From positions 129,461-193,460 of the forward strand of contig NZ_KE383896.1 in the NCBI RefSeq assembly GCF_000422645.1: a stretch of DNA of 64,000 nt. The letters run 5' to 3'. Shown in pieces: positions 1 through 64,000 of the stretch. Below the pieces are notes generated by a model, which saw nothing but the letters and a program-made list of their open reading frames with translations, made no database searches and was not told the DNA's origin. Position numbers and translations under genes: made by a program. Within the stretch, counting starts at the first letter, position 1. Every line of letters starts with the position of its first letter. The stretch comes from Ferrimonas futtsuensis DSM 18154 (GTDB lineage Bacteria; Pseudomonadota; Gammaproteobacteria; Enterobacterales; Shewanellaceae).

Positions 1-25
1 TATCAAACTCGTAGGTAATCGCCAT
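1..25 (-). CDS. Start of an unidentified gene running off the left edge
   Basis: An ATG at position 25 on the minus strand opens a frame reading MAITYEFD before the window ends. A strong Shine-Dalgarno-like AAGGAAGAG lies a few bases upstream, so a real gene start is likely. Eight residues are too few to assign a family. Confidence 0.4.
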
Positions 26-485
26 TGTCTCTTCCTTGTTAAATGGGGTTTGCAGGCAGCCGACACCGTGCCGGTTGCCCAACAAGTAAAGACGACAAAT
101 CGACAAGCGGAACAGCAGGGTTGCCAGGCAGACTCGCCCTGGCTGCCGGTTGAGGCTCAAACGGCATACCGGCCTCCCACCCCTTCCTCCCGCTTGGGAC
201 CATGACAATAAAAAGATTAAAAACAGTAGTTTATTCTGATAAAAGTGATGAATCGCATGGATAACCAGAGATGACGCCGAACATGACGGGCTGTTAACGT
301 GACCGGGAACGTCCGCAAGGACCACAGGCCCCGTTCTCGTTGGCAGGCAAATCGGAGGGACAGCGGCTCACACCGGCGTTAGAGAGTAACTGCGGCCTTA
401 ACTCGGCCAAGAGCGGCGCGCTTTTGTTGCCCGGCTAAACTTATGGTAAAGTCGCCGCCCTTAGCGATAACTGACCGACGTAGAC
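26..485. other. Intergenic region between the edge gene and the ferredoxin
   Basis: About 460 bases without a convincing reading frame. An AT-rich patch at about 205-245 could serve promoters for the leftward edge gene. The bases just before 486 show no clear Shine-Dalgarno for the ferredoxin. I see no RNA gene or repeat here. Confidence 0.4.
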
Positions 486-737
486 ATGGCCCTAATCATT
501 CTCGACAGCTGCATCAACTGCGACATGTGCGAACCTGAATGTCCCAACCAGGCGATCACCATGGGTGAGGAGATCTATGAGATCGATCCTGACCGCTGCA
601 CCGAGTGCGTTGGCCACTACGACAAACCGACCTGCGTCAGTGTCTGCCCCATCGACTGCATCGATCCGGATCCCAAGCACCCGGAAGATGACGCCACTCT
701 GATGGCTAAATACCTGATCCTGACAGGAAAGGCATAG
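486..737 (+). CDS. yfhL: YfhL-type 2[4Fe-4S] ferredoxin
   Basis: A small electron carrier of 83 residues. The first cluster motif is CINCDMCEPECP near the N-terminus. The second, CTECVGHYDKPTCVSVCP, has the long insertion between cysteines that marks the YfhL/Alvin-type ferredoxins. The N-terminal MALII and the ECP/VCP pairs match E. coli YfhL closely. Its redox partner is unknown in most bacteria. It stands alone, and its last 32 bases overlap the 3' end of convergent ubiT. Family assignment is secure; the physiological role is not. Confidence 0.93.
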   Translation: MALIILDSCINCDMCEPECPNQAITMGEEIYEIDPDRCTECVGHYDKPTCVSVCPIDCIDPDPKHPEDDATLMAKYLILTGKA

Positions 738-1146
738 TCTTAAGCTTGGCCAGGGCAGCCATAATCGGCTGTGGCACCGGTGGCAACAGGCTCACCCGCC
801 CCAACAAGGCCTTGAGCTCCATCGCCAGCTCAGTCTCACCACGCATCTCCAGCTCCCGCTGAAAGAACAGGCCATCGGCATCTCCCTCACCACAGGCCAG
901 GATGGCAAACGCCTTCAGGCTCCCCTGAAGCTGAGCCGGTTCATCCCCCTGGGCCCACTCCACCTGCCACTGTCCCTGCTCCAGACCCAGAGCCAGGGCC
1001 AAGGGCACGCCATTGAGTGCGATGGCGATGCGCCGTCCCTCGAGAAACGTCAGCTCTCCCTGGCGAACCAATTCACCGAATCGATGAGTCAGCAGTGGCG
1101 TCAGGGCCAGAGCGACGGGTGTAACCGGGGGGTTAGGCAGATTCAT
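706..1146 (-). CDS. ubiT: UbiT (YhbT), SCP2-domain ubiquinone biosynthesis accessory protein
   Basis: A 146-residue SCP2-type lipid-binding protein. Family knowledge: UbiT binds isoprenoid lipid and is needed, with UbiU and UbiV, for O2-independent ubiquinone synthesis. The matching segments are the LTHRFGELVRQGELTFLEGR region and LFFQRELEMRGETELAMELK, which resembles the LFFQRRLVIEGDTELG stretch of E. coli UbiT. It is divergent from ubiUV, the arrangement seen in many gammaproteobacteria. I use the ATG at 1146; a GTG at 1167 would add seven residues, and neither has a strong Shine-Dalgarno. Its 3' end overlaps the convergent ferredoxin by 32 bases. Confidence 0.88.
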   Translation of the reverse strand: MNLPNPPVTPVALALTPLLTHRFGELVRQGELTFLEGRRIAIALNGVPLALALGLEQGQWQVEWAQGDEPAQLQGSLKAFAILACGEGDADGLFFQRELEMRGETELAMELKALLGRVSLLPPVPQPIMAALAKLKTMPFLSGSGI

Positions 1147-1209
1147 AGCAGTCTGAAATCCATTCACAGATCAAAAAACACATTGTAAACAGGGCATTCA
1201 TCACAATCA

Positions 1210-1223
1210 GTGTTCAGGATCAA
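1210..1223. promoter_or_regulatory. Possible FNR box in the ubiT-ubiU intergenic region
   Basis: GTGTT-CAGG-ATCAA matches 8 of 10 positions of the FNR consensus TTGAT-N4-ATCAA, with one perfect half-site. It sits 63 bases before the ubiU start. Anaerobic control of ubiTUV by FNR is known in E. coli, which makes the site plausible. A single imperfect match could also be chance. Confidence 0.35.
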
Positions 1224-1285
1224 AGTCTGGTTTGTTGGTTTGGGTAGAGTGGCACGACGCAACACTGGAACCTGGAACAAGGACA

Positions 1286-2281
1286 ATGGAACTGCTTGCT
1301 CCTGTGGCCAACCTGGCCGCCTTGGACAACGCCCTGGATGCGGGCGCCGACGCCGTCTATGTCGGATTAAAGAACGACACCAATGCCCGCCGCTTTGCCG
1401 GCATCAACTTCACACCACAGGAGTTGCAGGAGGCCGCCCGCCGCTGCCGGAGCCGGCAGAAAGCCCTGATGGTGGCCATCAACACCTTCCCTCAGCCCGG
1501 CCAGGAGTCCCGTTGGCAGGACGCAGTCGCCGTGGCCGCCGAAGCCGGAGTACAGGCACTGATCATGGCCGATCCCGGCCTGCTCGCCTTCGCCCAGAAA
1601 CACTATCCGGGCGTCGAACGCCATCTGTCGGTCCAGGCCAGTGCCGCCAATCTGCCCACCCTGAAACTGTTCCACCAGGAGTTTGGCATCACCCGGGCGG
1701 TACTGCCCAGGGTGCTGGACATCGATACCGTGGAAGCGATCTGTGCCGAGAGCCCGGTGGAGATCGAAGTGTTTGCCGGCGGCAGCCTGTGCGTCATGGC
1801 CGAGGGACGCTGTCAGCTCTCCCACTATGTCAGCGGCCACTCGCCCAACTCAGGCGGCGCCTGTTCTCCGGGCAGTCTGGTCAGCTGGGAGGAGCACCAG
1901 GGTGAGCGCGAAGTTCGCCTGGACGGTCACCTGCTGGACAAGGTGCAGCCCGGAGAGGCCGGCGGCTACCCGACAGTGTGCAAGGGCCAGTATCTGGTGG
2001 AGGGCAAACCCCTCTACCCCATCTCCCGCCCCTGCTCTCTCTCCACCCTGCCGCTGCTGGCCCGCTTTGGCCGAGCCGGGGTGGCGGCCCTAAAACTGGA
2101 AGGACGACAGCGCAGCCCCTACTACACCCGTCAGGTCACCCGGCTGTGGCGCGAGGCCATCGACCGCTGGCTGGCGGATCCCGAACATTACCGAAGCGAG
2201 CCAGGATGGCACCTGCAGCTCAAACCCCTGGCAGAGGGCGGCCTGGTGACCGCCGGCGCCTATCTGAGAAGCTGGCATTAG
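1286..2281 (+). CDS. ubiU: UbiU (YhbU), U32-family [4Fe-4S] protein of O2-independent ubiquinone hydroxylation
   Basis: A 331-residue U32 'peptidase' family protein. With UbiV it forms the heterodimer that hydroxylates ubiquinone precursors without O2, using prephenate as oxygen donor in E. coli. The start MELLAPVANL aligns with E. coli UbiU. The four cluster-binding cysteines fall at C169, C176, C193 and C232, the same numbering as E. coli. The EGRQRSPYYTRQV segment near the C-terminus is also conserved. ATG 1286 is chosen over an upstream in-frame ATG at 1232 because of the family N-terminus and the AAGGA ahead of it. ubiV follows after 8 bases, so the two form an operon. Confidence 0.95.
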   Translation: MELLAPVANLAALDNALDAGADAVYVGLKNDTNARRFAGINFTPQELQEAARRCRSRQKALMVAINTFPQPGQESRWQDAVAVAAEAGVQALIMADPGLLAFAQKHYPGVERHLSVQASAANLPTLKLFHQEFGITRAVLPRVLDIDTVEAICAESPVEIEVFAGGSLCVMAEGRCQLSHYVSGHSPNSGGACSPGSLVSWEEHQGEREVRLDGHLLDKVQPGEAGGYPTVCKGQYLVEGKPLYPISRPCSLSTLPLLARFGRAGVAALKLEGRQRSPYYTRQVTRLWREAIDRWLADPEHYRSEPGWHLQLKPLAEGGLVTAGAYLRSWH

Positions 2282-2289
2282 GAGGCCTC

Positions 2290-3165
2290 ATGAAACTGTC
2301 ACTGACACTCAACTGCTGGCCCCTGACCCGCCAGCAACAAAGCCAGCAGCTGGATGCCCTGACCCAGGCACCGGTGGCGCGCATCGTTCTGGGAGAAACC
2401 GTCTGCGAAAAAAGAGACCGTCCCTCTCTGCGTACCCTGCTTGAGGTGGCTGAGGTCGCCCAGGCCAGCGGCATCCAGGTGGTGCTGGCCAGCCTGAATC
2501 TGGTCAATGGTCCCCGGGAACTCAAGCTGGTAGAACAGGTGTGTGGTCAGCATTCCCTGATGGTGGAAGCCAATGATCTGACCGCCGCCGCCCTGCTCAA
2601 TGAGCTGGACCAGCCTTTCTGGGCCGGCGCCAACCTGAACATCTACAACAAGGAAAGCCTGGCCTGGATCGCCAGACTGGGTGCCATGGGCTACCAGCCC
2701 CCCATCGACATGAGCGAGGAGAACATGGCGCTGCTGCTGGAAGCGGGTAATGAGCTGGGGCTGGAGGGAGAGATACTCGGCTTCGGCTGGCCACAATTGG
2801 CGGTGTCTGCCCGCTGTGCCACCGCCCGTATCCATGGCCGCAACAAGGAGCACTGCGACAAGGTGTGCCAGCACCATCCGGTGCCCATGGCCAGCACCCT
2901 GGAACAGGAACCCCTGCTGCTGCTCAATGGCCCGCAGAATCACGGCGTCAAACCGGTGGACAGGCTGGACGGGCTGGCTCACTGGCAGCAGGTCGGCGCC
3001 CGCTGGCTGAGAATCATCCCTGGTCCCTGGCAACAGGGCGAGTGGTTACAGAGCCTGGAGGAGCTCAGCCATCCAGAGAGGGCGTCTCGTCTGCGTCGCG
3101 AAATACCAATACCAGGGCATAGAACAGCCACAGAGTTACACACAGCAACAGCAGCCAGCCTGTAA
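2290..3165 (+). CDS. ubiV: UbiV (YhbV), U32-family [4Fe-4S] partner of UbiU
   Basis: The second subunit of the anaerobic ubiquinone hydroxylase, 291 residues. Its cluster cysteines are C39, C176, C189 and C193, matching E. coli C39/C180/C193/C197 with a constant four-residue offset. The segment SARCATARIHGRNKEHC is characteristic. The start follows GGAGGCCTC directly after ubiU. The C-terminus is odd: the last ~33 codons (3065-3165) lie antisense to the end of the convergent DUF998 gene and lack the family's closing NGYW-like motif. The tail may be a read-through replacement, and the fold up to about residue 255 looks intact. Confidence 0.93.
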   Translation: MKLSLTLNCWPLTRQQQSQQLDALTQAPVARIVLGETVCEKRDRPSLRTLLEVAEVAQASGIQVVLASLNLVNGPRELKLVEQVCGQHSLMVEANDLTAAALLNELDQPFWAGANLNIYNKESLAWIARLGAMGYQPPIDMSEENMALLLEAGNELGLEGEILGFGWPQLAVSARCATARIHGRNKEHCDKVCQHHPVPMASTLEQEPLLLLNGPQNHGVKPVDRLDGLAHWQQVGARWLRIIPGPWQQGEWLQSLEELSHPERASRLRREIPIPGHRTATELHTATAASL

Positions 3166-3751
3166 GGGCAGGCCACCACACCGTAGGGCGCACCTCACCG
3201 AACAGCCCGTAGGGATAGCGGTCCTGCAACACCATCAGGGCATCCTGACGCAGCAGCAGGGTGGTGGCCAGTGACGCCGCCGCTACGGCGGGGATCACCC
3301 CCCAGCGTGGCGGCTTGTCCATTAAGATGGAACGGCAATACACCAGGGCACAGAGGATGGTCATCACATAGAAAGCCATCATCGCCTTGGAGTGCAGATT
3401 GCCGACATTCACCGGAAACAGCCCGCAACCGGACAGACAGAGACTGAGCAGAACGCCACACACCAGCAGTGGCGAATGAAAGCGCCTGTTAATCAGCCAA
3501 CTTGAGAAGATAAAAGAGAGACTCAGGGCCAGGCCACCGAAAAACAACCCGCCATTGACCATCACCGCCAGGGGCGAAGTCTCGCCATAACGGCCCAGCT
3601 CAGACAGGCTGTGATTGAGAAAACTGAAGTGTTCCCCCGCTTCGCCACGAAATGCCAGGGCCGCCACCAGGGAGGGCAGCACCAGCAGAGCCAGGGCGGC
3701 AATGCCGATGCGATTGGTGAGACGAACCAAAGGACGATGCTGATATTTCAT
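3065..3751 (-). CDS. DUF998-family integral membrane protein
   Basis: A 228-residue polytopic membrane protein with about six or seven hydrophobic segments spread over its length. The NHSLSELGRYGETSP segment after the first helix resembles the conserved ...SELG stretch of DUF998 proteins. Other landmarks are LFPVN, and HSKAMMAFYVM in a middle helix. The molecular function of the family is unknown. A 28-base palindrome sits just upstream of its start. Its 3' end overlaps ubiV by 101 bases on the opposite strand. The terminal helix of this protein looks genuine, which suggests the ubiV tail is the newer sequence. Confidence 0.75.
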   Translation of the reverse strand: MKYQHRPLVRLTNRIGIAALALLVLPSLVAALAFRGEAGEHFSFLNHSLSELGRYGETSPLAVMVNGGLFFGGLALSLSFIFSSWLINRRFHSPLLVCGVLLSLCLSGCGLFPVNVGNLHSKAMMAFYVMTILCALVYCRSILMDKPPRWGVIPAVAAASLATTLLLRQDALMVLQDRYPYGLFGEVRPTVWWPALTGWLLLLCVTLWLFYALVLVFRDADETPSLDG

Positions 3752-3771
3752 GGGTTTTTCCGCATAGATAA

Positions 3772-3799
3772 CCGGGCTAGTGTAGCTACACTAACCCGG
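3772..3799. promoter_or_regulatory. 28-base near-perfect palindrome between proA and the DUF998 gene
   Basis: The arms CCGGGCTAGTGTAG and CTACACTAACCCGG pair with a single mismatch and no spacer. The central 16 bases TAGTGTAGCTACACTA are perfectly symmetric. It lies 12 bases after the proA stop and 20 bases before the DUF998 start, both on the minus strand. It could be a proBA terminator hairpin, but no T-run follows, only TTATCT. It could equally be a dimeric repressor operator for the membrane protein gene. Confidence 0.55.
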
Positions 3800-3811
3800 C
3801 ATTTAAAGGGC

Positions 3812-5059
3812 TTATCCGCGGATGTGGTAATCCCCTTGGGCCAACCACTTGTAGGTGGTCAAGGCCTCCAGCCCCATGGGGCCTCGGGCGTGCAGCTTCT
3901 GGGTGCTGACCGCCACCTCGGCCCCCAGGCCAAACTGGCTGCCATCGGTGAAGCGGGTACTGGCGTTGATGTACACCGCCGCCGAGTTGATGCTGGCGGC
4001 AAAATAGTGGGCATTGGCCATATCCTGAGTCAGGATCGACTCGGAGTGTTCACTGGAGTGGCTGCGGATATGCTCGATCGCCTCTTCCACATCGGCCACC
4101 ACCTTGATTCCCAGGGTCAGAGACAGCCACTCGCGGTCGAAGTCCCCCTCTGCGGCCGCATCGATGTCGATGAGTGAACGGCTGACCGCGCACCCTTTGA
4201 GGATCACGCCCTGAGGCGTCAGGCGGGATTTCACCTTGGGCAGCAGCTCGGCAGCCACGGCCTGGTGAACCAGCAAGGTGTCCAGGGCATTGCACACCGT
4301 CGGGCGCTGCACCTTGGCATTCTCGATCACGTCCAGGGCCCGCATCAGATCCGCGCTCTGATCCACAAACAGGTGGCAGATGCCGATGCCGCCGGTGATC
4401 ACCGGGATGGTGGCCTGCTCCTTACACAGCTGGTGCAAGCCGGCACCGCCACGGGGGATGATCATGTCCACGTGGCTATCCAGCTTCAACAGTTGGGCCA
4501 CCAGGGCCCGGTCCGGATCCGCAATCAATCCAATGGCGGCCTTGGGCAGGTCATGGGCTTTCAGGGCCCGGTGCAGCACCGCCACCAGGGCCAGATTGGA
4601 GCGCAGGGTCTCCTTGCCTCCACGCAGGATCGCGGCATTGCCGGTCTTCAGGGCCAGCACCGCCACATCGATGGTGACATTGGGGCGTGCCTCGTAGATC
4701 ACCCCCAGCACCCCGAGGGGGATACGACGGCGACTGAGACGCAGGCCGTTCTCCAGCAGCTTGGAGTCAATGTCCTCACCGACGGGGTCCGGCAGACCTA
4801 TCACGGTACGAATGTCGTCACAGATGGCGGTCAGGCGCTCCGGGGTCAGCAGCAAACGATCCAACATGGCGCCGCTGATGCCGTTGGCTTCCGCCTCTTT
4901 CACATCTTCGGCGTTGGCTTCAAGGATGGTGGCTTGGTGCGCCTGAAGCTGGTCGATGATGGTCTGCAGCAGGGCATCTTTCTGGGCCCGGCCCAGTCCC
5001 AGCAGGGCAAAGCTGGCACGACGGGCATCGCGGCCCATCTGTTGTAAGTCTGTCGTCAT
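3812..5059 (-). CDS. proA: Glutamate-5-semialdehyde dehydrogenase (gamma-glutamyl phosphate reductase)
   Basis: The second step of proline synthesis: NADPH-dependent reduction of gamma-glutamyl phosphate in the cytoplasm. At 415 residues it has the family's normal length. Landmarks are [28 protein letters not shown], the catalytic cysteine in [10 protein letters not shown], the [15 protein letters not shown] stretch and the C-terminal [16 protein letters not shown]. Its ATG overlaps the proB stop by four bases (ATGA), giving a translationally coupled proBA operon read leftwards. Confidence 0.97.
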
Positions 5060-6174
5060 AGAATCACCAAATCGTTTCGATGCACCGCCACGGTGCCATA
5101 GCTGAATCCCAGATGTTGCTCAATCTGCTCCGAATGACAGCCGATGATGCGGGCCAGGCTGGCATGATCATAGCGCACGATCCCTCGGCCTATGGTGCGC
5201 CCCTTGGGGTCACAGATGGAGACCGCCGCCCCGCGCTCGAAGCGCCCATCGATGGCGGTGATCCCCTTGGGCAACAAGCTGGAGCCCTTCTCCACCAGGG
5301 CCCGCACCGCCCCTTGATCCACGGTCAGGCAGCCGCTGGCCGCAGGCGCCGCCAGCAACCACTGCTTGCGGGCATCCAGCGGCGCTTCATCGGCACAGAA
5401 GCGCGTGCCCACAGGCTCGCCCCGCACCAGGCGCTCTATCACCCCTTCACTGTGCCCCGCGGCGATGGCCACCTGAATGCCGGCCCGCTGGGCCACGTCG
5501 GCCGCCTGCAGCTTGGTGGCCATGCCACCGGTGCCCAGGCTGGTGCCACTGCCGCCGGCCAGTTTGCGCAGCTCGTCGGTGATGCGGTTCACCTCGCTGA
5601 TCAGCACCGCATCCGGATTGGAGCGGGGATCGGCGGTAAACAGGCCACTTTGGTCGGTCAGCAGGATCAGCTTGTCTGCGTCCGCCAGCATCGCCACCAG
5701 GGCGGAGAGGTTGTCGTTGTCCCCCACCTTGATCTCGGCGGTGGCCACGGCGTCGTTCTCATTCACCACGGGAATGATGCCAAAATCCAGCAGGGCGTTC
5801 AGGGTGTCCCGGGCGTTGAGATAGCGTTCCCGGTCATTGAGATCGGCCCGGGTCAACAACATCTGCCCCACGTGCATATCGAACAGGTTGAACAGGTGCT
5901 CCCAGGTCTGCATCAGGTGGCTCTGACCCACCGCCGCCAGCATCTGTTTGCTGGCCACGCTGGCGGGCAGGTCCGGCTGGCCCAGGTGCTCACGGCCTGC
6001 GGCAATGGCCCCGGAGGTCACCAGGATGATTTCACAACCACCACGCTTGAGACGAGCCATCTGCCGGACCAGCTCCACCATATGGGCCCGGTCCAGGCTG
6101 TTACCGCCTGAAGTCAGGACACTGGTGCCCAGTTTGACCACCACGCGCTTGTAGGGAACAGAGAGAGAAGACAT
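5056..6174 (-). CDS. proB: Glutamate 5-kinase with C-terminal PUA domain
   Basis: The first and feedback-controlled step of proline synthesis. The amino acid kinase domain shows [13 protein letters not shown] at the start, [26 protein letters not shown] and [19 protein letters not shown] domain follows from about residue 275 to the end ([19 protein letters not shown]). I use the ATG at 6174 (372 residues), close to E. coli ProB; a GTG at 6183 would add three residues. No strong Shine-Dalgarno is visible for either. It is first in the proBA operon. Confidence 0.96.
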
Positions 6175-6248
6175 CGGAATCACTGATAAAAATTCATCCC
6201 TCCTTTATAACCCAGGCCAGTTCAAAGCTCATCTTAAAAACGAGAAAA

Positions 6249-6269
6249 GGCGCCCCTAAAAGGGACGCC
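6249..6269 (-). terminator. Intrinsic terminator of the purine permease gene
   Basis: On the minus strand GGCGTCCC pairs with GGGGCGCC around a TTTTA loop and is followed by TTTTCTCGTTTTT. It lies 34 bases beyond the permease stop codon and upstream of proB. Confidence 0.8.
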
Positions 6270-6302
6270 CATCACGATATGTTGCTTCTTTATACAGGCT
6301 TT

Positions 6303-7592
6303 TTATAGCACTGCGTATTTCACGACAAAGGCCAGGGCCAGCACCAGTACCGCCGGGTTCAGCTCTTTCACCCGGCCGGTCATCAGCTTCAGGGCCGCGT
6401 AGCTGATAAAGCCAACGGCGATGCCGTGGGAGATGGAGTAGCTGAGCAGCATCACCAGGGTGGTCAGCACTACGGGAGCCGCTTCGGTCAGATCTTCCCA
6501 GTCCACACCCACCAAACCGGACATCATCAGGATCGCCACATACAGCAGGGCGCCAGTGGTGGCATAGGCAGGCACCATGCCCGCCAGAGGGGAGAACAGC
6601 AGACAGGCGATGAACAGCACACCCACCACCACGGCGGTCAAGCCGGTGCGGCCGCCGGAGGCCACACCCGCGGTGCTCTCAACGTAACTGGTGGTGGTGG
6701 AGGTCCCCAGCATGGCACCGGCAATGGTGGCGGTGGAGTCAGCAAACAGCGCCTTGGAGAGGCGCGGCAGGCGACCGCGGTCATCCAGCAGGTTACCGCG
6801 CTGAGCCACGGCGATCAGGGTGCCCGAGGTATCGAACAGGTCCACAAACAGGAAGGCAAACACCACAGAGATCATGCCCACATCCAGGGCACCGGCCAGA
6901 TCCATCTGCATCAGGGTCGGAGTGATGGACGGTGGCGCAGACATGATGCCGGTAAACTCCTGCTTGCCGGTCAGCACCGCGACAGCACTGACGACCAGGA
7001 TACTGATCAGGACCGCCGCCTTGTTGCGAAACTGGACCAGGGTGATCACCAGCAGGAAGCTGAACATCGCCATGATGCTTTCGAATTTGGTCACATCACC
7101 GAGGGACACCAGGGTTGCCGGATTATCGACGATGATGCCTGCACCTTGCAGGCCGATAAACGCAAGAAACAGACCGATGCCGGCAGCAATACCCAGTCGC
7201 AGGGACATGGGAATGGCGTTGACGATCCACTCACGCACCTTGAACAGGGAGAGCAGCAAGAAGCAGATACCTGAGAGGAACACCGCACCCAGGGCGGTCT
7301 GCCAGGAGTAGCCCATCTGACCCACCACCACGAAGGTGAAGAAGGCGTTCAGGCCCATACCGGGCGCCAGAGCAATGGGGTAGTTGGCGACAAAGCCCAT
7401 GATAAAGCAACCAATGGCGGCTGCCAGACAGGTGGCGACGAACACGGCCCCTGAGTCCATGCCAGCCATTTCCAGCATGGAGGGGTTCACGAAGATAATA
7501 TAAGCCATAGCCAGGAAGGTCGTCAGGCCAGCGATCACCTCTTGGCGCACACTGGTCCCATGAGCCTTCAGCTTGAAGAGCTTTTCCATCAT
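6303..7592 (-). CDS. NCS2-family purine permease (AzgA-like; adenine/hypoxanthine/guanine uptake)
   Basis: A 429-residue inner-membrane proton-coupled nucleobase transporter with about 13 hydrophobic segments. AzgA-subfamily signatures are AMAYIIFVNPSML, APGMGLNAFFTF, VFLFVDLFDTSGTLIAVA and TTSYVESTAGVASGGRTG. E. coli relatives are AdeP/AdeQ and GhxP/GhxQ, and the exact purine cannot be told from sequence. It is a single gene with its own terminator. The start has AGGA six bases upstream. I looked for a purine riboswitch core in the leader and found none, nor a good PurR box. Confidence 0.9.
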   Translation of the reverse strand: MMEKLFKLKAHGTSVRQEVIAGLTTFLAMAYIIFVNPSMLEMAGMDSGAVFVATCLAAAIGCFIMGFVANYPIALAPGMGLNAFFTFVVVGQMGYSWQTALGAVFLSGICFLLLSLFKVREWIVNAIPMSLRLGIAAGIGLFLAFIGLQGAGIIVDNPATLVSLGDVTKFESIMAMFSFLLVITLVQFRNKAAVLISILVVSAVAVLTGKQEFTGIMSAPPSITPTLMQMDLAGALDVGMISVVFAFLFVDLFDTSGTLIAVAQRGNLLDDRGRLPRLSKALFADSTATIAGAMLGTSTTTSYVESTAGVASGGRTGLTAVVVGVLFIACLLFSPLAGMVPAYATTGALLYVAILMMSGLVGVDWEDLTEAAPVVLTTLVMLLSYSISHGIAVGFISYAALKLMTGRVKELNPAVLVLALAFVVKYAVL

Positions 7593-7812
7593 AGGATGTC
7601 CTAATTTTTAATTTTTTAATATTTTGGGGTACAGAGTTTCTGCCTGGGGCAGATGCGGCGCAATTATGCGGATTTCATCCCCCCTCAGCAAGGGAAGGGA
7701 GTAAAAGGAGCATGAAACTGTTGCGAAAATGCTCAGGAATGTGATCCCGGTGAGCAGATCTTACCCCCACTCAAGGTGGCGAAAATCGATGGGATATGCA
7801 GAGAAAAGAGAT
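7593..7812. other. Leader of the purine permease gene
   Basis: This stretch is an AT-rich permease leader (7595-7625) preceded by more GC-rich sequence. I see no gene, riboswitch or repeat in it. Confidence 0.4.
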
Positions 7813-7842
7813 AAAAAAACGCCGGCAACAAGGTTACCGGCG
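7813..7842 (-). terminator. Terminator closing the tandem small-peptide transcript
   Basis: On the minus strand CGCCGGTAAC and GTTGCCGGCG form a strong stem (one imperfect pair) followed by seven T residues. It lies about 97 bases after the last small-peptide stop codon and would end a transcript of roughly 800 bases starting near 8617. Confidence 0.85.
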
Positions 7843-7938
7843 CAAAGGATGACAAATGTTCGGCCTTACTCCGCCGGCCAAAGCAGCCGACGACACAGAT
7901 GGGGTCCAATAACTGATGAAATTACACGAGGTTGATGC

Positions 7939-8028
7939 TTAGCGAGCGTAGTAGATCGCGGTCGCATTCCAGCTGGCGCTAGCCCAGCTGCCAATCAGAT
8001 TCACAGAGTAATCGAATGGGGCGTTCAT
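7939..8028 (-). CDS. Small peptide 3 of the tandem family (29 aa)
   Basis: The third and most downstream member. The peptide starts MNAPFDYSVNLIGSW and ends WNATAIYYAR. It keeps the family pattern MNxxFxYxVxLxG(S/T)W...WNA(T/S)xxYYA, with no cysteine and no signal peptide or transmembrane segment. GGAGAA stands eight bases before the ATG, preceded by a version of the shared leader (TTTGCAACGAATTTA). I do not recognise the family. Conservation of the protein pattern between three diverged copies, each with a ribosome site, argues that it is translated. Confidence 0.75.
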   Translation of the reverse strand: MNAPFDYSVNLIGSWASASWNATAIYYAR

Positions 8029-8065
8029 AAGGCATTCTCCTAAATTCGTTGCAAACACAAATAAT

Positions 8066-8129
8066 GTGCAGTTCCTTGGCACAACGACTCAGTTCCGTGG
8101 AGAGTATGCTGCCTCAGCGCTTTGAGGCA
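8066..8129 (-). promoter_or_regulatory. Leader of small peptide 3: capping hairpin and two GGA-loop hairpins
   Basis: In transcript order: TGCCTCA-AAGCGC-TGAGGCA (8129-8110), CTC-CACGGAACT-GAG (8102-8088) and GTGC-CAAGGAACT-GCAC (8082-8066), then GGAGAA before the ATG. GGA exposed in the loop of a short hairpin is the recognised form of a CsrA/RsmA site. That the protein binds here is inference. Confidence 0.65.
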
Positions 8130-8158
8130 TGGGCGGCTCCGCCGCCAGAGTGGATTGC

Positions 8159-8248
8159 TTAACCGGCGTAGTAGAGCGCAGATGCGTTCCAGTCGGTAGC
8201 AGACCAGGTACCGTACAGGCGGACTTGGTATTCAAACTGGGTATTCAT
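8159..8248 (-). CDS. Small peptide 2 of the tandem family (29 aa)
   Basis: The middle member. It starts MNTQFEYQVRLYGTW and ends WNASALYYAG. GGAGAA stands eight bases before the ATG, and GTTAGCAACTTTA before that is identical to the first unit. Polar and non-polar residues alternate on each side of the central SATD, which would suit a small beta-hairpin. The NAS here and NAT in its paralogues keep an N-x-S/T triplet. Function unknown. Confidence 0.78.
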   Translation of the reverse strand: MNTQFEYQVRLYGTWSATDWNASALYYAG

Positions 8249-8291
8249 AGGGTGTTCTCCTAAAGTTGCTAACACTGATTGTCAATTAGTG

Positions 8292-8348
8292 GTGCGGTTC
8301 CCTGGCACAGCACTCGGTTCCTTGGAGACGCTTTGCCTCATTGAGGCA
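8292..8348 (-). promoter_or_regulatory. Leader of small peptide 2: capping hairpin and two GGA-loop hairpins
   Basis: In transcript order: TGCCTCA-A-TGAGGCA (8348-8334), CTC-CAAGGAACC-GAG (8327-8313) and GTGC-CAGGGAACC-GCAC (8308-8292). The stems match those of units 1 and 3, and the changes between copies fall mostly in the loops or in spacer bases. Confidence 0.68.
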
Positions 8349-8371
8349 GATGGCGGGCTGACCGCCGTACG

Positions 8372-8467
8372 TTACTTCTTGCCAGCGTAGTAGATGCTGG
8401 TGGCGTTCCACTGGCCTTGGGACCAGGAACCGTACAGGGTAACGTCGTAACCGAATGGGTAGTTCAT
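8372..8467 (-). CDS. Small peptide 1 of the tandem family (31 aa)
   Basis: The first, promoter-proximal member. It starts MNYPFGYDVTLYGSW and ends WNATSIYYAGKK. It is two residues longer than its paralogues through a terminal KK. GGAGAAAAGATT before the ATG gives a good ribosome site. No double-glycine leader, Sec signal or lipobox is present, and no modification or export enzyme lies within several kilobases. If the peptide is secreted or modified, the machinery is elsewhere. It could also be a cytosolic regulatory peptide, or mainly a carrier for the RNA structures around it. Confidence 0.78.
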   Translation of the reverse strand: MNYPFGYDVTLYGSWSQGQWNATSIYYAGKK

Positions 8468-8508
8468 AATCTTTTCTCCGATAAAGTTGCTAACACCTAG
8501 TTCAAGTG

Positions 8509-8617
8509 GTGCGGTTCCTTGGCACAGCGGTCTCGATTCCTTGGAGAAACTCACGTCTCAACCGTTGAGACGATGAAGACCAACTCGGTCTTTACTAGGG
8601 GGAGTTGCCTCCCGACA
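8509..8617 (-). promoter_or_regulatory. 5' leader of the small-peptide transcript: three hairpins then two GGA-loop hairpins
   Basis: From the predicted start near 8617 the minus strand gives three hairpins in a row: GGGAG-GCAA-CTCCC, AGACC-GAGTT-GGTCT and GTCTCAA-CGG-TTGAGAC. The GGA-loop pair follows: TCTC-CAAGGAATC-GAGA (8547-8531) and GTGC-CAAGGAACC-GCAC (8525-8509). The third hairpin occupies the place of the TGCCTCA/TGAGGCA hairpin in units 2 and 3. Almost the whole leader can fold. Confidence 0.68.
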
Positions 8618-8623
8618 GTTGCT

Positions 8624-8651
8624 ATAATACCGATATGTAATTTTATTACAA
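8624..8651 (-). promoter_or_regulatory. Sigma-70 promoter of the small-peptide transcript
   Basis: On the minus strand TTGTAA (8651-8646) and TATTAT (8629-8624) are separated by 16 bases in an AT-rich setting. Transcription would start near 8617, about 150 bases before the first ATG. Confidence 0.6.
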
Positions 8652-8732
8652 GCCTTATCGTGATCTTTTTTGAAAAAAAGCCAATTTCTGAAAGTTTATT
8701 ACATGATAACCAATTGATATGGGCTGCAGAGG

Positions 8733-8748
8733 CGTGACCAGGATCACG
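8733..8748. promoter_or_regulatory. CRP-like palindrome upstream of the small-peptide promoter
   Basis: CGTGA-CCAGGA-TCACG is a perfect 5+5 inverted repeat with the CRP spacing and 8 of 10 matches to TGTGA-N6-TCACA. Its centre is about 124 bases upstream of the predicted start near 8617, farther than most class I CRP sites. Confidence 0.35.
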
Positions 8749-9208
8749 TTTTCACTGAAATGCCCGACATCACGCACAGGCCACCATAAACACCCATGCA
8801 CAGATCACACTTTTCTAAGGGAATAACTCAACTCTTTAGCTGCTTGGACACAGAAACTGTAACTCCGCCCCAAAGACAACAGGACTGACGCACCAGGCTC
8901 GGCAGGAAACTGCCGGTCACCCTGAGTTCGGCACTTTGCAGTCGGGGCTGAATGCCGTAGGACGCTAGGGAGTAACGAGCCGCAGGAAGAACTGAACGTC
9001 CACCTCTTGCTGAAGGGTCTGACCTGGCAACACCGGCCAGCCCTAAGAGCTGCTCGAGGCTCTGTTACCTTATATAGAGGAGGGGGAACAACTTCCACAG
9101 GTCACCAGGAGCGCCCCTGTCGGAGATTCATCAGGCCCAGGAGGCGTTCCCCGGTAAGCCACATGTAGACAAGCTGGTGCTGTTCCCCTGAGCCCGTGCC
9201 GCGGGCCC
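8749..9208. other. Unassigned 460-base region between the small-peptide locus and the M17 peptidase gene
   Basis: GC-rich sequence without a convincing gene. A 97-codon frame at 8805-9098 on the minus strand has a low-complexity, arginine/serine/cysteine-rich product typical of a chance frame. There is a short perfect hairpin, CGGCAG-GAAA-CTGCCG, at about 8902. I could not match the region to a known structured RNA. Confidence 0.35.
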
Positions 9209-9216
9209 GATGAACA

Positions 9217-9236
9217 GGGAGGCCCGCAGGCCTCCC
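9217..9236 (-). terminator. Hairpin after the M17 aminopeptidase gene
   Basis: GGGAGGCC and GGCCTCCC form a perfect 8-bp stem with a four-base loop, 14 bases after the stop codon on the minus strand. The T-run is poor (CTGTTCAT), so termination may be weak. Confidence 0.55.
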
Positions 9237-9249
9237 ACTCTTGCGGGGA

Positions 9250-10770
9250 TTACAGCTCCTCCATCATCGCCAGCAGAGTCGCCACCGGCCGGGCGCTGGG
9301 TTTGCCGTAGAGGGGATCCCGTTTCTCCACCGCGGTGGCGGCGATGTCCAGATGCAGGTAGGGAATGGGGCTGTCACTGGCCAGCTGGTGCTTATCCAGC
9401 CCCGACGCCTTAAGCAGGAACGCCTGGGGAAACTGATGGCCCCGGCTGATGTTCACCGACGCGCCATTGTTGGAGGAGAGCAGATCCTCGGACTCGCTGC
9501 GACCCGCCACCTGGGCAAAATCCTCACGCCGCAGGGTGGAGATCTCCACCGGTTCGCCCCAGCGCTCACCAATCTGCTGCATCAACTGCCCCTGCTGACC
9601 TCGGCGGGCGACACTGTTCTCCACCACTCCGGTGTAGGGGCCGTAGGCGCGCACCACATGACCGGTGAGTGTGGCGATGGAGAACACCCTTGGCGACACC
9701 GCGCCCTGAGCATCCTGACGAAGGTGTGACAACAGATCCGCCAGCACCAGCCGTCCTTCGGCATCGGTGTTGCCGATGCGCACCCGTGCCCCGGCGTGGG
9801 AGGTAATGATCTCATCGGGTACGAAGGCGTCACTGCCCAGGGCGTTACGCACCAGGCCCATCTCGGCGATGATGCGGATCCCCTTGGGTCTGAGCATGGC
9901 CACCGTCTTCATAAAGCCGACCGTGGCCGCCGCTCCGCCCTTGTCCCGGCTCATGCCGGCCATGGCGCCCCCCACCTTAAGATCGGCGCCGCCGGTATCG
10001 AAGGTGACCCCTTTGCCAGCGATCAACCAGGTCTGGTGTACCTCACCTTCCGGGTTGTACTCGACCCGGACCACCCGGGCGGCATGGCGGGCAACGGCGA
10101 AGCTGGTGCGGGATACGGCGCTGAGCAGGGGATACTCCCTCACCAGTTGATCCTGATCGTCGATCACCGTCAGCTCCACCGGCTCCTCGGCAAACAGACC
10201 GACACAGTAGTCGGCGAAGGCAGGCGGCGCCATCTGCTCCGGGTCGCCGCCGCAGAGATCCCGGGCGGCAATCCGGCCCGCCTCCAGCGCATTGAGACGC
10301 GCCACATCCTGGCCATTCATCAAGCCGATACGCACCCGGGGCTGATCTTCCACGTCCGGATTAAGATAGAGCCCCTGACCACAGCCCAGGGCCGCCACCT
10401 CGGCGGCGTTCAGATAACGGGGGTCGCCATCGGGCAGGTCCAGCAACAGCAAGATGTCGCGGGCGCCGGACCGAAACGCCATCTTGGCTCCCTCTTCCGC
10501 CGCCTCATACACCCGGCGAACATCCTCGTAGTCATCCCTGATGTCGCCGGTGGGTGCCAACACCAGACGCCCCCCCGCCAGTCCCGGTGCCAGCAACAGG
10601 GTCGGTTCCTTGCCGATGCGCTGATCCACCGAGGCGGCGTGGTCCACCAGCTGACCCAGTTCCGGGTTGGCTTCCAGGGTAAAATCCTGGCTGACCACCA
10701 GCAGCGCATCCCAGCCACCTTCACCAAATTGGGCGTCCTCGGCCGGAGTAAAAAATTCCACTTGTGCCAT
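9250..10770 (-). CDS. M17-family leucyl aminopeptidase (PepA/PepB-like)
   Basis: A cytoplasmic metalloaminopeptidase of 506 residues, about the length of PepA. The catalytic C-terminal half carries GKGVTFDTGGADLK, MSRDKGGAAATVG, the family signature NTDAEGRLVLADLL and GASVNISRGHQFPQAFLL. These contain the two-zinc ligands and the catalytic Lys and Arg positions. The N-terminal half is divergent, so the symbol is left open. It starts at an ATG with AGGAAGAGAAC upstream, divergent from pepD by 120 bases. A peptidase pair next to each other suggests shared peptide turnover. Confidence 0.9.
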   Translation of the reverse strand: MAQVEFFTPAEDAQFGEGGWDALLVVSQDFTLEANPELGQLVDHAASVDQRIGKEPTLLLAPGLAGGRLVLAPTGDIRDDYEDVRRVYEAAEEGAKMAFRSGARDILLLLDLPDGDPRYLNAAEVAALGCGQGLYLNPDVEDQPRVRIGLMNGQDVARLNALEAGRIAARDLCGGDPEQMAPPAFADYCVGLFAEEPVELTVIDDQDQLVREYPLLSAVSRTSFAVARHAARVVRVEYNPEGEVHQTWLIAGKGVTFDTGGADLKVGGAMAGMSRDKGGAAATVGFMKTVAMLRPKGIRIIAEMGLVRNALGSDAFVPDEIITSHAGARVRIGNTDAEGRLVLADLLSHLRQDAQGAVSPRVFSIATLTGHVVRAYGPYTGVVENSVARRGQQGQLMQQIGERWGEPVEISTLRREDFAQVAGRSESEDLLSSNNGASVNISRGHQFPQAFLLKASGLDKHQLASDSPIPYLHLDIAATAVEKRDPLYGKPSARPVATLLAMMEEL

Positions 10771-10890
10771 GATGTTCTCTTCCTTTTACGCGGGAAAATC
10801 CTTGTTCGGCCACTATAGCACGTCGCCCACTTCCCGCTGTGGTAGACTGACGCGACACTAAAACAAAGGCGAATACAGGAGTACCCGCTC

Positions 10891-12348
10891 GTGCAGCCAA
10901 TCAGCTCCCTCAGCCCACAACCCCTGTGGCGCTGGTTTGACACCATCTGCTCTATCCCCCACCCCTCCAAGCAGGAGATTGCCCTGCGAGACCACATCCA
11001 GGCCTGGGCCCAGTCTCGTGGACTGGAAAACCTGCTGGACCAGGTAGGCAACCTGATTATCCGCAAGCCCGCCACCGCCGGCTTTGAGAAACGCAAAGGG
11101 GTGATCCTCCAGGCTCACCTGGATATGGTGCCTCAGAAAAACTCCGACACCGACCATGACTTTGCCTGCGATCCCATCCGCGCCCACATCGACGGCGACT
11201 GGGTCACCGCCGAAGGCACCACCCTGGGGGCCGACAACGGCATCGGCATGGCCTCCGCCCTGGCGGTGCTGGAAGCGGATGATCTGGAGCATGGCCCCAT
11301 CGAGGTACTGCTGACCATCGACGAAGAAGCGGGCATGACCGGCGCCTTTGGCCTGGAGGCGGGCGTACTCACCGGCGATATCCTGATCAACACCGACTCC
11401 GAAGAGGAGGGCGAGGTGTACATGGGTTGCGCCGGCGGCGTGGATGCGGCCCTGACCCTGACAGTGGCCCACGAAGCCCTGCCCGAAGGGATGACCACGG
11501 TTGAGATCGCCCTGACCGGTCTCAAAGGCGGCCACTCAGGCTGCGACATCCACCTTGGACGGGGCAACGCCAACAAGCTGCTGGCCCGTTTCCTGTTTGG
11601 TCATGGCGAAGAGCTGGGGCTGCGTCTGTCCGAGCTGCGTGGCGGTTCCCTGCGTAACGCCATCCCCCGGGAAGCCTGGATGACCATCAGTCTGCCGCAG
11701 GCCAACCTGGCTCAGCTGGAGCAACGCATCGGCGATTACCGCGCCATCCTGGAAAATGAGCTGGCCGCCGTGGAACCCGGCCTGTCCCTGACCATGAACA
11801 GCGCCCAGCCCCCTGCCCAGGTGTTCGCCGCCGCAGACCAGCAGAAACTGGTGGCCCTGATGCACGGCGCCCCCAATGGGGTGATCCGCATGAGCGATGA
11901 GTTCGACGGCGTGGTGGAAACCTCCCTGAACATGGGCGTGGTCACCACCGACGCCGACAAGGTGGAGGTGCTCTGCCTGATCCGCTCCACCATCGACAGT
12001 GGCCGGGAGATGGTTGAGAACATGCTCAAAGCACTGGCTCAGCTCTCCGGTGCCGAACTGGGCCTCTCCGGCGCCTACCCTGGCTGGAAGCCAGACGCGG
12101 CGTCCCCCATCATGCAGGTGGTCCGTGAAACCTATCAGCAGAAGTTTGGTGCCCTGCCTAACATCATGGTGATCCACGCCGGTCTGGAATGCGGTTTGTT
12201 CAAAAAGCCCTACCCCAAGCTGGATATGGTTTCCATCGGCCCCACCATTCGCTTCCCCCACTCCCCCGATGAGAAGGTGGAGATCGCCACCGTGGAGAAG
12301 TACTGGCAACTGCTGACCGAGGTGCTCAAGGCGGTGCCCAACCGTTAA
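10891..12348 (+). CDS. pepD: Aminoacyl-histidine dipeptidase (peptidase D, M20 family)
   Basis: A cytosolic zinc dipeptidase of broad specificity, 485 residues like E. coli PepD. Nearly every family block is present: LSPQPLW at the N-terminus, IRKPATAGFE, LQAHLDMVPQKN, GTTLGADNGIGMASALAVL, the catalytic EE in TIDEEAGMTGAFGL, NTDSEEEGEVYMGCAGG, GLKGGHSGCDIHLG and HAGLECGLFKKPYP. The start is GTG with AGGAG nine bases upstream. It is a single gene closed by a strong terminator. Confidence 0.97.
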   Translation: MQPISSLSPQPLWRWFDTICSIPHPSKQEIALRDHIQAWAQSRGLENLLDQVGNLIIRKPATAGFEKRKGVILQAHLDMVPQKNSDTDHDFACDPIRAHIDGDWVTAEGTTLGADNGIGMASALAVLEADDLEHGPIEVLLTIDEEAGMTGAFGLEAGVLTGDILINTDSEEEGEVYMGCAGGVDAALTLTVAHEALPEGMTTVEIALTGLKGGHSGCDIHLGRGNANKLLARFLFGHGEELGLRLSELRGGSLRNAIPREAWMTISLPQANLAQLEQRIGDYRAILENELAAVEPGLSLTMNSAQPPAQVFAAADQQKLVALMHGAPNGVIRMSDEFDGVVETSLNMGVVTTDADKVEVLCLIRSTIDSGREMVENMLKALAQLSGAELGLSGAYPGWKPDAASPIMQVVRETYQQKFGALPNIMVIHAGLECGLFKKPYPKLDMVSIGPTIRFPHSPDEKVEIATVEKYWQLLTEVLKAVPNR

Positions 12349-12372
12349 GACCACCGCGTCTTGGAAAAGAAA

Positions 12373-12396
12373 AGCCGTCCACAAGGACGGCTTTTT
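12373..12396 (+). terminator. Intrinsic terminator after pepD
   Basis: AGCCGTCC-ACAA-GGACGGCT followed by TTTT, 25 bases after the stop. The upstream A residues would also give a short U-run in the opposite direction, so it may serve the leftward gene at 12424 as well. Confidence 0.88.
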
Positions 12397-12423
12397 CATG
12401 CCCATTTCGTTTTTTAATGACAG

Positions 12424-12831
12424 CTAGATCAGCTTCTGCTGTTTCACCAGGGGCTTATTCAGCTCGAGTACCACCAGCTCCACCTGGTCATCCGGGTTGG
12501 TGCGGCAGTTGGCCCTAAGGGCCTCGTGACGCTCCACCTCACAGGCTTTGACAATGGCAGAGCCCTTGTCCTTGCCGAAGCGGCGCATCAGGTAGCTCAT
12601 GGCGTTCTCCTCTGCGTAGCTGAGCAGGGCAGTCACCTTCTTCTGATCCCCTTTGTCGTCGTAGTAGTTGACGGTGCGACAGAAGGTCTTATCGCCGATA
12701 TAGAGGCTGAAGTAGTCTGCATCGCGCAGGGGTTTGTGTTGGTAGAAGCCATATCCCAGGCCGTAACAGACGCCGGCAACCAGGGTCATCAGACCCGCAG
12801 CCAGGCACAGTTGTTTGGTAAGGGTTCTCAT
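12424..12831 (-). CDS. Small exported or membrane-anchored protein of unknown function
   Basis: A 135-residue protein with one hydrophobic N-terminal segment (LCLAAGLMTLVAGVCYGLGYGF), either a signal anchor or an uncleaved signal. The rest is polar, with a few cysteines (FCRTV, KACEV, ANCRT). I do not recognise a family. The ATG at 12831 is chosen because AAGGAGG lies six bases upstream; the frame extends 66 codons further but without protein-like composition. It is a stand-alone gene sharing the terminator region with pepD. Confidence 0.7.
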   Translation of the reverse strand: MRTLTKQLCLAAGLMTLVAGVCYGLGYGFYQHKPLRDADYFSLYIGDKTFCRTVNYYDDKGDQKKVTALLSYAEENAMSYLMRRFGKDKGSAIVKACEVERHEALRANCRTNPDDQVELVVLELNKPLVKQQKLI

Positions 12832-13087
12832 CCTTAACCTCCTTCCTTGCGCCGGCGGATTGCTGGTCACCGGCTGACGGCAGAGGCTGAGTGGCCAGGT
12901 GGCCGATAGGGGGTCAGGCTCTGCACCGAGCCAGGATGGCTGTGTCTGGGGGTAGAAAGAGTGGACACACCTGGCTAACCGCTTCACTAACGTCTCTGGG
13001 TTTTTAGCGGACATTTTTCGGAAGCTCACCCCCAGATTAATTCGTTGCTTTATTAATCGTTTTGACAGGGATCAAACAAGCTTCCGG

Positions 13088-14143
13088 TCACAAAGGCAGG
13101 GGCAATTGGCGAAGGGCTTTGTTCTCGGCCAGCTCCACGGAGATCCCCACCAGCCGGACCTGGCGGCCATTACCCCGGCGAAAGGCGATGCCCATCAGGG
13201 CGCGGAACAGCTCCGGGTCCAGCTGCTGGCTCTGCTGAGTGACCGTCGTCAGCTCAAAATCGGCAAATTTCAGCTTGACCGTCTGCCCCTTGATGCCCCG
13301 CTTGCTGGCACTCAGGCGCCGCTCCAGTTCCGGCAGCAGGGTGTCGAACTGCCGCTGGCAGGCGGCCAGGTCTGGCAGATCCCGGGCAAAGGTGGTTTCC
13401 ACCCCCACGGATTTGCGGATGCGGCTGGGCTCCACCGGACGGTCATCGATGCCGCGGCAGCGGCGCCACAATACCGGACCAAACTTGCCCATCATCGACT
13501 CCAGATCCACCTCCGACAGGCCGAGGACATCCTCCCCCTTGAGCAGGCCTCGACGAGCGAGGCGCTCTGCGGTTTTTGGGCCTACCCCGGGGATCTTCTT
13601 CAGAGGCAGGCGGGCGGCGAACTCGGCGGTGCGCTCCGGGGGAATCACCATCTGGCCGTTGGGCTTGTTTTCATCGGAGGCCACCTTGGCCAGAAACTTA
13701 TTGGGCGCAATGCCGGCGGAGGCGGTCAGGCCTGTGGCCTCGAAGATCTCCGCCCGTATCGCCTGGGCCATCCGGGTGGCACTGCCCTGACAATGGGGCT
13801 TGCCGGTCACATCGAGGAAGGCTTCATCCAGAGAGAGGGGCTCCACCAGTTCGGTGTACTTGCGAAAGATGGCCTGGATCTGCCCAGACACCGCCTTGTA
13901 CACCGACATGCGATGAGGCACCAGAACCAGGTCCGGACACAGTTGCTGCGCCCTGTGGGTCGGCATGGCGGAGCGTACCCCATAGGCGCGGGCGGCGTAG
14001 TTGCAGGTAGCGATCACCCCACGGCCGGACGCACGCCCACCAACGGCGATCGGCTTGTCCCGCAAGCTGGGGTTGTCCCGCATCTCCACCGCGGCAAAGA
14101 AGCAGTCCATATCGATATGAATGATCTTGCGCTGCACCCGCAC
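13088..14143 (-). CDS. dinB: DNA polymerase IV (Y-family translesion polymerase)
   Basis: A 351-residue error-prone polymerase of the SOS response. Palm motifs are HIDMDCFFAAVEM (metal-binding Asp), the GVIATCNYAARAYGVRSAMP finger segment and PLSLDEAFLDVT. The helix-hairpin-helix IPGVGPKTAERLARRG and the little-finger domain follow. There is no ATG near the family start. GTG at 14143 or 14137 must be used, and the LexA box ends only six bases before the first of these, so the 5' leader is very short. A C-terminal QLPLPL fits the usual beta-clamp-binding motif position. Confidence 0.95.
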   Translation of the reverse strand: MRVQRKIIHIDMDCFFAAVEMRDNPSLRDKPIAVGGRASGRGVIATCNYAARAYGVRSAMPTHRAQQLCPDLVLVPHRMSVYKAVSGQIQAIFRKYTELVEPLSLDEAFLDVTGKPHCQGSATRMAQAIRAEIFEATGLTASAGIAPNKFLAKVASDENKPNGQMVIPPERTAEFAARLPLKKIPGVGPKTAERLARRGLLKGEDVLGLSEVDLESMMGKFGPVLWRRCRGIDDRPVEPSRIRKSVGVETTFARDLPDLAACQRQFDTLLPELERRLSASKRGIKGQTVKLKFADFELTTVTQQSQQLDPELFRALMGIAFRRGNGRQVRLVGISVELAENKALRQLPLPL

Positions 14144-14148
14144 ACCAA

Positions 14149-14168
14149 TACTGTATATATGAACAGTT
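14149..14168 (-). promoter_or_regulatory. LexA (SOS) box of dinB
   Basis: TACTG-TATATATGAA-CAGTT contains CTG-N10-CAG with an AT-rich centre, close to the gammaproteobacterial LexA consensus TACTG(TA)5CAGTA. It straddles the predicted start of transcription, so LexA would block the polymerase directly. Confidence 0.85.
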
Positions 14169-14170
14169 AA

Positions 14171-14199
14171 ATCATATCACCCCAACGCCAAAAGCCCAA
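14171..14199 (-). promoter_or_regulatory. Sigma-70 promoter of dinB
   Basis: On the minus strand TTGGGC (14199-14194) and TATGAT (14176-14171) are separated by 17 bases. The predicted start near 14164 leaves only about 20 bases before the GTG codon. Confidence 0.55.
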
Positions 14200-14208
14200 A
14201 GATCAAAT

Positions 14209-14228
14209 AAGGCGCCATCTGGCGCCTT
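14209..14228 (-). terminator. Intrinsic terminator after the chemoreceptor gene
   Basis: AAGGCGCC-AGAT-GGCGCCTT on the minus strand, followed by ATTTGATC, 23 bases after the chemoreceptor stop. It separates that gene from the dinB promoter. Confidence 0.75.
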
Positions 14229-14250
14229 CTGTCATCGCCAGGGGGGCGGG

Positions 14251-16254
14251 CTACACCTGATAACGGTTCAGCCCCTGAGCCAACTGGCTTCCCCCTTCAA
14301 CCAGTTCCTCCAGACTGCGCTCCAGCTGGTCGCCCCGGGAGACCGCGTCATCGGAGAGGGTATTCACCCGGGTAACGGTGGCGGCAATCTCCTCGGCCAC
14401 CCCGGCCTGCTGGGCAATGGCCTGAGTCATCTCCTGCACCTGCTGCTGAATCCCCGCCACTGCCCGACCGGCCAAGTCCAGGGTATCGACGATCTGGTCA
14501 CTGCGCTGCTGGCTCTGCTGCAACTGCTCACAGCTCTGGGTCATCGCCTGCTCCGCCTCGATGCTGGCCTGCTGCAGCCCGGCGATGATGGTCTGGATAT
14601 TGGCGGTGGAATCCTGAGTCTTTGAGGCCAGGGTGCGTACCTCATCCGCCACCACGGCAAAGCCCCGCCCCTGCTCGCCCGCCCGGGCAGCTTCGATGGC
14701 CGCATTCAGAGCCAGCAGGTTGGTCTGCTCGGCGATGGTGCGGATCACATTAAGCACCTCTCCAATCTGATCGGCGTTCTGTCTGAGCCGGGACACCAGT
14801 TCACTGGACTCCTGCATCTGTCCCGCCAACTGAGCCAGGGACTCCTTGCCCTCCCCCATGGCGCTCCCTGCCTGTCCCATCTGCTGATGCACCTGGTCGG
14901 CGTGGGAGGCCACCTGCGCCGCCTGGCTGGCCATCTCGGCGCTGGTCTGCGCCATCTGACTGGTTGCGGTGGACGCTTGTTCCACCTCCCCTTTCTGGGC
15001 CGACATGGAGCTCAGGGTCTCCCCCCAGATCTCTGTGGCCAGGGCACTGCTGTGGGACACCGATTCCGTCAGTCCCTTGCTCTGGTTCACCAGTTGATGT
15101 ACCCGATCGGCAAACTGATTGAACGCCCGGCCCAGCTGACCCAGTTCATCCCGACGGTTCAGCTTGATCCGCTGGCTGAGATCGCCGTCCCCCTGGGCGA
15201 TCGTCTCCATGGCCGCCACCAGTCGCCGGATCTGCGACCTGAAGGGCAGCAACAGCAGCCACACCACCGCAGACACCAGCAGGGTCAGCATCACCGACAC
15301 GGTGCCGGTAGCCCAGGCCTCTTCGGTCACCCGGGCGCCGACCACCTTGGTGGGCAGCAGCAATCCCAGCTTCCAGTGCAGCTGGGGAAACTCACTGTCC
15401 ACCGGCTGCCACACCACCAGCTGATCCTGCCCCTGAAGCCGCACCTCACCCTGCCCTTCGGGCTGGGCCAGAATCTCTCTGGCCAGGGTGGCAAAACCCT
15501 GGCTGGCGCTAAACTGACTGTCGACCTCACTCAACATCGACCCTGGAGGAAATGCCTGGGAAAACAGCGGGAAAAACACCAATTTGCCGTCGCCCGTCAC
15601 CAGGAACGCCTGCCCCTGGCCCTGGTAGGTCACCTGGGAGAGCAGGGTCTCTCCAATGGTGGAGATGAGGATGTCCATGCCGCCGATGCCCAGGAATCGG
15701 CCTTGGGCGTCATACACCGTCTGTTTCACCGTGGCCGACACCGAGCCATCATTGGCGTCGACCGCCGGCTCGGTGACATAGAGGCGATTCTTGGCCAGTG
15801 CCTCTCCCCACCAGGGGCGTTTGCTGGTGTAGTAATTGGGATCGTCCGAGTAACGGCCGTTGAGATCAAAGTACTCGTGGGTGGCGTCGCTGCCGAAAAA
15901 CAGACTCTTGATGGTGCTGTCTTTATCGGAAAAGTGCCGGAAGTAGCGAGTCACCTGGGGATAGTCTTCAAACGGCGCCAGATCCCCGCCCCGGTCGTCG
16001 TAGTCGGCGAAGAACCGCTGAACCTGGGGACTGGCAAACACCGACTGGACAATGGCCCCCTTGGCCTCGAAGAAGGCGGCAATCTTGCCGGCTTTGTCGG
16101 ACACCAGCTGGCCGACCTCGTGGCTCACCTGCTGCCGGGTCGCCTCGCGGGTTTGGCTGACCTGGTAGATGGTCATCAGTGTTAGAATCAGAAAGAGTGC
16201 GCCGCCGATGGATCCCACCAGCTGACGGGTTAAAGAAGCTCTGAACCAGTCCAT
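14251..16254 (-). CDS. Methyl-accepting chemotaxis protein with dCache-type periplasmic sensor
   Basis: A 667-residue transmembrane chemoreceptor. The order is an N-terminal membrane helix, a large periplasmic dCache/PDC region of roughly 270 residues (with [13 protein letters not shown] and [10 protein letters not shown] typical of such sensors), a second helix, a HAMP domain, and the cytoplasmic signalling domain with its hairpin tip [20 protein letters not shown]. The ATG at 16254 has AGGGAAG upstream and begins the membrane helix; an upstream in-frame ATG at 16305 lies inside the predicted promoter leader. A sigma-28 promoter is visible. The ligand is unknown. Confidence 0.93.
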
Positions 16255-16294
16255 AATCTTCCCTGAAATTATTGTTTTCCCGTAGGTATTTTGC

Positions 16295-16321
16295 TTATCG
16301 GCCAAAATTACCCAAACTGAA
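16295..16321 (-). promoter_or_regulatory. Sigma-28 (FliA) promoter of the chemoreceptor gene
   Basis: On the minus strand TTCAGTTT, 11 bases, then GCCGATAA. This matches 14 of 16 positions of TAAAGTTT-N11-GCCGATAA, with a perfect -10. It lies about 41 bases before the ATG and places the receptor in the flagellar regulon. Confidence 0.75.
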
Positions 16322-16624
16322 GATGATACAAGCTCTCAAGATGGCCACCAGACCTATCCAGACAAACGCTCAGTTTCACTGGCTGAGCGCCTGCACAGCA
16401 GCAGCAATCGCCACAACGACGACCGACCAGCCGAACTTCAAACCAGGTTCAGCAAAGTAACCGTGTTGAAATATCAACGAATCGCCCGGCACTTTAACTA
16501 TAACTTTTTATAAATAAACATGGTTTATAGAAAACGCCAGTGAGAAAACCCGCCCCCCTACGGAAACCGCCCACGCCATCCACCCCGGAGGCGCAGTCAG
16601 CCTGACGGTCTCGCAGGCAGAGAT
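16322..16624. other. Intergenic stretch between the chemoreceptor promoter and the nqr terminator
   Basis: Non-coding, with an AT-rich block at about 16490-16540. I see no gene, repeat or conserved structure. Confidence 0.4.
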
Positions 16625-16657
16625 AAAAAAACGGGCTCCCCTTGGCAGGGGAGCCCG
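16625..16657 (-). terminator. Intrinsic terminator of the nqr operon
   Basis: CGGGCTCCCC and GGGGAGCCCG form a perfect 10-bp stem with loop TGCCAA, followed by seven T residues on the minus strand. It lies 23 bases after nqrM and closes the operon. Confidence 0.92.
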
Positions 16658-16680
16658 CTGAATTTGGCCTCAGGCAGAAT

Positions 16681-16905
16681 TCAGAGAATCCGCTGTTGCT
16701 CCATCAGTTTCTGGCGACGGGCGTCGTCGGCCATTTTCTTCTTACGACGGTCGCAGGGTTCCGGGCAGTCACAGGCCTTGTCGACCCCGACCGAACCCAG
16801 GCCACCGCAGGAGCCGCTGATGGTTTTGCGCTTGATGATGTAGCCGATGGCCATCAACCCCACCAGGGACACCATCACAAAAAAGGTGGCGATAAAGGTG
16901 TTCAT
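16681..16905 (-). CDS. nqrM: NqrM, iron-delivery/maturation factor for Na+-NQR
   Basis: A 74-residue single-pass membrane protein (formerly DUF539). An N-terminal helix is followed by RKTISGSCGGLGSVGVDKACDC and CPEPCDRRKKK. The four conserved cysteines are thought to carry iron to the Cys4 site between NqrD and NqrE. It is last in the operon; its ATG overlaps the apbE stop by four bases. Confidence 0.94.
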   Translation of the reverse strand: MNTFIATFFVMVSLVGLMAIGYIIKRKTISGSCGGLGSVGVDKACDCPEPCDRRKKKMADDARRQKLMEQQRIL

Positions 16906-17939
16906 GACTGAGTCTCCTTGCTCTCCAGATACTGCTCGAAAGCTGGGCTGTAATGCACCTTGAACTGGCCCTCGCTGCGTTCTATCAGCATCACCGCCAG
17001 GGCGTTCTCTTTTGCCAGGGCCAGGCCCTTGTCCACTCCCATCACCATCATCGCCGTGGCCAGGCCATCGGCGGTCATGCAGGTGTCGGTGATCACCGTC
17101 GCCGACACTACATGGTGATTCACCGGCCGGCCAGTGGCCGGATCGATGATGTGAGAGAACTGCTCGCCGTCCTCCTCGAAGAAGTTGCGATAGTCCCCGG
17201 AGGTGGCCACCGCCTTGTTGCCGGGCTCAATCACATTGAACACGTCACGGCCCATGGGATCCGGCTGCTCTATGGCAATACGCCAGGGCTGATCCCCAGG
17301 CTTAAGTCCCTTCACCCGGAGCTCCCCTCCCACCTCAACCAGGTAGTTATGGATGCCGCGGGACTCCAGTACCTCGGCGACCACATCCACACCATAGCCT
17401 TTGGCGATGGCGGAGAGGTCCACCTCGAGTTCGGACTCAGACTTGAACAGCCAACGCCCCTTCACCGAGAGTTTGTCGTCACCCACCACGCCTTTGATGC
17501 GGGCGATCTCCGCCTCGTCCGGGGCATGCTCGATGCGACCATCGGGACCAAAGCCCCAGAGGTTCACCAGGGGGCCGACGGTCACGTCCAGGGCGCCCCC
17601 GGTCATCTCGGTCAGGCGCTTGGCTTCCAGCAGCACGGTGGCGAACTCCGCGCTGATCTCCATGCCACCTACCCGGCTCATGCGGTTGAAACGACTCACT
17701 TCTGAGCTGCGCTTCCAGGTGGACATGGAGCGATTGACCTGCCCAAGCCGCAGGTCGATCTCCCCCTGCAGCAGCAGCGGGTCGTGATGGTCAGGACCGT
17801 CCACCCAACTGACGTGATAGGTGGTGCCCATGGTATGGCCGGACACAGACTCCACCCGGGGAGCCTGAGTGCAGCCAGAGAGAACAATGGCCAGCCCGAT
17901 GAGGGCCAGCCATACAGTTTTAGGGGCTCGATACAGCAT
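16902..17939 (-). CDS. apbE: ApbE, FAD:protein FMN transferase (lipoprotein)
   Basis: The periplasmic enzyme that attaches FMN covalently to threonines of NqrB and NqrC. The 345-residue product has a signal with lipobox LSGC. Conserved blocks are SGHTMGTTYHVSW, FNRM, GGALDVTVGPLVNLWGFGP, IAKGYGVD, YLVEVGGELRVKG and SHIIDPATGRPV. The ATG at 17939 begins the signal peptide. It follows nqrF in the usual Vibrio/Shewanella order and overlaps nqrM by ATGA. Confidence 0.96.
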   Translation of the reverse strand: MLYRAPKTVWLALIGLAIVLSGCTQAPRVESVSGHTMGTTYHVSWVDGPDHHDPLLLQGEIDLRLGQVNRSMSTWKRSSEVSRFNRMSRVGGMEISAEFATVLLEAKRLTEMTGGALDVTVGPLVNLWGFGPDGRIEHAPDEAEIARIKGVVGDDKLSVKGRWLFKSESELEVDLSAIAKGYGVDVVAEVLESRGIHNYLVEVGGELRVKGLKPGDQPWRIAIEQPDPMGRDVFNVIEPGNKAVATSGDYRNFFEEDGEQFSHIIDPATGRPVNHHVVSATVITDTCMTADGLATAMMVMGVDKGLALAKENALAVMLIERSEGQFKVHYSPAFEQYLESKETQS

Positions 17940-17952
17940 GAAGCCTCTCAGG

Positions 17953-19182
17953 TTAGCCGCCGAAGTCATCCAACAGGATGTTTTCGTCTTCCACACCCAG
18001 ATCTTTGAGCATGTTGATCACCGCGGCGTTCATCACCGGTGGTCCACACATGTAGAACTCGCAATCTTCGGGCGCTTCGTGATTCTTCAGATAGTTTTCC
18101 AGCAGCACGTTGTGAATGAAACCGGTGTAACCTTCCCAGTTGTCCTCAGGCTGAGGATCGGACAGGGCCACGTGCCACTCGAAGTTGTCATTCTCCGCCG
18201 CCAGGCCATCGAAGTCCTCTACATAGAACATCTCACGCTTGGAGCGGGCACCGTACCAGAAGCTGATCTTACGATCGGAGTTCAGTCGCTTCAACTGATC
18301 AAAGATGTGAGATCGCATCGGGGCCATACCGGCACCACCACCGATGAAAATCATCTCGTTTTTGGTCTCTTTGGCGAAGAACTCGCCGAACGGACCGGAG
18401 ATGGTTACCTTGTCGCCCGCCTTGAGGCTCCAGATGTAAGAGGACATCTTGCCTGGAGGCAGGGTCAGGTTGTTTGGCGGAGGCGTGGCGATACGCACGT
18501 TCAGCATGATGATGCCCTCCTCCTCCGGATAGTTGGCCATGGAGTAGGCACGGATGGTCTCTTCATCCACCTTGGACTCCAGCTTGAAGAAGCCGAAACG
18601 CTCCCAGTCGGCACGGTACTCGTCCGGAATGTCGAAGTCTGCGTAGTTCACGTGGTGGGCAGGGGCTTCAATCTGGATGTAACCACCGGCACGGAACGGC
18701 ACCACCTCACCGGCGGGCACCTTGAGCTTCAGCTCCTTGATGAAGGTGGCCTGGTTATCGTTGGAGATAACCTCACACTCCCACTTCTTGATGCCGAACA
18801 CCTCTTCAGGCAGCTCGATATCCATGTCGCTCTTTACCGCCACCTGGCAGGCAAGGCGACAACCCTCTTTGGCCTCACGCTTAGAGATGTGGTCCAGCTC
18901 GGTAGGCAGGATCTCACCGCCCCCCTCATGCACCTTCACCCGACACTGGCCGCAGGAACCGCCGCCACCACAGGCGGAGGAGATAAAGATGCCGTTGCCG
19001 GCCAGGGCGCCCAGCAGCTTGTCGCCGGCACCGGTGGTGATGCTCTTATCGGCATCATCATTAATCTTAATCATCACGTCACCACTGGAGACCAGCTTGG
19101 ATTTGGCGAACATAATCACCAGAACCAACACCAGCACAATCGCGGTAAACATGGTTACGCCGAGTACAATTTCCATCGACAC
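17953..19182 (-). CDS. nqrF: Na+-NQR subunit F, NADH-oxidising flavoprotein
   Basis: The entry point for electrons: it binds NADH, FAD and a [2Fe-2S] cluster. The 409 residues comprise one N-terminal membrane helix, a plant-type ferredoxin domain with the cysteine set [15 protein letters not shown] plus a later cysteine in EGCRLAC, then a ferredoxin reductase module. FAD contacts are RAYSMANYP, and NADH contacts include [13 protein letters not shown] and the C-terminal CGPPVMN. Length and order match Vibrio NqrF. Confidence 0.98.
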
Positions 19183-19210
19183 ATCCTTTTACTTCAACTC
19201 TCGGCGCCGC

Positions 19211-19819
19211 TTACAGCGACACTCCGGAAAATGACATAAAGCCCAGGGCCATCAGGCCAGCGGTCACAAAGGTGATACCCAGACCCCGCAATCCATCGGG
19301 CACGTCGGAGTACTTCATCTTCTCGCGGATACCCGCCAGCAGCACCAGGGCCATGGCCCAGCCCACGCCGGCACCCAGGCCGAAGACCACGGATTCGATG
19401 TGGCCATAATCGCGGTTGGCCATGAAGGACACGGCACCGAAGATGGCACAGTTCACCGTAATCAGGGGCAGGAAGATCCCCAGGGCGTTGTAGAGGGGCG
19501 GGAAGAACTTATCCAGGATCATCTCCAGGATCTGTACCAGCGCCGCAATCACGCCAATGAAGGTGATGAAGTTGAGGAAGCTCAGGTCGGAGTCGGGCAT
19601 GCCGACCCAGGAGAGCGCTCCCGGCTTGAGAACGAATTGGAAGATGAGCTGGTTAAGGGGCACTGCCAGAGTCAGTACCACGATAACGGCCACACCCAGA
19701 CCCATGGCGGTCTTCACCTTCTTGGACACCGCCAGGAAGGTACACATCCCCAGGAAGAAGGAGAGCGCCATGTTTTCGATGAAGATAGCCCGCACCAGCA
19801 GGCTGATGTAATGTTCCAT
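19211..19819 (-). CDS. nqrE: Na+-NQR subunit E
   Basis: A six-helix membrane subunit of 202 residues. The start [26 protein letters not shown] is nearly invariant in the family. The cysteine in that first helix and one in [10 protein letters not shown] contribute to the iron site shared with NqrD. It lies between nqrD and nqrF with short gaps. Confidence 0.98.
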
Positions 19820-19828
19820 AACCCTTCC

Positions 19829-20458
19829 TTACTCCTTAGGTTCGACCTGCTCCGGACGTGCGGTCCGGATGCCCCAGATAATAAAGCCAATCAAGAAGAA
19901 GGCACTGGGGGGCAGCAGCAGCAGGCCGTTTGGAACGTACCAGCCACCGTCGGTCACCTTGGCCAGGATCTCCACACCGAACAGGGTGCCGGAGCCAAAC
20001 AGTTCACGCACAAAGCCGATGGCCAGCAGCACGGCGGAGTAGCCCAGACCGTTGCCGATGCCGTCGAGGAAGCTGGGGACCGGTGGGCTCTTCATGGCGA
20101 AGGCTTCGGCGCGACCCATGACGATACAGTTGGTGATGATCAGGCCGACGAACACCGTCAGCTGCTTGGCCACGTCGTAGGCATAGGCCTTGAGCACCTG
20201 GTCCACCACAATCACCAGAGAGGCGATGACGGTCATCTGCACGATGATCCGCACGCTGTTGGGGATGTGGTTGCGCATCATGGAGATGAACAGGTTGGAG
20301 AAGGCACACACCGTGGTCAGGGCGATGGACATCACCAGGGCGGTCTCCATCTTGGAGGTGATCGCCAGGGCCGAACAGATGCCCAGAACGTTCAGGGCAA
20401 TGGGGTTATTGGCAATTACCGGACCGAGGACAATGTCCTTCATGGTTTTCTCAGCCAT
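19829..20458 (-). CDS. nqrD: Na+-NQR subunit D
   Basis: A 209-residue membrane subunit, homologous to NqrE in inverted topology. Landmarks are [20 protein letters not shown] and [20 protein letters not shown], whose cysteines belong to the membrane iron centre. The C-terminal tail ends RPEQVEPKE. Its ATG touches the nqrC stop. Confidence 0.98.
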
Positions 20459-21234
20459 TACAGGATTCCTCCTTTACGGGCGTTGGCGATAAAGGGACCG
20501 AAGCCCTCTTCGCCCAGCCAGAAGTCCAGGGTGTACTGAACACCGTTGGCGGTCAGGGTCGCACCGGAGAGTGCGTCCACATCATGTTGCTTGTCGGTGG
20601 GCATCTTGGTGACGCGGATCTTCTGATTCCCCTGGTCATCAAACAGTTTCTTGCCTACCCACAGCGCCTTCCACTTGGGGTTTTGAACCTCACCACCCAG
20701 TCCGGGGGTTTCGCCGCTGTCGGAGAAGTCGTAGTAGACCATCGCCTTGACGGTGTTCATGTCCGGCTCCAGGGCCAGGAAGGCGTACATGGTGGACCAC
20801 AGGCCGTAGCCATGGACCGGCAGGATCACGCTGTCCAGCTCGCCATTGTCGCTCTTCACCAGGTACACCAGCGCCTGATTGGCGCGGCGCTTGATGGAGG
20901 CCACATCGTTCTTGGGCACCACCGAGGTAGCCGTGTCACGGGCGGCCTTACGCTGATCGAAGGAGGCCGCGTCGATGCTGTCGTCAAACTGACCGGTGGC
21001 CAGATCTACCACTTTGGCTTCAATGTACTGGTTGTACACAGACGCCACATCGCCGTTGACCTTGTCCGCCAGGCTGGCGGCTTCCAGGATGTACTTCTGG
21101 GTATCCTGGGCCTTGTTTTTCTCCTGCAGGGGCTTTAACGCCACCGCAGCGGTGGAAACCACCAGGGAACAGACCAGACACAGGCCGATGACGACGCCCA
21201 GAGTCTTGCCAAAACTGTCGTTGCTCTTAGCCAT
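20458..21234 (-). CDS. nqrC: Na+-NQR subunit C, covalent FMN carrier
   Basis: A 258-residue subunit with one N-terminal membrane helix and a periplasmic FMN-binding domain. The flavinylation motif [11 protein letters not shown] near the C-terminus holds the threonine modified by Apb[16 protein letters not shown] is also characteristic. The ATG at 21234 gives the family N-terminus [11 protein letters not shown]; an upstream ATG at 21306 lies inside nqrB. It overlaps nqrB by eight bases. Confidence 0.97.
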
Positions 21235-22453
21235 TGCGTGCCAGCCTCCGCTTGATGTTGGATTGAACCACGAAGTGGTCGAACAAAGGTGCCCACAGGT
21301 TGGCAAACAGAATTGCCAGCATCATCCCCTCGGGGAAGGCGGGGTTCACCACGCGGATCAGCACCACCATCACACCGATGAGGAGGCCGTAGGCCCATTT
21401 GCCACGCTCGGTAAAGGAGGCGGAAACCGGATCGGTTGCCATAAAGAACATGCCGAAGGCGAAGCCACCCAGTACCAGGTGCCAGGTCCAGGGCATATTC
21501 ATGATGGGGTTGGTGTCGCTGCCCACCAGGTTCAGCAGAGACGCCATGGCGATCATGCCCACCATGGTGCCAGCGACGATGCGCCAGGAGGCGATGCGGG
21601 CATAGATGATGATCAGGCCGCCGATGGCCAGCGCCAGGGTGGAGGTTTCACCCATGGAGCCACCGATAAAGCCGTAGAAGGAGTCCCACCAGGCCTGGTC
21701 GCTGAAGGCGTCAAACCAGCCGTAGTCGGCAAAGCTCTTGGCACCGGAGGCCGCCTGACTCAGGTAGGTGGCGCCGGTGTAACCGTCCACCGCGCGCCAG
21801 ATGGAGTCACCGGACATGTTCAGCGGATAGGCGAAGAACAGGAAGGCACGACCCGCCAGGGCTGGGTTGATGAAGTTACGGCCGGTGCCGCCAAACAGCT
21901 CCTTGGCCACCACCACACCGAAGGTGATCCCCAGGGCCACCTGCCACAGCGGAATGGTCGCAGGCAGGGTCAGGGCGAACAGCACCGAGGTGACGAAGAA
22001 GCCTTCGTTGATCTCATGCTTGCGCACACTGGCAAACACCACTTCCCAGAAGCCACCGACGGCGAAGGTCACGCCGTAGACGGGCAGGAAGAAGCAGGCG
22101 CCGTAAAGCATCAGCCCGCCGATGCCGGTAGACCCGGTCAGCTCACCACCGAGCAACTGGAACAGACCCACCTGCCACATGTCGGGCAGGGCAAAGCCTT
22201 CGGCCATGGCCAACTGAGCCTGCAGGCCCACGTTGTACATGCCAAAGAACATGGCGGGGAAGGTGCATATCCATACGGTGATCATGATCCGCTTCAAGTC
22301 GATGTTGTCGCGGACATGGGTGCCACCCTTGGTGGTCTTACCCGGGGTGTAGAGAATGGTGGCTGCGGCCTCATACAGGGCATACCACTTCTCGTACTTG
22401 CCGCCCTTTTCAAACTGCGGCTCGATTTGTTCAATAAAGTTCTTCAGACCCAT
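21227..22453 (-). CDS. nqrB: Na+-NQR subunit B, membrane flavoprotein and Na+ channel subunit
   Basis: The main proton/sodium-related membrane subunit of 408 residues with about ten helices. It carries one covalent FMN at the threonine of [11 protein letters not shown], and the riboflavin and ubiquinone sites in Vibrio. Landmarks include [20 protein letters not shown] and [14 protein letters not shown]. It follows nqrA with a one-base overlap. Confidence 0.98.
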
Positions 22454-23793
22454 CAGCCTTCCCTCTCGATGATCTCAAGACAACGACGCAGCTCTACTCC
22501 GTAGTCGTACTTGCCGGGGCACACGAAGGTGCACAGCGCCAGATCCTCTTCATCCAGTTCCAGCGCCCCCAGTCGCTGGGCGTTGTCAGTGTCATTGGAG
22601 ATCAGGTCGCGCAGCAGGATGGTGGGCAGGATATCCAGGGGCATCACCCGCTCATAGTTGCCCAGAGGCACCATGGCACGGTCGGAACCGCCGGTGGAGG
22701 TGGTCATGTTGAACAGCTTGCCCGGACTCAGGTGAGCCAGGAAAGCTCGGGTAACGGAGAACTGGTTGGCACCAGGCTTGAGCCAGCCAAACAGCTCCTT
22801 GTCGTCGCCCTCTTCCAGCACACTGACCTGGTTGTGGAAACGACCCAGGAAGCCGTGGGCGCCATTGGCGGTATGACCGCTGAGCACCGAACCGGAGACG
22901 ATGCGGTTGTGCTGCTCAGTCAGTTCACCGTCGGTCAGCTGGGCCAGGTTGGCCCCCAGGGTGGTGCGAAGCAATCTTGGCTTGGCCACACGCGGGCCGG
23001 CCAGAGCAATCACCCGGCTGCTGTCCAGTTCACCACTGGTAAACAGCTTGCCGATGGCGATGATGTCCTGATAGCCGATGTGCCAGACGGTGCGTGACAG
23101 GCTCGCGGGCAGCAGGTGATGAATGTGGGTACCCGCCAGGCCTGCCGGATGAGGGCCCTTGAACCGGCTCACCTGCAGGTGATCGGATTCAGGCACTTCC
23201 AGCCGGGCTTCGCCGGTATTCAGGTACACCTTACCGTCGGTCAGCTTGGCGACAACGGTCAGGCCGTGACAGAACGCCTCGTAGGCTTCCTCTATCACCA
23301 CCATGGGATCGGCAGCCAGAGGGTTGGTGTCGATGGCGGTGACGAAGATGCCGGCGGGCTGGCTGTTCAGCTCAGGCGCCTTGCTGAAGGGGCGTGTGCG
23401 GAAGGCGGTCCACAGTCCGCTGTTGACCAGGTTGTCCTGAACCCGGTCGCGGCTGATGTTGGCCAGTTCGTCGGTGGAGTAAGAGGCGAAGCGAACGCTG
23501 TCATCGCCCTCAATGTCGATCACCACGGATTGCAGTACCCGTTTGGCCCCACGATGGATGGCACTGACGGTACCGCTGGCAGGTGCGGTGTACTTTACGC
23601 CGGGGTTTTTCTTGTCCTCGAACAGTACCTGGCCTCGTTTAACGCGTTCCCCCTCCTTGATCTGCATGGTGGGGCGCATACCGTGGTACTCTTCACCCAG
23701 GAGCGCAACCTGAGAGACCTTGGGGCCTTCACCGATTGTCTGCTCCGGTCTCCCTTCGATAGGGAGATCCAATCCTTTCTTTATTGTAATCAT
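22453..23793 (-). CDS. nqrA: Na+-NQR subunit A
   Basis: The peripheral subunit implicated in ubiquinone binding, 446 residues as in Vibrio cholerae. Landmarks are [14 protein letters not shown] at the start, [46 protein letters not shown] and the C-terminal [21 protein letters not shown] use the ATG at 23793 to match the family; an ATG two codons earlier (23799) is also possible. Neither has a clear Shine-Dalgarno. It is first in the eight-gene operon. Confidence 0.97.
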
Positions 23794-24248
23794 ACTCATT
23801 TGCACTGCTGTCTGGGACTTCGCCCTCAAACCCCGATTTCCAGGGCCTGAGAGACCATTCATGTTGACGTCGATAGCAATTCACCAGCCAGACATGAACC
23901 GCCGCATAAAAATGACTATTAGTGAGATCCATGTCACGCTGTCTCGGGGCGAATCATACCCCAAACACATCGTTACTGCTACGAAAATAACCATAGAATG
24001 GATCGATTGCTGCAATTAATGGCTTTCTATTAACAAAAATTGCTTAAACAGGCGGAAAACAGGTGAAATCCCTTACTAACCATGTTCACCTCTCACATAT
24101 TCCTCATGATTTCCAGCCCCCTTATTCCAAATTTGCCAGTGATATCATCGGTGGTTATTTGTACGGAAAAGTGCCCCACTTGAGTTGACGCCCCGGTATC
24201 CTGTAGAGTCGGGCCACCTTCCTTACATCCATCACACAGGGATAACAG
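23794..24248. other. Divergent promoter region between nqrA and the POT-like transporter gene
   Basis: 455 bases without a gene. For nqr, a TATGAT at 23953-23958 (minus strand) is a possible -10 with only a weak -35, giving a leader of about 150 bases. Near 24080 there is a CRP-like half pattern with the wrong spacing. I found no structured RNA. Confidence 0.4.
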
Positions 24249-25787
24249 GTGCAACAGCTGGACAAATATAAAGAGAACGACCTGAGAGAGGTCAAACAAC
24301 TAGGGCTGTGGGCCTCCATCGCCGGGCTGGGATACATTTTCTGGCTGGTGGGCGGAATGGAGATCATCGAGCGTTTGGCCTATTACGGCGTCAAGGCCAC
24401 TGCCGGCATCTATGCCAGCGATCCCGCGTCCAAGGGCGGTCTGGGGATCACCATGACCGACTACGGCATCATCATGTTCGTGTTCGCCCTGACCCAAACC
24501 ACGGTGCCCATCGTCACCGGTGGCCTGTCTGATCGTCTCGGCTATAAGGAGACCATCGCCCTCTCCACGGTCATCAAGATCGCCGCCTACCTGATCATGG
24601 CGTTCTTCCCCAGCTTCCTGGGCTTTACCCTGGGCGCCATGACCCTGGCCTTCGGTACCGGCATCTTCAAACCGGGCATTCAGGGCACCATGGTAAAAGC
24701 GGTGCCACGGGAGTCCACCACCATGGCCTGGGGCATCTTCTACCAGTTGGTGAACATTGGCGGTTTCCTCGGTCCCCTGGTGGCGGTGCAGCTGCGTCAG
24801 CTCTCCTGGGACCACCTGTTTTTCGCCTGTGCCGCCATCATCTCGCTGAACTTCCTGTTTCTGCTGATGTACACCGAGCCGGACAAGCAGGAGCGTCTCG
24901 AGCGTAAGGCGGCGGTGAAAGCCGGCCAGATCAAGCAACAGGCACTCTGGAAAGACTCCCTCAACGAGATCCGCAAGCCCCTGGTGTTCGGCTACATGTT
25001 TGCCTTCTCAGGCTTCTGGTTCATGTTTAACGCCATGTTCGACGTGCTGCCGGTGCACATCAAGGAGTGGGTGGACACCTCCACCATCGTCACCGACATC
25101 TTCGGCGCCGGCGGTACCCAGAACCCCTTCCTGATCGGTCTGATGGGCCTCAATCATGAGGGCACCAAGGTGATGCCCGACTTCATGATGAGCATCAACT
25201 CGGTGATGATCGCCACCTGCTGCTTCCTGGTGGCCGCCGGCACCGCCCGCTTCCGCATCATGAGCTCCATGCTGGCTGGCGCCCTGTTCTGCACCGGCGC
25301 CATGCTGCTGGTGGGCTTTACCCCTGGCGCCTGGTTCATGATCGTCTCCATCGTGGTGTTCAGCCTGGGCGAGATGCTGCTCAGCCCGAAGAAGGGCGAG
25401 TTCATGGGCAACATTGCCCCCGCAGACAAGAAGGCGATGTACCTGGGCTTCGTGATGCTGCCCCAGGGTATCGGCTGGACCCTGGAGGGCTTCATCGCCC
25501 CCTGGTTGTACGACATCTTCGCCTCCAAGGAGCGCATCTCCCGGGATTATCTGGCGGAACTGGGCATGGCCCGCGACGCCATTGCCGGCATCCCCCAGGG
25601 TGAAGCGTTCGACCGTCTGGTGGCCTTCGCCAACAGCACCCCGGAGCTGATGACCCAGACCCTGTATCAGGCCAACAACATCGGCTTGGCCTGGTACATC
25701 ATCGCCACCGTGGGCGCCATCTCCGCCGTCGGCATCTACCTCTACGCCAAGATGGTCTTCCGCATTCAGAAGGCGGCGGCGGCCTAA
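24249..25787 (+). CDS. POT/PTR2-like proton-coupled peptide transporter (MFS)
   Basis: A 512-residue inner-membrane carrier with about 12-14 helices. The first helix contains EIIERLAYYGVKA, a variant of the ExxERFxYY motif that couples protons to peptide uptake in the POT family. FYQLVNIGGFLGP corresponds to the second POT signature. It lacks close identity to DtpA/DtpB, so the substrate is uncertain. Translation starts at GTG 24249 with AGGGATAACAG upstream. It is a single gene with a terminator. Confidence 0.78.
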   Translation: MQQLDKYKENDLREVKQLGLWASIAGLGYIFWLVGGMEIIERLAYYGVKATAGIYASDPASKGGLGITMTDYGIIMFVFALTQTTVPIVTGGLSDRLGYKETIALSTVIKIAAYLIMAFFPSFLGFTLGAMTLAFGTGIFKPGIQGTMVKAVPRESTTMAWGIFYQLVNIGGFLGPLVAVQLRQLSWDHLFFACAAIISLNFLFLLMYTEPDKQERLERKAAVKAGQIKQQALWKDSLNEIRKPLVFGYMFAFSGFWFMFNAMFDVLPVHIKEWVDTSTIVTDIFGAGGTQNPFLIGLMGLNHEGTKVMPDFMMSINSVMIATCCFLVAAGTARFRIMSSMLAGALFCTGAMLLVGFTPGAWFMIVSIVVFSLGEMLLSPKKGEFMGNIAPADKKAMYLGFVMLPQGIGWTLEGFIAPWLYDIFASKERISRDYLAELGMARDAIAGIPQGEAFDRLVAFANSTPELMTQTLYQANNIGLAWYIIATVGAISAVGIYLYAKMVFRIQKAAAA

Positions 25788-25811
25788 GGCCAAACCCAGA
25801 GCCCGTCACGA

Positions 25812-25839
25812 AAAAGGGGAGCCTATCGGCTCCCCTTTT
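25812..25839. terminator. Bidirectional terminator between the transporter and luxS
   Basis: AAAAGGGGAGCC-TATC-GGCTCCCCTTTT is a perfect stem with A and T runs on either side. It can end both the rightward transporter transcript and the leftward luxS transcript. Confidence 0.92.
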
Positions 25840-25855
25840 GGTGTTCTGCAGCAAC

Positions 25856-26365
25856 CTACAGCTTGGCCAGTTGCTCGTCACTCAGGGTCAGAGTCTCGTT
25901 CTTGTTGACACCGATCCCCCGCTTGAGGATGTCCTCGGCAATGGCCTTGGCCTGCTCCAGGGAGTGCATCTCATAGGTGCCGCACTGATACTCATTGAGC
26001 TCAGGGATCTGTTCCTGGCTCTCCACCGCCAGCACATCCTGCATGCTCGCCTGCCAGGCTTCCCCCACCTGTTGCTCGGTGGGCGTCCCAATCAGGCTCA
26101 TGTAGAAGCCGGTGCGACACCCCATGGGGGAGATGTCGATGATCTCCTGCTCACCCCGGTTGAGGTGATCCCGCATAAACCCGGCAAACAGGTGCTCCAG
26201 GGTGTGAATGCCCCGCTCGGACAGGATCTCCACATTGGGTACGCAGAATCTCAAATCGAAGACAGTGATGGTGTCTCCCTTTGGGGTGGCCATGGTTTTG
26301 GCCACCCGAACCGCGGGTGCCTCCATTCGGGTATGATCAACGGTAAAGCTGTCGAGCAGTGGCAT
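25856..26365 (-). CDS. luxS: S-ribosylhomocysteine lyase (AI-2 synthase)
   Basis: It cleaves S-ribosylhomocysteine to homocysteine and DPD, the precursor of autoinducer-2, in the activated methyl cycle. The 169 residues are of normal length. Metal ligands are H54 and H58 in HTLEH and C128 in [10 protein letters not shown]; the catalytic Cys83 lies in MGCRTGFYM. The first residues [14 protein letters not shown] match the family. GAAGGAAG precedes the ATG at 26365. It is a single gene. Confidence 0.98.
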
Positions 26366-26424
26366 GGGCAAGCTTCCTTCTATACGTCTATACGGCTAAA
26401 CCATACTCCCTGTTGCTGCCGAGA

Positions 26425-27519
26425 TCAATCCCGGTGCAGGGAGCCCCTGGAGTTGTCGTAAGCCTCTTCACTGACTTTGTGATAACGGCGCACCCCTTTG
26501 TAGAACTCCAGATAACTGTCATACACCCGCTTCATCTGGGGATCGGTGGCCGTCTGTTCCGCGATCACCTCCTGGGTGGTGGCCCGCATCGCCTTGAGCA
26601 CTTCATCGGGGAAGGCCCGCAGCTCGATGCTGTGATCCAGCACCAGGGCATCCAGGGCTTCGATGTTGCGCATGGTGTACTCATCGAGCATGTCCTGATT
26701 CACCCCTTCGGCGGCATTGACCACGATCGCCTGGAGGTCCGACGGCAGGGCATCAAACGCCTTCTGGTTGATGAGAAACTCGAGGATGGTCCCCGGCTCC
26801 TGCCAGCCCGGGTAGTAGTAGTAGGACGCGGCCTTATGCAGCCCCACCGCAAGATCGTTATAGGGGCCAATCCACTCGGTGGCATCGATGGCTCCGGTCT
26901 GCAGGGCGGTAAACAGCTCACGGCCCGGCAGGGTCACAGGGACCCCACCCAGTCGCGAGAGCACCTCACCACCCAGTCCGGGTAGGCGCATCTTCAACCC
27001 TTTCAGATCCTCCAGAGAGTTGATCTCCTTGTTGAACCAGCCGCCCATCTGCACCCCGGTATTGCCGCCACGCAGGGGCTTAACCCCGAAGGGCGCATAG
27101 AGCTCGGTCCACAGGGTCATGCCCCCACCATACTGGAGCCAGCTGTTGACCTCCTGGGCGTTCATGCCAAAGGGGATCGAGGTGAAAAACTGCGCCGCAG
27201 GTACCTTACCCTTCCAGTAATAGGAAGCGCTGTGCCCCATCTCGGCACTGCCCTGGGAGACCGCGTCAAACACCTCAAAGGCGGGCACCAGATCACCGGC
27301 CCCGTAGACGATGATGGTCAGACGTCCCCCGGACATCTGATTTACCCGTTCTGCGAAGCGTTCCGGAGCCATGCCAAGACCGGGAAAGTTCTTAGGCCAG
27401 GAGGTGACCAGCTTCCACTGATAGAGTTGTTGTGGGGGCTGAGCCTGTATCTGCTCAGCCTGTCTCTGATAACAGCCAGCCAAAATCAGCAGCGCGGCAG
27501 CAAAGGCAATAAAGCGCAT
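26425..27519 (-). CDS. TRAP transporter solute-binding lipoprotein (DctP family), orphan
   Basis: A 364-residue periplasmic binding protein with lipobox LILAGC. The fold is TRAP DctP-like: KLVTSWPKNFPGLGMAPERFAE, MRLPGLGGEVLSRLGGVPVTLPGRELFTALQTGAID and the YYYPGWQEPG stretch. These recall the alpha-keto acid binding TakP subgroup, where an Arg and a Trp-Glu pair bind the carboxylate. No DctQ or DctM membrane genes lie nearby, so its partners must be elsewhere or lost. A good GGAGGAAAACT precedes the ATG. Confidence 0.88.
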   Translation of the reverse strand: MRFIAFAAALLILAGCYQRQAEQIQAQPPQQLYQWKLVTSWPKNFPGLGMAPERFAERVNQMSGGRLTIIVYGAGDLVPAFEVFDAVSQGSAEMGHSASYYWKGKVPAAQFFTSIPFGMNAQEVNSWLQYGGGMTLWTELYAPFGVKPLRGGNTGVQMGGWFNKEINSLEDLKGLKMRLPGLGGEVLSRLGGVPVTLPGRELFTALQTGAIDATEWIGPYNDLAVGLHKAASYYYYPGWQEPGTILEFLINQKAFDALPSDLQAIVVNAAEGVNQDMLDEYTMRNIEALDALVLDHSIELRAFPDEVLKAMRATTQEVIAEQTATDPQMKRVYDSYLEFYKGVRRYHKVSEEAYDNSRGSLHRD

Positions 27520-27889
27520 AGTTTTCCTCCCTCATAACGGCAATAACTGCCGTTAACACAGGTGTTTATATTAATTATTAACCATTTATGCGAGACGGCA
27601 ACTCGTTGGCTGTGCGCGATCACTGCTAGGGGGCAAGCTGTTCAAGGCCGATGACAGCGGTCGCGCTCGCAGCCGGGGAGGGGGTGTGCGCCTCTCCCGA
27701 ACCAACCTGAGCGTTTTCGCCGCCAGCACTACTAAGGGTAAACCACAGAGTCCATTTTATCTGTTTCGGGAGACAACCTCCCCGTCGGCACTCCGTTCGC
27801 CAGAATCTGAAGTTTATGAATAAATTTGATAGCAGATTCAAGTACAAAAAGCGAACATCCACGGGGGAAAGGCTGAGACACACCCGCAA
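27520..27889. other. Intergenic stretch upstream of the TRAP binding protein
   Basis: About 370 bases. An AT-rich block at 27560-27590 could hold the promoter of the leftward binding protein. An 87-codon frame at 27626-27889 on the minus strand has no family resemblance and overlaps the bolA terminator, so I do not call it. I see nothing else. Confidence 0.4.
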
Positions 27890-27914
27890 GAAAAACGTCG
27901 CCTTATGGCGACGT
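27890..27914 (-). terminator. Intrinsic terminator after bolA
   Basis: On the minus strand ACGTCGCC-ATAA-GGCGACGT is followed by TTTTCTT, a few bases after the bolA stop. Confidence 0.88.
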
Positions 27915-27919
27915 CTGAA

Positions 27920-28231
27920 TTATCCGTTCAGTGAACCTGTGCACCCTGGCGTCTTCGGCGCCTGAACGCGCTCCTGCCACTCCTGCGGGGTATAGGTATG
28001 GAGGGCCAGGGCGTGAAGGCCGGCGTCAAACTCCGCCTGCAGCAGCTCATTGATGCTGCGGTGGCGGGCCAACAGCCTCTTCCCCTGAAACTGATCACTG
28101 ACCACCACCACTTTGAAATGGGTTTCGGCATCCTTGGGGGTGCGGTGCATGTGGCTCTCGTTGATCACCTCCAGGTGAGCGGGTGCCAGAGCCTGGCTCA
28201 CCTTGGCTTCAATGGCCTGATGAATCGACAT
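27920..28231 (-). CDS. bolA: BolA-family protein
   Basis: A 103-residue protein of the BolA type, which pairs with monothiol glutaredoxins around a [2Fe-2S] cluster and affects morphology and biofilm genes. Family blocks are VINESHMH, ETHFKVVVVSDQFQGKRLLARHRSINELL and HALALHTYTPQEW. It ends a leftward run that begins at the glutathione synthetase gene, 54 bases after the AlkB-like gene. Confidence 0.93.
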   Translation of the reverse strand: MSIHQAIEAKVSQALAPAHLEVINESHMHRTPKDAETHFKVVVVSDQFQGKRLLARHRSINELLQAEFDAGLHALALHTYTPQEWQERVQAPKTPGCTGSLNG

Positions 28232-28285
28232 CGCTGAACTCCTTGCTGTGTTGAGGCTCCCTTATACCCCCGGGGCAGGGCGAAC

Positions 28286-28906
28286 TCAAGCCCTGGACCA
28301 GTAGCCCGGGGTAATGCGGCGGAAAGTCAGGCTGATGCGTTCAGCCTCGATACCGGCCCGGGGGGGGAGCTGATGTTTGCAGCGACGCTGGGCTTCGGGC
28401 AACAGCTGCAACAGGCTGCCATGGGGCATCACAAACTCCTGGGTCTGCCCCTCACCACATCGCAGTTGCAGGGGACGGGCCTGGCCCAGGGAGAGGATGG
28501 CCACCTGGGGCTCGGAGCCCATCTCTGGCTCGTTGTCACTGTGCCAGCCCATCTTATCCTGGCCACTGCGATAACGGTTGGCCAATACGGTGTTGTACTG
28601 GATGCCGCAGTGCTGGGATACCGACAGCATCAGCGCATCCAGCCAGGGGGGCAGGGGATCGGGTTCCAGCAGGGTACCTGAGTAGCGATACTGGCAACCC
28701 GGTTCACCGAGCCAGCACTGCTGCCTGGGGATCAGGTGCTCCTTGCCAAACACCCGCACCTTGGGTTGTTGCCAATTCAATCCCAGGCAGCGTTCCAGCA
28801 ATTGATCCGAGCGTTCGATGGAGAGAAAGCGGCTCCAGTAGCGAGCCAGCTCCTCACCCTCTTTGTGCAGCCTCTGGGGAATCAGGCACTCATCCAGAGT
28901 CATCAT
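28286..28906 (-). CDS. AlkB-like 2-oxoglutarate/Fe(II) dioxygenase
   Basis: A predicted oxidative dealkylating enzyme of 206 residues. The iron-binding motif is HSDNE (GWHSDNEPEMG), with the distal His in KHQLPP and the 2-oxoglutarate Arg in RISLTFRRI. NTVLANRYRSGQDKMGWHSDNE is close to the human ALKBH2/3-like group of DNA repair enzymes. Its ATG overlaps the stop of the glycerate kinase-like gene (TGATG), so the two are translated together. The substrate could be alkylated nucleic acid; protein or other targets cannot be excluded. Confidence 0.88.
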   Translation of the reverse strand: MMTLDECLIPQRLHKEGEELARYWSRFLSIERSDQLLERCLGLNWQQPKVRVFGKEHLIPRQQCWLGEPGCQYRYSGTLLEPDPLPPWLDALMLSVSQHCGIQYNTVLANRYRSGQDKMGWHSDNEPEMGSEPQVAILSLGQARPLQLRCGEGQTQEFVMPHGSLLQLLPEAQRRCKHQLPPRAGIEAERISLTFRRITPGYWSRA

Positions 28907-29793
28907 CAGTGAGCCAGGGCGATCTGACTCGCCGCCTGACGGCAACCGTAAGCCCGGGCACGCAACAACTCAGACTCCATCACTTCGCTCAGAGGGTGCA
29001 ATGGCGCATTCAGCAGGCCACGCAGCGCCGCCCCCTGTCCGCCACCGGCCCCCGACCCAGGCTGCTCCTTGACCTCAACCCCAAGCTGGTGCCGAATCAG
29101 GTCGGCAAAGTGAGACAGGTAGGCATCCAGTTGCAACATGGTCTCTTCACTGGCGCCGCGCTGGAACCCGTAGAGCCGGGACGCACCGCGAGGGCCGCAA
29201 AGGGGGTTGTGGTTCAGGCAGGCCACCTCGATGGAGACGTCGGCGAGGCGGGGATCCAGAGCGGAGATGTCGATGCTGGCCAGGCCGGCCAAACCGGCAC
29301 CGCCGCGGCCCGCCTCCTCACCGAAGATGTTGCTCATCCGGGCACCGAGCGCCTGAACAAGGCCCAGGCCGCCATCATTGGCGGCACTGGCACCCAGGCC
29401 GATGATGATTCGGGAGGCGCCGGCATCCAGGGCTGAGAGAATCAGCTCACCCGTGCCGTAACTGGAGGTGTCCATGGGATGGCGTTGATCACTGCCAAGC
29501 AGCTTAAGGCCGTTGGCCTGATCGCTGTCGATGACCGCGGTGATGCCGTCACCCAGGAGGCCGAATCGAGCCTGGCGTGGGTGACCCAGGGGGTCGGTTA
29601 CCGTGCAGGTTTCAACGCGACCGCCTGTAGCATCCACAAGGGCAAGGAGCCGACCTTCTGCGGTTTCGGCCAGGAACGCGTGGCTCTGCTCGACGCACAG
29701 CGACAGGGTGGGACGTCGTTTCTCGATGGCATCCATTACCTCCTCATTGGGGTTCACCGTTCGGTGCGAGTCTTGGGCAGTGACAACTTTCAT
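28906..29793 (-). CDS. Glycerate kinase-like protein, truncated and divergent
   Basis: At 295 residues it is about 80-90 shorter than GarK/GlxK-type glycerate kinases. The middle is recognisable: LLALVDATGGRVETCTVTDPLG, SYGTGELILSALDAGASRIIIGLGASAANDGGLG and MSNIFGEEAGRGG. The N-terminus MKVVTAQDSHRTVNP has lost the family APDSFK sequence. The C-terminal domain with the ITGEGRxDxQT motif is missing. It is probably inactive as a kinase, or under new selection. It lies downstream of cdaR, which fits the glycerate/sugar-diacid context. A stretch with GAGGA precedes the ATG at 29793. Confidence 0.7.
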   Translation of the reverse strand: MKVVTAQDSHRTVNPNEEVMDAIEKRRPTLSLCVEQSHAFLAETAEGRLLALVDATGGRVETCTVTDPLGHPRQARFGLLGDGITAVIDSDQANGLKLLGSDQRHPMDTSSYGTGELILSALDAGASRIIIGLGASAANDGGLGLVQALGARMSNIFGEEAGRGGAGLAGLASIDISALDPRLADVSIEVACLNHNPLCGPRGASRLYGFQRGASEETMLQLDAYLSHFADLIRHQLGVEVKEQPGSGAGGGQGAALRGLLNAPLHPLSEVMESELLRARAYGCRQAASQIALAH

Positions 29794-29933
29794 CGATTCA
29801 GTCCTCTTCACCAGGCTGTTGGCGATCACAGAGAGACACAACCTCGGTTACACCTGGATCACAGTCGTTCAACAAACACACTATGACATAGGGGCGGCGC
29901 TGCTTCTTTGGACGATTGACCGAATCTGAAACG

Positions 29934-29984
29934 AAAAACTCTCGCTATCTTTGTGCGAATGCACAAAAACAACGAGAGTTTTGC
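29934..29984 (-). terminator. Branched terminator-like hairpin after cdaR
   Basis: On the minus strand AAAACTCTCG pairs with CGAGAGTTTT, enclosing an inner hairpin TTTGTGC-ATTC-GCACAAA. The outer stem is followed by T-rich TTCGTTTC. It ends 26 bases after cdaR and would separate it from the glycerate kinase-like gene. Confidence 0.7.
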
Positions 29985-30008
29985 GGGCAAAATGCCGATG
30001 TGGCGGGG

Positions 30009-31148
30009 CTAGCGACTCAGCAGGGCCAAATAGAGCCGAGTGCGATCCGGTAGACGATTTAGATCCAAACCTGTCAGGCTGCTGATCTTATCCAGCCTGT
30101 ATCTCAGGGTATTCCGGTGGATGTGCAAAGCACTGCAGGTGCGGCTGAGATCGCAGTCCAGCTCAAAGTAGCTAGTCAGAGTGCGGCGAAGTACGCCGTT
30201 ACCGTCTTTGGCGACCAGCTGATCCATGGGGTCCAGCAACTGTTTGCGCCGCCAGGAATCTTCCTGCAGGCCACTGACCAGCACAGGCAGAACATTGTCC
30301 TGATAAAACAAGACATCCCCCAGGCTGCCTGGGGCATCCAGGGTGGCTTTGGCGGTGTCATAGGAGTGAGCCAGTCCCCGCAACCCCGGGAAATACTCTC
30401 CCAGAGCGATGCGGATATCGAAAGCCGCCTCTCCCCGAATGCGGTTGAGCAGCTTATCCACCCGGCGACGCTCCCTTTCCACCGACCAACCCTCATCGGT
30501 CAGTTGCACCGGCTTGAGCACCACCACTTCGTTGTCGGTCACCGAGGAGATGGCCACCAGGTTATTGCGCTCCGGGTACTCCAGCAGCTGGACCAGACGC
30601 TTCAGATGCTGATGATCCGGCGTATGCTGATCTTTGGAAAACACCTTGATGATGGCGGCGATCCTGGGCTGAGTGAGATCCAGCTCCAGCCTGTGTGCCA
30701 ATGACAGCAGCTGAGACTCGTTGAGATCGCCACCATGGATCAGGCTGAGCACCAGCTCATCCCGATGACGCTTGCTCCACTGGATCTGGTCCATCAGCGC
30801 CGCCTGCTCCACCACCATCTCGGCAGTCATCTTCACCAGTTCACCGTAACTGCGCACCTGTTCCGGCTTGCCGGAGATCCCCACAACACCTATGGGTTTA
30901 CCCTGAAACAGAATCGGCAGGTTGATGCCGGGCAACACCCCTTTCAGGCTGGCCGCCATGGCGTCATCGATCTCCAGCACCCGGTTGTCACCCATGGCGA
31001 TGATCGACCCTTCGTGCTTTTGGTTCAGGCGTTTGGGATCACCGGAACCAATGATCCAACCATGTTCATCCATCACCACGACGGAGAACTGGATAATCTT
31101 CATGGAGCGCTCCACGATCTGACGCGCGATGGATTCGGTAAGTCTCAT
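30009..31148 (-). CDS. cdaR: CdaR-family sugar-diacid regulator
   Basis: A 379-residue transcription activator. It has an N-terminal diacid_rec sensor (ARQIVERSMKIIQFSVVVMDEHGWIIGSGDPKRLNQKHEG, then LPGINLPILFQGKPIGVVGISG), a central GGDEF-like region and a C-terminal PucR helix-turn-helix (CSALHIHRNTLRYRLDKI). In E. coli CdaR responds to glycerate and activates galactarate, glucarate and glycerate genes. The neighbouring glycerate kinase-like gene supports the role. The ATG at 31148 is chosen by family alignment; no good Shine-Dalgarno is seen. Confidence 0.92.
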   Translation of the reverse strand: MRLTESIARQIVERSMKIIQFSVVVMDEHGWIIGSGDPKRLNQKHEGSIIAMGDNRVLEIDDAMAASLKGVLPGINLPILFQGKPIGVVGISGKPEQVRSYGELVKMTAEMVVEQAALMDQIQWSKRHRDELVLSLIHGGDLNESQLLSLAHRLELDLTQPRIAAIIKVFSKDQHTPDHQHLKRLVQLLEYPERNNLVAISSVTDNEVVVLKPVQLTDEGWSVERERRRVDKLLNRIRGEAAFDIRIALGEYFPGLRGLAHSYDTAKATLDAPGSLGDVLFYQDNVLPVLVSGLQEDSWRRKQLLDPMDQLVAKDGNGVLRRTLTSYFELDCDLSRTCSALHIHRNTLRYRLDKISSLTGLDLNRLPDRTRLYLALLSR

Positions 31149-31235
31149 GATTTGGCCAAGTGCATAATTCCTCGCAGCAGTGTGCCACGAGCCCCCTAAG
31201 GCGGCAATGCGCCTGACCCCGATTCGAGGCAAGTC

Positions 31236-32711
31236 CTACTGAAAAACCAGAGAGTCCAGCACCCCCATCCCCGAATGCACGCCCCCCTCGGTCACCTCGG
31301 CGGGCTTGCTGCGCACCAGGTAACCGGCGTAGCCGCTGCCACCATAGGCCTGGCGACCGTCGATGTGCACCGAAAACAGCCCGAGTTCACTCACCAGTTC
31401 AGCCACCTCCTCTTCCTGAGCATTTCGAACCAGGAGGGCCGGCCGCCCCCGGGGAGCCGGCCTCAGCCGTTTCATCAGCAACCAGGCGGGGTACTCCGAC
31501 GGCGCCATGGTCGCCAGGGGCACGGCCATCGCCTCCCCGAAGAGACAGTGTCCGCCCCCCTCGCCCTGATTCTTCAGCACCCAGTTGTCCAGCGGCTGAT
31601 GATCCAGCTCGGCCAGGGTCTGAGTCGACACAGGGACGCTGGCCTTCAACAGCGGCAGAATCTGACCCGCCTCCTGCTGAGAAAGACCAAAGCGCGATAA
31701 CTCCCGGGGTGACATCTGCCCCAGAAGCAGCTGCACCCGCTTGCTGGTGGCCAACTGCTGGTCCACCGTGGCATTGATGGCCACCCGGTGCCGCTCCATG
31801 AAGATTCGTGTCTTGGCGAGCGCCTCACAACAGGGCTCATGACGGATGTCGTTGGCCACATAGTCACGATAGTGATAGCCGGCCCTCAGGTAGACAAAGT
31901 CGATGCCGCCGACACCGCTCAGCAGCAGCCGTCGGTTCGCCCCGGTGGACAGGGCACCATACAGCTCACGGAAGCTGCGACGGACCGTCGTGACCCCCTG
32001 TTGAAGCAGTTCGGTTTCCAGCAGTCTCTGGTCATACACATTGTCCTCGCCCTCCTGCACCACCATCAACATCACTGGCCTGCCCGGTTGACCGGTCTCC
32101 TCCCGAACCTGGTGGGCTGCCGAGGCGATCCCCTGCCCCAGACGCTCCAGTGCCGGGTTCTGCACCAACTCACCGGAATGTGGGGGGGACCAGCGCAGAA
32201 ACTGGCCAGGGTTGCGCTGCTGAAGATAGCGGTGCAGCTCATGGGTACGCTGGCCAAAAGGCCCCATCCCGGCGGCAATGCCATTGCACTCCACCAGCTG
32301 GAAACCCAGATCGCGGTCTTCCAGGAAGTCGCTGCGCATGATCAGCACCGGCAAGGGGCGATAGGGCGACAAACCGGCATGAATCCGCCGGTGCATCCGC
32401 AACAGCCCGCGAAAGAACGGATCCGCCTTGGCCACCGGGGCGATGGCCTGCCGAAGAAAGGGGCGGTCCTGCGCCACCCCGTGAATCAGACGGCCTAGCA
32501 AACTGGCCGCGCTTGCAAGTCTTGCGTAATCCTCACGATGGATGACCGAGGGAGAGAAACTGAAGGGCACCTGTCGCATCAGATGCGCCTCCGTTTTGAA
32601 GCCGACCCCATGGGAGAGCCCCCAGTTTACCGCCGCCAGAACCTCCTCATGGATCTCGCTATTTTGGGGCACCACCTCCTCCGAGGATCGCCGAGTCAAC
32701 GTCTGTCCCAT
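31236..32711 (-). CDS. Eukaryotic-type glutathione synthetase
   Basis: It ligates glycine to gamma-glutamylcysteine using ATP. The 491-residue product resembles human GSS rather than bacterial GshB: VVQEGEDNVYDQRLLETELL, VVRRSF-like TTVRRSFREL, VYLRAGYHYRDYV, the substrate-side stretch KTRIFMERHRVAINATVDQQLATSKRVQ, the glycine-rich ATP loop LKNQGEGGGHCLFGE near residue 383, and the C-terminal LVRSKPAEVTEGGVHSGMGVLD. The ATG at 32711 is the plausible start; the open frame continues upstream only as antisense of rlmG. It is read leftwards ahead of cdaR, with no gshA beside it. Confidence 0.9.
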   Translation of the reverse strand: MGQTLTRRSSEEVVPQNSEIHEEVLAAVNWGLSHGVGFKTEAHLMRQVPFSFSPSVIHREDYARLASAASLLGRLIHGVAQDRPFLRQAIAPVAKADPFFRGLLRMHRRIHAGLSPYRPLPVLIMRSDFLEDRDLGFQLVECNGIAAGMGPFGQRTHELHRYLQQRNPGQFLRWSPPHSGELVQNPALERLGQGIASAAHQVREETGQPGRPVMLMVVQEGEDNVYDQRLLETELLQQGVTTVRRSFRELYGALSTGANRRLLLSGVGGIDFVYLRAGYHYRDYVANDIRHEPCCEALAKTRIFMERHRVAINATVDQQLATSKRVQLLLGQMSPRELSRFGLSQQEAGQILPLLKASVPVSTQTLAELDHQPLDNWVLKNQGEGGGHCLFGEAMAVPLATMAPSEYPAWLLMKRLRPAPRGRPALLVRNAQEEEVAELVSELGLFSVHIDGRQAYGGSGYAGYLVRSKPAEVTEGGVHSGMGVLDSLVFQ

Positions 32712-32888
32712 TTGCCTCAACCAATATTTCCACAATAATAGAAATATAGACAGCTCTGACTCAGTGCACAACCTATAATTCGACAAATGCAGAATTGTCG
32801 AGCTCTCTCTGGTCCTCCCGCCCGGCCAGTTTGGTCCTCGCAGCTTCTTCTGCCACAATAGCGCCACCTTTATCTCAGTCTCCATACC

Positions 32889-33992
32889 ATGTCCGATACC
32901 CTGAATCTGGAATCCCTCACCCTGAGACTCCGCCGCTTTCCTGAGACCCAGCAAAGCGAACTCATCGCCTGGGACGCCGCCGATGAACTGCTGATGCTCA
33001 ATGCCCTGCCACAAGTGAATGGGCAGTTGCTGATCATCAATGATCACTTCGGCGCCCTGGGCTGTGCCGCGGCGCGCCTGAACCCTATCTGGGTCAATGA
33101 CTCCTTCGTCGCCCATCAGGCCCTGAAGCAGAACCTGGATCTCAATGGTCAGCCCCAGCCAGACAGGTGCCTGGCGGACCTGGAGCCCTTCGAGGAGCAG
33201 ATAGACCAGGTGTGGATCAAGCTGCCACGCAACTTGAGGTATCTGGAGTACCTGCTCGACTGGCTGAATGGACATCTTCCCCAAGGCACCACCGTGGTGA
33301 TCGCCGCGCGCCTCAAGGAGATGCCCACCACCTTGAAAGGGGTAACCGAGCACTATCTGGACGACATCCAGCCGTCGCGCATTCGCAAGAAGGCCAGGCT
33401 GCTGAGCGGTAAAACCAGCGGTCGCCGCGCCCGCTCTCCCCTGGTACTCAATTGGCAGGCTCAGGGCACCGACTTCCAGTTGGAGAACCACCCCAACACC
33501 TTTGCCGGACAGAAGCTGGATGTGGCCGCTCACCTGATGCTGAATCAGATCCCCACGGGCCATCGCCGCATCGTCGACCTGGGATGTGGCAACGGCATCC
33601 TCGCTCTGGCAGCCGCCAAAGCCAACCCCGACGCCCACATTCTGGCGGTGGATGAGTCCTGGCATGGGGTGACCAGCTGCCAGGCCAACCTGGCCCGGGC
33701 ACTGCCTCAGGCACAGTTCCAGGTTCTCTGGAACGACTGCCTCACCGATCTGGACCCGGAAAGCGCCGATCTGGTGCTGTGCAACCCGCCCTTCCACCAG
33801 CAACAGGCGATCACCGACCACATCGCCTGGCAAATGTTCAGAGACGCTAAGCGCACCCTGGCCACAGGTGGACGCCTGAGAGTGATAGGCAACCGCCACC
33901 TGGGCTACCACATCAAGCTCAAGCGCCTGTTTGGCAAGGTGGAAACCGTGGCAGCCAATGCCAAATTTGTTATTCTCGATGCCATTAAATAG
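32889..33992 (+). CDS. rlmG: RlmG, 23S rRNA (guanine-1835-N2) methyltransferase
   Basis: A 367-residue SAM-dependent rRNA methyltransferase. The N-terminal half is the degenerate methyltransferase-like domain typical of RlmG/RsmC. The C-terminal half has the SAM motif VDLGCGNGILALAAA and the catalytic NPPF in LVLCNPPFHQQQAITDH, a sequence characteristic of RlmG. It is divergent from the glutathione synthetase gene, and yajG follows after 25 bases. Confidence 0.95.
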   Translation: MSDTLNLESLTLRLRRFPETQQSELIAWDAADELLMLNALPQVNGQLLIINDHFGALGCAAARLNPIWVNDSFVAHQALKQNLDLNGQPQPDRCLADLEPFEEQIDQVWIKLPRNLRYLEYLLDWLNGHLPQGTTVVIAARLKEMPTTLKGVTEHYLDDIQPSRIRKKARLLSGKTSGRRARSPLVLNWQAQGTDFQLENHPNTFAGQKLDVAAHLMLNQIPTGHRRIVDLGCGNGILALAAAKANPDAHILAVDESWHGVTSCQANLARALPQAQFQVLWNDCLTDLDPESADLVLCNPPFHQQQAITDHIAWQMFRDAKRTLATGGRLRVIGNRHLGYHIKLKRLFGKVETVAANAKFVILDAIK

Positions 33993-34017
33993 ATTCCGGC
34001 CAAGGAGAAAGAAACCG

Positions 34018-34572
34018 ATGAGATCTCTGCTGCCCCTGCTGGGTGCCCTGCTGCTGGCAGGTTGCGCCTCCGCCCCCAACACCCTGATCCTGTCACCGGC
34101 TGCCCCCATAGTGCAGCCGGGCAGCCAACAAGGCTCCCTGGCATTGGCCAGCGTCGACCATCGACCCGAGCAGTTCCTGGTGGAGGTGCGCAAGGATGAC
34201 GGTGCCGCCGAATTGCTGAGCCCCGCCGAACCGCCGCGACAATTGCTGGAACAGGGCGTGCGTGATGGCCTGACCAAACTGGGCTATCGCATCGATCCGG
34301 CGGCCAGCGTTACCATGAGCCTCTCCCTCAACAAACTGGTGATGAAGATAGACCAGGGCACCTTCTCTCACGACGCCACCACCAACCTGGTGGCCACGGT
34401 GGTGGTCAACAACCTGGGCAACACCCTGACCAAGGAGTACCGGGTTCGCAGCAGCTTTTCCGGCCCACTCAAACCGGAGATGGCTCGCATCGAGCGTGAG
34501 ATGAATGATCGCCTCAGCCAGCTGATGAGCGACATCGTCAATGACCCCGAACTGCACGAACACCTGAACTAG
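34018..34572 (+). CDS. yajG: YajG-family lipoprotein
   Basis: A 184-residue envelope lipoprotein with signal and lipobox LLLAGC. The family role is unknown. As in E. coli, where yajG sits beside ampG, this copy lies two genes upstream of ampG, with a cyclophilin inserted between. The ATG at 34018 has AAGGAGAAAG before it. A longer frame from 33931 overlaps rlmG and lacks support. Confidence 0.88.
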   Translation: MRSLLPLLGALLLAGCASAPNTLILSPAAPIVQPGSQQGSLALASVDHRPEQFLVEVRKDDGAAELLSPAEPPRQLLEQGVRDGLTKLGYRIDPAASVTMSLSLNKLVMKIDQGTFSHDATTNLVATVVVNNLGNTLTKEYRVRSSFSGPLKPEMARIEREMNDRLSQLMSDIVNDPELHEHLN

Positions 34573-34584
34573 GAGCAAGCACGG

Positions 34585-35166
34585 ATGCGCATTCTCACCG
34601 CACTGCTTTTCTCTCTGCTGCTCTCCCCCGCCTGGGCGGACGAGATCCAGAGTGACAACCTCTTCCCCCAGGTGAAGATGGAAACCAGCCTGGGCACCCT
34701 GATTGTCGAACTGGACCGTACCCGGGCCCCACTGACCGTGGACAACTTCCTGCGCTACGTGGTGAAGGGCGCCTACGACAACACCAGCTTCCATAGGGTG
34801 GTGGCGGAGTTTGTCGTGCAGGGGGGCGGCTTCACCGCCGACGGTGACGCCATCGACGAAGGGGATAAGCTGTTCAATGAATCTGGCAATGGCCTGTCCA
34901 ACGAGTACGGCACCATCGCCATGGCCAGGGAGAAGTCCCCTCATACCGCCACCAACCAGTTCTTCTTCAACCTGGTGGACAACACCAGGCTGGATCCCTC
35001 CCGCCGCCGTTGGGGCTACGCCGTGTTTGGCATGGTCACCGAAGGGCTCGAGGTACTGGATGCCATGGGCGAAGTGCCGGTGGAGTATGATGCGGACATG
35101 GGTGCACCGAGCAAACCCGTCAAACCCCTGCTGCTGATCAAAGCCACCCTGATGCCGGAAAGCTAA
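34585..35166 (+). CDS. Periplasmic cyclophilin-type peptidyl-prolyl isomerase (PpiA-like)
   Basis: A 193-residue protein with a cleavable signal (LLLSPAWA-DE) and a cyclophilin domain: KMETSLGTLIVELDRTRAPLTVDNFL, FHRVVAEFVVQGGGF, ATNQFFFNLVDN and AVFGMVTEGLEVLD. The catalytic Arg is in FHRV. It would assist folding of exported proteins. It sits between yajG and ampG, 12 and 3 bases from its neighbours, so all three are probably one transcript. Confidence 0.92.
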   Translation: MRILTALLFSLLLSPAWADEIQSDNLFPQVKMETSLGTLIVELDRTRAPLTVDNFLRYVVKGAYDNTSFHRVVAEFVVQGGGFTADGDAIDEGDKLFNESGNGLSNEYGTIAMAREKSPHTATNQFFFNLVDNTRLDPSRRRWGYAVFGMVTEGLEVLDAMGEVPVEYDADMGAPSKPVKPLLLIKATLMPES

Positions 35167-35169
35167 CTC

Positions 35170-36534
35170 TTGGTTGACCGCCTGAAACAGCGATTCGGCG
35201 CTTTCTCCGTCTATCTGCACCGCAGGGTGCTGCTGCTGTTGGCCCTGGGGTTCTCCTCAGGCCTGCCGTTGATGCTGGTGTTTGGCTCCCTGTCATTTTG
35301 GCTGAGGGAAGCGGGACTCGACCGAACCACCATTGGCTTCCTCAGCTGGGTGGCCATGGCCTACAGCATCAAGTTTCTCTGGGCTCCCCTGGTGGACCGT
35401 ATGCCACTGCCGCTGCTCACCCGAGCGCTGGGACGACGACGGGGCTGGATGTTGCTGGCCCAGGTGGGACTGATCATCGGCCTGGGGGGGATGGCCAGCT
35501 CGGATCCCACCACCAGCCTGACCGCCCTGGTGGGCTTCGCCCTGATGGTGGCCTTCTTCTCCGCCACTCAGGACATCGTGGTGGATGCCTTTCGCATCGA
35601 AACCGCCCCGGAAGAGATGCAGGGAGCCCTGGCCGCCGCCTACCAGACGGGTTACCGTCTGGGGATGATGCTGGCCACCGCCGGCGCCCTGGCCATAGCC
35701 GCCTGGGCCGGAGGTGACCAGGGCTACAACCCCATCGGCTGGCAAACTGCCTACCTGTGCATGGCCGCCGCCATGGGGGTGGGCATTATCGCGACCCTGT
35801 GCGCCAAAGAGCCCCGGATCAACGGCGACCGTCTGGCGCTGGAATCTCTGCCGACACTGGAAAGATTGCTGCACCTGCCGGCTCCTCTGCAGAAGCTGCT
35901 GATGTGGGGCTACACCGCGGTGGTCTGTCCCTTCCGCGACTTCTTTGTTCGCTTTGGCAAGCAGGCTCTGCTGATCCTGCTGCTGATCGCCAGCTACCGC
36001 ATCGCCGACGTGGTGATGGGGGTGATGGCCAACGTATTTTACGTGGACATGGGATTCAGCAAAGGGGAGATCGCCACCATCACCAAGGTGTACGGAGTGA
36101 TCATGACCATGGTCGGCGCCGCCGCCGGTGGCGTGCTGATCGCCCGATTCGGCACCATGAAGATCCTGTTCGCCGGAGCCGCGTCTGTCGCCCTGACCAA
36201 CCTGCTGTTTGCCCTGCAGGCCAGCGTGGGCCACGACACCACGTTGCTCACCCTGGTGATCGCCGCGGACAGCTTCAGCGCAGGTGTCGCCACTGCCGCC
36301 TTCATCACCTACCTCTCCAGCCTGACCAATGTGGCCTTCTCCGCCACCCAGTACGCCCTGATGTCCTCCATGATGCTGCTGCTGCCCAAGTTTCTGGCGG
36401 GTTTCTCCGGTGCCCTGGTGGATACGGTGGGCTATGAGACCTTCTTCCTCATCTGTTGCCTGTCCGGACTGCCGGTGCTGCTGCTGATTGTGTTGGCTAA
36501 CCGCTGGGCACCGGCCAAGCAGAGTGACCACTGA
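35170..36534 (+). CDS. ampG: AmpG, muropeptide permease
   Basis: An MFS carrier of 454 residues that imports anhydro-muropeptides for cell-wall recycling, thereby feeding beta-lactamase induction. Landmarks are LALGFSSGLPLMLVFGSLSFWLREAG, FLWAPLVDRMPLPLL, RRRGWMLLAQ and FFSATQDIVVDAFRIE, all typical of AmpG. It begins with TTG at 35170, three bases after the cyclophilin stop; no ATG is available near the family start. Directly after its stop, in the same frame, lies an orphan sorting-tail-like sequence. Confidence 0.94.
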   Translation: MVDRLKQRFGAFSVYLHRRVLLLLALGFSSGLPLMLVFGSLSFWLREAGLDRTTIGFLSWVAMAYSIKFLWAPLVDRMPLPLLTRALGRRRGWMLLAQVGLIIGLGGMASSDPTTSLTALVGFALMVAFFSATQDIVVDAFRIETAPEEMQGALAAAYQTGYRLGMMLATAGALAIAAWAGGDQGYNPIGWQTAYLCMAAAMGVGIIATLCAKEPRINGDRLALESLPTLERLLHLPAPLQKLLMWGYTAVVCPFRDFFVRFGKQALLILLLIASYRIADVVMGVMANVFYVDMGFSKGEIATITKVYGVIMTMVGAAAGGVLIARFGTMKILFAGAASVALTNLLFALQASVGHDTTLLTLVIAADSFSAGVATAAFITYLSSLTNVAFSATQYALMSSMMLLLPKFLAGFSGALVDTVGYETFFLICCLSGLPVLLLIVLANRWAPAKQSDH

Positions 36535-36666
36535 TGTGGGCAGCCGCATCAGGTTACAAACTCCTTAATTGAAACCCGCTCAGGCTTCAGCAGCGGCTCC
36601 CTGAGCAGCCTGCCACTGCTGATTGGTGCCTTGCTGCTGATAGGGCGACGGCGCCGGGTTGCCTGA
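36535..36666 (+). pseudogene. Orphan GlyGly-CTERM-like sorting tail downstream of ampG
   Basis: The 43 codons after the ampG stop stay open in the same frame until TGA at 36664. Their last part reads GFSSGSLSSLPLL-IGALLLIGRRRRVA: a Gly/Ser segment, a hydrophobic stretch and a basic end. This is the layout of GlyGly-CTERM signals processed by rhombosortase. There is no start codon and no protease or other body attached. It is most simply a remnant of a deleted secreted protein gene. Confidence 0.45.
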
Positions 36667-36891
36667 CCCCACAGCCCTACCCCAGGCTCCCTCACCGAGT
36701 CCCAAGACTGATCGGCAGAGGCCTGCGCACCCGTTGCCCAGACTCTCTTCCGGTTGCCGCCGAGTGCGTCCGAATTGCAGTGATTTGCACTTGTGTGACT
36801 CCCGGCACCCCTAGGGCCAGGTAAAGCACTAGACTCCACCTATACAGGCAGTAGACTCATTCCCAAACAAGAGATAAGGATAGGACCCCTC
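36667..36891. other. Intergenic stretch upstream of the DUF4920 gene
   Basis: No gene seen. The promoter of the downstream gene should lie here, but I cannot name clear boxes. Confidence 0.35.
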
Positions 36892-37377
36892 ATGCGCATC
36901 AAGACCCTCATCACCGCCTTGGCCCTGTGCCTGAGCGCCACCATACAGACCCATGCCTCTGACCAGGGCTCATCTCTGGACTTTGGCACTCCGGTGGAAG
37001 CCGACAACATCACCAAGATCTCCACCCTGATGGCCAGCCCGGACAACTACCTGGACAAGCCGGTGACCATCGAGGGCACCATAGTGGCTGTGTGTGAAAA
37101 GCGCGGCTGCTGGATGAAGATCGCTTCAGACAAGCAATTCCAGAACCTGCGGGTCAAGGTGAAAGACGGTGAGATGGTCTTCCCTGTGAGCACCAAGGGC
37201 AGCACCGCCATCGCCACCGGCAAGCTGCAGAAGCTGGAGTATGATCTGGAGCGGACCCGTAAGATGAAAGCCCACTGGGCCGAAGAAAAGGGGGAGAAGT
37301 TCGATCCCGCCAGCGTCACCGAGCCCATGACCATGTACCAACTGGTCCCGACCGGCGTGAGCATCCTGGAACAGTAA
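36892..37377 (+). CDS. Exported DUF4920-family OB-fold protein
   Basis: A 161-residue protein with a signal peptide (ALALCLSATIQTHAS). The core KPVTIEGTIVAVCEKRGCWMKIASD is the family hallmark, with two cysteines seven residues apart. The fold is predicted to resemble a nucleic-acid or metal-binding OB barrel, but the function is unknown. AAGGATAGG precedes the ATG. It is a single gene followed by a weak hairpin. Confidence 0.82.
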   Translation: MRIKTLITALALCLSATIQTHASDQGSSLDFGTPVEADNITKISTLMASPDNYLDKPVTIEGTIVAVCEKRGCWMKIASDKQFQNLRVKVKDGEMVFPVSTKGSTAIATGKLQKLEYDLERTRKMKAHWAEEKGEKFDPASVTEPMTMYQLVPTGVSILEQ

Positions 37378-37402
37378 GATGGCAAACAGCTGATACTTAC
37401 AA

Positions 37403-37431
37403 GGTGGCCCCCAGGGCCACCCTGCTGTTTT
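37403..37431 (+). terminator. Hairpin after the DUF4920 gene
   Basis: GGTGGCCC-CCA-GGGCCACC, then CTGCTGTTTT. The stem is perfect, but the T-run starts seven bases late. Confidence 0.55.
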
Positions 37432-37739
37432 CGAGCCTCCCCATTCAGGGACAGTCGCTCAAAGATGTCTCGACGCCAAGGCCAGGTCAGCCCTATATTC
37501 TTACCCATACCAAGAGCGGCAAAATCAGTAGCGGAAACAAACTTCCATCACCTTTACAATATATCTCCAGAGATAATTTGCCCGCTTATAATTTCCAACC
37601 GAAGAAATGGATGTAAAGGTCAGTATTTTCACGCCTTTCGTAAATTGATGAAAATAAATTAAAGCAGTGCAAAGCTGAACTCTGTTGCCAATTTGTTGTG
37701 CTAGCATCCAAGCTCTTATTTTCTCCCGGCTAGCCAAAT
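37432..37739. other. AT-rich intergenic stretch before the acidic lipoprotein gene
   Basis: The base composition drops to clearly AT-rich from about 37550 to 37740. No gene is seen. It presumably holds the promoter of the acidic lipoprotein. Confidence 0.35.
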
Positions 37740-39161
37740 ATGAATGTAAATAAAAGTTTAATCTCCCTGGCCATGATTTCTTTTCTTGGGCTGGGGTTGT
37801 TCGGTTGCGATTCCGACGATTCCGATTCCAGTTCAAATGCTGGCCATATTCAGATCTACAATGGTTCAGCCAACGCCCCCAGCCTGACCCTTACTCTGAC
37901 TCAGGGCGACGACGAGTACAGCCACACCGGCATTGCCTATCCTGAGTCTTCAGGCTACTTCAGCTATGACACCGGCAGTTATGACCTGGCCCTTTCCTGG
38001 GAAGACAGTGATGAAGAGACCGTCACTCTGTATGAGGAATCCATTAAGATCTCCAATGAGAAATGGGAGTTGCTCACCGTCTCCGGTGATATCACCCAGG
38101 GAAAGGTCAATCACTTCCAGATTGCCGAAGTGGACCTGGACAGTGATGATGATCAGTTTGGTGTTCGCTTTATCAACCTGTCCGAATCGGTGCCAGCGAT
38201 GAATATTTACTGGGCCGAAGAGGACGAGGGATTTGACCAGGCTGAATTGCTGTTCCAGCTGGATGCCAATACTCAGTCGGAAGAGCTCTATTTCGACAGA
38301 GATGGCTATCAGATTTTTGTCACGGCCACTGACAGCGACGACCTGCTTTACCAATCTTCCACGGTTCAGTTCTACTCCACCACCCAGTACATCCTGATCT
38401 TAAGGGACGACAATGGCAGCGCCCCGTTGTCCATGGACAGGGTCTCCACCAGCACAGGGGCAGTGGAATACCCCGACAGCCAGACCAAGGCCCAGCTTTG
38501 GTTGTACAACGGCTTGAGGCAACACGAGCTGCTGCCCGAGTATACCGGCAGCATCGACGTGACCATCAACCAGCCTGAGCCGGTGAGCACCATCGGCGCC
38601 CTGACAGAAGGTCTGTTCAGCGACGCTCAGACCCTGGAGCCGGGAGACTACACCCTGGATTTCTCTGACACCACCTCTGGCGAACCGTTGGCAAGCAACC
38701 ACCTGGTTTCTCTGACCGACGATCAGGATCAGACCCTGTTTGTCTACCTGCAGGAGTATGACTATGACGAGGACGACGAACAGGAGGATGAGGTGAAACT
38801 GCACACCCTCAGCCTGAACAACAGCCAGCGCAGCTCCATCTACGACCACCAGTTCAAGGTGGTCAACCTGGTGGATGACTATGGTGTGGTCACCTTCCAT
38901 TTCCTGCTGCCCGGCGAAACCATTGCCGACAGCAGCCATTCGGTCACCGCCTCGTTCTCCGAATCCAGCAGCATCATTCTGCCCAATGACAGCTTCCGCA
39001 TTCAGGCAGTCACCGAGAGTTATGGCACTGAGCTGCTGCTGGCCTCTCTGGAGATGACTCTGGACGAGCACAGCAGTGAGTACTTTCTGCTGCTGGAGGA
39101 GGATGACCAAGCCACCTCGGGTTTTAGTCTGACGGCCGCCCCACAAGATCACGCCCAGTAG
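37740..39161 (+). CDS. Large acidic surface/periplasmic lipoprotein, DUF4397-like
   Basis: A 473-residue lipoprotein with lipobox GLFGC followed by the acidic-serine linker DSDDSDSSS. The segments HIQIYNGSANAPSLTLTLTQGD, VRFINLSESVPAMNIYW and LWLYNGLRQHEL look like repeated beta-sandwich units of DUF4397 type ('..RVLNASPDAP..'). The whole protein is strongly acidic, including YDYDEDDEQEDE. No enzyme motif is seen. It may bind cations or other surface partners. No Shine-Dalgarno precedes the ATG. Confidence 0.7.
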   Translation: MNVNKSLISLAMISFLGLGLFGCDSDDSDSSSNAGHIQIYNGSANAPSLTLTLTQGDDEYSHTGIAYPESSGYFSYDTGSYDLALSWEDSDEETVTLYEESIKISNEKWELLTVSGDITQGKVNHFQIAEVDLDSDDDQFGVRFINLSESVPAMNIYWAEEDEGFDQAELLFQLDANTQSEELYFDRDGYQIFVTATDSDDLLYQSSTVQFYSTTQYILILRDDNGSAPLSMDRVSTSTGAVEYPDSQTKAQLWLYNGLRQHELLPEYTGSIDVTINQPEPVSTIGALTEGLFSDAQTLEPGDYTLDFSDTTSGEPLASNHLVSLTDDQDQTLFVYLQEYDYDEDDEQEDEVKLHTLSLNNSQRSSIYDHQFKVVNLVDDYGVVTFHFLLPGETIADSSHSVTASFSESSSIILPNDSFRIQAVTESYGTELLLASLEMTLDEHSSEYFLLLEEDDQATSGFSLTAAPQDHAQ

Positions 39162-39658
39162 GACAAATCAGGAGGGTGGCCGATGGTTGCCCTCCCCATC
39201 TCGGGGCCTGATTCGGCTGCCACTTCCCTCAACACCCGCCCTTTATCATCTTTCACCGCCTCAGCACCATTAGATCTCAAACCATGACGCACAGCCCCCT
39301 CAAGCCGAAGGCTGAGTCAGCCACAGCTGAAAACCACCGCCGCGACAGACAACATTTGCGCAACCTTTCAAAAATGCCGCGCTTGAGAAGTACCATTAGC
39401 GAGGTCAGCCCCGGCCCAAAAGCCCTCTGAGGCACGCCACTTGCCAGCTCGACCACAGCTTTCCACGCCCGGCCCAACCAGAAACATCTGATTAACCTGG
39501 CGCGCCCACCGCCCTATCGATGGTACTGTTTGGGGTGCACGCCCCGTTCAAACAGTGAACACAAAACAACATCCACCACCAGCGGATAATTTGAACCCAA
39601 ATGATTAGACCTGTAACATCAATGGATCTCTTAAGGATGTAAAGGATGTTGTTCCCCT
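39162..39658. other. Intergenic region upstream of the osmolyte transporter operon
   Basis: An inverted repeat GGAGGG...CCCTCC at about 39171-39195 follows the lipoprotein gene without a T-run. The rest has no convincing gene; a 66-codon minus-strand frame at 39277-39477 is not supported. The sequence (AAGGATGT) occurs twice just before proX. Confidence 0.4.
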
Positions 39659-40666
39659 ATGAAAAACGCCAAATATCTCTCGGGGTTGGTGCTGTGCGCT
39701 TCGCTGTCTCAACCCGCATTTGCCGCCGATGACTGTGGAAAAGTGTCCATCGCCGACATGAACTGGAGCTCCGCCTCCCTCATTGCCAATGTGGACCAGT
39801 TTATTTTGGAGCATGGTTATGGCTGCCGGGCGGAGCTGGTGCCCGGAGATACCATGCCCACCAGCACGTCGATGATCGAGAAAGGCGAACCGGACGTGGC
39901 ACCGGAGATGTGGTTCAACGCCGTGCAAGCCCTGGTAGAACGTGGCATGAGTGAAGGGCGCCTGGCCAAGGCGGGGCACTCCCTGTCAGACGGTGGCGAA
40001 GAGGGCTTCTGGGTTCCCCAGTATATGGTGGACCAGGATCCCAGCCTGGCCACCATCGCCGGGGTGATCGCCAGCGCCAAGCTCTTTGAGCATCCGGAAG
40101 ACCCGGACAGGGCCGCCTTCTATGGCTGTCCCGCAGGCTGGGGATGTCAGATCTCCTCGGAAAACCTGTTCCGAGCCCTGCAGCTGGAGAGCAAAGGGTT
40201 TGATCTGATAGATCCCGGCTCAGGCGCGGGCCTGGCCGGTGCCATCGCCCGGGCCTACGAGCGGCAGAAGCCCTGGTTTGGCTACTACTGGGCCCCGACC
40301 GCGGTGCTGGGAAAATACAAGATGGTCAAAGTCGATTTCGGCACCAAGGCCGATGCCGACCACTTCCGGGAGTGCATCTCCAAGCCCGACTGTGACACCC
40401 CAAAGGTCTCCATGTATCCGGCTGCTGAGGTCGCCACCATCACCACCAGTGAGTTCAAGAAACGGGCGCCCGAAGCGTTCGGCTACCTGAGCAAACGCGC
40501 CTTTACCAATCAGCAGATGAACAGCCTGCTCGCCTGGATGGAGGACAACCAGGCTGATGGCAGCATCGCTGCCGAGCACTTCCTTATCGAGTTCCCCACC
40601 ATCTGGACCCAGTGGCTTCCCGCCGACATTGCCGCCAAAGTACAGTCTGCGGTGGATAACCTCTGA
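39659..40666 (+). CDS. proX: ProX-like periplasmic binding protein for glycine betaine/proline betaine
   Basis: A 335-residue OpuAC-type solute-binding protein with a signal peptide (SLSQPAFA-ADD). Landmarks include VSIADMNWSSASLIANVDQFILEHGYGC, DVAPEMWFNAV, and YYWAPTAVLGKYKMVKVDF. Aromatic residues such as W in EMWF and YYW would form the cage for the quaternary amine. It is first in a proX-proW-proV order, the reverse of E. coli proVWX. Confidence 0.88.
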   Translation: MKNAKYLSGLVLCASLSQPAFAADDCGKVSIADMNWSSASLIANVDQFILEHGYGCRAELVPGDTMPTSTSMIEKGEPDVAPEMWFNAVQALVERGMSEGRLAKAGHSLSDGGEEGFWVPQYMVDQDPSLATIAGVIASAKLFEHPEDPDRAAFYGCPAGWGCQISSENLFRALQLESKGFDLIDPGSGAGLAGAIARAYERQKPWFGYYWAPTAVLGKYKMVKVDFGTKADADHFRECISKPDCDTPKVSMYPAAEVATITTSEFKKRAPEAFGYLSKRAFTNQQMNSLLAWMEDNQADGSIAAEHFLIEFPTIWTQWLPADIAAKVQSAVDNL

Positions 40667-40675
40667 TGCCCTCTT

Positions 40676-40697
40676 CCCGGGGCCCTGATGCCCCGGG
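40676..40697 (+). other. Intercistronic hairpin between proX and proW
   Basis: CCCGGGGC-CCTGAT-GCCCCGGG is a perfect 8-bp GC stem 9 bases after the proX stop, with no T-run. Such hairpins often protect the binding-protein message from 3' decay so that it is made in excess over the permease. Confidence 0.65.
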
Positions 40698-40740
40698 ACA
40701 CCACACTTCACCCACTACAGAATCAGAGGTAATAGACCTG

Positions 40741-41640
40741 ATGGCTGATTTCTCCTGGCTCGGCTCATTCCCGAAGATGGACCGCTCAGACCTGCTGGAG
40801 ATCCGCAAGTATCTCGACGGTGCTTACCGCGACTTCTCCCGCGAATACGGCGACTCCATCGAGGCCTTCTTCGATCCCCTGCTGGATTTCCTGATCTGGT
40901 TTGAAAAACTGCTGGTGCACTCGCCCTGGTGGGCGGTGCTGATCGCCATCACCGGCCTGGTCTATCTGGCCAGCCGCTCCTGGAAGATGTCTCTGTCCGT
41001 GGTCGTCGCCTTTCTGCTGATCGGCTACCTGGGGATGTGGCAGGACACCATGCGCACCCTGAGCATCATCACCGTATGCACCCTGCTGGCCATCGTCCTG
41101 GGGGTGCCCATAGGGATCATGATGGCCCGCTCCAACCGGGCCCAGTCCGTGGTGACCCCGGTGCTGGACATCATGCAAACCATGCCAGCCTTCGTATACT
41201 TGATCCCAGTCGTCATGCTGTTGGGGATAGGTAAGATCCCCGGAGTCATTGCCGTGGTGATCTACGCCATTCCGCCGGTGATCAGACTGACCAACCTGGG
41301 CATTCGCCTGGTCGACAAAGAGGTGCTGGAGGCGGCCACCGCCTACGGTGCCACCCCCATGCAGCGCCTCCTTGGCGTACAGTTGCCCCTGGCCGGACCG
41401 ACCATCATGGCCGGCATCAACCAGACCATCATGATGGCCCTGGCGATGGTGGTGATCGCCTCGATGATCGGGGTCAAGGGGCTGGGGCAGCCCGTACTTA
41501 AATCCATCACAAACCAATACTTTACCTTGGGTCTGTTTAATGGCTTCGCCATCGTGGTCCTGGCGATCATCTTCGATCGGGTTTCCCAGGCTTACGCGAA
41601 ACGCTCCCAGAGATTCATTCAGGGAGGCCACAATGGCTGA
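40741..41640 (+). CDS. proW: ProW-like ABC transporter permease
   Basis: A 299-residue membrane subunit with the BPD-type permease domain: IIMMARSN-like IGIMMARSNRAQSVVTPVLDIMQTMPAFVYLIPVVMLLGIG, and the coupling-helix region LEAATAYGATPMQRLLGVQLPLAGPTIMAG. The N-terminal ~90 residues before the domain resemble the ProW extension. The ATG at 40741 (AGAGG upstream) is preferred to the ATG at 40666, whose 25 extra codons span the intercistronic hairpin. It overlaps proV by eight bases. Confidence 0.93.
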   Translation: MADFSWLGSFPKMDRSDLLEIRKYLDGAYRDFSREYGDSIEAFFDPLLDFLIWFEKLLVHSPWWAVLIAITGLVYLASRSWKMSLSVVVAFLLIGYLGMWQDTMRTLSIITVCTLLAIVLGVPIGIMMARSNRAQSVVTPVLDIMQTMPAFVYLIPVVMLLGIGKIPGVIAVVIYAIPPVIRLTNLGIRLVDKEVLEAATAYGATPMQRLLGVQLPLAGPTIMAGINQTIMMALAMVVIASMIGVKGLGQPVLKSITNQYFTLGLFNGFAIVVLAIIFDRVSQAYAKRSQRFIQGGHNG

Positions 41641-42904
41641 CACCAAATCCAGCACGCCCCTTATTGAGGTACGCGACCTTTACAAGGTGTTTGGGGAGTC
41701 CCCCGAGAAGGTGATGCCCAAGGTCAGAGAGGGCCTTTCCAAGGATGAGATCCTGGCCCAGACCAACCACACCGTCGGACTCAAGGCGATCAACCTGGCC
41801 ATTCAGCCTGGGGAGATCTTCGTGATCATGGGCCTGTCCGGGTCCGGCAAGTCCACGCTGATTCGCCACTTCAACCGGTTGATCGATCCCACAGAGGGGC
41901 AGATCCTGGTGGAAGGGGTGGATGTCATGCGGCTGTCCCAGAAAGAGCTGGAGCAGTTCCGCCGCCACAAGATGTCCATGGTGTTCCAACGCTTCGGACT
42001 GCTTCCTCACCGAACCGTATTGGAGAACGTCAGCTATGGCCTGACCGTCCAGGGGGTGGATAAAGCCACCCGCAATCAGCGAGCCCGCCAGTGGCTGGAT
42101 ACCGTGGGCCTGACGGGCTATGAGGAGCAGTACCCTTCCCAACTGTCCGGCGGGCAGCAGCAGCGTGTTGGCCTGGCCAGGGCCCTGTGCACCAACGCCG
42201 AAATTCTGCTGATGGACGAAGCTTTCTCGGCACTGGATCCCTTGATCCGCAGCGAGATGCAGGACCAGCTGATCGAGCTGCAACAGCAGTTGAACAAGAC
42301 CATCATCTTCATCACCCACGATCTGGATGAAGCCCTGAGAATTGGCGACCGCATTGCCATCCTCAAAGACGGCAACCTGGTGCAGGTGGGGAAACCGGTG
42401 GACATCCTGCTCAATCCCGCCGACGACTACGTCGAGGCGTTCGTCAAGGACGTCAATCGTGCCCGGGCCCTGACGGTGGAAACCGTCATGAAACCCCCGG
42501 CGCACCGGCTGACGGCCACCACCATTGGTGGTGCCCTGAAGCAGATGAAGCGGATCCCTGCGGACTACGCCTACTACGTCAGTGACGAGGGGTATCAGGG
42601 TGTGGTCTGTCAAAAGGCGCTGGAGGAGGCCGCCAAGGAGGACTTGGCCATGCCCATGGAGGAGTTTGAGATCACCGAACTGGATCCCATCTCTCCCGAC
42701 GCTCCGCTGGAGAGCATCATTCCAGAGAGCATGGGTGCCGATTTCCCACTGCCGGTGGTGAATTCCGAGGGGGATTTGGAGGGCGAGCTCTCCCGGGATC
42801 ACCTGGCCGAGGTTCTGTCCGATCTTACCGAGGAGGAGGCTCAGCCCGAAGCCGACGCCCCCACGGAGCAAGGTGGCAATGGCCCACAGGCCAAAAGTGC
42901 ATAA
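41633..42904 (+). CDS. proV: ProV-like ABC transporter ATPase with tandem CBS region
   Basis: A 423-residue ATPase. The nucleotide-binding domain has Walker A GLSGSGKST, the signature LSGGQQQRVGLARAL, and Walker B ILLMDEAFSALD. The N-terminal extension before it (IEVRDLYKVFGESPEKVM...ILAQTNHTVGL) is typical of ProV. A C-terminal CBS-like region (from about residue 285) probably senses ionic strength, as in OpuA. The last ~20 residues are an acidic, low-complexity tail. AGGGAGG precedes the ATG. Confidence 0.95.
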   Translation: MADTKSSTPLIEVRDLYKVFGESPEKVMPKVREGLSKDEILAQTNHTVGLKAINLAIQPGEIFVIMGLSGSGKSTLIRHFNRLIDPTEGQILVEGVDVMRLSQKELEQFRRHKMSMVFQRFGLLPHRTVLENVSYGLTVQGVDKATRNQRARQWLDTVGLTGYEEQYPSQLSGGQQQRVGLARALCTNAEILLMDEAFSALDPLIRSEMQDQLIELQQQLNKTIIFITHDLDEALRIGDRIAILKDGNLVQVGKPVDILLNPADDYVEAFVKDVNRARALTVETVMKPPAHRLTATTIGGALKQMKRIPADYAYYVSDEGYQGVVCQKALEEAAKEDLAMPMEEFEITELDPISPDAPLESIIPESMGADFPLPVVNSEGDLEGELSRDHLAEVLSDLTEEEAQPEADAPTEQGGNGPQAKSA

Positions 42905-42911
42905 CCGAAGA

Positions 42912-42939
42912 AAGCAGGGGCCCAGGCCCCTGCTTTTTT
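42912..42939 (+). terminator. Terminator of the proXWV operon
   Basis: AGCAGGGGCC and GGCCCCTGCT form the stem, followed by TTTTT, 8 bases after the proV stop. Preceding A residues could let it work for the convergent permease gene too. Confidence 0.9.
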
Positions 42940-42962
42940 AGATTGCACGCCAGCTGCCGCTC

Positions 42963-44021
42963 TTAACCAAACAGCACGCTGTACATCACCCCGGCCCCGA
43001 TGGCCATGGTCAGGATCACGGTGACAAAGGCGGCGATCATCTGGTTGCGGAAGATGGACTTCAGCAGAATCACTTCGGTCAGGCTGGCGCCGGCACTGCC
43101 GATGATCAGCGCCATCACCGAACCCAGCGCCATCCCCTTGGCCACCAGGGCGGAACTCAGCGGAATCACCGCCTCGGCACGAATGTAGAGAGGAATGCCG
43201 ATCACCGCCGCCACAGGTATGGCGTACCAGTTGCCCTCACCGGCGTACTGGGCAATCAGGTCCGTGGGGATGAAGCCATAGATGAAGGCCCCCAGGGAGA
43301 TCCCCAGCATCAGGTAGGGGAACACCTGCTTGAAGTCTTTCCAGGTGGCACGCCACAGGCGCATCCAGCGATTCTCCTCAACCTGCTGAGCCGGAGCACA
43401 GGCGGTGGCGGTGCCACAGCCGGAGGCATCGACGCTGACCTGAGGCTCGGCACTGGCGCAGCAGCTGACTGCAGGCTCAGGTTTGGCGTTAGGCTGGCTG
43501 TCACAGCAGTTGTTTGTGGCCACCGGCTTGCTGTCACCACAGCAACTGGTGGTAGCACCGGCCACCTCATAGGCCTCGGGCTTGACGTAGCGCTCGAAAC
43601 CCAGCTTCTCCAGCAGGTAACCGGCACTCACCGACACCGCCATCGCCACCACGAAGTAGAAGGCCGCCACCTTGATGCCGAAGGTGATCACAAACAGACC
43701 GATGATCACCGGGTTCAACAGAGGACTGGAGAACAGGAACACCATCATCGGGCCGAACCCTGCCCTGGCCCTGAGCAACCCCTTCAGGAAGGGGATGGTG
43801 GAGCAGGAGCAGAAGGGGGTAATGGCCCCCAGAAACGCCGCCACTATGTAACCTTTGCCCTTGCGAGAGCTGAGTATCGACTGGATCTTCTCCGGGGTCA
43901 GAAACTCCTGAAGTACTCCCACCAGGTAGCTGATCACCAGAAACAGGATGATCAGTTCGGTGGCAAGGAACAGGAACATGTCGGCCGCTTCGGCCAGTTT
44001 TGCGTAAAACTCGGGACTCAT
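42963..44021 (-). CDS. YraQ/ArsP-family (SO_0444-like) permease with cysteine-rich loop
   Basis: A 352-residue inner-membrane permease in two halves of about four helices each. TPFCSCSTIPF (residues 69-79) and GFGPMMVFLFSSPLLNP in the first half, and IPLYIRAEAVIPL in the second, are family signatures. Relatives export organoarsenicals or are linked to thiol-reactive metal stress. The connecting cytoplasmic loop (about 150-215) holds CC pairs at 160-161, 172-173 and 187-188, plus C202 and C208, in Pro/Ala-rich sequence. An inverted-repeat operator lies just upstream. No arsR gene is adjacent. Confidence 0.86.
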   Translation of the reverse strand: MSPEFYAKLAEAADMFLFLATELIILFLVISYLVGVLQEFLTPEKIQSILSSRKGKGYIVAAFLGAITPFCSCSTIPFLKGLLRARAGFGPMMVFLFSSPLLNPVIIGLFVITFGIKVAAFYFVVAMAVSVSAGYLLEKLGFERYVKPEAYEVAGATTSCCGDSKPVATNNCCDSQPNAKPEPAVSCCASAEPQVSVDASGCGTATACAPAQQVEENRWMRLWRATWKDFKQVFPYLMLGISLGAFIYGFIPTDLIAQYAGEGNWYAIPVAAVIGIPLYIRAEAVIPLSSALVAKGMALGSVMALIIGSAGASLTEVILLKSIFRNQMIAAFVTVILTMAIGAGVMYSVLFG

Positions 44022-44032
44022 GGGAACACCTC

Positions 44033-44052
44033 ATTTCGAACTTAGTCGAAAT
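44033..44052. promoter_or_regulatory. Inverted-repeat operator upstream of the permease gene
   Basis: ATTTCGA-ACTTAG-TCGAAAT has perfect 7-bp arms and a 6-bp spacer, 12 bases upstream of the permease ATG. A related TTCGAACTAA occurs at about 44097-44106. The layout suits a dimeric repressor such as an ArsR/SmtB protein. Confidence 0.6.
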
Positions 44053-44228
44053 GTTAGTTTCCACGCATATTGCCGTCAAGGCTTTATTTCTATTTTTTTC
44101 GAACTAATTTCTATAACGTTAATCAACTTGGGCGAACTCAGTTCATTGCCAGGGTGTTGTTCTTTGAACTGTCCGGCAGCATCCCCACTGAGTTTTCAGT
44201 AGAGTGGACCTTCACCCAAGGGAGTCTT

Positions 44229-45551
44229 ATGCGTCACTGGTTTCTCGCATTGCTGTTTCTCACCATCGCCTGGCCCTCTCTGGTCGGCCTGACCGATCTC
44301 GAGCAGGGGCTTGCCCTGTTCCTGATGGCCGTGGTGCTGTGGACCAGCCGGTTGCTGGGGGAGTTGCCGGGCATGATGGTGATCCCCGTCCTGGCGCTGC
44401 TGCTGCAATTGATCACCCCCGCCGAGTTGGCTCAGATGTTGATGTCGCCGGTCCTGGCGATCTTCATCTTCGGCTTCAGCTTCGCCACCCTGAGCCGGGA
44501 GCAGAAGCTGGACAGACTGGCCCTGGCGCTGCTCAGCAGACTGTCTGGGGAAAACGAGCAACGCGCCTGCCGTCTGCTGTTTGCCATGACCGGCCTTATC
44601 TCCATGTGGACCAGCAATGTGGTCACCACCGCCCTGATGCTGCCTCTGGCCATGAGCGTCGCCCTGACCGCCACAGACCCTCACAGGGTTGGGAAAATCC
44701 AGTTCCTCAGCATCGGCATCGCCTTCAGTGCCACCCTGGGAGGCATGGCCACCCAGGTGGGCAGTTCCACCAGCCTGATCGCCAGTGAACTGGCCGGCGT
44801 GGACTTCATTGGCTGGCTGGTGACCGCCGCCCCCATCGCCCTGCTGCTGTGGCTACTGATGGTGTGGATGCTGGAACGCCACTTTTCCCCGGACTTCAGT
44901 CAGCCCCTGACGTTGCCCCAGGCCCCCGCCATCACCCGTGCTCAGAAAGAGTCTCTGGTCATTGTGCTGCTCACCCTGATTGGCTGGGTCGGTGGCGCAC
45001 TGGCCCTGAGGGGGATGAGCAAAGCCTATGCCCTGGTGCCGCTGTTCTCCGTCGCCGTGCTGATACTGAGGGGACTGATCACCCCGGTAGGGGTGGTCAA
45101 ATCGATGAAATGGCGGGTGATCACCATCTTTGTCTGCGCCATCACCCTGGGCAAAGTGTTGCACGACAGCGGCGGCGGTAACCAACTGGTGGAGTGGCTG
45201 TCGCCCCTGCTGTTCGATCTGCCTCTGATGCTTCAGATTGGTGTGTTCCTGCTGCTGATCTGCGTGTTTACCGAGTACATGAGCAATGTGGCCAGTGCCT
45301 CTCTGCTGGCGCCACTGATGCTGCTGCTGTTGCAGCCACAAGGCGCCAGCCTGACCCAGATCTCTGCCCTGGTGGGCATTGGCTGCTCCCTGGCCTTTGT
45401 CCTCCCCAGTGCAACCCCGGCCAACACCCTGGTGGTGGGCAGCGGCAACGTCACCCCTCAAGGGCTACGCGGATTTGGACTGAAGTACAAGATCTCCGCG
45501 GCGCTGGTGCTGACCCTACTGCTATGGGGCATGGCATTCAGCCCACCTTAA
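44229..45551 (+). CDS. DASS-family (SLC13) Na+/carboxylate or anion transporter
   Basis: A 440-residue carrier with about 11 helices. The two DASS signature regions are MWTSNVVTTALMLPL (SNT-type motif, here SNV) and LPSATPANTLVVGSG near the C-terminus. QVGSSTSLIAS matches the region around the first Na+ site. Substrates in the family are di/tricarboxylates or sulfate. The ATG at 44229 is preceded by GGGAG; a longer frame from 44070 begins in the AT-rich intergenic region. It is divergent from the permease. Confidence 0.85.
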   Translation: MRHWFLALLFLTIAWPSLVGLTDLEQGLALFLMAVVLWTSRLLGELPGMMVIPVLALLLQLITPAELAQMLMSPVLAIFIFGFSFATLSREQKLDRLALALLSRLSGENEQRACRLLFAMTGLISMWTSNVVTTALMLPLAMSVALTATDPHRVGKIQFLSIGIAFSATLGGMATQVGSSTSLIASELAGVDFIGWLVTAAPIALLLWLLMVWMLERHFSPDFSQPLTLPQAPAITRAQKESLVIVLLTLIGWVGGALALRGMSKAYALVPLFSVAVLILRGLITPVGVVKSMKWRVITIFVCAITLGKVLHDSGGGNQLVEWLSPLLFDLPLMLQIGVFLLLICVFTEYMSNVASASLLAPLMLLLLQPQGASLTQISALVGIGCSLAFVLPSATPANTLVVGSGNVTPQGLRGFGLKYKISAALVLTLLLWGMAFSPP

Positions 45552-45651
45552 CGCCCCGAAACGAAAAAAGCGGATCTGGGGGTTTACCTGTCTATTACTT
45601 CACAGTTTACAGTGCGCACAATTGTTAATACTCCCAGAGGAACAGAGCATC

Positions 45652-46155
45652 ATGCATATTCGAGCCGCCTCCCCATCAGACAACGACACGATTCGTACAC
45701 TGACCTATACCGCCTTTAAAGGGCATCCCCACCATGCGCCAGGGACAGAGCCTAGGGAGCACTTGATCATCGACCACCTTAGAGTGGCTGGCGCCCTGAC
45801 GCTATCCTTGGTCGCAGAGGAAGATGGTGAAATTCTGGGCCATCTGGCCCTTTCCCCGGTGAAACTGAATGGCGCCAATTGCAGCTGGCATGGACTGGGT
45901 CCGGTATCAGTTATGCCTGGTCACCAGAGCAAAGGTATAGGCTCTGAACTGATTAGAGAGGGACTTCGCCAGATGAAAAGCCTTGGCAGCATGGGGGTGG
46001 TGGTGTTGGGAGAACCTGATTACTACGCCAGGTTCGGCTTCAGGCACGATGAGACTCTCGAATACCCTGGAGTGCCCGCGCACTACTTTATGGTCCAAGC
46101 ATTCAAGTCAGGACACAGTAAAGGAGAGGTCACCTTTCATCCGGCGTTTTGCTAA
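45652..46155 (+). CDS. GNAT-family N-acetyltransferase (YhbS-like)
   Basis: A 167-residue acetyltransferase. The acetyl-CoA binding motif A is LGPVSVMPGHQSKGIGSELIREGL, followed by VVVLGEPDYYARFGFRHD. This pattern is shared with E. coli YhbS and related enzymes, whose substrates are mostly unknown. AGAGGAACAG precedes the ATG at 45652. It is a single gene. Confidence 0.88.
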   Translation: MHIRAASPSDNDTIRTLTYTAFKGHPHHAPGTEPREHLIIDHLRVAGALTLSLVAEEDGEILGHLALSPVKLNGANCSWHGLGPVSVMPGHQSKGIGSELIREGLRQMKSLGSMGVVVLGEPDYYARFGFRHDETLEYPGVPAHYFMVQAFKSGHSKGEVTFHPAFC

Positions 46156-46232
46156 CCACTGTGTTCACATATTGAACTGCCTAAAATTTCATAGTTTAGT
46201 GTCTTAGAACACCTCAACCTTGGGCGAACACT

Positions 46233-47435
46233 ATGTACCGCATCTCCGAACTGGCCAAGCGAGCCGGACTGGCCCGCTCCACCCTGCTCTACTACGAGAA
46301 GCTGGGACTGTTGACCGGCCGTCGGGGGGACAACGGTTACCGCTACTACGACGACAGGGATCTGCAGCGACTGCGGCTGATACAGCAGCTGCACGCCGGC
46401 AACCTCAGCCTGAGGGAGTGCAAACAGATCCTGGAGTCCGGGCTGGACCGCCAGCTGCTGGCTGACCGGCTTGCCCAACTGGATGAGGAGATCCGCGCCA
46501 AAAACCAGGCGAGAAACCTGATGCAGGCCCTGCTGGGGGACAACCCGGAGGGCCTGAGGCAGTTTCACCAACAACTGGAGACCCAGGCCCCGGATGCCCA
46601 CACCCAGTGGTTAAGAGCCGAAGGGCTGGATGAAACCAACGCACTGAGGTTGCGCTGGCTCTCCAGAGACCTCTATGGTCACGAGGAGTATATGAACGAT
46701 TTTCTGGAGATTTTTAATGGGCTGGAGCGGCACGGTCCCGGCGCCGACCACAGCACCCTGTGGGCCTTGAGTCAGGTCAGCCCGTCTCCCAGGCGGATAC
46801 TGGACATCGGCTGCGGCACAGGCGCCTCGGCAATATTGCTGGCTCAACACAGCCAGGCTCGGGTGATAGGCCTGGACAACCTGGAGCCCAGCCTGAACCA
46901 GATGCTGACACGCGCCCGCCAGCTGGGGCTGGAACAGAAGCTCACTGCCTGCAACGGCTCGATGACCGCCCTCCCCTTCGAATCGGGCAGCTTCGACCTG
47001 CTGTGGAGTGAAGCCAGCTGCTACATCATCGGCTTTGAAAGCGCCCTGAAGCAGTGGCGGCCATTATTGGAGCCTGGCGGTTATCTGGTGATCAGCGATC
47101 TGGTGTGGCTGGATGAGTTTGCCGATGCTCAACAACTTGGCCCTGATGATCTGGAGGTTAAGGCGTTCTGGCAGGAGGGGTACCCAGACATGCAGCGCGT
47201 CTCAACACGCCTGACCCAGGCTGGGAAAGCGGGCTATCAATTGGTTGCTCACTGCGGCGTGGGCGCAGACGGCTGGCAGGCCTACACCGTGCCACTCAGA
47301 GAGCGGCTGCAAAGCCTGTCACAGAAGTTGGCCGGCTCACCCGCCGTGGCCGATCTGGAGCGGGAGCTGACCATATTGGATCGCAGTGAAGGGCGATTCG
47401 ACTACCAGCTGATGGTACTCAAACGCACCGACTAG
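46233..47435 (+). CDS. MerR-family regulator fused to a SAM-dependent methyltransferase
   Basis: A 400-residue two-domain protein. Residues 1-70 form a MerR winged helix (YRISELAKRAGLARSTLLYYEKLGLL, NGYRYY), followed by a dimerisation helix to about 100. After a linker that includes DLYGHEEYMNDFLEIF, a class I methyltransferase domain begins with ILDIGCGTGASAILL (189-203). It continues with GLDNLEP, CNGSMTALPFESGSFDLLWSEASCYIIGF and LLEPGGYLVISDLVW. In MerR activators the C-terminal part senses the ligand, so here the ligand may be the substrate or product of methylation. Confidence 0.88.
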   Translation: MYRISELAKRAGLARSTLLYYEKLGLLTGRRGDNGYRYYDDRDLQRLRLIQQLHAGNLSLRECKQILESGLDRQLLADRLAQLDEEIRAKNQARNLMQALLGDNPEGLRQFHQQLETQAPDAHTQWLRAEGLDETNALRLRWLSRDLYGHEEYMNDFLEIFNGLERHGPGADHSTLWALSQVSPSPRRILDIGCGTGASAILLAQHSQARVIGLDNLEPSLNQMLTRARQLGLEQKLTACNGSMTALPFESGSFDLLWSEASCYIIGFESALKQWRPLLEPGGYLVISDLVWLDEFADAQQLGPDDLEVKAFWQEGYPDMQRVSTRLTQAGKAGYQLVAHCGVGADGWQAYTVPLRERLQSLSQKLAGSPAVADLERELTILDRSEGRFDYQLMVLKRTD

Positions 47436-48316
47436 CCTCGGGGCACTTCGCAGCAGTCCAGGAAGCGCTCCATCAAAGGGGTCAGATTATCCCGCTTAAA
47501 GATGGCGTAGATGTACCTGGACTCGCTGTGACCGTCGGTGGCCACCTCCACCAGATCGCCCCGCTCCAGCTCCGCATCCACAGAGAGCAGCGGCAGAATA
47601 CTCAGCCCCAGGCCGGTGCCCACCGCCCGCTTGATCGCCCCCATGGTGTTCATCACGATCTCATCCTGAACCGCCACCCCCAGCTCGCGCAAGATATGCA
47701 GGGACTCAACCCGGGTAGCGGACTCCTCTTCATCCAGGATCCAGGTGGCGGCGCTCAAGTCCGCCGCTGTCGCTGGCCTGTGGGCCAGTTTATGGCCAGG
47801 CGACACCACGATACACAGCCGATCGCTGCGCCAGCGGATGTACTCCATCTCCTTATCCGACGGCTTACGACTGATGAAGGCCAGATCCAGGGCGTTGTTG
47901 TGCACCATCTCCTCGATGGCGGAGCTTGACAGGATCTTCAGCCTGGTGTTGACGTTGGGGTACTGGGTCTTGAACAGGGGCAGCTTCTTCGACAGCACAT
48001 AGTTGCCCGAAGTCTTGTTGGCGCCGATGTTGAGAGTGCCACCCACCCCCTGGGCCTGCTCCTTGAACAGCTGCTCCAGCTGATTGACCTGGTTCAGCAC
48101 CTTGTTGGCGTGGGCCAGTACCAGATTGCCGGAATCGGTCATCACCAGCCCATGAGGGGTGCGATCAAACAGCCGCGCCCCGAGAGAGGACTCCAGCTCC
48201 TTGAGGCTCATGCTCACAGCCGGCACCGACAGGTGCAACTGCCTGGCGGCCTTGGAAATCTGGTGGGTCTGACTGATGGCCTGGAATACCAGCAACTGTT
48301 TCAGGGTGATTCTCAT
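47432..48316 (-). CDS. LysR-family transcriptional regulator
   Basis: A 294-residue regulator with an N-terminal winged helix (LKQLLVFQAISQTHQISKAARQLHLSVPAVSMSLKELE) and a LysR substrate-binding domain from about residue 90. GGGAGAGTG precedes the ATG. It lies downstream of, and on the same strand as, the flavocytochrome gene, with a terminator between, so it is a candidate regulator of that gene. Its last four bases overlap the convergent MerR fusion gene. Confidence 0.93.
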   Translation of the reverse strand: MRITLKQLLVFQAISQTHQISKAARQLHLSVPAVSMSLKELESSLGARLFDRTPHGLVMTDSGNLVLAHANKVLNQVNQLEQLFKEQAQGVGGTLNIGANKTSGNYVLSKKLPLFKTQYPNVNTRLKILSSSAIEEMVHNNALDLAFISRKPSDKEMEYIRWRSDRLCIVVSPGHKLAHRPATAADLSAATWILDEEESATRVESLHILRELGVAVQDEIVMNTMGAIKRAVGTGLGLSILPLLSVDAELERGDLVEVATDGHSESRYIYAIFKRDNLTPLMERFLDCCEVPRG

Positions 48317-48389
48317 AACACTCTCCCATTGAAGCCCCAGTCTAGCGGTAAAGCCAGGGCGATGCCGAGGTACGCTTCACGCAGAAACC

Positions 48390-48422
48390 AAAACAGCGGA
48401 GCCCAAAGTCCGGGCCCCGCTG
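48390..48422 (-). terminator. Terminator after the flavocytochrome gene
   Basis: On the minus strand CAGCGGGGCCC pairs with GGGCTCCGCTG around GGACTTT, with one mismatch, followed by TTTTGGTTT. Confidence 0.8.
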
Positions 48423-48450
48423 ACGCTACGTGAGACGATGATGAGTTGAA

Positions 48451-50217
48451 TTACTGCTTGGTAGCGAACTCAGCCGCGTGGGCACCGGCACGGCGACCGA
48501 AGACCACGGTATCGGCGATGGCATTACCACCCAGACGGTTGTAACCATGGATACCACCAGTCACTTCACCTGCCGCGTACAAACCAGGAATAGGCCAGCT
48601 CTGCAGGTTCAGCACCTGAGACTCCTTGTTGATGGCCACGCCACCCATGGTGTGGTGGATACCTGGCGCCACTCGAACGGCGTAGAAGGGACCCTTGGTG
48701 ATGTTCAGAGGCATCTGGTCGCGACCGAAGGAGTCATCTTTGCCGGACTTCTGGTAACCGTTATAGGCCTGAACCGTCTTGGGCAGATCCTTCATGCCGG
48801 TCACCTTGGCCAGCTCCTCGATGGTGTTGCCCTTAGACAACATGCCCAGGTGGTCATAACCCCGGACCATCTTCTTCTTCTCAACCAGTTGCTGGTCGAA
48901 CACCAGCCAGGCGTACTGCTCCTTCTGCTTGAGGATGGCGTCGGACGCACGGTCACGAGTGGTCAGTTCATTGATGAATCGCTGGCCGTCGGTGTTGACC
49001 ATGATGGCACCGACACCACGCACGGTCTCGGAGATCAGGATACGGCTGTCCTTACCAATGGTGGGGTGAGCCTGAACCCAGTCGATGTCGGTCATGGACG
49101 CACCGATCTCCTTGGCCAGACGGATGCCGTCACCGGTGGCGGTGACGTTGTTGGAGCTGGTCATATCGGCAAAGGTGGGACGATAGTAGGCGATCATCTC
49201 CTTGTTCATGCCGTAACCGCCGGTGGCCAGAACCACAGACTTGGCAGCAACCATGCGGTAACCGGAGTGCTTACCGTGGACCACCACACCGGCGATGCTC
49301 TGGTCCTGGTTCAGCACCAGCTTCTCAACGCGGGAGTTAAGACGGGTTTCGATCCCTTCACGCTCGGCAGCCGCACGCAGGGTGTGGATGATGTGGGGCC
49401 CCACGCTGGCACCACCGGATGGACGGTGGGTACGCTCAACCCGAGCACCACCGGAGCGCTTCAGGTCATTCATGTTGGCCCCCAGAGACTCCAGCCACTT
49501 GATGCCATCGGCAGACTGATCCGCCATGATCTGCACCAGTTCCTGATCGTTCTGATAGCGGCCGCCCTTCATGGCGTCCTCAACAAACCACTCAACCTTG
49601 TCTTCGATCCCCTTCTTGGCCTGCTGAGGCGTACCCACAGCGTTAAAGCCACCGGCTGCCAGCATGGAGTTACCACCGGTAAAGGGCGCTTTTTCAAACA
49701 AAATCACCTTGGCCCCCTCACGCTTGGCGGAGATGGCGGCGTTGTAACCTGCGCTACCAGCACCCACAACGATCACCTCGGTGGTCTCCACGGGACCCTT
49801 GGCGATCGCCTTTTGGATCGCCTGCTGGTCCCACTCGGCGTCCCAGGCTTTCTTGTTCTTGGCGTCGTCAAACGGCATGTTGTCATGCTCGAAGGAGTGA
49901 CACTCGTTGCAGTAAAACTTGGGCGCCTCGTGACCACGGTGACAGGAGGTACAGTTGATCTCACCCAGGTGAGAGGTGTGAGGGTCGAAGTGCAACTCAC
50001 TGTTGGCCAGATCTTGGTAGCCGCCGTGACACTCAACGCATTGGGCGTTTTCGTGGGTTTCACTGTCGCTTACCTTGATGGGCTTGGTGTGACAGGTCTG
50101 ACAACCGTCCATCTCCGCATGGAAATCAGCCAGGCCATTCCCCTTGGCTTGGGCGCCGGAGGAGAGCGCCAGCATGACCGCAGCAACGGATAAAAAACTC
50201 AGCTTAGGTTTCATCAT
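48451..50217 (-). CDS. Periplasmic tetraheme flavocytochrome c of the fumarate reductase (Fcc3) family
   Basis: A 588-residue exported reductase. After the signal peptide come four c-heme motifs: CQTCH (39), CVECH (60), CTSCH (89) and CNECH (103). An FAD domain follows, beginning VVGAGSAG (151). Against Shewanella Fcc3 the active site is largely kept: H384 (=H365), E397 (=E378), the proton donor R421 (=R402), H521 (=H504) and R561 (=R544). Two changes stand out: S396 for Thr377, and Y559 for the Ala in GANRLGG. It may thus reduce fumarate or a related unsaturated acid with electrons from CymA-type donors. A porin gene is divergent. Confidence 0.93.
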   Translation of the reverse strand: MMKPKLSFLSVAAVMLALSSGAQAKGNGLADFHAEMDGCQTCHTKPIKVSDSETHENAQCVECHGGYQDLANSELHFDPHTSHLGEINCTSCHRGHEAPKFYCNECHSFEHDNMPFDDAKNKKAWDAEWDQQAIQKAIAKGPVETTEVIVVGAGSAGYNAAISAKREGAKVILFEKAPFTGGNSMLAAGGFNAVGTPQQAKKGIEDKVEWFVEDAMKGGRYQNDQELVQIMADQSADGIKWLESLGANMNDLKRSGGARVERTHRPSGGASVGPHIIHTLRAAAEREGIETRLNSRVEKLVLNQDQSIAGVVVHGKHSGYRMVAAKSVVLATGGYGMNKEMIAYYRPTFADMTSSNNVTATGDGIRLAKEIGASMTDIDWVQAHPTIGKDSRILISETVRGVGAIMVNTDGQRFINELTTRDRASDAILKQKEQYAWLVFDQQLVEKKKMVRGYDHLGMLSKGNTIEELAKVTGMKDLPKTVQAYNGYQKSGKDDSFGRDQMPLNITKGPFYAVRVAPGIHHTMGGVAINKESQVLNLQSWPIPGLYAAGEVTGGIHGYNRLGGNAIADTVVFGRRAGAHAAEFATKQ

Positions 50218-50677
50218 GTATTTTCCGCTTAGGTTTATTGGTGTTTTTTCAGCATATCAATCGCACCATTTATTTTGATTTGATCCGGTTCAAATTTAAA
50301 TATCTGCCCGTTTCAAGTTTTTTAAAACCAATTAAAAAACTCTGAACAACAATCTGTTCACCTGTGAGAATGTTCAAATATCGAAATTACTTCACCTCTT
50401 AGACTGTGCTCAATCCAACAGCGATGGCGGTACCACAGGAGTGATCCAACCTGTCAAAGCAGGCAGGCACCTAGAGAGCAAGCGCTCCTAAAGGTTTGCA
50501 AGCACTCACCTACAGCGGCGCAACTTGACTGAACAAAACAGGAATCACCCTTGAGTAGATGAGACATGTTCTCATTCTGAAATAAGAAACCAACAATGAC
50601 ACTTATTAGCTTGGCTGTTAAATAAAGACAACCAACGGAATAAATAGAAATAACTCAAGATATAAAATGCTGGAGAT
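50218..50677. other. Divergent regulatory region between flavocytochrome and porin genes
   Basis: 460 bases, AT-rich at 50220-50400 and 50560-50680, with no gene. It must contain both promoters and holds a CRP-like site at 50363-50378. Confidence 0.6.
50363..50378. promoter_or_regulatory. CRP-like site in the flavocytochrome-porin intergenic region
   Basis: TGTGA-GAATGT-TCAAA matches 9 of 10 conserved positions of TGTGA-N6-TCACA. It lies 146 bases from the flavocytochrome start. In Shewanella, CRP is the main activator of anaerobic reductases including fumarate reductase, so the site fits. Confidence 0.55.
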
Positions 50678-50683
50678 ATGATG

Positions 50684-52000
50684 ATGCCCAAATTAAACAA
50701 GAACTATCTTGCCATGAGTATTGCAGCCGCAATGCTGTGTGCCCCCTCCATGGCCGTCAGTGCCGATGACAGCGGTTACCAACTGAAAACCAAATCCCGA
50801 CTGGTCTATTTTGATCGCGAATATGAAAACCCGGCCAAGGATCGGACCCAATCCGCCTTCTCCATCACCGCCGACTGGACCACCCCCCAATATGGCGGCT
50901 GGATCGGCATCGGCCTCTCCCCCTACTTCGTCGAAGACCTGGGCAGCGATGGCCTGGTGAAAGCCGACGTACTGACTGTCAAAGATGGTGAGATGTCAGG
51001 TTTTGCTCTGCTGGGCCAGGCCTACGTCAACCTGACCCCGGTCAATGGTCTCGCCATCAAGCTGGGTCGCCAGACCCACAAGTCCATGCTGCTCAGCAGC
51101 TCCGGCAGCCGCGCCGTACCCAACACTTACCAGGGGGTCAACGCCCTGTATAAGCCCATGAAGGGACTGTCTGTGTGCGGCGCCGTCTACGACAAGTGGT
51201 CCGCCCGTAACGACGACGAGTTTGTCGGCTTTCGCACTGACCAGACCGACGAAGGAGCCATCGACTACATCTCGGTGATCGGCCTCAAATACAAGTTTGA
51301 CGCCTTTACTGTGGAAACCGAGTACCTCAACTCCAAGGACTACCTGAGCAAGTTCGGCCTGCGCGGCAGCTACCTGACCAAGTTTGATGGCTCCAGCCTG
51401 AAGCTCTCTGCCGGTGTGTTCACCTCCAGTGACGATGGCGAGCTCTTTGTCACTGCCGCCGAAAATGGCGATCTGGACGATGAGGATCGCGATGGCGCCG
51501 TCAAGGGTGAAACCCGCAGCGACAACGACGGCATGGGTGTGTACGCCGAGGCCGTCTGGAAGCGCAACAACCTACAGCTGTCTGCGGCCATCTCCAAGTT
51601 CGATGACATCTGGATTGAGGACAACTTTGCCGGCGACCATGGCCGCAACCCCTTCCCCACCCGCAGCCGTGTGGGACCGGACCTGACCAACGCCAATGAG
51701 ACCGTGGCCAAGGTCTCGGTCATCTACAACTGGCAGGATCTGGTGCCCGGACTGACCACAGAGATCGCCGCAGCCCAGGGCTGGGACGCGGAGAACTCGG
51801 TGGATCCTGCCCTTGGCACCGCCGACGAAGACTGGAAGGAGCTGGTGGTCACCTACAAGGTGCCCACAGTCAAAGGCCTCAAGTTCACCGGCGTGTGGCA
51901 CGACTACAACTCCGACGAAGTGGGCAACGTGGATGGGGTGAAAGAGGATGAAACCGACATCCGCCTCTACCTGGACTACAGCTACAAATTCAACTTCTAA
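50684..52000 (+). CDS. OprD-like outer-membrane porin
   Basis: A 438-residue beta-barrel protein. The signal peptide ends near MAVSADD. The mature part alternates short beta-strands with acidic loops (e.g. GDLDDEDRDGAVKGETRSDND). It closes with YLDYSYKFNF, a terminal Phe as recognised by the BAM machinery. GRQTHKSMLLSSSGSRAVPNTYQGVNALYKP is typical of the OprD group, which admits carboxylates and other small solutes. Three ATGs lie in tandem (50678, 50681, 50684); GGAG spacing favours the last. It is divergent from the flavocytochrome, suggesting delivery of its substrate. Confidence 0.85.
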   Translation: MPKLNKNYLAMSIAAAMLCAPSMAVSADDSGYQLKTKSRLVYFDREYENPAKDRTQSAFSITADWTTPQYGGWIGIGLSPYFVEDLGSDGLVKADVLTVKDGEMSGFALLGQAYVNLTPVNGLAIKLGRQTHKSMLLSSSGSRAVPNTYQGVNALYKPMKGLSVCGAVYDKWSARNDDEFVGFRTDQTDEGAIDYISVIGLKYKFDAFTVETEYLNSKDYLSKFGLRGSYLTKFDGSSLKLSAGVFTSSDDGELFVTAAENGDLDDEDRDGAVKGETRSDNDGMGVYAEAVWKRNNLQLSAAISKFDDIWIEDNFAGDHGRNPFPTRSRVGPDLTNANETVAKVSVIYNWQDLVPGLTTEIAAAQGWDAENSVDPALGTADEDWKELVVTYKVPTVKGLKFTGVWHDYNSDEVGNVDGVKEDETDIRLYLDYSYKFNF

Positions 52001-52147
52001 GGGATAAGCCCAGCCAGCGGGCAGTCCGTTCCCGCTGGCTCAGCCTCTATTTTTACTCAAGCATTTCAGCTCTTTCTTCCGTCAGGCTTGTGCCCAGTGG
52101 CAACTCCTGCAACACTGCGGCCAACACCCACCATCAAGTTGTAGACG

Positions 52148-52711
52148 ATGAAAAAACTGACCCTTGCCGCTGCCCTGGCAGCCAGCCTGCTGATTCCGGC
52201 CCAGGCCGCCACCGAGATCGCCGGTGTGGCGGTTGACGATACTATCGAACTCCAGGGCAAACCCCTGGCCCTGAGTGGCGCCGGGATTCGCTCCAAGTTC
52301 TTTATGGACCTCTATGTGGGCAGCCTCTACAGCAGTGAGTCTGGACTGGATCAGCAGCTTGCTCTCGAGGGCAACCAGACCAGCGCCATCCGCCTGAACA
52401 TCGTCTCCGGGCTGATCACCTCAGACAAGATGATCGACTCCATCGAGGAGGGCTTTCAGAGCAGCGCCGGCGACAGCTATGACCAACTGAAACCCAAGAT
52501 CGACGCCTTTATCGCAGTGTTCAGCAGCCAGATCGTCGAGGGAGACCAATTTACCCTGCTGTCCCTGCCCGGCGTCGGCGTAGAAGCCTATAAGAATGGC
52601 CAGTTACTGACCCTGATCGAAGGAGATGAGTTCCGTCAGGCCCTGCTGGGGATCTGGCTGGGCGACGACCCCGCCGACGACGACCTCAAGGACGCTATGC
52701 TGGGCGGCTAA
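52148..52711 (+). CDS. Exported chalcone-isomerase-like protein
   Basis: A 187-residue periplasmic protein with a signal peptide (SLLIPAQA-AT). The domain resembles bacterial chalcone isomerase-like proteins: LALSGAGIRSKFFMDLYVGSLYS near the start and RLNIVSGLITSDKM are typical. Bacterial members generally lack chalcone isomerase activity, and their role is unknown. It is a single gene with a terminator. Confidence 0.85.
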   Translation: MKKLTLAAALAASLLIPAQAATEIAGVAVDDTIELQGKPLALSGAGIRSKFFMDLYVGSLYSSESGLDQQLALEGNQTSAIRLNIVSGLITSDKMIDSIEEGFQSSAGDSYDQLKPKIDAFIAVFSSQIVEGDQFTLLSLPGVGVEAYKNGQLLTLIEGDEFRQALLGIWLGDDPADDDLKDAMLGG

Positions 52712-52726
52712 GCCTGTCAAACAAGA

Positions 52727-52756
52727 AAAAAAGGCGCGGTGTTCCGCGCCTTTTCT
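52727..52756 (+). terminator. Terminator after the chalcone-isomerase-like gene
   Basis: AAAAGGCGCGG-TGTT-CCGCGCCTTTT, a perfect stem 16 bases after the stop. Its sequence nearly duplicates the terminator after the next gene. Confidence 0.9.
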
Positions 52757-52821
52757 ATTGAACCCTGACAGGCAGTGCTACACTGCCGCCCGTGTACCCC
52801 AGCCCCGAGACAGAGCATTCC

Positions 52822-53076
52822 ATGGACCATCAACCCAACAACCCGTTGCACGGGGTGAAACTTCAGCAGATTGTGGAGACTCTTGCCCAGTATTATGGCT
52901 GGCGAGAGCTGGGCCGCCGCATCCCCATCAACTGCTTCAACTCCAACCCCTCGGTAAAATCCAGCCTCAAGTTTCTGCGGCGCACCCCCTGGGCCAGGGA
53001 AAAGGTAGAACAGCTCTATCTGGACTCCATCAAGGACATTGAGGAGTGGCAGCAACACTCGGGCAACCAGAATTAG
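52822..53076 (+). CDS. VF530-family (DUF2132) small DNA-binding protein
   Basis: An 84-residue protein. [34 protein letters not shown], then [24 protein letters not shown], is nearly the full VF530 consensus. The family fold was solved for Vibrio fischeri and is thought to bind DNA; its role is unknown. The ATG at 52822 matches the family start; a GTG 30 bases upstream is less likely. It is bracketed by two near-identical terminator hairpins. Confidence 0.9.
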
Positions 53077-53104
53077 AAAAGGCGCGGACCACCGCGCCTT
53101 TTCG
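53077..53104. terminator. Bidirectional terminator between the VF530 gene and tetR
   Basis: AAAAGGCGCGG-ACCA-CCGCGCCTTTT with A and T runs on both sides. It lies between convergent genes and can serve both. Confidence 0.9.
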
Positions 53105-53109
53105 TTTTC

Positions 53110-53721
53110 CTATGGCCGATAACCTTTGAGGAACATGGTCACCGTCTGCTGCACATAACGCTCCCTCTGGGCCTCATCCATCTTCAACGCCAGTCCCAGG
53201 TCCCCACGCATCTTGTCCACGGTATGCAGCATCAGCAGCAGTTGCTGGGCGGCAAAGGTGGGATCGGGCATCACCAGCACCCCAACATCATTCAACCTGG
53301 TCAGGTAGCTGGTCACCAGCTCCATCATCCGTTTGGGTCCCGCTTCGAAATAGAGCTGTGAAAGCTCTGGATGACTCTCGGAGCTGCGGACACAGGAGCA
53401 ATAGACGTGGCGAACTTCGGGGCTGAGGATCATAGCCAGGAATCGACGGGCAAAGCCCAGCAGAAACTTCTCGGGATCGGCGTCCAACTCGAAGTTCTCT
53501 TCGGTCATCTGGGCGCTGACACAACGATCCTCGATGCAGTGCACAAAGAGATCGTTCTTGCTGCCGAAATGACTGTAAACCGTCTGCTTAGACACCCCGG
53601 CTTGCACCGCCACCTCATCCATGGAGGTGTTCTCCAGCCCCTTCTGCATAAACAGCTCAGCGGCCGCCTCCAGGATCTGAGAACGTTTCTTACTTTTCCG
53701 ATCGTTAGCTACAACGGCCAT
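53110..53721 (-). CDS. TetR-family repressor of the adjacent RND efflux genes
   Basis: A 203-residue regulator. The N-terminal helix-turn-helix is ILEAAAELFMQKGLENTSMDEVAVQAGVSKQTVYSHFGSKNDLF; the C-terminal ligand domain resembles the AcrR/TetR_C group. The ATG at 53721 follows family practice; a start at 53733 is possible. It is divergent from the MFP-RND genes, with a large symmetric operator between, the usual layout of a local efflux repressor. Confidence 0.92.
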   Translation of the reverse strand: MAVVANDRKSKKRSQILEAAAELFMQKGLENTSMDEVAVQAGVSKQTVYSHFGSKNDLFVHCIEDRCVSAQMTEENFELDADPEKFLLGFARRFLAMILSPEVRHVYCSCVRSSESHPELSQLYFEAGPKRMMELVTSYLTRLNDVGVLVMPDPTFAAQQLLLMLHTVDKMRGDLGLALKMDEAQRERYVQQTVTMFLKGYRP

Positions 53722-53760
53722 AGCGCCCCACAAAATATTTACAAAAACTTCACCAACTGG

Positions 53761-53803
53761 ACTGGACAGTCTAGTTTGATTCTACCAAACTAGACCGTCC
53801 AGT
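53761..53803. promoter_or_regulatory. Tandem, mirror-symmetric TetR operator
   Basis: ACTGGACAGTCTAGTTTG and CAAACTAGACCGTCCAGT form an inverted repeat with 17 of 18 matches and a 7-base spacer. Each half is itself a near-palindrome (CTGGAC-A-GTCTAG and CTAGAC-C-GTCCAG). Two repressor dimers could thus bind side by side. It lies 39 bases from tetR and 20 from the adaptor gene. Confidence 0.75.
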
Positions 53804-53823
53804 CTAATTGTAATTCGAATGTT

Positions 53824-54939
53824 ATGACAGCGTACCAGTTTCTTGGCCCACTGTGCGGCCTGCTCCTCATCGCCACCGGCTGCAGCCAGCAGGGTAAGAG
53901 TGCGCCGGTCAAGCCTCCCCTGGAGGTCCATGCCCAGCATGTCCAGCTGCAGCACAGCTACCCTCTGACCCACAGGTTCGTGGGTAAAGTGTATCACCCC
54001 AGAACCAGTGACATCGGTTTTGAGTCCCCGGGTACCGTGGCCACCATCGAGGTGGAGATTGGCCAGGAGGTGGAGGCCGGCCAGGTGCTCGCCACCCTGG
54101 ACACCCGCCTGCTGCGCAGCGAAGCCGAGCAGCTCAGGGCCACCCTGGCGCAGAATCGCGCCGATCTGGACCTCAACAAAGCCACCCTCAAACGCCAGCT
54201 GACCCTGTCGGAACAGGGGTATCAGTCTGAGCAGCAACTGGACGAACTGCGCAGCCGCAAGGCCCAGTTGCAAGCCCGCCAGCAACAATTGAACGCCAAC
54301 CTGGAGTCGGTCGATATCCGCCTGCAGAAGAGCACCCTCAAGGCCCCCTATTCTGGCATCATCACCCAGCGCCAACTGACCAAGGGTCAGGTCACAGGTA
54401 ACGGCCAGGTGGCCTTCACCCTGGTGCCCAACGGTGCCGCCGAAGCCCGGGTGGGATTGCCAGTCCGGCTGCTGGAGCGTCTGCAAACCCGACAACAATG
54501 GCAGGCCAGTGTCGACGGCCAGTCCCTGCCGGTGACCTATCTGGGGCGCAGTGCTCAGGTAGACCCGGGCACCCGCACCGTCACCCTGAGGTTTGCCCTG
54601 CCGGAACAACCCACCCTGCTCAACGGTCAGTTGCTCTATCTGGAGGTGGAGGAGCGCATTGTCGCCGACACCACTCGAGTGCCACTGACCGCGCTGACCG
54701 CCGGGGTCCGGGGCCTGTGGAACCTTTACATACTGGAGGACCTGGGGGATGGCAGCTTCCAGATCGCCCGCCGGGACGTTCGGGTGCTGCACGCCGATCA
54801 GGAGTACGCCTGGGTCTCCGGCGCCATTGACGACGGCGACCGCCTGGTCTCCACCGGACTGCAGCGACTGGTGGCTGGGCAGAGAGTGGTGCTGGCCACC
54901 GATGCCAGCATCACCGCCAGCCGCGGTGAAGAGCTATGA
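53824..54939 (+). CDS. RND efflux periplasmic adaptor (HlyD/MFP family lipoprotein)
   Basis: A 371-residue adaptor with lipobox IATGC. The order is a lipoyl half-domain (FESPGTVATIEVEIGQEVEAGQVLATLD), an alpha-helical hairpin (about 95-160), the second lipoyl half (STLKAPYSGIITQRQLTKGQVT) and beta-barrel regions. It links the RND pump to an outer-membrane factor, which is not encoded here. No Shine-Dalgarno is seen at the ATG. Its stop overlaps the RND start by four bases. Confidence 0.92.
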   Translation: MTAYQFLGPLCGLLLIATGCSQQGKSAPVKPPLEVHAQHVQLQHSYPLTHRFVGKVYHPRTSDIGFESPGTVATIEVEIGQEVEAGQVLATLDTRLLRSEAEQLRATLAQNRADLDLNKATLKRQLTLSEQGYQSEQQLDELRSRKAQLQARQQQLNANLESVDIRLQKSTLKAPYSGIITQRQLTKGQVTGNGQVAFTLVPNGAAEARVGLPVRLLERLQTRQQWQASVDGQSLPVTYLGRSAQVDPGTRTVTLRFALPEQPTLLNGQLLYLEVEERIVADTTRVPLTALTAGVRGLWNLYILEDLGDGSFQIARRDVRVLHADQEYAWVSGAIDDGDRLVSTGLQRLVAGQRVVLATDASITASRGEEL

Positions 54940-57900
54940 TTCGCGCCCTGGTTCAAAACCCCAGGGTCGCCGCCCTGCTGACGGCTTTGCTGATCGTCAG
55001 CGGCCTCAGCGCCCTGACCAACCTGCCCCGCACCGAAGATCCCAACCTGACCAATAGAGTGGCGGCGGTGATCACCCCCTACCCCGGCGCCACCGCCGAA
55101 CGGGTCGAGGCCCTGGTGACCGAACCCCTGGAAGCCAAACTTCGACAGCTGGATGAGATCAAGACCCTCACCTCCAACTCCAGGCCGGGGATCTCCGTGG
55201 TTACCATCGAACTGCAGGATCGCATCATGGATGCGGATCCCGTCTGGTCCAGAGCCCGGGATCTGATTGGCGATGCAGCCCCGTCCCTGCCCCAGGGAAC
55301 CGGCGCCCCCACCCTGGATGATCAGCTGGCCTACGCCTTCACCCGCATCTTCTCCTTCACCTGGCAGGGAGGCGGCCAGGCGGATCCCACCGTCCTGGGA
55401 CGCTATGCCGAGGAGCTGGCCAACCGGCTGAGGCTGTTGCCAGGCACCGATTTCGTCAAGGTGGTCGGCGCCCACGAGGAGGAGATCCTGGTCTCCATCG
55501 ACGACGCCGAACTGTTCGCCCTTGGCCTTTCCGTAGACGATCTGGCCAGACAGATCCGCGCCGCCGACAGCAAGACCGCCTCAGGCAGCCTCGAAGGCGA
55601 GGCGATCCGGGCCCAGCTGGAGGTCTCCGGCGAACTGGTCTCCCTCAACCGCATCCGTCAGGTCCCCCTGCGTCCCGACAACCAGTTGCAGACCCTGAGG
55701 GTGATGGATGTGGCCAGCGTCAGCCGGGCGGTGCGCTGGCCCCCGGATGACTATGTGCTCAGCCAGGGCGAGCAGGGGGTGCTGGTGGCGGTGCGCATGT
55801 TGCCGGACACCCGCATCGACCGCTGGAATGCCCAGGTGGAACAGACCCTGGAGGGGCTCAAGCCGCTGATCGCCTCCAACGTGTTGCTTGAGACCCAGTT
55901 CAATCAGCAGGGCTACACCGAAGTGCGGCTGTCGGAACTCACCGGTAACCTGGGGCTGGGCTTTATGCTGGTTCTGGCGGTGCTGCTGGTGACTCTGGGG
56001 TGGCGCAGCGCCCTGCTGGTGGCCTTCGCCCTGCCGGTGACCGTGCTCTTTACCCTTTTCTGTATGCAGCTCTATGGCCTGCCCATCCATCAGATGTCGG
56101 TCACCGGGCTGGTGGTGGCCCTGGGGATCATGGTGGACAACGCCATCGTGGTGGTGGACGCCATAGGCCAGAGGCGCAGCCGGGGAATGACCCCGGTGGA
56201 AGCGGTATCCGCCACCCTGCGCCAGTTCTGGCTGCCACTGGCCAGCTCCACCCTGACCACTGTGCTGGCCTTTGCCCCCATCTTCCTGATGCCAGGCCCC
56301 GCCGGCGAGTTTGTCGGCGGCATCGCCCTTGCGGTGAGCTTCGCCCTGATCGGTTCCTACCTGATCTCCCTGACTCTGGTGGCCGGCCTGGGAGGCCGCT
56401 TCATCAAGCCCAGGGAGGGCAATCACTGGTGGCAGCAGGGGATCACCCTGCCCTGGCTGGGGGCCATATTGAGACGCACCCTGGCCATCGCCCTGGTGTG
56501 GCCGAAAACCACCCTGCTGCTGATCTTCCTCACCCCGGCAACCGGCTTCTGGGCCGCCGGCCAGATGACCGAGCAGTTTTTTCCGGCCGCCGATCGGGAC
56601 ATGTTCCACATCGAGGTGTTCATGCCGCAGCAATCCAGCCTGCCAGCCACCGTAGACGGCGTGCGTCAGCTGGATGCCTGGCTCAGAGAGCAGGCGGGCA
56701 TCGAACAGACGGTGTGGACCTTTGGCCGCAACACCCCCTCTTTCTACTACAACCTGTTGCAGCGGCGACAGGGGGCGGCCAATTACGCTCAAGGGATGAT
56801 CACCGCCAGCGATTTTGAGGTGGCCAACGAATTGATCCCCACTCTGCAGCAGCAGCTGGACCAGCGTTATCCGCAGATGCAGATCCTGGTGCGCAAGCTG
56901 GAGCAGGGCCCCCCATTCAACGCCCCCATCGAGCTGCGGATCTATGGCCCGCAACTGGACAGACTGACCGAACTGGGCGACCAGCTCAGGCTGATGCTGG
57001 GCAACCAGGACCACATCATTCAGACCCGCAACACCCTGGCTGCCGGTGCCGCCAGAATCAAGCTGGACATCGATGAGGAGGCCAGCCTGGCCGGGGGCCT
57101 GACCCTGACCAAGGTAGCAGGACAGCTGCGTGCCTCCATGGATGGCGTGGTGGGCGGCAGCGTCCTAGAAGGGGTGGAGAACCTGCCGGTGCGGGTGCGC
57201 CTCAACGCCAATGACCGCAACCAGGCTGCGGATCTTGGCTCGGTGCAATTGGTGGGCGGCCAGCAGATCCCCACCATGCTGCCCCTGTCCGCCCTGGCGC
57301 AGTTAAGCATCGAGTCCGGCCGCGCCACCATCCCCAGGCGCAATGGTGAGCGCATCAACACCATAGAAGGCTATCTGGAAGCGGGCGTGCTGCCCTCCAA
57401 GGTGCTCAATGCCATGGAGTCTCAGTTGGCAGAGTTTGAAGCCAGACTGCCCTCGGGCTACCGGCTGGAGATCGGCGGAGAGAGTGCTAAACGGGATCAG
57501 GCGGTGGCCAAGCTGATGTCGTCGGTCACCATCATCAGCGTGCTGCTGGTGAGCGTGGTGGTACTGAGCTTCAACTCCTTCCGGCTGACCACGGTGATCC
57601 TGGCCAGCGCCGCCCAGTCTGCCGGGTTGGGTCTGCTGTCGGTCTACCTGATGGGGTACCCCTTTGGCTTCAATGTGATCAATGCCTTGATGGGGTTGGC
57701 CGGCCTGGCCATCAATGCCGCCATCGTCATCCTGGCGGAACTGGAGGAGAATCCGGAAGCGGTCGGCGGTAACATGGCCGCCATCATAGATACCGTCGTA
57801 GGGTGCGGTCGCCACATCGGCTCCACCACCATCACCACCTTCGGCGGCTTCCTGCCGCTGATCCTGGCCGGTGGTGGCTTCTGGCCCCCCTTTGCGGTGG

Positions 57901-58016
57901 CCATCGCCGGAGGCACCCTGCTGACCACCTTCCTCTCCTTCGTGTTCGTTCCCGCCTGCTACATAATGATTCGGGCCCCCAAGGGAGCCCGATTCTCATC
58001 CGAGGTGACCGCCTAG
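54936..58016 (+). CDS. RND-family efflux transporter
   Basis: A 1026-residue proton-driven pump with twelve expected helices and two large periplasmic loops. The TM4 motif reads GIMVDNAIVVVDAI, so the second of the two AcrB aspartates (D408) is Asn at residue 402. The position of AcrB Lys940 in TM10 is Asn927 (GLAINAAIVIL). Proton relay must therefore differ from AcrB, as in other RND subgroups. The substrate is unknown. It forms an operon with the adaptor and is controlled by the divergent TetR. Confidence 0.93.
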   Translation: MIRALVQNPRVAALLTALLIVSGLSALTNLPRTEDPNLTNRVAAVITPYPGATAERVEALVTEPLEAKLRQLDEIKTLTSNSRPGISVVTIELQDRIMDADPVWSRARDLIGDAAPSLPQGTGAPTLDDQLAYAFTRIFSFTWQGGGQADPTVLGRYAEELANRLRLLPGTDFVKVVGAHEEEILVSIDDAELFALGLSVDDLARQIRAADSKTASGSLEGEAIRAQLEVSGELVSLNRIRQVPLRPDNQLQTLRVMDVASVSRAVRWPPDDYVLSQGEQGVLVAVRMLPDTRIDRWNAQVEQTLEGLKPLIASNVLLETQFNQQGYTEVRLSELTGNLGLGFMLVLAVLLVTLGWRSALLVAFALPVTVLFTLFCMQLYGLPIHQMSVTGLVVALGIMVDNAIVVVDAIGQRRSRGMTPVEAVSATLRQFWLPLASSTLTTVLAFAPIFLMPGPAGEFVGGIALAVSFALIGSYLISLTLVAGLGGRFIKPREGNHWWQQGITLPWLGAILRRTLAIALVWPKTTLLLIFLTPATGFWAAGQMTEQFFPAADRDMFHIEVFMPQQSSLPATVDGVRQLDAWLREQAGIEQTVWTFGRNTPSFYYNLLQRRQGAANYAQGMITASDFEVANELIPTLQQQLDQRYPQMQILVRKLEQGPPFNAPIELRIYGPQLDRLTELGDQLRLMLGNQDHIIQTRNTLAAGAARIKLDIDEEASLAGGLTLTKVAGQLRASMDGVVGGSVLEGVENLPVRVRLNANDRNQAADLGSVQLVGGQQIPTMLPLSALAQLSIESGRATIPRRNGERINTIEGYLEAGVLPSKVLNAMESQLAEFEARLPSGYRLEIGGESAKRDQAVAKLMSSVTIISVLLVSVVVLSFNSFRLTTVILASAAQSAGLGLLSVYLMGYPFGFNVINALMGLAGLAINAAIVILAELEENPEAVGGNMAAIIDTVVGCGRHIGSTTITTFGGFLPLILAGGGFWPPFAVAIAGGTLLTTFLSFVFVPACYIMIRAPKGARFSSEVTA

Positions 58017-58258
58017 CGGTCAGAGTTAATGATGCGGTTGTAGAGCTGATCTTTCAGCTCTACCCGTCTCATCTTCAAACGGGAAAACTCCTCATCACTG
58101 GTGGGCACGTCGTTCATCTCCAGCCCCCGTATTTGATGATCCAAACTGTGGTACTCCCTGGCCATGGTGGCAAACTCCACATCCATATGTTTCAGGCTGT
58201 GGATCTTGTCCTTGTAGTCGGGAAAATCGTCGACGAGGGCATGACTCTCTCCAAGCAT
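58013..58258 (-). CDS. YdcH-like DUF465 small protein
   Basis: An 81-residue, largely helical protein. DFPDYKDKIHSLKHMDVEFATMAREYHSLDHQIRGLE and RLKMRRVELKDQLYNRI match the DUF465/YdcH pattern. Function unknown. AGGAG precedes the ATG at 58258. Its stop codon overlaps the end of the convergent RND gene by four bases. Confidence 0.9.
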   Translation of the reverse strand: MLGESHALVDDFPDYKDKIHSLKHMDVEFATMAREYHSLDHQIRGLEMNDVPTSDEEFSRLKMRRVELKDQLYNRIINSDR

Positions 58259-58395
58259 CGCGAGCTCCTGTGAGTTGTCAGGTGAGAGAAAGGCTGCGCT
58301 GCGCCCAGGCGGACAACAACACAACCGGATGGCATACCTAAAACCTAGTCCAGGATCCCCACCTTCTCCAGCGCAGCCCCCAGAGCCACTGGCTT

Positions 58396-58929
58396 TTACT
58401 TCATCCCATGTTCATCCAGGGCGCGACGCAGGCGCTCGACCTGTTCCGCGGTCAGGTCACCCTCCTTGATCATCTGCTCCAGCATTTGGGCCCTGTCCAG
58501 GTGAAACCGCTTCAACTCCATCACCCCTTCCTGCTCCAGCCTGGCCACCATACGCTCCGCTTCCTCGGCCAGACGGGCCCCCTCCTCGGCCATCTGCTCA
58601 TGGATCTCCACATAGATTTCGGGATCATGCCCCAGATGAACCACCTGATGATGGCCATCGGACAACACCAGCTTCCAGTCACTGCCCACACCGGCCAGGG
58701 CCTTGGCCTTCTCCAGCCAGCGCTGTCTGACCTCGGCATCCAGGTCCCCTAGCAAGGTCTCCACCGCCCCCCAGTCCGGATTGTCTCTGTCCAGGGTCAG
58801 TTGCACCCGCTCGCCACTGTCGATAAAGCTCACCTCTATGGGCTCCCCCTTGTCCTGGCTGGCCTTAAAGGTGGCCGCGGTTGCCGCCAGGGTCATCAGC
58901 ATCGCCGCTGCTGCCAAAATCATTCTCAT
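58396..58929 (-). CDS. Exported helical protein of unknown function, probable target of the adjacent two-component system
   Basis: A 177-residue protein with a cleavable signal (MLMTLAATAATF). The middle includes GSDWKLVLSDGHHQVVHLGHDPEIYVEIHEQM, rich in His and acidic residues; the C-terminal third is a charged helix (EEAERMVARLEQEGVMELKRFHLDRAQMLEQM). I do not recognise a family. AAGGAGACC precedes the ATG at 58929. A sigma-54-like -24/-12 element lies 41 bases upstream. It is divergent from a histidine kinase and its sigma-54 activator. Confidence 0.78.
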   Translation of the reverse strand: MRMILAAAAMLMTLAATAATFKASQDKGEPIEVSFIDSGERVQLTLDRDNPDWGAVETLLGDLDAEVRQRWLEKAKALAGVGSDWKLVLSDGHHQVVHLGHDPEIYVEIHEQMAEEGARLAEEAERMVARLEQEGVMELKRFHLDRAQMLEQMIKEGDLTAEQVERLRRALDEHGMK

Positions 58930-58969
58930 GATGGTCTCCTTGTTAAACTGAGTTGTTCCCCGCCTGTGT

Positions 58970-58985
58970 AGAAAGAAACGTGCCA
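58970..58985 (-). promoter_or_regulatory. Sigma-54-like promoter of the exported-protein gene
   Basis: On the minus strand TGGCACG-TTTC-TTTCT. The -24 half is a perfect match to TGGCACG. The -12 half has T for the usual G in TTGC, which weakens it. The spacing is exact and it is 41 bases from the ATG. Confidence 0.5.
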
Positions 58986-59138
58986 GAGTCGCCGCCCGCG
59001 AATTCTCCCGGATTTCCCCATGAAACAGCGGAAATTTCTCCTCAAATCCTCCCTGGCCCTTCCCATATGGGGAGCGCCTGGGACTGGCAGCGGGCAACTG
59101 TGGCTCACCACTGCCCACCGTGGTAACTTCAGCTCATC

Positions 59139-59154
59139 TGGCACGCTTTATGTA
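59139..59154 (+). promoter_or_regulatory. Sigma-54-like promoter of the histidine kinase operon
   Basis: TGGCACG-CTTT-ATGTA has a perfect -24 element and a degenerate -12 (ATGT for TTGC). It is 26 bases before the kinase ATG. Both divergent genes having the same perfect TGGCACG suggests autoregulation by the encoded activator. Confidence 0.4.
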
Positions 59155-59179
59155 AGGTGATCACTCCAAGGAGGAACCG

Positions 59180-60826
59180 ATGTCCCTGAAACGTTACCTG
59201 ATGATCGCCTTTGGCTCGCTGATTCTGCTGTTTACCCTGCTCCAGTGGCTGCTGGTGCAGCAGCTCACCACCGATTTCCGTCGACAACTGGCCGAAGACT
59301 CCGAAGCCGTGGCCCAGGAGGTGGCGTCGGTCACCATCGAAACCCTGCTGCCTCCGGTCCCGCCCAAATCCGTGGTTCGGGTCCTGCCCCCGAAAGAGGA
59401 GACCGCCCTGTCCGAACAGGAGCGCGAACGGATGCTCGCCATGGCGGAACGCCACGCCGAAGAGGCGCAGAGAGAGCTGGAACGGGAGCAGCGACGGCTG
59501 GTCCGGTTGCAACAGCAGCAGCAGGCCAAGCAACGCTCCCTGCAGATACAGAAAGAGGCCCAGCAGAGGCGGATTCAGGCCTACGAGGAGAAGCTGGAGG
59601 AGCTGGAGCAGCGTATCGAGGACAAGGAGGACCAGTGGCAAGCGGTGATTCAGCTCAACCTGGAGCATCAGGCCCTGCAGAAGGAGCTCAGCAGTGCCCT
59701 TGAAGCGGAAACCACCCTGGAACTGATGGAGGTGCACGGCGACCTCATCGGCGAAGAGGAGATGGAGCGTATCCACGAGGCAGTGGAGCAGGCCCGGGAG
59801 CAGCTGCAGCGTCAGGCCAGGGAGATTCGGGTGTTCATCCCCACGGAAGAGGATCAACTGGTGATTGAGGGGCTGGGCTCCAGCCTGGCGGTCCCTCTCT
59901 CCAATGGCCCCCAGCAGACCATGATCACCCAGTTTGCCGAGCGGGTGGCGCTGGTGCTGCTGGCGGGAGCCCTGCTGAGCCTGGTGGGGGTCTACCTGAT
60001 CGCCCGCAAATTGGCCCGTCCCCTGGAAACCCTGGATGAGGGCTGCCGGCGGCTGTCCGCCGGTGAACTGGGCCTGCAACTGAGCCACAGTGGCACCCGG
60101 GAGACCCGCCGCGCCATCGACACCTTCAACCGAATGAGCTCCGATCTCAAGGAGAGTCAGGAGCAGCAACGCCAGTTCCAGCAGCAACGTCACCTGGCGG
60201 AGCTGGGGGAGATCACCCGGGGCATCGCCCACGCCCTGCGCAACCCCATCCACACCATCGGCCTGCTGCTGGAGGGGATGGAGCCAGAGCAGCACCAGTT
60301 GCAGAGTCAAATCCGCACCAAGCTGAGTCATATGGATGACAGCCTCAGCAGCCTGCTGACCCTGGCCAGCCAGGGACTCGACCGGGAGGTGCCTGTGGCC
60401 ATACCTGAGCTGGTTGAGGGGATTCAGATGGAACTCAGCCAGACCGCAGAGGGGGTTGAGTTTGTCAGCGAACTCCCCGATGACCTGGCCGTCCTGGGGG
60501 CGGAGGTGGAGCTGCGTGCCATACTCCACACCCTGATGAACAATGCCCGGCAGGCCAGTGAACCTGGGCAGAGAGTGCGTCTGTACCTGGAGAGAGGGTC
60601 AGAGCAGTTTACCCTCTGGGTCGAGGATCAGGGCAGCGGCCTGAGCGACGCCATCCGCGATCGCCTGTTTGAACCCCACCAGACCACCAAACCTGAAGGC
60701 GCAGGCATGGGGCTTTACATCGCCAGGCGCATCGCCCGCCTCTGGTACGGCGGCGATCTGATTATTGAAGAACAGCCCAAGGGCGTCCGGGCCGGCCTGG
60801 TGCTGCCCAAGGAGAGAGAAGCATGA
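59180..60826 (+). CDS. Sensor histidine kinase with long coiled-coil sensor region
   Basis: A 548-residue membrane kinase. It has an N-terminal helix (9-30), a periplasmic region of about 220 residues whose middle (about 75-150) is a Glu/Gln/Arg-rich coiled coil, a second helix near 255-275, HAMP, then a HisKA domain with phospho-acceptor His351 in GIAHALRNPIHTIG. The ATPase has N-box LMNNARQAS, DQGSGLSD and GAGMGLYIARRIA. AAGGAGGAACC precedes the ATG. It overlaps the response regulator by ATGA. The stimulus is unknown; envelope stress is a guess from the sensor architecture. Confidence 0.93.
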   Translation: MSLKRYLMIAFGSLILLFTLLQWLLVQQLTTDFRRQLAEDSEAVAQEVASVTIETLLPPVPPKSVVRVLPPKEETALSEQERERMLAMAERHAEEAQRELEREQRRLVRLQQQQQAKQRSLQIQKEAQQRRIQAYEEKLEELEQRIEDKEDQWQAVIQLNLEHQALQKELSSALEAETTLELMEVHGDLIGEEEMERIHEAVEQAREQLQRQAREIRVFIPTEEDQLVIEGLGSSLAVPLSNGPQQTMITQFAERVALVLLAGALLSLVGVYLIARKLARPLETLDEGCRRLSAGELGLQLSHSGTRETRRAIDTFNRMSSDLKESQEQQRQFQQQRHLAELGEITRGIAHALRNPIHTIGLLLEGMEPEQHQLQSQIRTKLSHMDDSLSSLLTLASQGLDREVPVAIPELVEGIQMELSQTAEGVEFVSELPDDLAVLGAEVELRAILHTLMNNARQASEPGQRVRLYLERGSEQFTLWVEDQGSGLSDAIRDRLFEPHQTTKPEGAGMGLYIARRIARLWYGGDLIIEEQPKGVRAGLVLPKEREA

Positions 60827-62145
60827 ATCAAAACGGATTTCAGATCCTGCTGCTGGAGGATGATCCCACCCAACGAGAACTGCTGGCGAAGATGATGACC
60901 GAGGCGGGCCATCGGGTGGACGCGGTGGCCGACGCCGATGCGGCCCTCAAACGGCTGGATAAACGTCCCTGGCAGATCCTCTTCAGCGACTGGAAGCTGG
61001 CGCAAGGAGACGCCAGTGAGGTGATTCGCCGCGCCCGGGCCCAGAGCCCGACCCTGGGGATCATCGTCGCCACCGCCTACGGCTCCATTGACCATGCGGT
61101 GGACGCGATGAAGATGGGCGCCGATGACTACCTGCCCAAACCCTTCCAGAAGCAGACCATGCTGCTGGCCATCGACAAGGCCGCCCGCGCCCACCAGTTG
61201 AAGGAGGACAACCGGCGCCTGACAGACCGCGTTCAGCAGCAGGGCGCCCTGATCGACATGGTGGGCTCCAGCCCCGCCATGCGTACCCTGTTTGACCGGG
61301 TAGAACGTATCAGTGCCATCAACACCACGGTTCTGATTCAGGGGGAGAGTGGCACCGGCAAAGAGCTGGTGGCCCAGCGCATCCACCGCCTCTCCGGCCG
61401 CGACGGCCCCTTCATAGCCCTCAACTGCGGCGCCATCCCCGATTCACTGGCGGAATCCGAGCTGTTCGGCCATGAGAAGGGCGCCTTCACCGGCGCACAC
61501 GGCGCCCGGCCCGGCAAGCTGGAGGCCGCTCAGGGAGGTACCCTGTTTCTGGATGAGATTGGCGAGCTGCCCCTGAATCTTCAGACCCGGCTGCTGCGGG
61601 TCCTGCAGGAGGGTAAGGTGACCCGCATCGGCAGCCATAAGGAGATCGATCTGGATATCCGGGTGGTGGCCGCCACCAACCGGGATCTGCTGCAGGAGGT
61701 GGAAGCAGGCAACTTTCGCCAGGATCTGTACTACCGCCTCAATGTGATCCCTGTGGCTACCCCGCCCCTGAAACAACGCAGCGAGGATATCCCGGCCCTG
61801 GCGGAGCATTTCCTGCGTCACTTCAGTCAGAAATACCAGCTGGCCGCCCCCAAACTGGGGGTCGCCGAAATGAACGCACTGCGCAGTCACGGCTGGCCTG
61901 GCAATGTCCGCGAGCTGTCCAACTGCATGGAGCGGTTTGTGCTACTGCAGGAGCTGGATCTTCAGCCCATCCGCTGTCAGGGCAAGATCACCCTGCCTGA
62001 CGCGGGCCTGAACTGGGAACAGGTGGAGAAAGAGTATCTGCAGGCGGCCCTGGAGCGAACCAGTGGCAATCGTACCGAAGCGGCCAGGCTGCTGGGACTC
62101 GGGTACAAAGCGTTCCTCTACCGTTCAGAGAAGCACGGGTTGTAG
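60823..62145 (+). CDS. NtrC-family sigma-54-dependent response regulator
   Basis: A 440-residue activator. The receiver domain has acidic D13/D14, phosphorylation site D56 (FSDWKL) and a PKPF ending. The AAA+ domain has Walker A GESGTGKE, the sigma-54 contact loop GAFTGA, Walker B TLFLDEIGELP, and the R-finger region FRQDLYYRLNV. A Fis-type helix-turn-helix closes it (ALERTSGNRTEAARLLGLGYKAFLYR). It forms an operon with the kinase, and likely targets are the two sigma-54-like promoters in the divergent region. Confidence 0.97.
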   Translation: MNQNGFQILLLEDDPTQRELLAKMMTEAGHRVDAVADADAALKRLDKRPWQILFSDWKLAQGDASEVIRRARAQSPTLGIIVATAYGSIDHAVDAMKMGADDYLPKPFQKQTMLLAIDKAARAHQLKEDNRRLTDRVQQQGALIDMVGSSPAMRTLFDRVERISAINTTVLIQGESGTGKELVAQRIHRLSGRDGPFIALNCGAIPDSLAESELFGHEKGAFTGAHGARPGKLEAAQGGTLFLDEIGELPLNLQTRLLRVLQEGKVTRIGSHKEIDLDIRVVAATNRDLLQEVEAGNFRQDLYYRLNVIPVATPPLKQRSEDIPALAEHFLRHFSQKYQLAAPKLGVAEMNALRSHGWPGNVRELSNCMERFVLLQELDLQPIRCQGKITLPDAGLNWEQVEKEYLQAALERTSGNRTEAARLLGLGYKAFLYRSEKHGL

Positions 62146-62169
62146 AGGCAGCTGACCAACAGTTTTGGC

Positions 62170-62412
62170 TCACAGCCCCTTATGAGAAAACAGCATCGCC
62201 TGGTCGGCGGCGAACCCCACCTTAATCTGAGTGTGGTCGCCGCCCCAGATGCAGGTTTCGGTGCCCAGGGAGCCGCTGCAGCGGTCCGCCCTTCCCAGCA
62301 CCGCCTCCACCTCGGCACGGGACATCCCCAGCTCCAGTTTGTCGTAATTTTGCTGATTCACCTTGCTGCACCCTGCCAGCAACAGCAGCGTCACCCACAG
62401 CAATCGTTTCAT
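62170..62412 (-). CDS. DUF3862-family small lipoprotein
   Basis: An 80-residue lipoprotein with lipobox LLLAGC. NQQNYDKLELGMSRAEVEAVLG, then CSGSLGTETCIWG, and VGFAADQAMLFSHKGL match DUF3862, a short relative of the BamE/SmpA fold. Function unknown. GGAGAGAG precedes the ATG at 62412; upstream in-frame codons to 62472 are not needed. It is convergent with the response regulator gene. Confidence 0.88.
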   Translation of the reverse strand: MKRLLWVTLLLLAGCSKVNQQNYDKLELGMSRAEVEAVLGRADRCSGSLGTETCIWGGDHTQIKVGFAADQAMLFSHKGL

Positions 62413-62539
62413 CGCTCTCTCCCCGAACCAGTTGTTACAGAAAGTAAACCAGAAGTTAAGGCGTGATTTCAAATCGCGGCATGACTAACGAATCACCTTT
62501 TAAGCCCCACTGATCGTGATGGAGTTCAACTATTTTGAC

Positions 62540-62566
62540 GGAAGTTTTGTATAACCTTGCCGACTA
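62540..62566 (+). promoter_or_regulatory. Sigma-28 (FliA) promoter of the second chemoreceptor
   Basis: GGAAGTTT, 11 bases, then GCCGACTA: 6 of 8 matches in each half of TAAAGTTT-N11-GCCGATAA. A second GCCGATAG directly follows at 62567-62574 but has no good -35 at the right distance. It lies 50 bases before the ATG. Confidence 0.5.
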
Positions 62567-62615
62567 GCCGATAGAGCTAAAACAAACCTAATAAAAACTC
62601 TTTACAGGGGAACGC

Positions 62616-64000
62616 ATGGACTTCCGCAACTGGACCCTAGGCCGCCAGATAGGTGTATCCGCGCTGCTTCTTAGCATCCTGACCTACACCATCACCGGTT
62701 TCTTCGGTTACCGTGTAGCCGCCGACAGCCTCACCGAAACCCTCCAGGAGTCCGAATCGGTGATGGCCGATACCCTGGCGGACACCCTGGATCTTCAGTA
62801 TCAGCTCCTTATCAAGCAGGTACGCACCAACGCCGACCTGTTCGACAAGATGTTCTCCACTGACTTCACCCTGATGGACAAGCGCGTCAACATCGCCGGG
62901 GCCAATGCCCCCGGGTTGAAAAACGGCCGCCGCCTGCTCAACAGCGCCATCGCTCAGGTAGACAGGTTCGCCAACATGACCGGCGGAACGGCGACGGTGT
63001 TTGTTAAGGATGGCGATGACTTTACCCGTATCTCCTCCTCCCTGCGCAAGAAGAACGGCGACCGGGCCACCGGTACCCAACTGGGTCAGAGTCACCCCGC
63101 CTACGCCATCCTCCAGGCAGGCCAGACCTACGAGGGCTACGCCAACCTGTTCGGCAAGCGCTACATCACCAGTTACCGCCCCATCAAGGATAAGCAGAAC
63201 CGGGTGATCGGCATTCTCTACATCGGTCAGGATGTCAGCGAGATGATGCAGGAGATGGGCAAAGCCCTGGCCAACATCCAGCTCGGTGAAACCGGTTATG
63301 TCTCCCTGGTTCGCTACGAGGATGGCGTCTTCCTCTATCACCCGCGGCTGACAGGCGATAAGGCATCCAACTTCAAGGATGACAATGGCCAGCCCATCTA
63401 CCAGGACGCCCTGTCCGATCGGGTCAAGCACCACTTTGAGTTCATGCAGGATGGCAAGCTTTGGGTCTCCATGACCCAACCCGTTCCCAGCGCCGGCTGG
63501 ATGGTGGTCATGCAGGTGCCTGAAGAGGAGCTGAGCCACGCCCTCAAACCCCTGGCCCGCACCAACATCGGCCTCTCCATCCTGGGAATTCTGGTGATCA
63601 CCGTGCTGCTCTGGGTGATGCTGAACCAGCGGCTCAAGCCCCTCACCGCCCTGTGCACCCAGGTGGAAGCGATCGGTCACGGTGACCTGACCGCCCAACT
63701 CACCACCTCGGGCGGCAACAGCCAGAACGAGGTGCACCGCATCACCGACAGCGTCGCCGAGATGACCCACAGCCTCAAGGAACTGATCGCCACCCTGCAG
63801 GGGTCCACCTCCCAGCTTGAACAGGCGGCCAGCGAGATGCAGACCGTCGCTCAGGTCAACGGCAGCGGCGCGGCCCAGATGATGCAGCAAACCGATCAGA
63901 TCGCCGCCGCCGTCGAGGAGCTCACCACCTCGGTGCAAGAGGTGGCCCAGCACGCCACAGGGTCCGCCGAACAGGCGGAAGCGGTCGACACCGCCGCCAA
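62616..64000 (+). CDS. Methyl-accepting chemotaxis protein, Cache 3/Cache 2 type (3' end outside window)
   Basis: The first 461 codons of a chemoreceptor. It starts MDFRNWTLGRQIGVSALLLS with a membrane helix, then a periplasmic Cache-type sensor: ATVFVKDGDDFTRISSSLRKKNGDRATGTQLG, HPAYAILQAGQTYEG and LFGKRYITSYRPIKD are typical of the Cache 3-Cache 2 fusion. A second helix lies near 308-328, a HAMP domain follows, and the signalling domain begins (QQTDQIAAAVEELTTSVQEVA) before the edge. ACAGGGGAACGC precedes the ATG. Confidence 0.93.
   Translation, partial: MDFRNWTLGRQIGVSALLLSILTYTITGFFGYRVAADSLTETLQESESVMADTLADTLDLQYQLLIKQVRTNADLFDKMFSTDFTLMDKRVNIAGANAPGLKNGRRLLNSAIAQVDRFANMTGGTATVFVKDGDDFTRISSSLRKKNGDRATGTQLGQSHPAYAILQAGQTYEGYANLFGKRYITSYRPIKDKQNRVIGILYIGQDVSEMMQEMGKALANIQLGETGYVSLVRYEDGVFLYHPRLTGDKASNFKDDNGQPIYQDALSDRVKHHFEFMQDGKLWVSMTQPVPSAGWMVVMQVPEEELSHALKPLARTNIGLSILGILVITVLLWVMLNQRLKPLTALCTQVEAIGHGDLTAQLTTSGGNSQNEVHRITDSVAEMTHSLKELIATLQGSTSQLEQAASEMQTVAQVNGSGAAQMMQQTDQIAAAVEELTTSVQEVAQHATGSAEQAEAVDTAA

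Follow-up and report, generated by a model that had tools for sequence, protein, structure and literature searches.

A conserved tiny-peptide unit with HexR-type operators and predicted CsrA-type leaders in Ferrimonas and related bacteria

Results

A repeated tiny-peptide unit before an NCS2-type permease gene

In a 64,000-nucleotide stretch of Ferrimonas futtsuensis DSM 18154 (the window), a tiny-peptide unit lies between a pepB-like cytosol-aminopeptidase gene (9250-10770), its upstream flank, and an NCS2-type permease gene (6303-7592). The unit is on the minus strand, as are all of its features given below, and contains three repeats of two GGA hairpins, a Shine-Dalgarno (SD) sequence and a tiny open reading frame (ORF). 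It is headed by a sigma-70-type promoter, TTGTAA-16-TATTAT (8624..8651; -35 at 8651, end of the -10 at 8624), which matches the consensus (1.2 such matches were expected in shuffles), and the transcription unit ends at a terminator-like hairpin of 11 pairs with a T-tract (7819..7843; 1.1 expected in shuffles). Two HexR-type operators accompany the promoter. The proximal one, TGTAATAAAATTACA (8636..8650), matches the palindrome TGTAATNAAATTACA exactly and overlies both the -35 and the spacer of the promoter; the distal one, TGTAATAAACTTTCA (8689..8703), has 2 mismatches to it and is located 53 bp further upstream.

Unit 1 begins with GGA hairpin 1, CUC-CAAGGAAUC-GAG (8532..8546), and GGA hairpin 2, GUGC-CAAGGAACC-GCAC (8509..8525), followed by a GGAG SD (8476..8479) that is complementary to the CUCC of hairpin 1, and by ORF 1 of 31 aa, MNYPFGYDVTLYGSWSQGQWNATSIYYAGKK (8372..8467). 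The two hairpins of unit 2 (8313..8327 and 8292..8308) precede ORF 2 of 29 aa, MNTQFEYQVRLYGTWSATDWNASALYYAG (8159..8248), and those of unit 3 (8088..8102 and 8066..8082) precede ORF 3 of 29 aa, MNAPFDYSVNLIGSWASASWNATAIYYAR (7939..8028).

An initial annotation of this DNA had described six GGA hairpins, two before each tiny gene, with stems kept in all copies and sites spaced for a CsrA dimer. We found that the motifs are exact matches to CTCCANGGAANNGAG (hairpin 1, three copies) and GTGCCANGGAANNGCAC (hairpin 2, three copies), that each pair is indeed followed by an SD and a tiny ORF, and that the stems are the same in the three copies, with differences confined to loops and spacers. The window held one further match per motif, with 1 mismatch for CTCCANGGAANNGAG and 2 mismatches for GTGCCANGGAANNGCAC; at the same mismatch levels, shuffled windows had means of 0.40 and 0.69 matches, respectively. 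The exact motif pair was present three times in the whole genome, always in the tiny-peptide unit, and 0 times in the backward control. The spacing also suits a dimer, with 20-22 nt between motifs and a bridging range of 10-63 nt given, along with the CsrA consensus, loops and weak stems, in the accessible part of a published account (PMC7652899). By eye, every SD contained GGA (UAGGA in units 2 and 3, UCGGA in unit 1) without a conserved ANGGA, and ANGGA or YAGGA lay on the SD in some leaders only.

Conservation within Ferrimonas

The NCS2 permease was found in all 14 Ferrimonas genomes, and a GGA leader with a tiny ORF in 13, directly before the permease in 12. Five genomes carry three units (G000, G005, G008, G011 and G012), and 6 of the 13 unit-bearing genomes a single one (G001, G003, G004, G006, G007 and G013). 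G010 has two units: one is separated by about 9.5 kb from the permease, on its upstream side, and the other, a leader and ORF with one operator only, is on a separate contig (C24, L063). No unit was found in G009, where 717 bases of contig precede the permease. Ferrimonas sediminicola has a close relative of the window peptides. G002 (L054, oriented about 1757-3150) carries two complete units some 750 bp from each other, each with its own promoter, terminator and operators, in contrast to the three-in-one-transcript form of the window.

The leader family extends beyond the genus

A covariance model (R1) constructed from 17 Ferrimonas leaders, taken from six genomes, matched 17 of 247 genomes of the order, including 12 of genus g2, a family member much larger than Ferrimonas and, going by the GTDB layout, probably Shewanella. 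Reading the matches in all 12 g2 genomes revealed an operator (<=2 mismatches), GGA hairpins and an ORF of 30-32 aa in each. The flanks, inspected by eye in both sister-genus loci checked, were pepB and the NCS2 permease, as in the window. A second model (R2), constructed from 13 of the sister-genus leaders and including the SD and ATG, matched 131 of the 152 genomes of the family, namely 121 of g2, 5 of g4 and 5 of Ferrimonas. Across 394 genomes of the order it matched 27, all inside the family. R2 missed 9 of the 14 Ferrimonas genomes, including that of the window, and the link between the genera thus rests on R1 and R2 together.

For the family as a whole we sampled 73 loci from the 126 non-Ferrimonas genomes with an R2 match, which gave 89 leaders. 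An ORF of 29-33 aa followed all 89; since R2 contains the SD and ATG, it is the ORF length and the operator that are independent of the model.

The tiny ORFs appear to be under purifying selection

Comparison of the Ferrimonas ORFs gave a pooled dN/dS of 0.18 (16 pairs, all below 1), the pairs being orthologues and paralogues of equal length that are 80-97% identical. Single comparisons were small; ORF 3 of G000 and G012, for example, differed by 3 synonymous and 4 nonsynonymous changes. Outside Ferrimonas the value was 0.16 (316 pairs, 310 below 1), to which constraint from RNA structure could add. The sequence comparisons thus point to apparent purifying selection on the tiny ORFs.

The peptides had no Pfam or NCBIfam match, and the window and ten loci had no Rfam match at gathering scores. 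Ferrimonas and sister-genus peptides share a loose pattern only, aromatic-rich with (N/S)(T/S)W and GG(L/M)(F/Y). A peptide search (A3) found 3 of 394 order genomes, all Ferrimonas; another search gave weak peptide matches in G039 and G041. Because the A3 search stayed within the genus while the leaders reach the sister genus, the peptides seem to diverge faster than the leaders. AlphaFold models of the peptides were of low confidence and showed only helices (pLDDT 62.8 and 57.7). The idea that the Ferrimonas peptide forms a beta-hairpin, with indels mainly in the presumed turn, was unsupported by these models and was set aside.

Homologous leaders carry predicted GGA hairpins on other stems

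Folding of the whole transcript did not bear out the six separate hairpins, which were absent from the minimum-energy fold, and its stability did not exceed that of shuffles (z -0.55). In folds of single leaders the predicted unpaired GGA varied from leader to leader, and hairpin 1 was not the favoured fold in most of them. This hairpin has 3 pairs (CUC-GAG) and a loop of 9 nt, and its stem is invariant in 86 of 86 rows of the family alignment, without covariation. As both stems are likewise invariant across the window copies, these copies alone give no covariation, and the display of GGA in hairpins is backed by the homologous leaders instead. The covariance-model search of related genomes, which the initial annotation had suggested, found such leaders (R1 and R2), with other GGA hairpins, namely hexaloop ANGGAU and pentaloop AGGA hairpins on other stems, and with compensatory stem changes in some of the hairpins.

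The strength of these changes differed between leader groups. A second Ferrimonas group of eight leaders keeps the AGGA pentaloop while three stem pairs are changed on both sides. Double-change cells in this group numbered 13, compared with 6.9 in shuffles (0 of 500 as high); double-change pairs numbered 4, not above the shuffle mean of 3.7, and the changes split the leaders 4:4. Among the 13 sister-genus leaders, double changes occurred in 2 of 20 pairs, a weak signal that was reached by 37 of 500 shuffles. When all 89 family leaders were fitted to R2, double changes were present in 13 of 20 pairs, with 65 double-change cells (shuffles 21.9; slid controls 6-32), in an alignment that is itself fitted to the structure. 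The signal peaked in HP2 and in the closing helix, and the GGA hairpin HP1b showed pairing in 54.5% of cells only. An AAGUUG-CAACUU helix near the SD is conserved. We rejected it as covarying, as it beat shuffles and barely beat swapped partners (mean 6.68 versus 6.48-6.66).

CsrA-type sites and the direction of control

All 114 leaders contained the motif CTCCANGGA...GAG, in which N was A in 88, G in 19, C in 4 and T in 3. That the N of ANGGA is free while the rest is conserved fits CsrA. ANGGA or YAGGA motifs were also frequent, with 4.0 per leader, where dinucleotide shuffles gave 1.1 (111 of 4250 as high), and 2.8 per leader in Ferrimonas compared with 0.67 (77 of 1250 as high); across the family, leaders hold 2-5 CsrA-type motifs each. 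CsrA itself is encoded in the genome (one PF02599 match). Judged from these sequences, the assignment to the CsrA type is well supported, and CsrA is quite likely to bind the leaders.

In an alternative reading, CsrA would not be the ligand of the GGA hairpins. They might serve as ribosome standby sites, since AAGGA looks SD-like, bind another RNA-binding protein, or act as stems that protect from RNase; CCANGGAA is kept beyond the CsrA core in most Ferrimonas hairpins, and their assignment to CsrA is a prediction from sequence. We consider this unlikely, as an N that can be A, G, C or T suits CsrA better than an SD, and as the homologues set hexaloop and pentaloop GGA motifs on other stems.

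The initial annotation had further proposed a CsrA-bound mRNA on which CsrA co-ordinately represses the peptides. The first part is retained as a CsrA-type leader, given the conserved ANGGA, the compensatory stems, the 20-22 nt spacing and the encoded CsrA and CsrB-like RNA; co-ordinate repression is kept as one candidate. The placement of the sites before the SD, together with a consensus pairing between CUCC and the SD, makes activation by CsrA possible. By analogy we lean slightly to repression, in which CsrA, as in glgC, would span the roughly 40 nt that separate an upstream hairpin from the GGA in the SD, with activation as in ymdA nearly as likely.

Under activation, the CUCC of hairpin 1 would pair with the GGAG SD, and CsrA would capture CUC-GAG and thereby free the SD. 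The RNAalifold consensus folds of all three leader groups contain the CUCC-SD pairing, CUCC and a GGAG SD occur together in 114 of 114 leaders, and the CUC stem shows no variation beside compensated changes in some other stems, as expected for a doubly constrained strand; ymdA of Escherichia coli provides a precedent, as the available part of its description indicates (PMC7492729). However, CUCC will complement an SD as a matter of course. Extra pairs in the flanks of the CUCC-SD pairing numbered 0.94 in Ferrimonas compared with 0.74 for swapped partners (122 of 500 as high) and 0.21 compared with 0.35 outside Ferrimonas (490 of 500 as high), which does not support the switch. When the GGAs were held unpaired, predicted SD access rose in 7 of 25 leaders only, with no consistent direction, so that the thermodynamic models did not reproduce a release of the SD. 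On balance we rate activation by this route as somewhat less than an even chance.

The leaders as a CsrA sponge

Another suggestion of the initial annotation, that the mRNA acts as a CsrA sponge, emerged weaker. It would make titration the main task of the transcript and the ORFs incidental, and a transcript of 0.8 kb that carries six GGA hairpins, 2-5 motifs in each family leader and an AGGA hairpin in related leaders that resembles the CsrB repeat CAGGA(U/A/C)G are in keeping with it. However, a CsrB match is present in 14 of 14 Ferrimonas genomes (above the family cut-off in 5); its position in the genome of the window is C3:118473-118771, some 19 kb away from the tiny-peptide unit, with a UvrY-like box upstream (by eye), while the window itself had no CsrB (Rfam) match at gathering score. 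Furthermore, an ORF follows the hairpins in 89 of 89 leaders, although the model includes the ATG and not the ORF, with dN/dS at 0.16-0.18, and 6 of the 13 unit-bearing Ferrimonas genomes have one unit only. A transcript that is mainly a sponge therefore appears improbable, and because the hairpins accompany a seemingly constrained ORF, any titration would probably be no more than a side effect.

Five Ferrimonas genomes (G003, G004, G007, G009 and G013) each showed a pair of CsrB-like matches separated by a few hundred bases, apparently tandem CsrB genes, for which csrB1 and csrB2 of Shewanella oneidensis offer a comparison in the part of the source at hand (PMC3171408).

HexR-type operators at the promoter

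At each of 15 Ferrimonas promoters the palindrome TGTAATNAAATTACA covers the -35 and the spacer with 0-1 mismatch, and the arrangement of -35, operator and -10 is similar across the genus. A second operator (<=3 mismatches) is found 52-53 bp upstream, or 63 bp in G002, at 13 of the 15. The exceptions are the second unit of G010, which lacks it, and G006, where a site with 3 mismatches 84 bp away was not counted. At the family leaders an operator was present in 89 of 89 at <=2 mismatches and in 85 at <=1, and 54 of the 89 had a second one, at a spacing of 51-53 bp (50 leaders), 62-63 bp (3) or 74 bp (1). The spacings of 52-53 and 63 bp are five and six turns of DNA.

In the genome of the window we found ten operator-like places at 0-1 mismatch (4 exact, 6 with one mismatch), compared with 1 in the backward control. 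The exact ones are at the tiny-peptide unit, before gpmM, before adhE and at L082, and a one-mismatch operator lies between ppsR and ppsA (ppsA named by eye). Neighbours of the five other one-mismatch operators (L084-L088), among them one AgcS, were not recognised as carbon genes. The only PF01418 regulator in the genome, of HexR type, is encoded between pykA- and zwf-like genes (neighbours named by eye), a zwf-hexR-pykA context that we take to mark the hexR gene.

A regulator other than HexR would accommodate the six of ten places, including the exact one at L082, near which no carbon gene was recognised, and the zwf-hexR gap, which by eye holds no site better than one with 3 mismatches; the assignment, moreover, was made from sequence. 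On the other side, exact or near-exact sites stand before gpmM, adhE and ppsA/ppsR, the sole PF01418 regulator adjoins the pykA- and zwf-like genes, and the palindrome is identical to the HexR motif given in the accessible part of PMC11906056. Another regulator is thus very improbable, and we retain HexR as the predicted regulator.

The exact operator of L082 (1501-1515) is set in extended intergenic DNA, with a phosphatase-like ORF on one side and, on the other, a small ORF that had no NCBIfam match; no carbon gene is obvious there, and an unannotated small gene is perhaps present. A CRP-like palindrome between the operators, 60 bp upstream of the proximal one, was seen with <=2 mismatches in 13 of 89 loci compared with 1 of 89 shuffled, and is uncertain. 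In the window a CRP-like palindrome was seen by eye upstream of both operators (8733-8748).

Discussion

The HexR-type operators, the family-wide spread and the conservation of the peptides, all read from sequence, are new relative to the initial annotation. Together with the leaders they lead us to favour, with moderate confidence, a self-contained unit for a tiny peptide of about 30 aa that is under two-level control by HexR and CsrA. The ligand of HexR is KDPG, of the Entner-Doudoroff pathway. From the position of the operator over the -35 and spacer we infer that HexR would block the promoter until KDPG rises, and the second operator five or six turns upstream would help HexR. On the transcript, CsrA dimers would bind the GGA hairpins, one dimer per pair, and so set peptide output. 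Like some other tiny proteins, the peptide might then act on central metabolism by tuning one of its enzymes, transporters or regulators.

The predicted leader resembles known CsrA-bound leaders, such as those of glgC (repressed) and of ymdA and moaA (activated), in having at least two GGA sites, predicted weak hairpins and bridging-range spacing upstream of the SD, as far as the available part of PMC7652899 describes them. It differs in its 9-nt loops, a hexaloop being usual for CsrA, in its invariant CUC-GAG stem, in being repeated for each tiny ORF and kept across a bacterial family, and in that CsrA binding is here a prediction. Arrays of GGA hairpins are shared with the CsrB/RsmZ sponges, and the AGGA hairpin of related leaders is like a CsrB repeat; unlike these sponges, the unit is predicted to be coding, has fewer sites, carries a HexR-type and not a UvrY-type promoter box, and had no Rfam match.

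With the HexR regulon of Shewanellaceae and Vibrionales the unit shares the operator and its overlap with the promoter. In Shewanellaceae this regulon includes glycolytic and fermentation genes, according to the part of PMC5343134 available. What sets our case apart is the target, a tiny-peptide unit that the accessible parts of PMC5343134 and PMC11906056 do not name, and the paired operators at five or six turns. A literature search, covering some sources in part, gave no description of the tiny peptides or the leader, and the target list of the main Shewanella HexR paper (Leyn 2011) could name the unit.

VcdRP of Vibrio cholerae likewise yields a peptide of about 30 aa from a short carbon-regulated transcript. 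Its peptide VcdP (29 aa) binds and activates citrate synthase, and the part of the VcdRP text available makes no mention of CsrA (PMC8672173). VcdRP is under CRP control and includes a base-pairing sRNA. VcdP may serve as the nearest functional analogue known to us, by analogy alone.

The peptide family, the structured leader family and the promoter architecture, without Pfam, NCBIfam or Rfam match, are kept across a family that probably includes Shewanella, which is used as a laboratory organism. The unit seems to join two main carbon regulators, HexR and Csr, at one small gene, and a target of the peptide would expose a new control point in metabolism. One further reading, which is speculative and which we hold to be unlikely, is a KDPG-gated coupler, in which relief of HexR would yield an mRNA that titrates CsrA and a peptide whose translation reports free CsrA. 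If so, one small transcript would relay the state of HexR into the Csr system and metabolism.

Four weak R1 leader matches were obtained outside the family (G242, G109, G169 and G222), and that of G242 was rejected on reading. The other three, G109 (L104), G169 (L105) and G222 (L106), have by eye similar GGA-hairpin leaders before unrelated tiny ORFs of 40 and 29 aa, so that this style of leader may predate the peptide. In G109 an exact operator is present as well, with the leader seemingly just before the permease.
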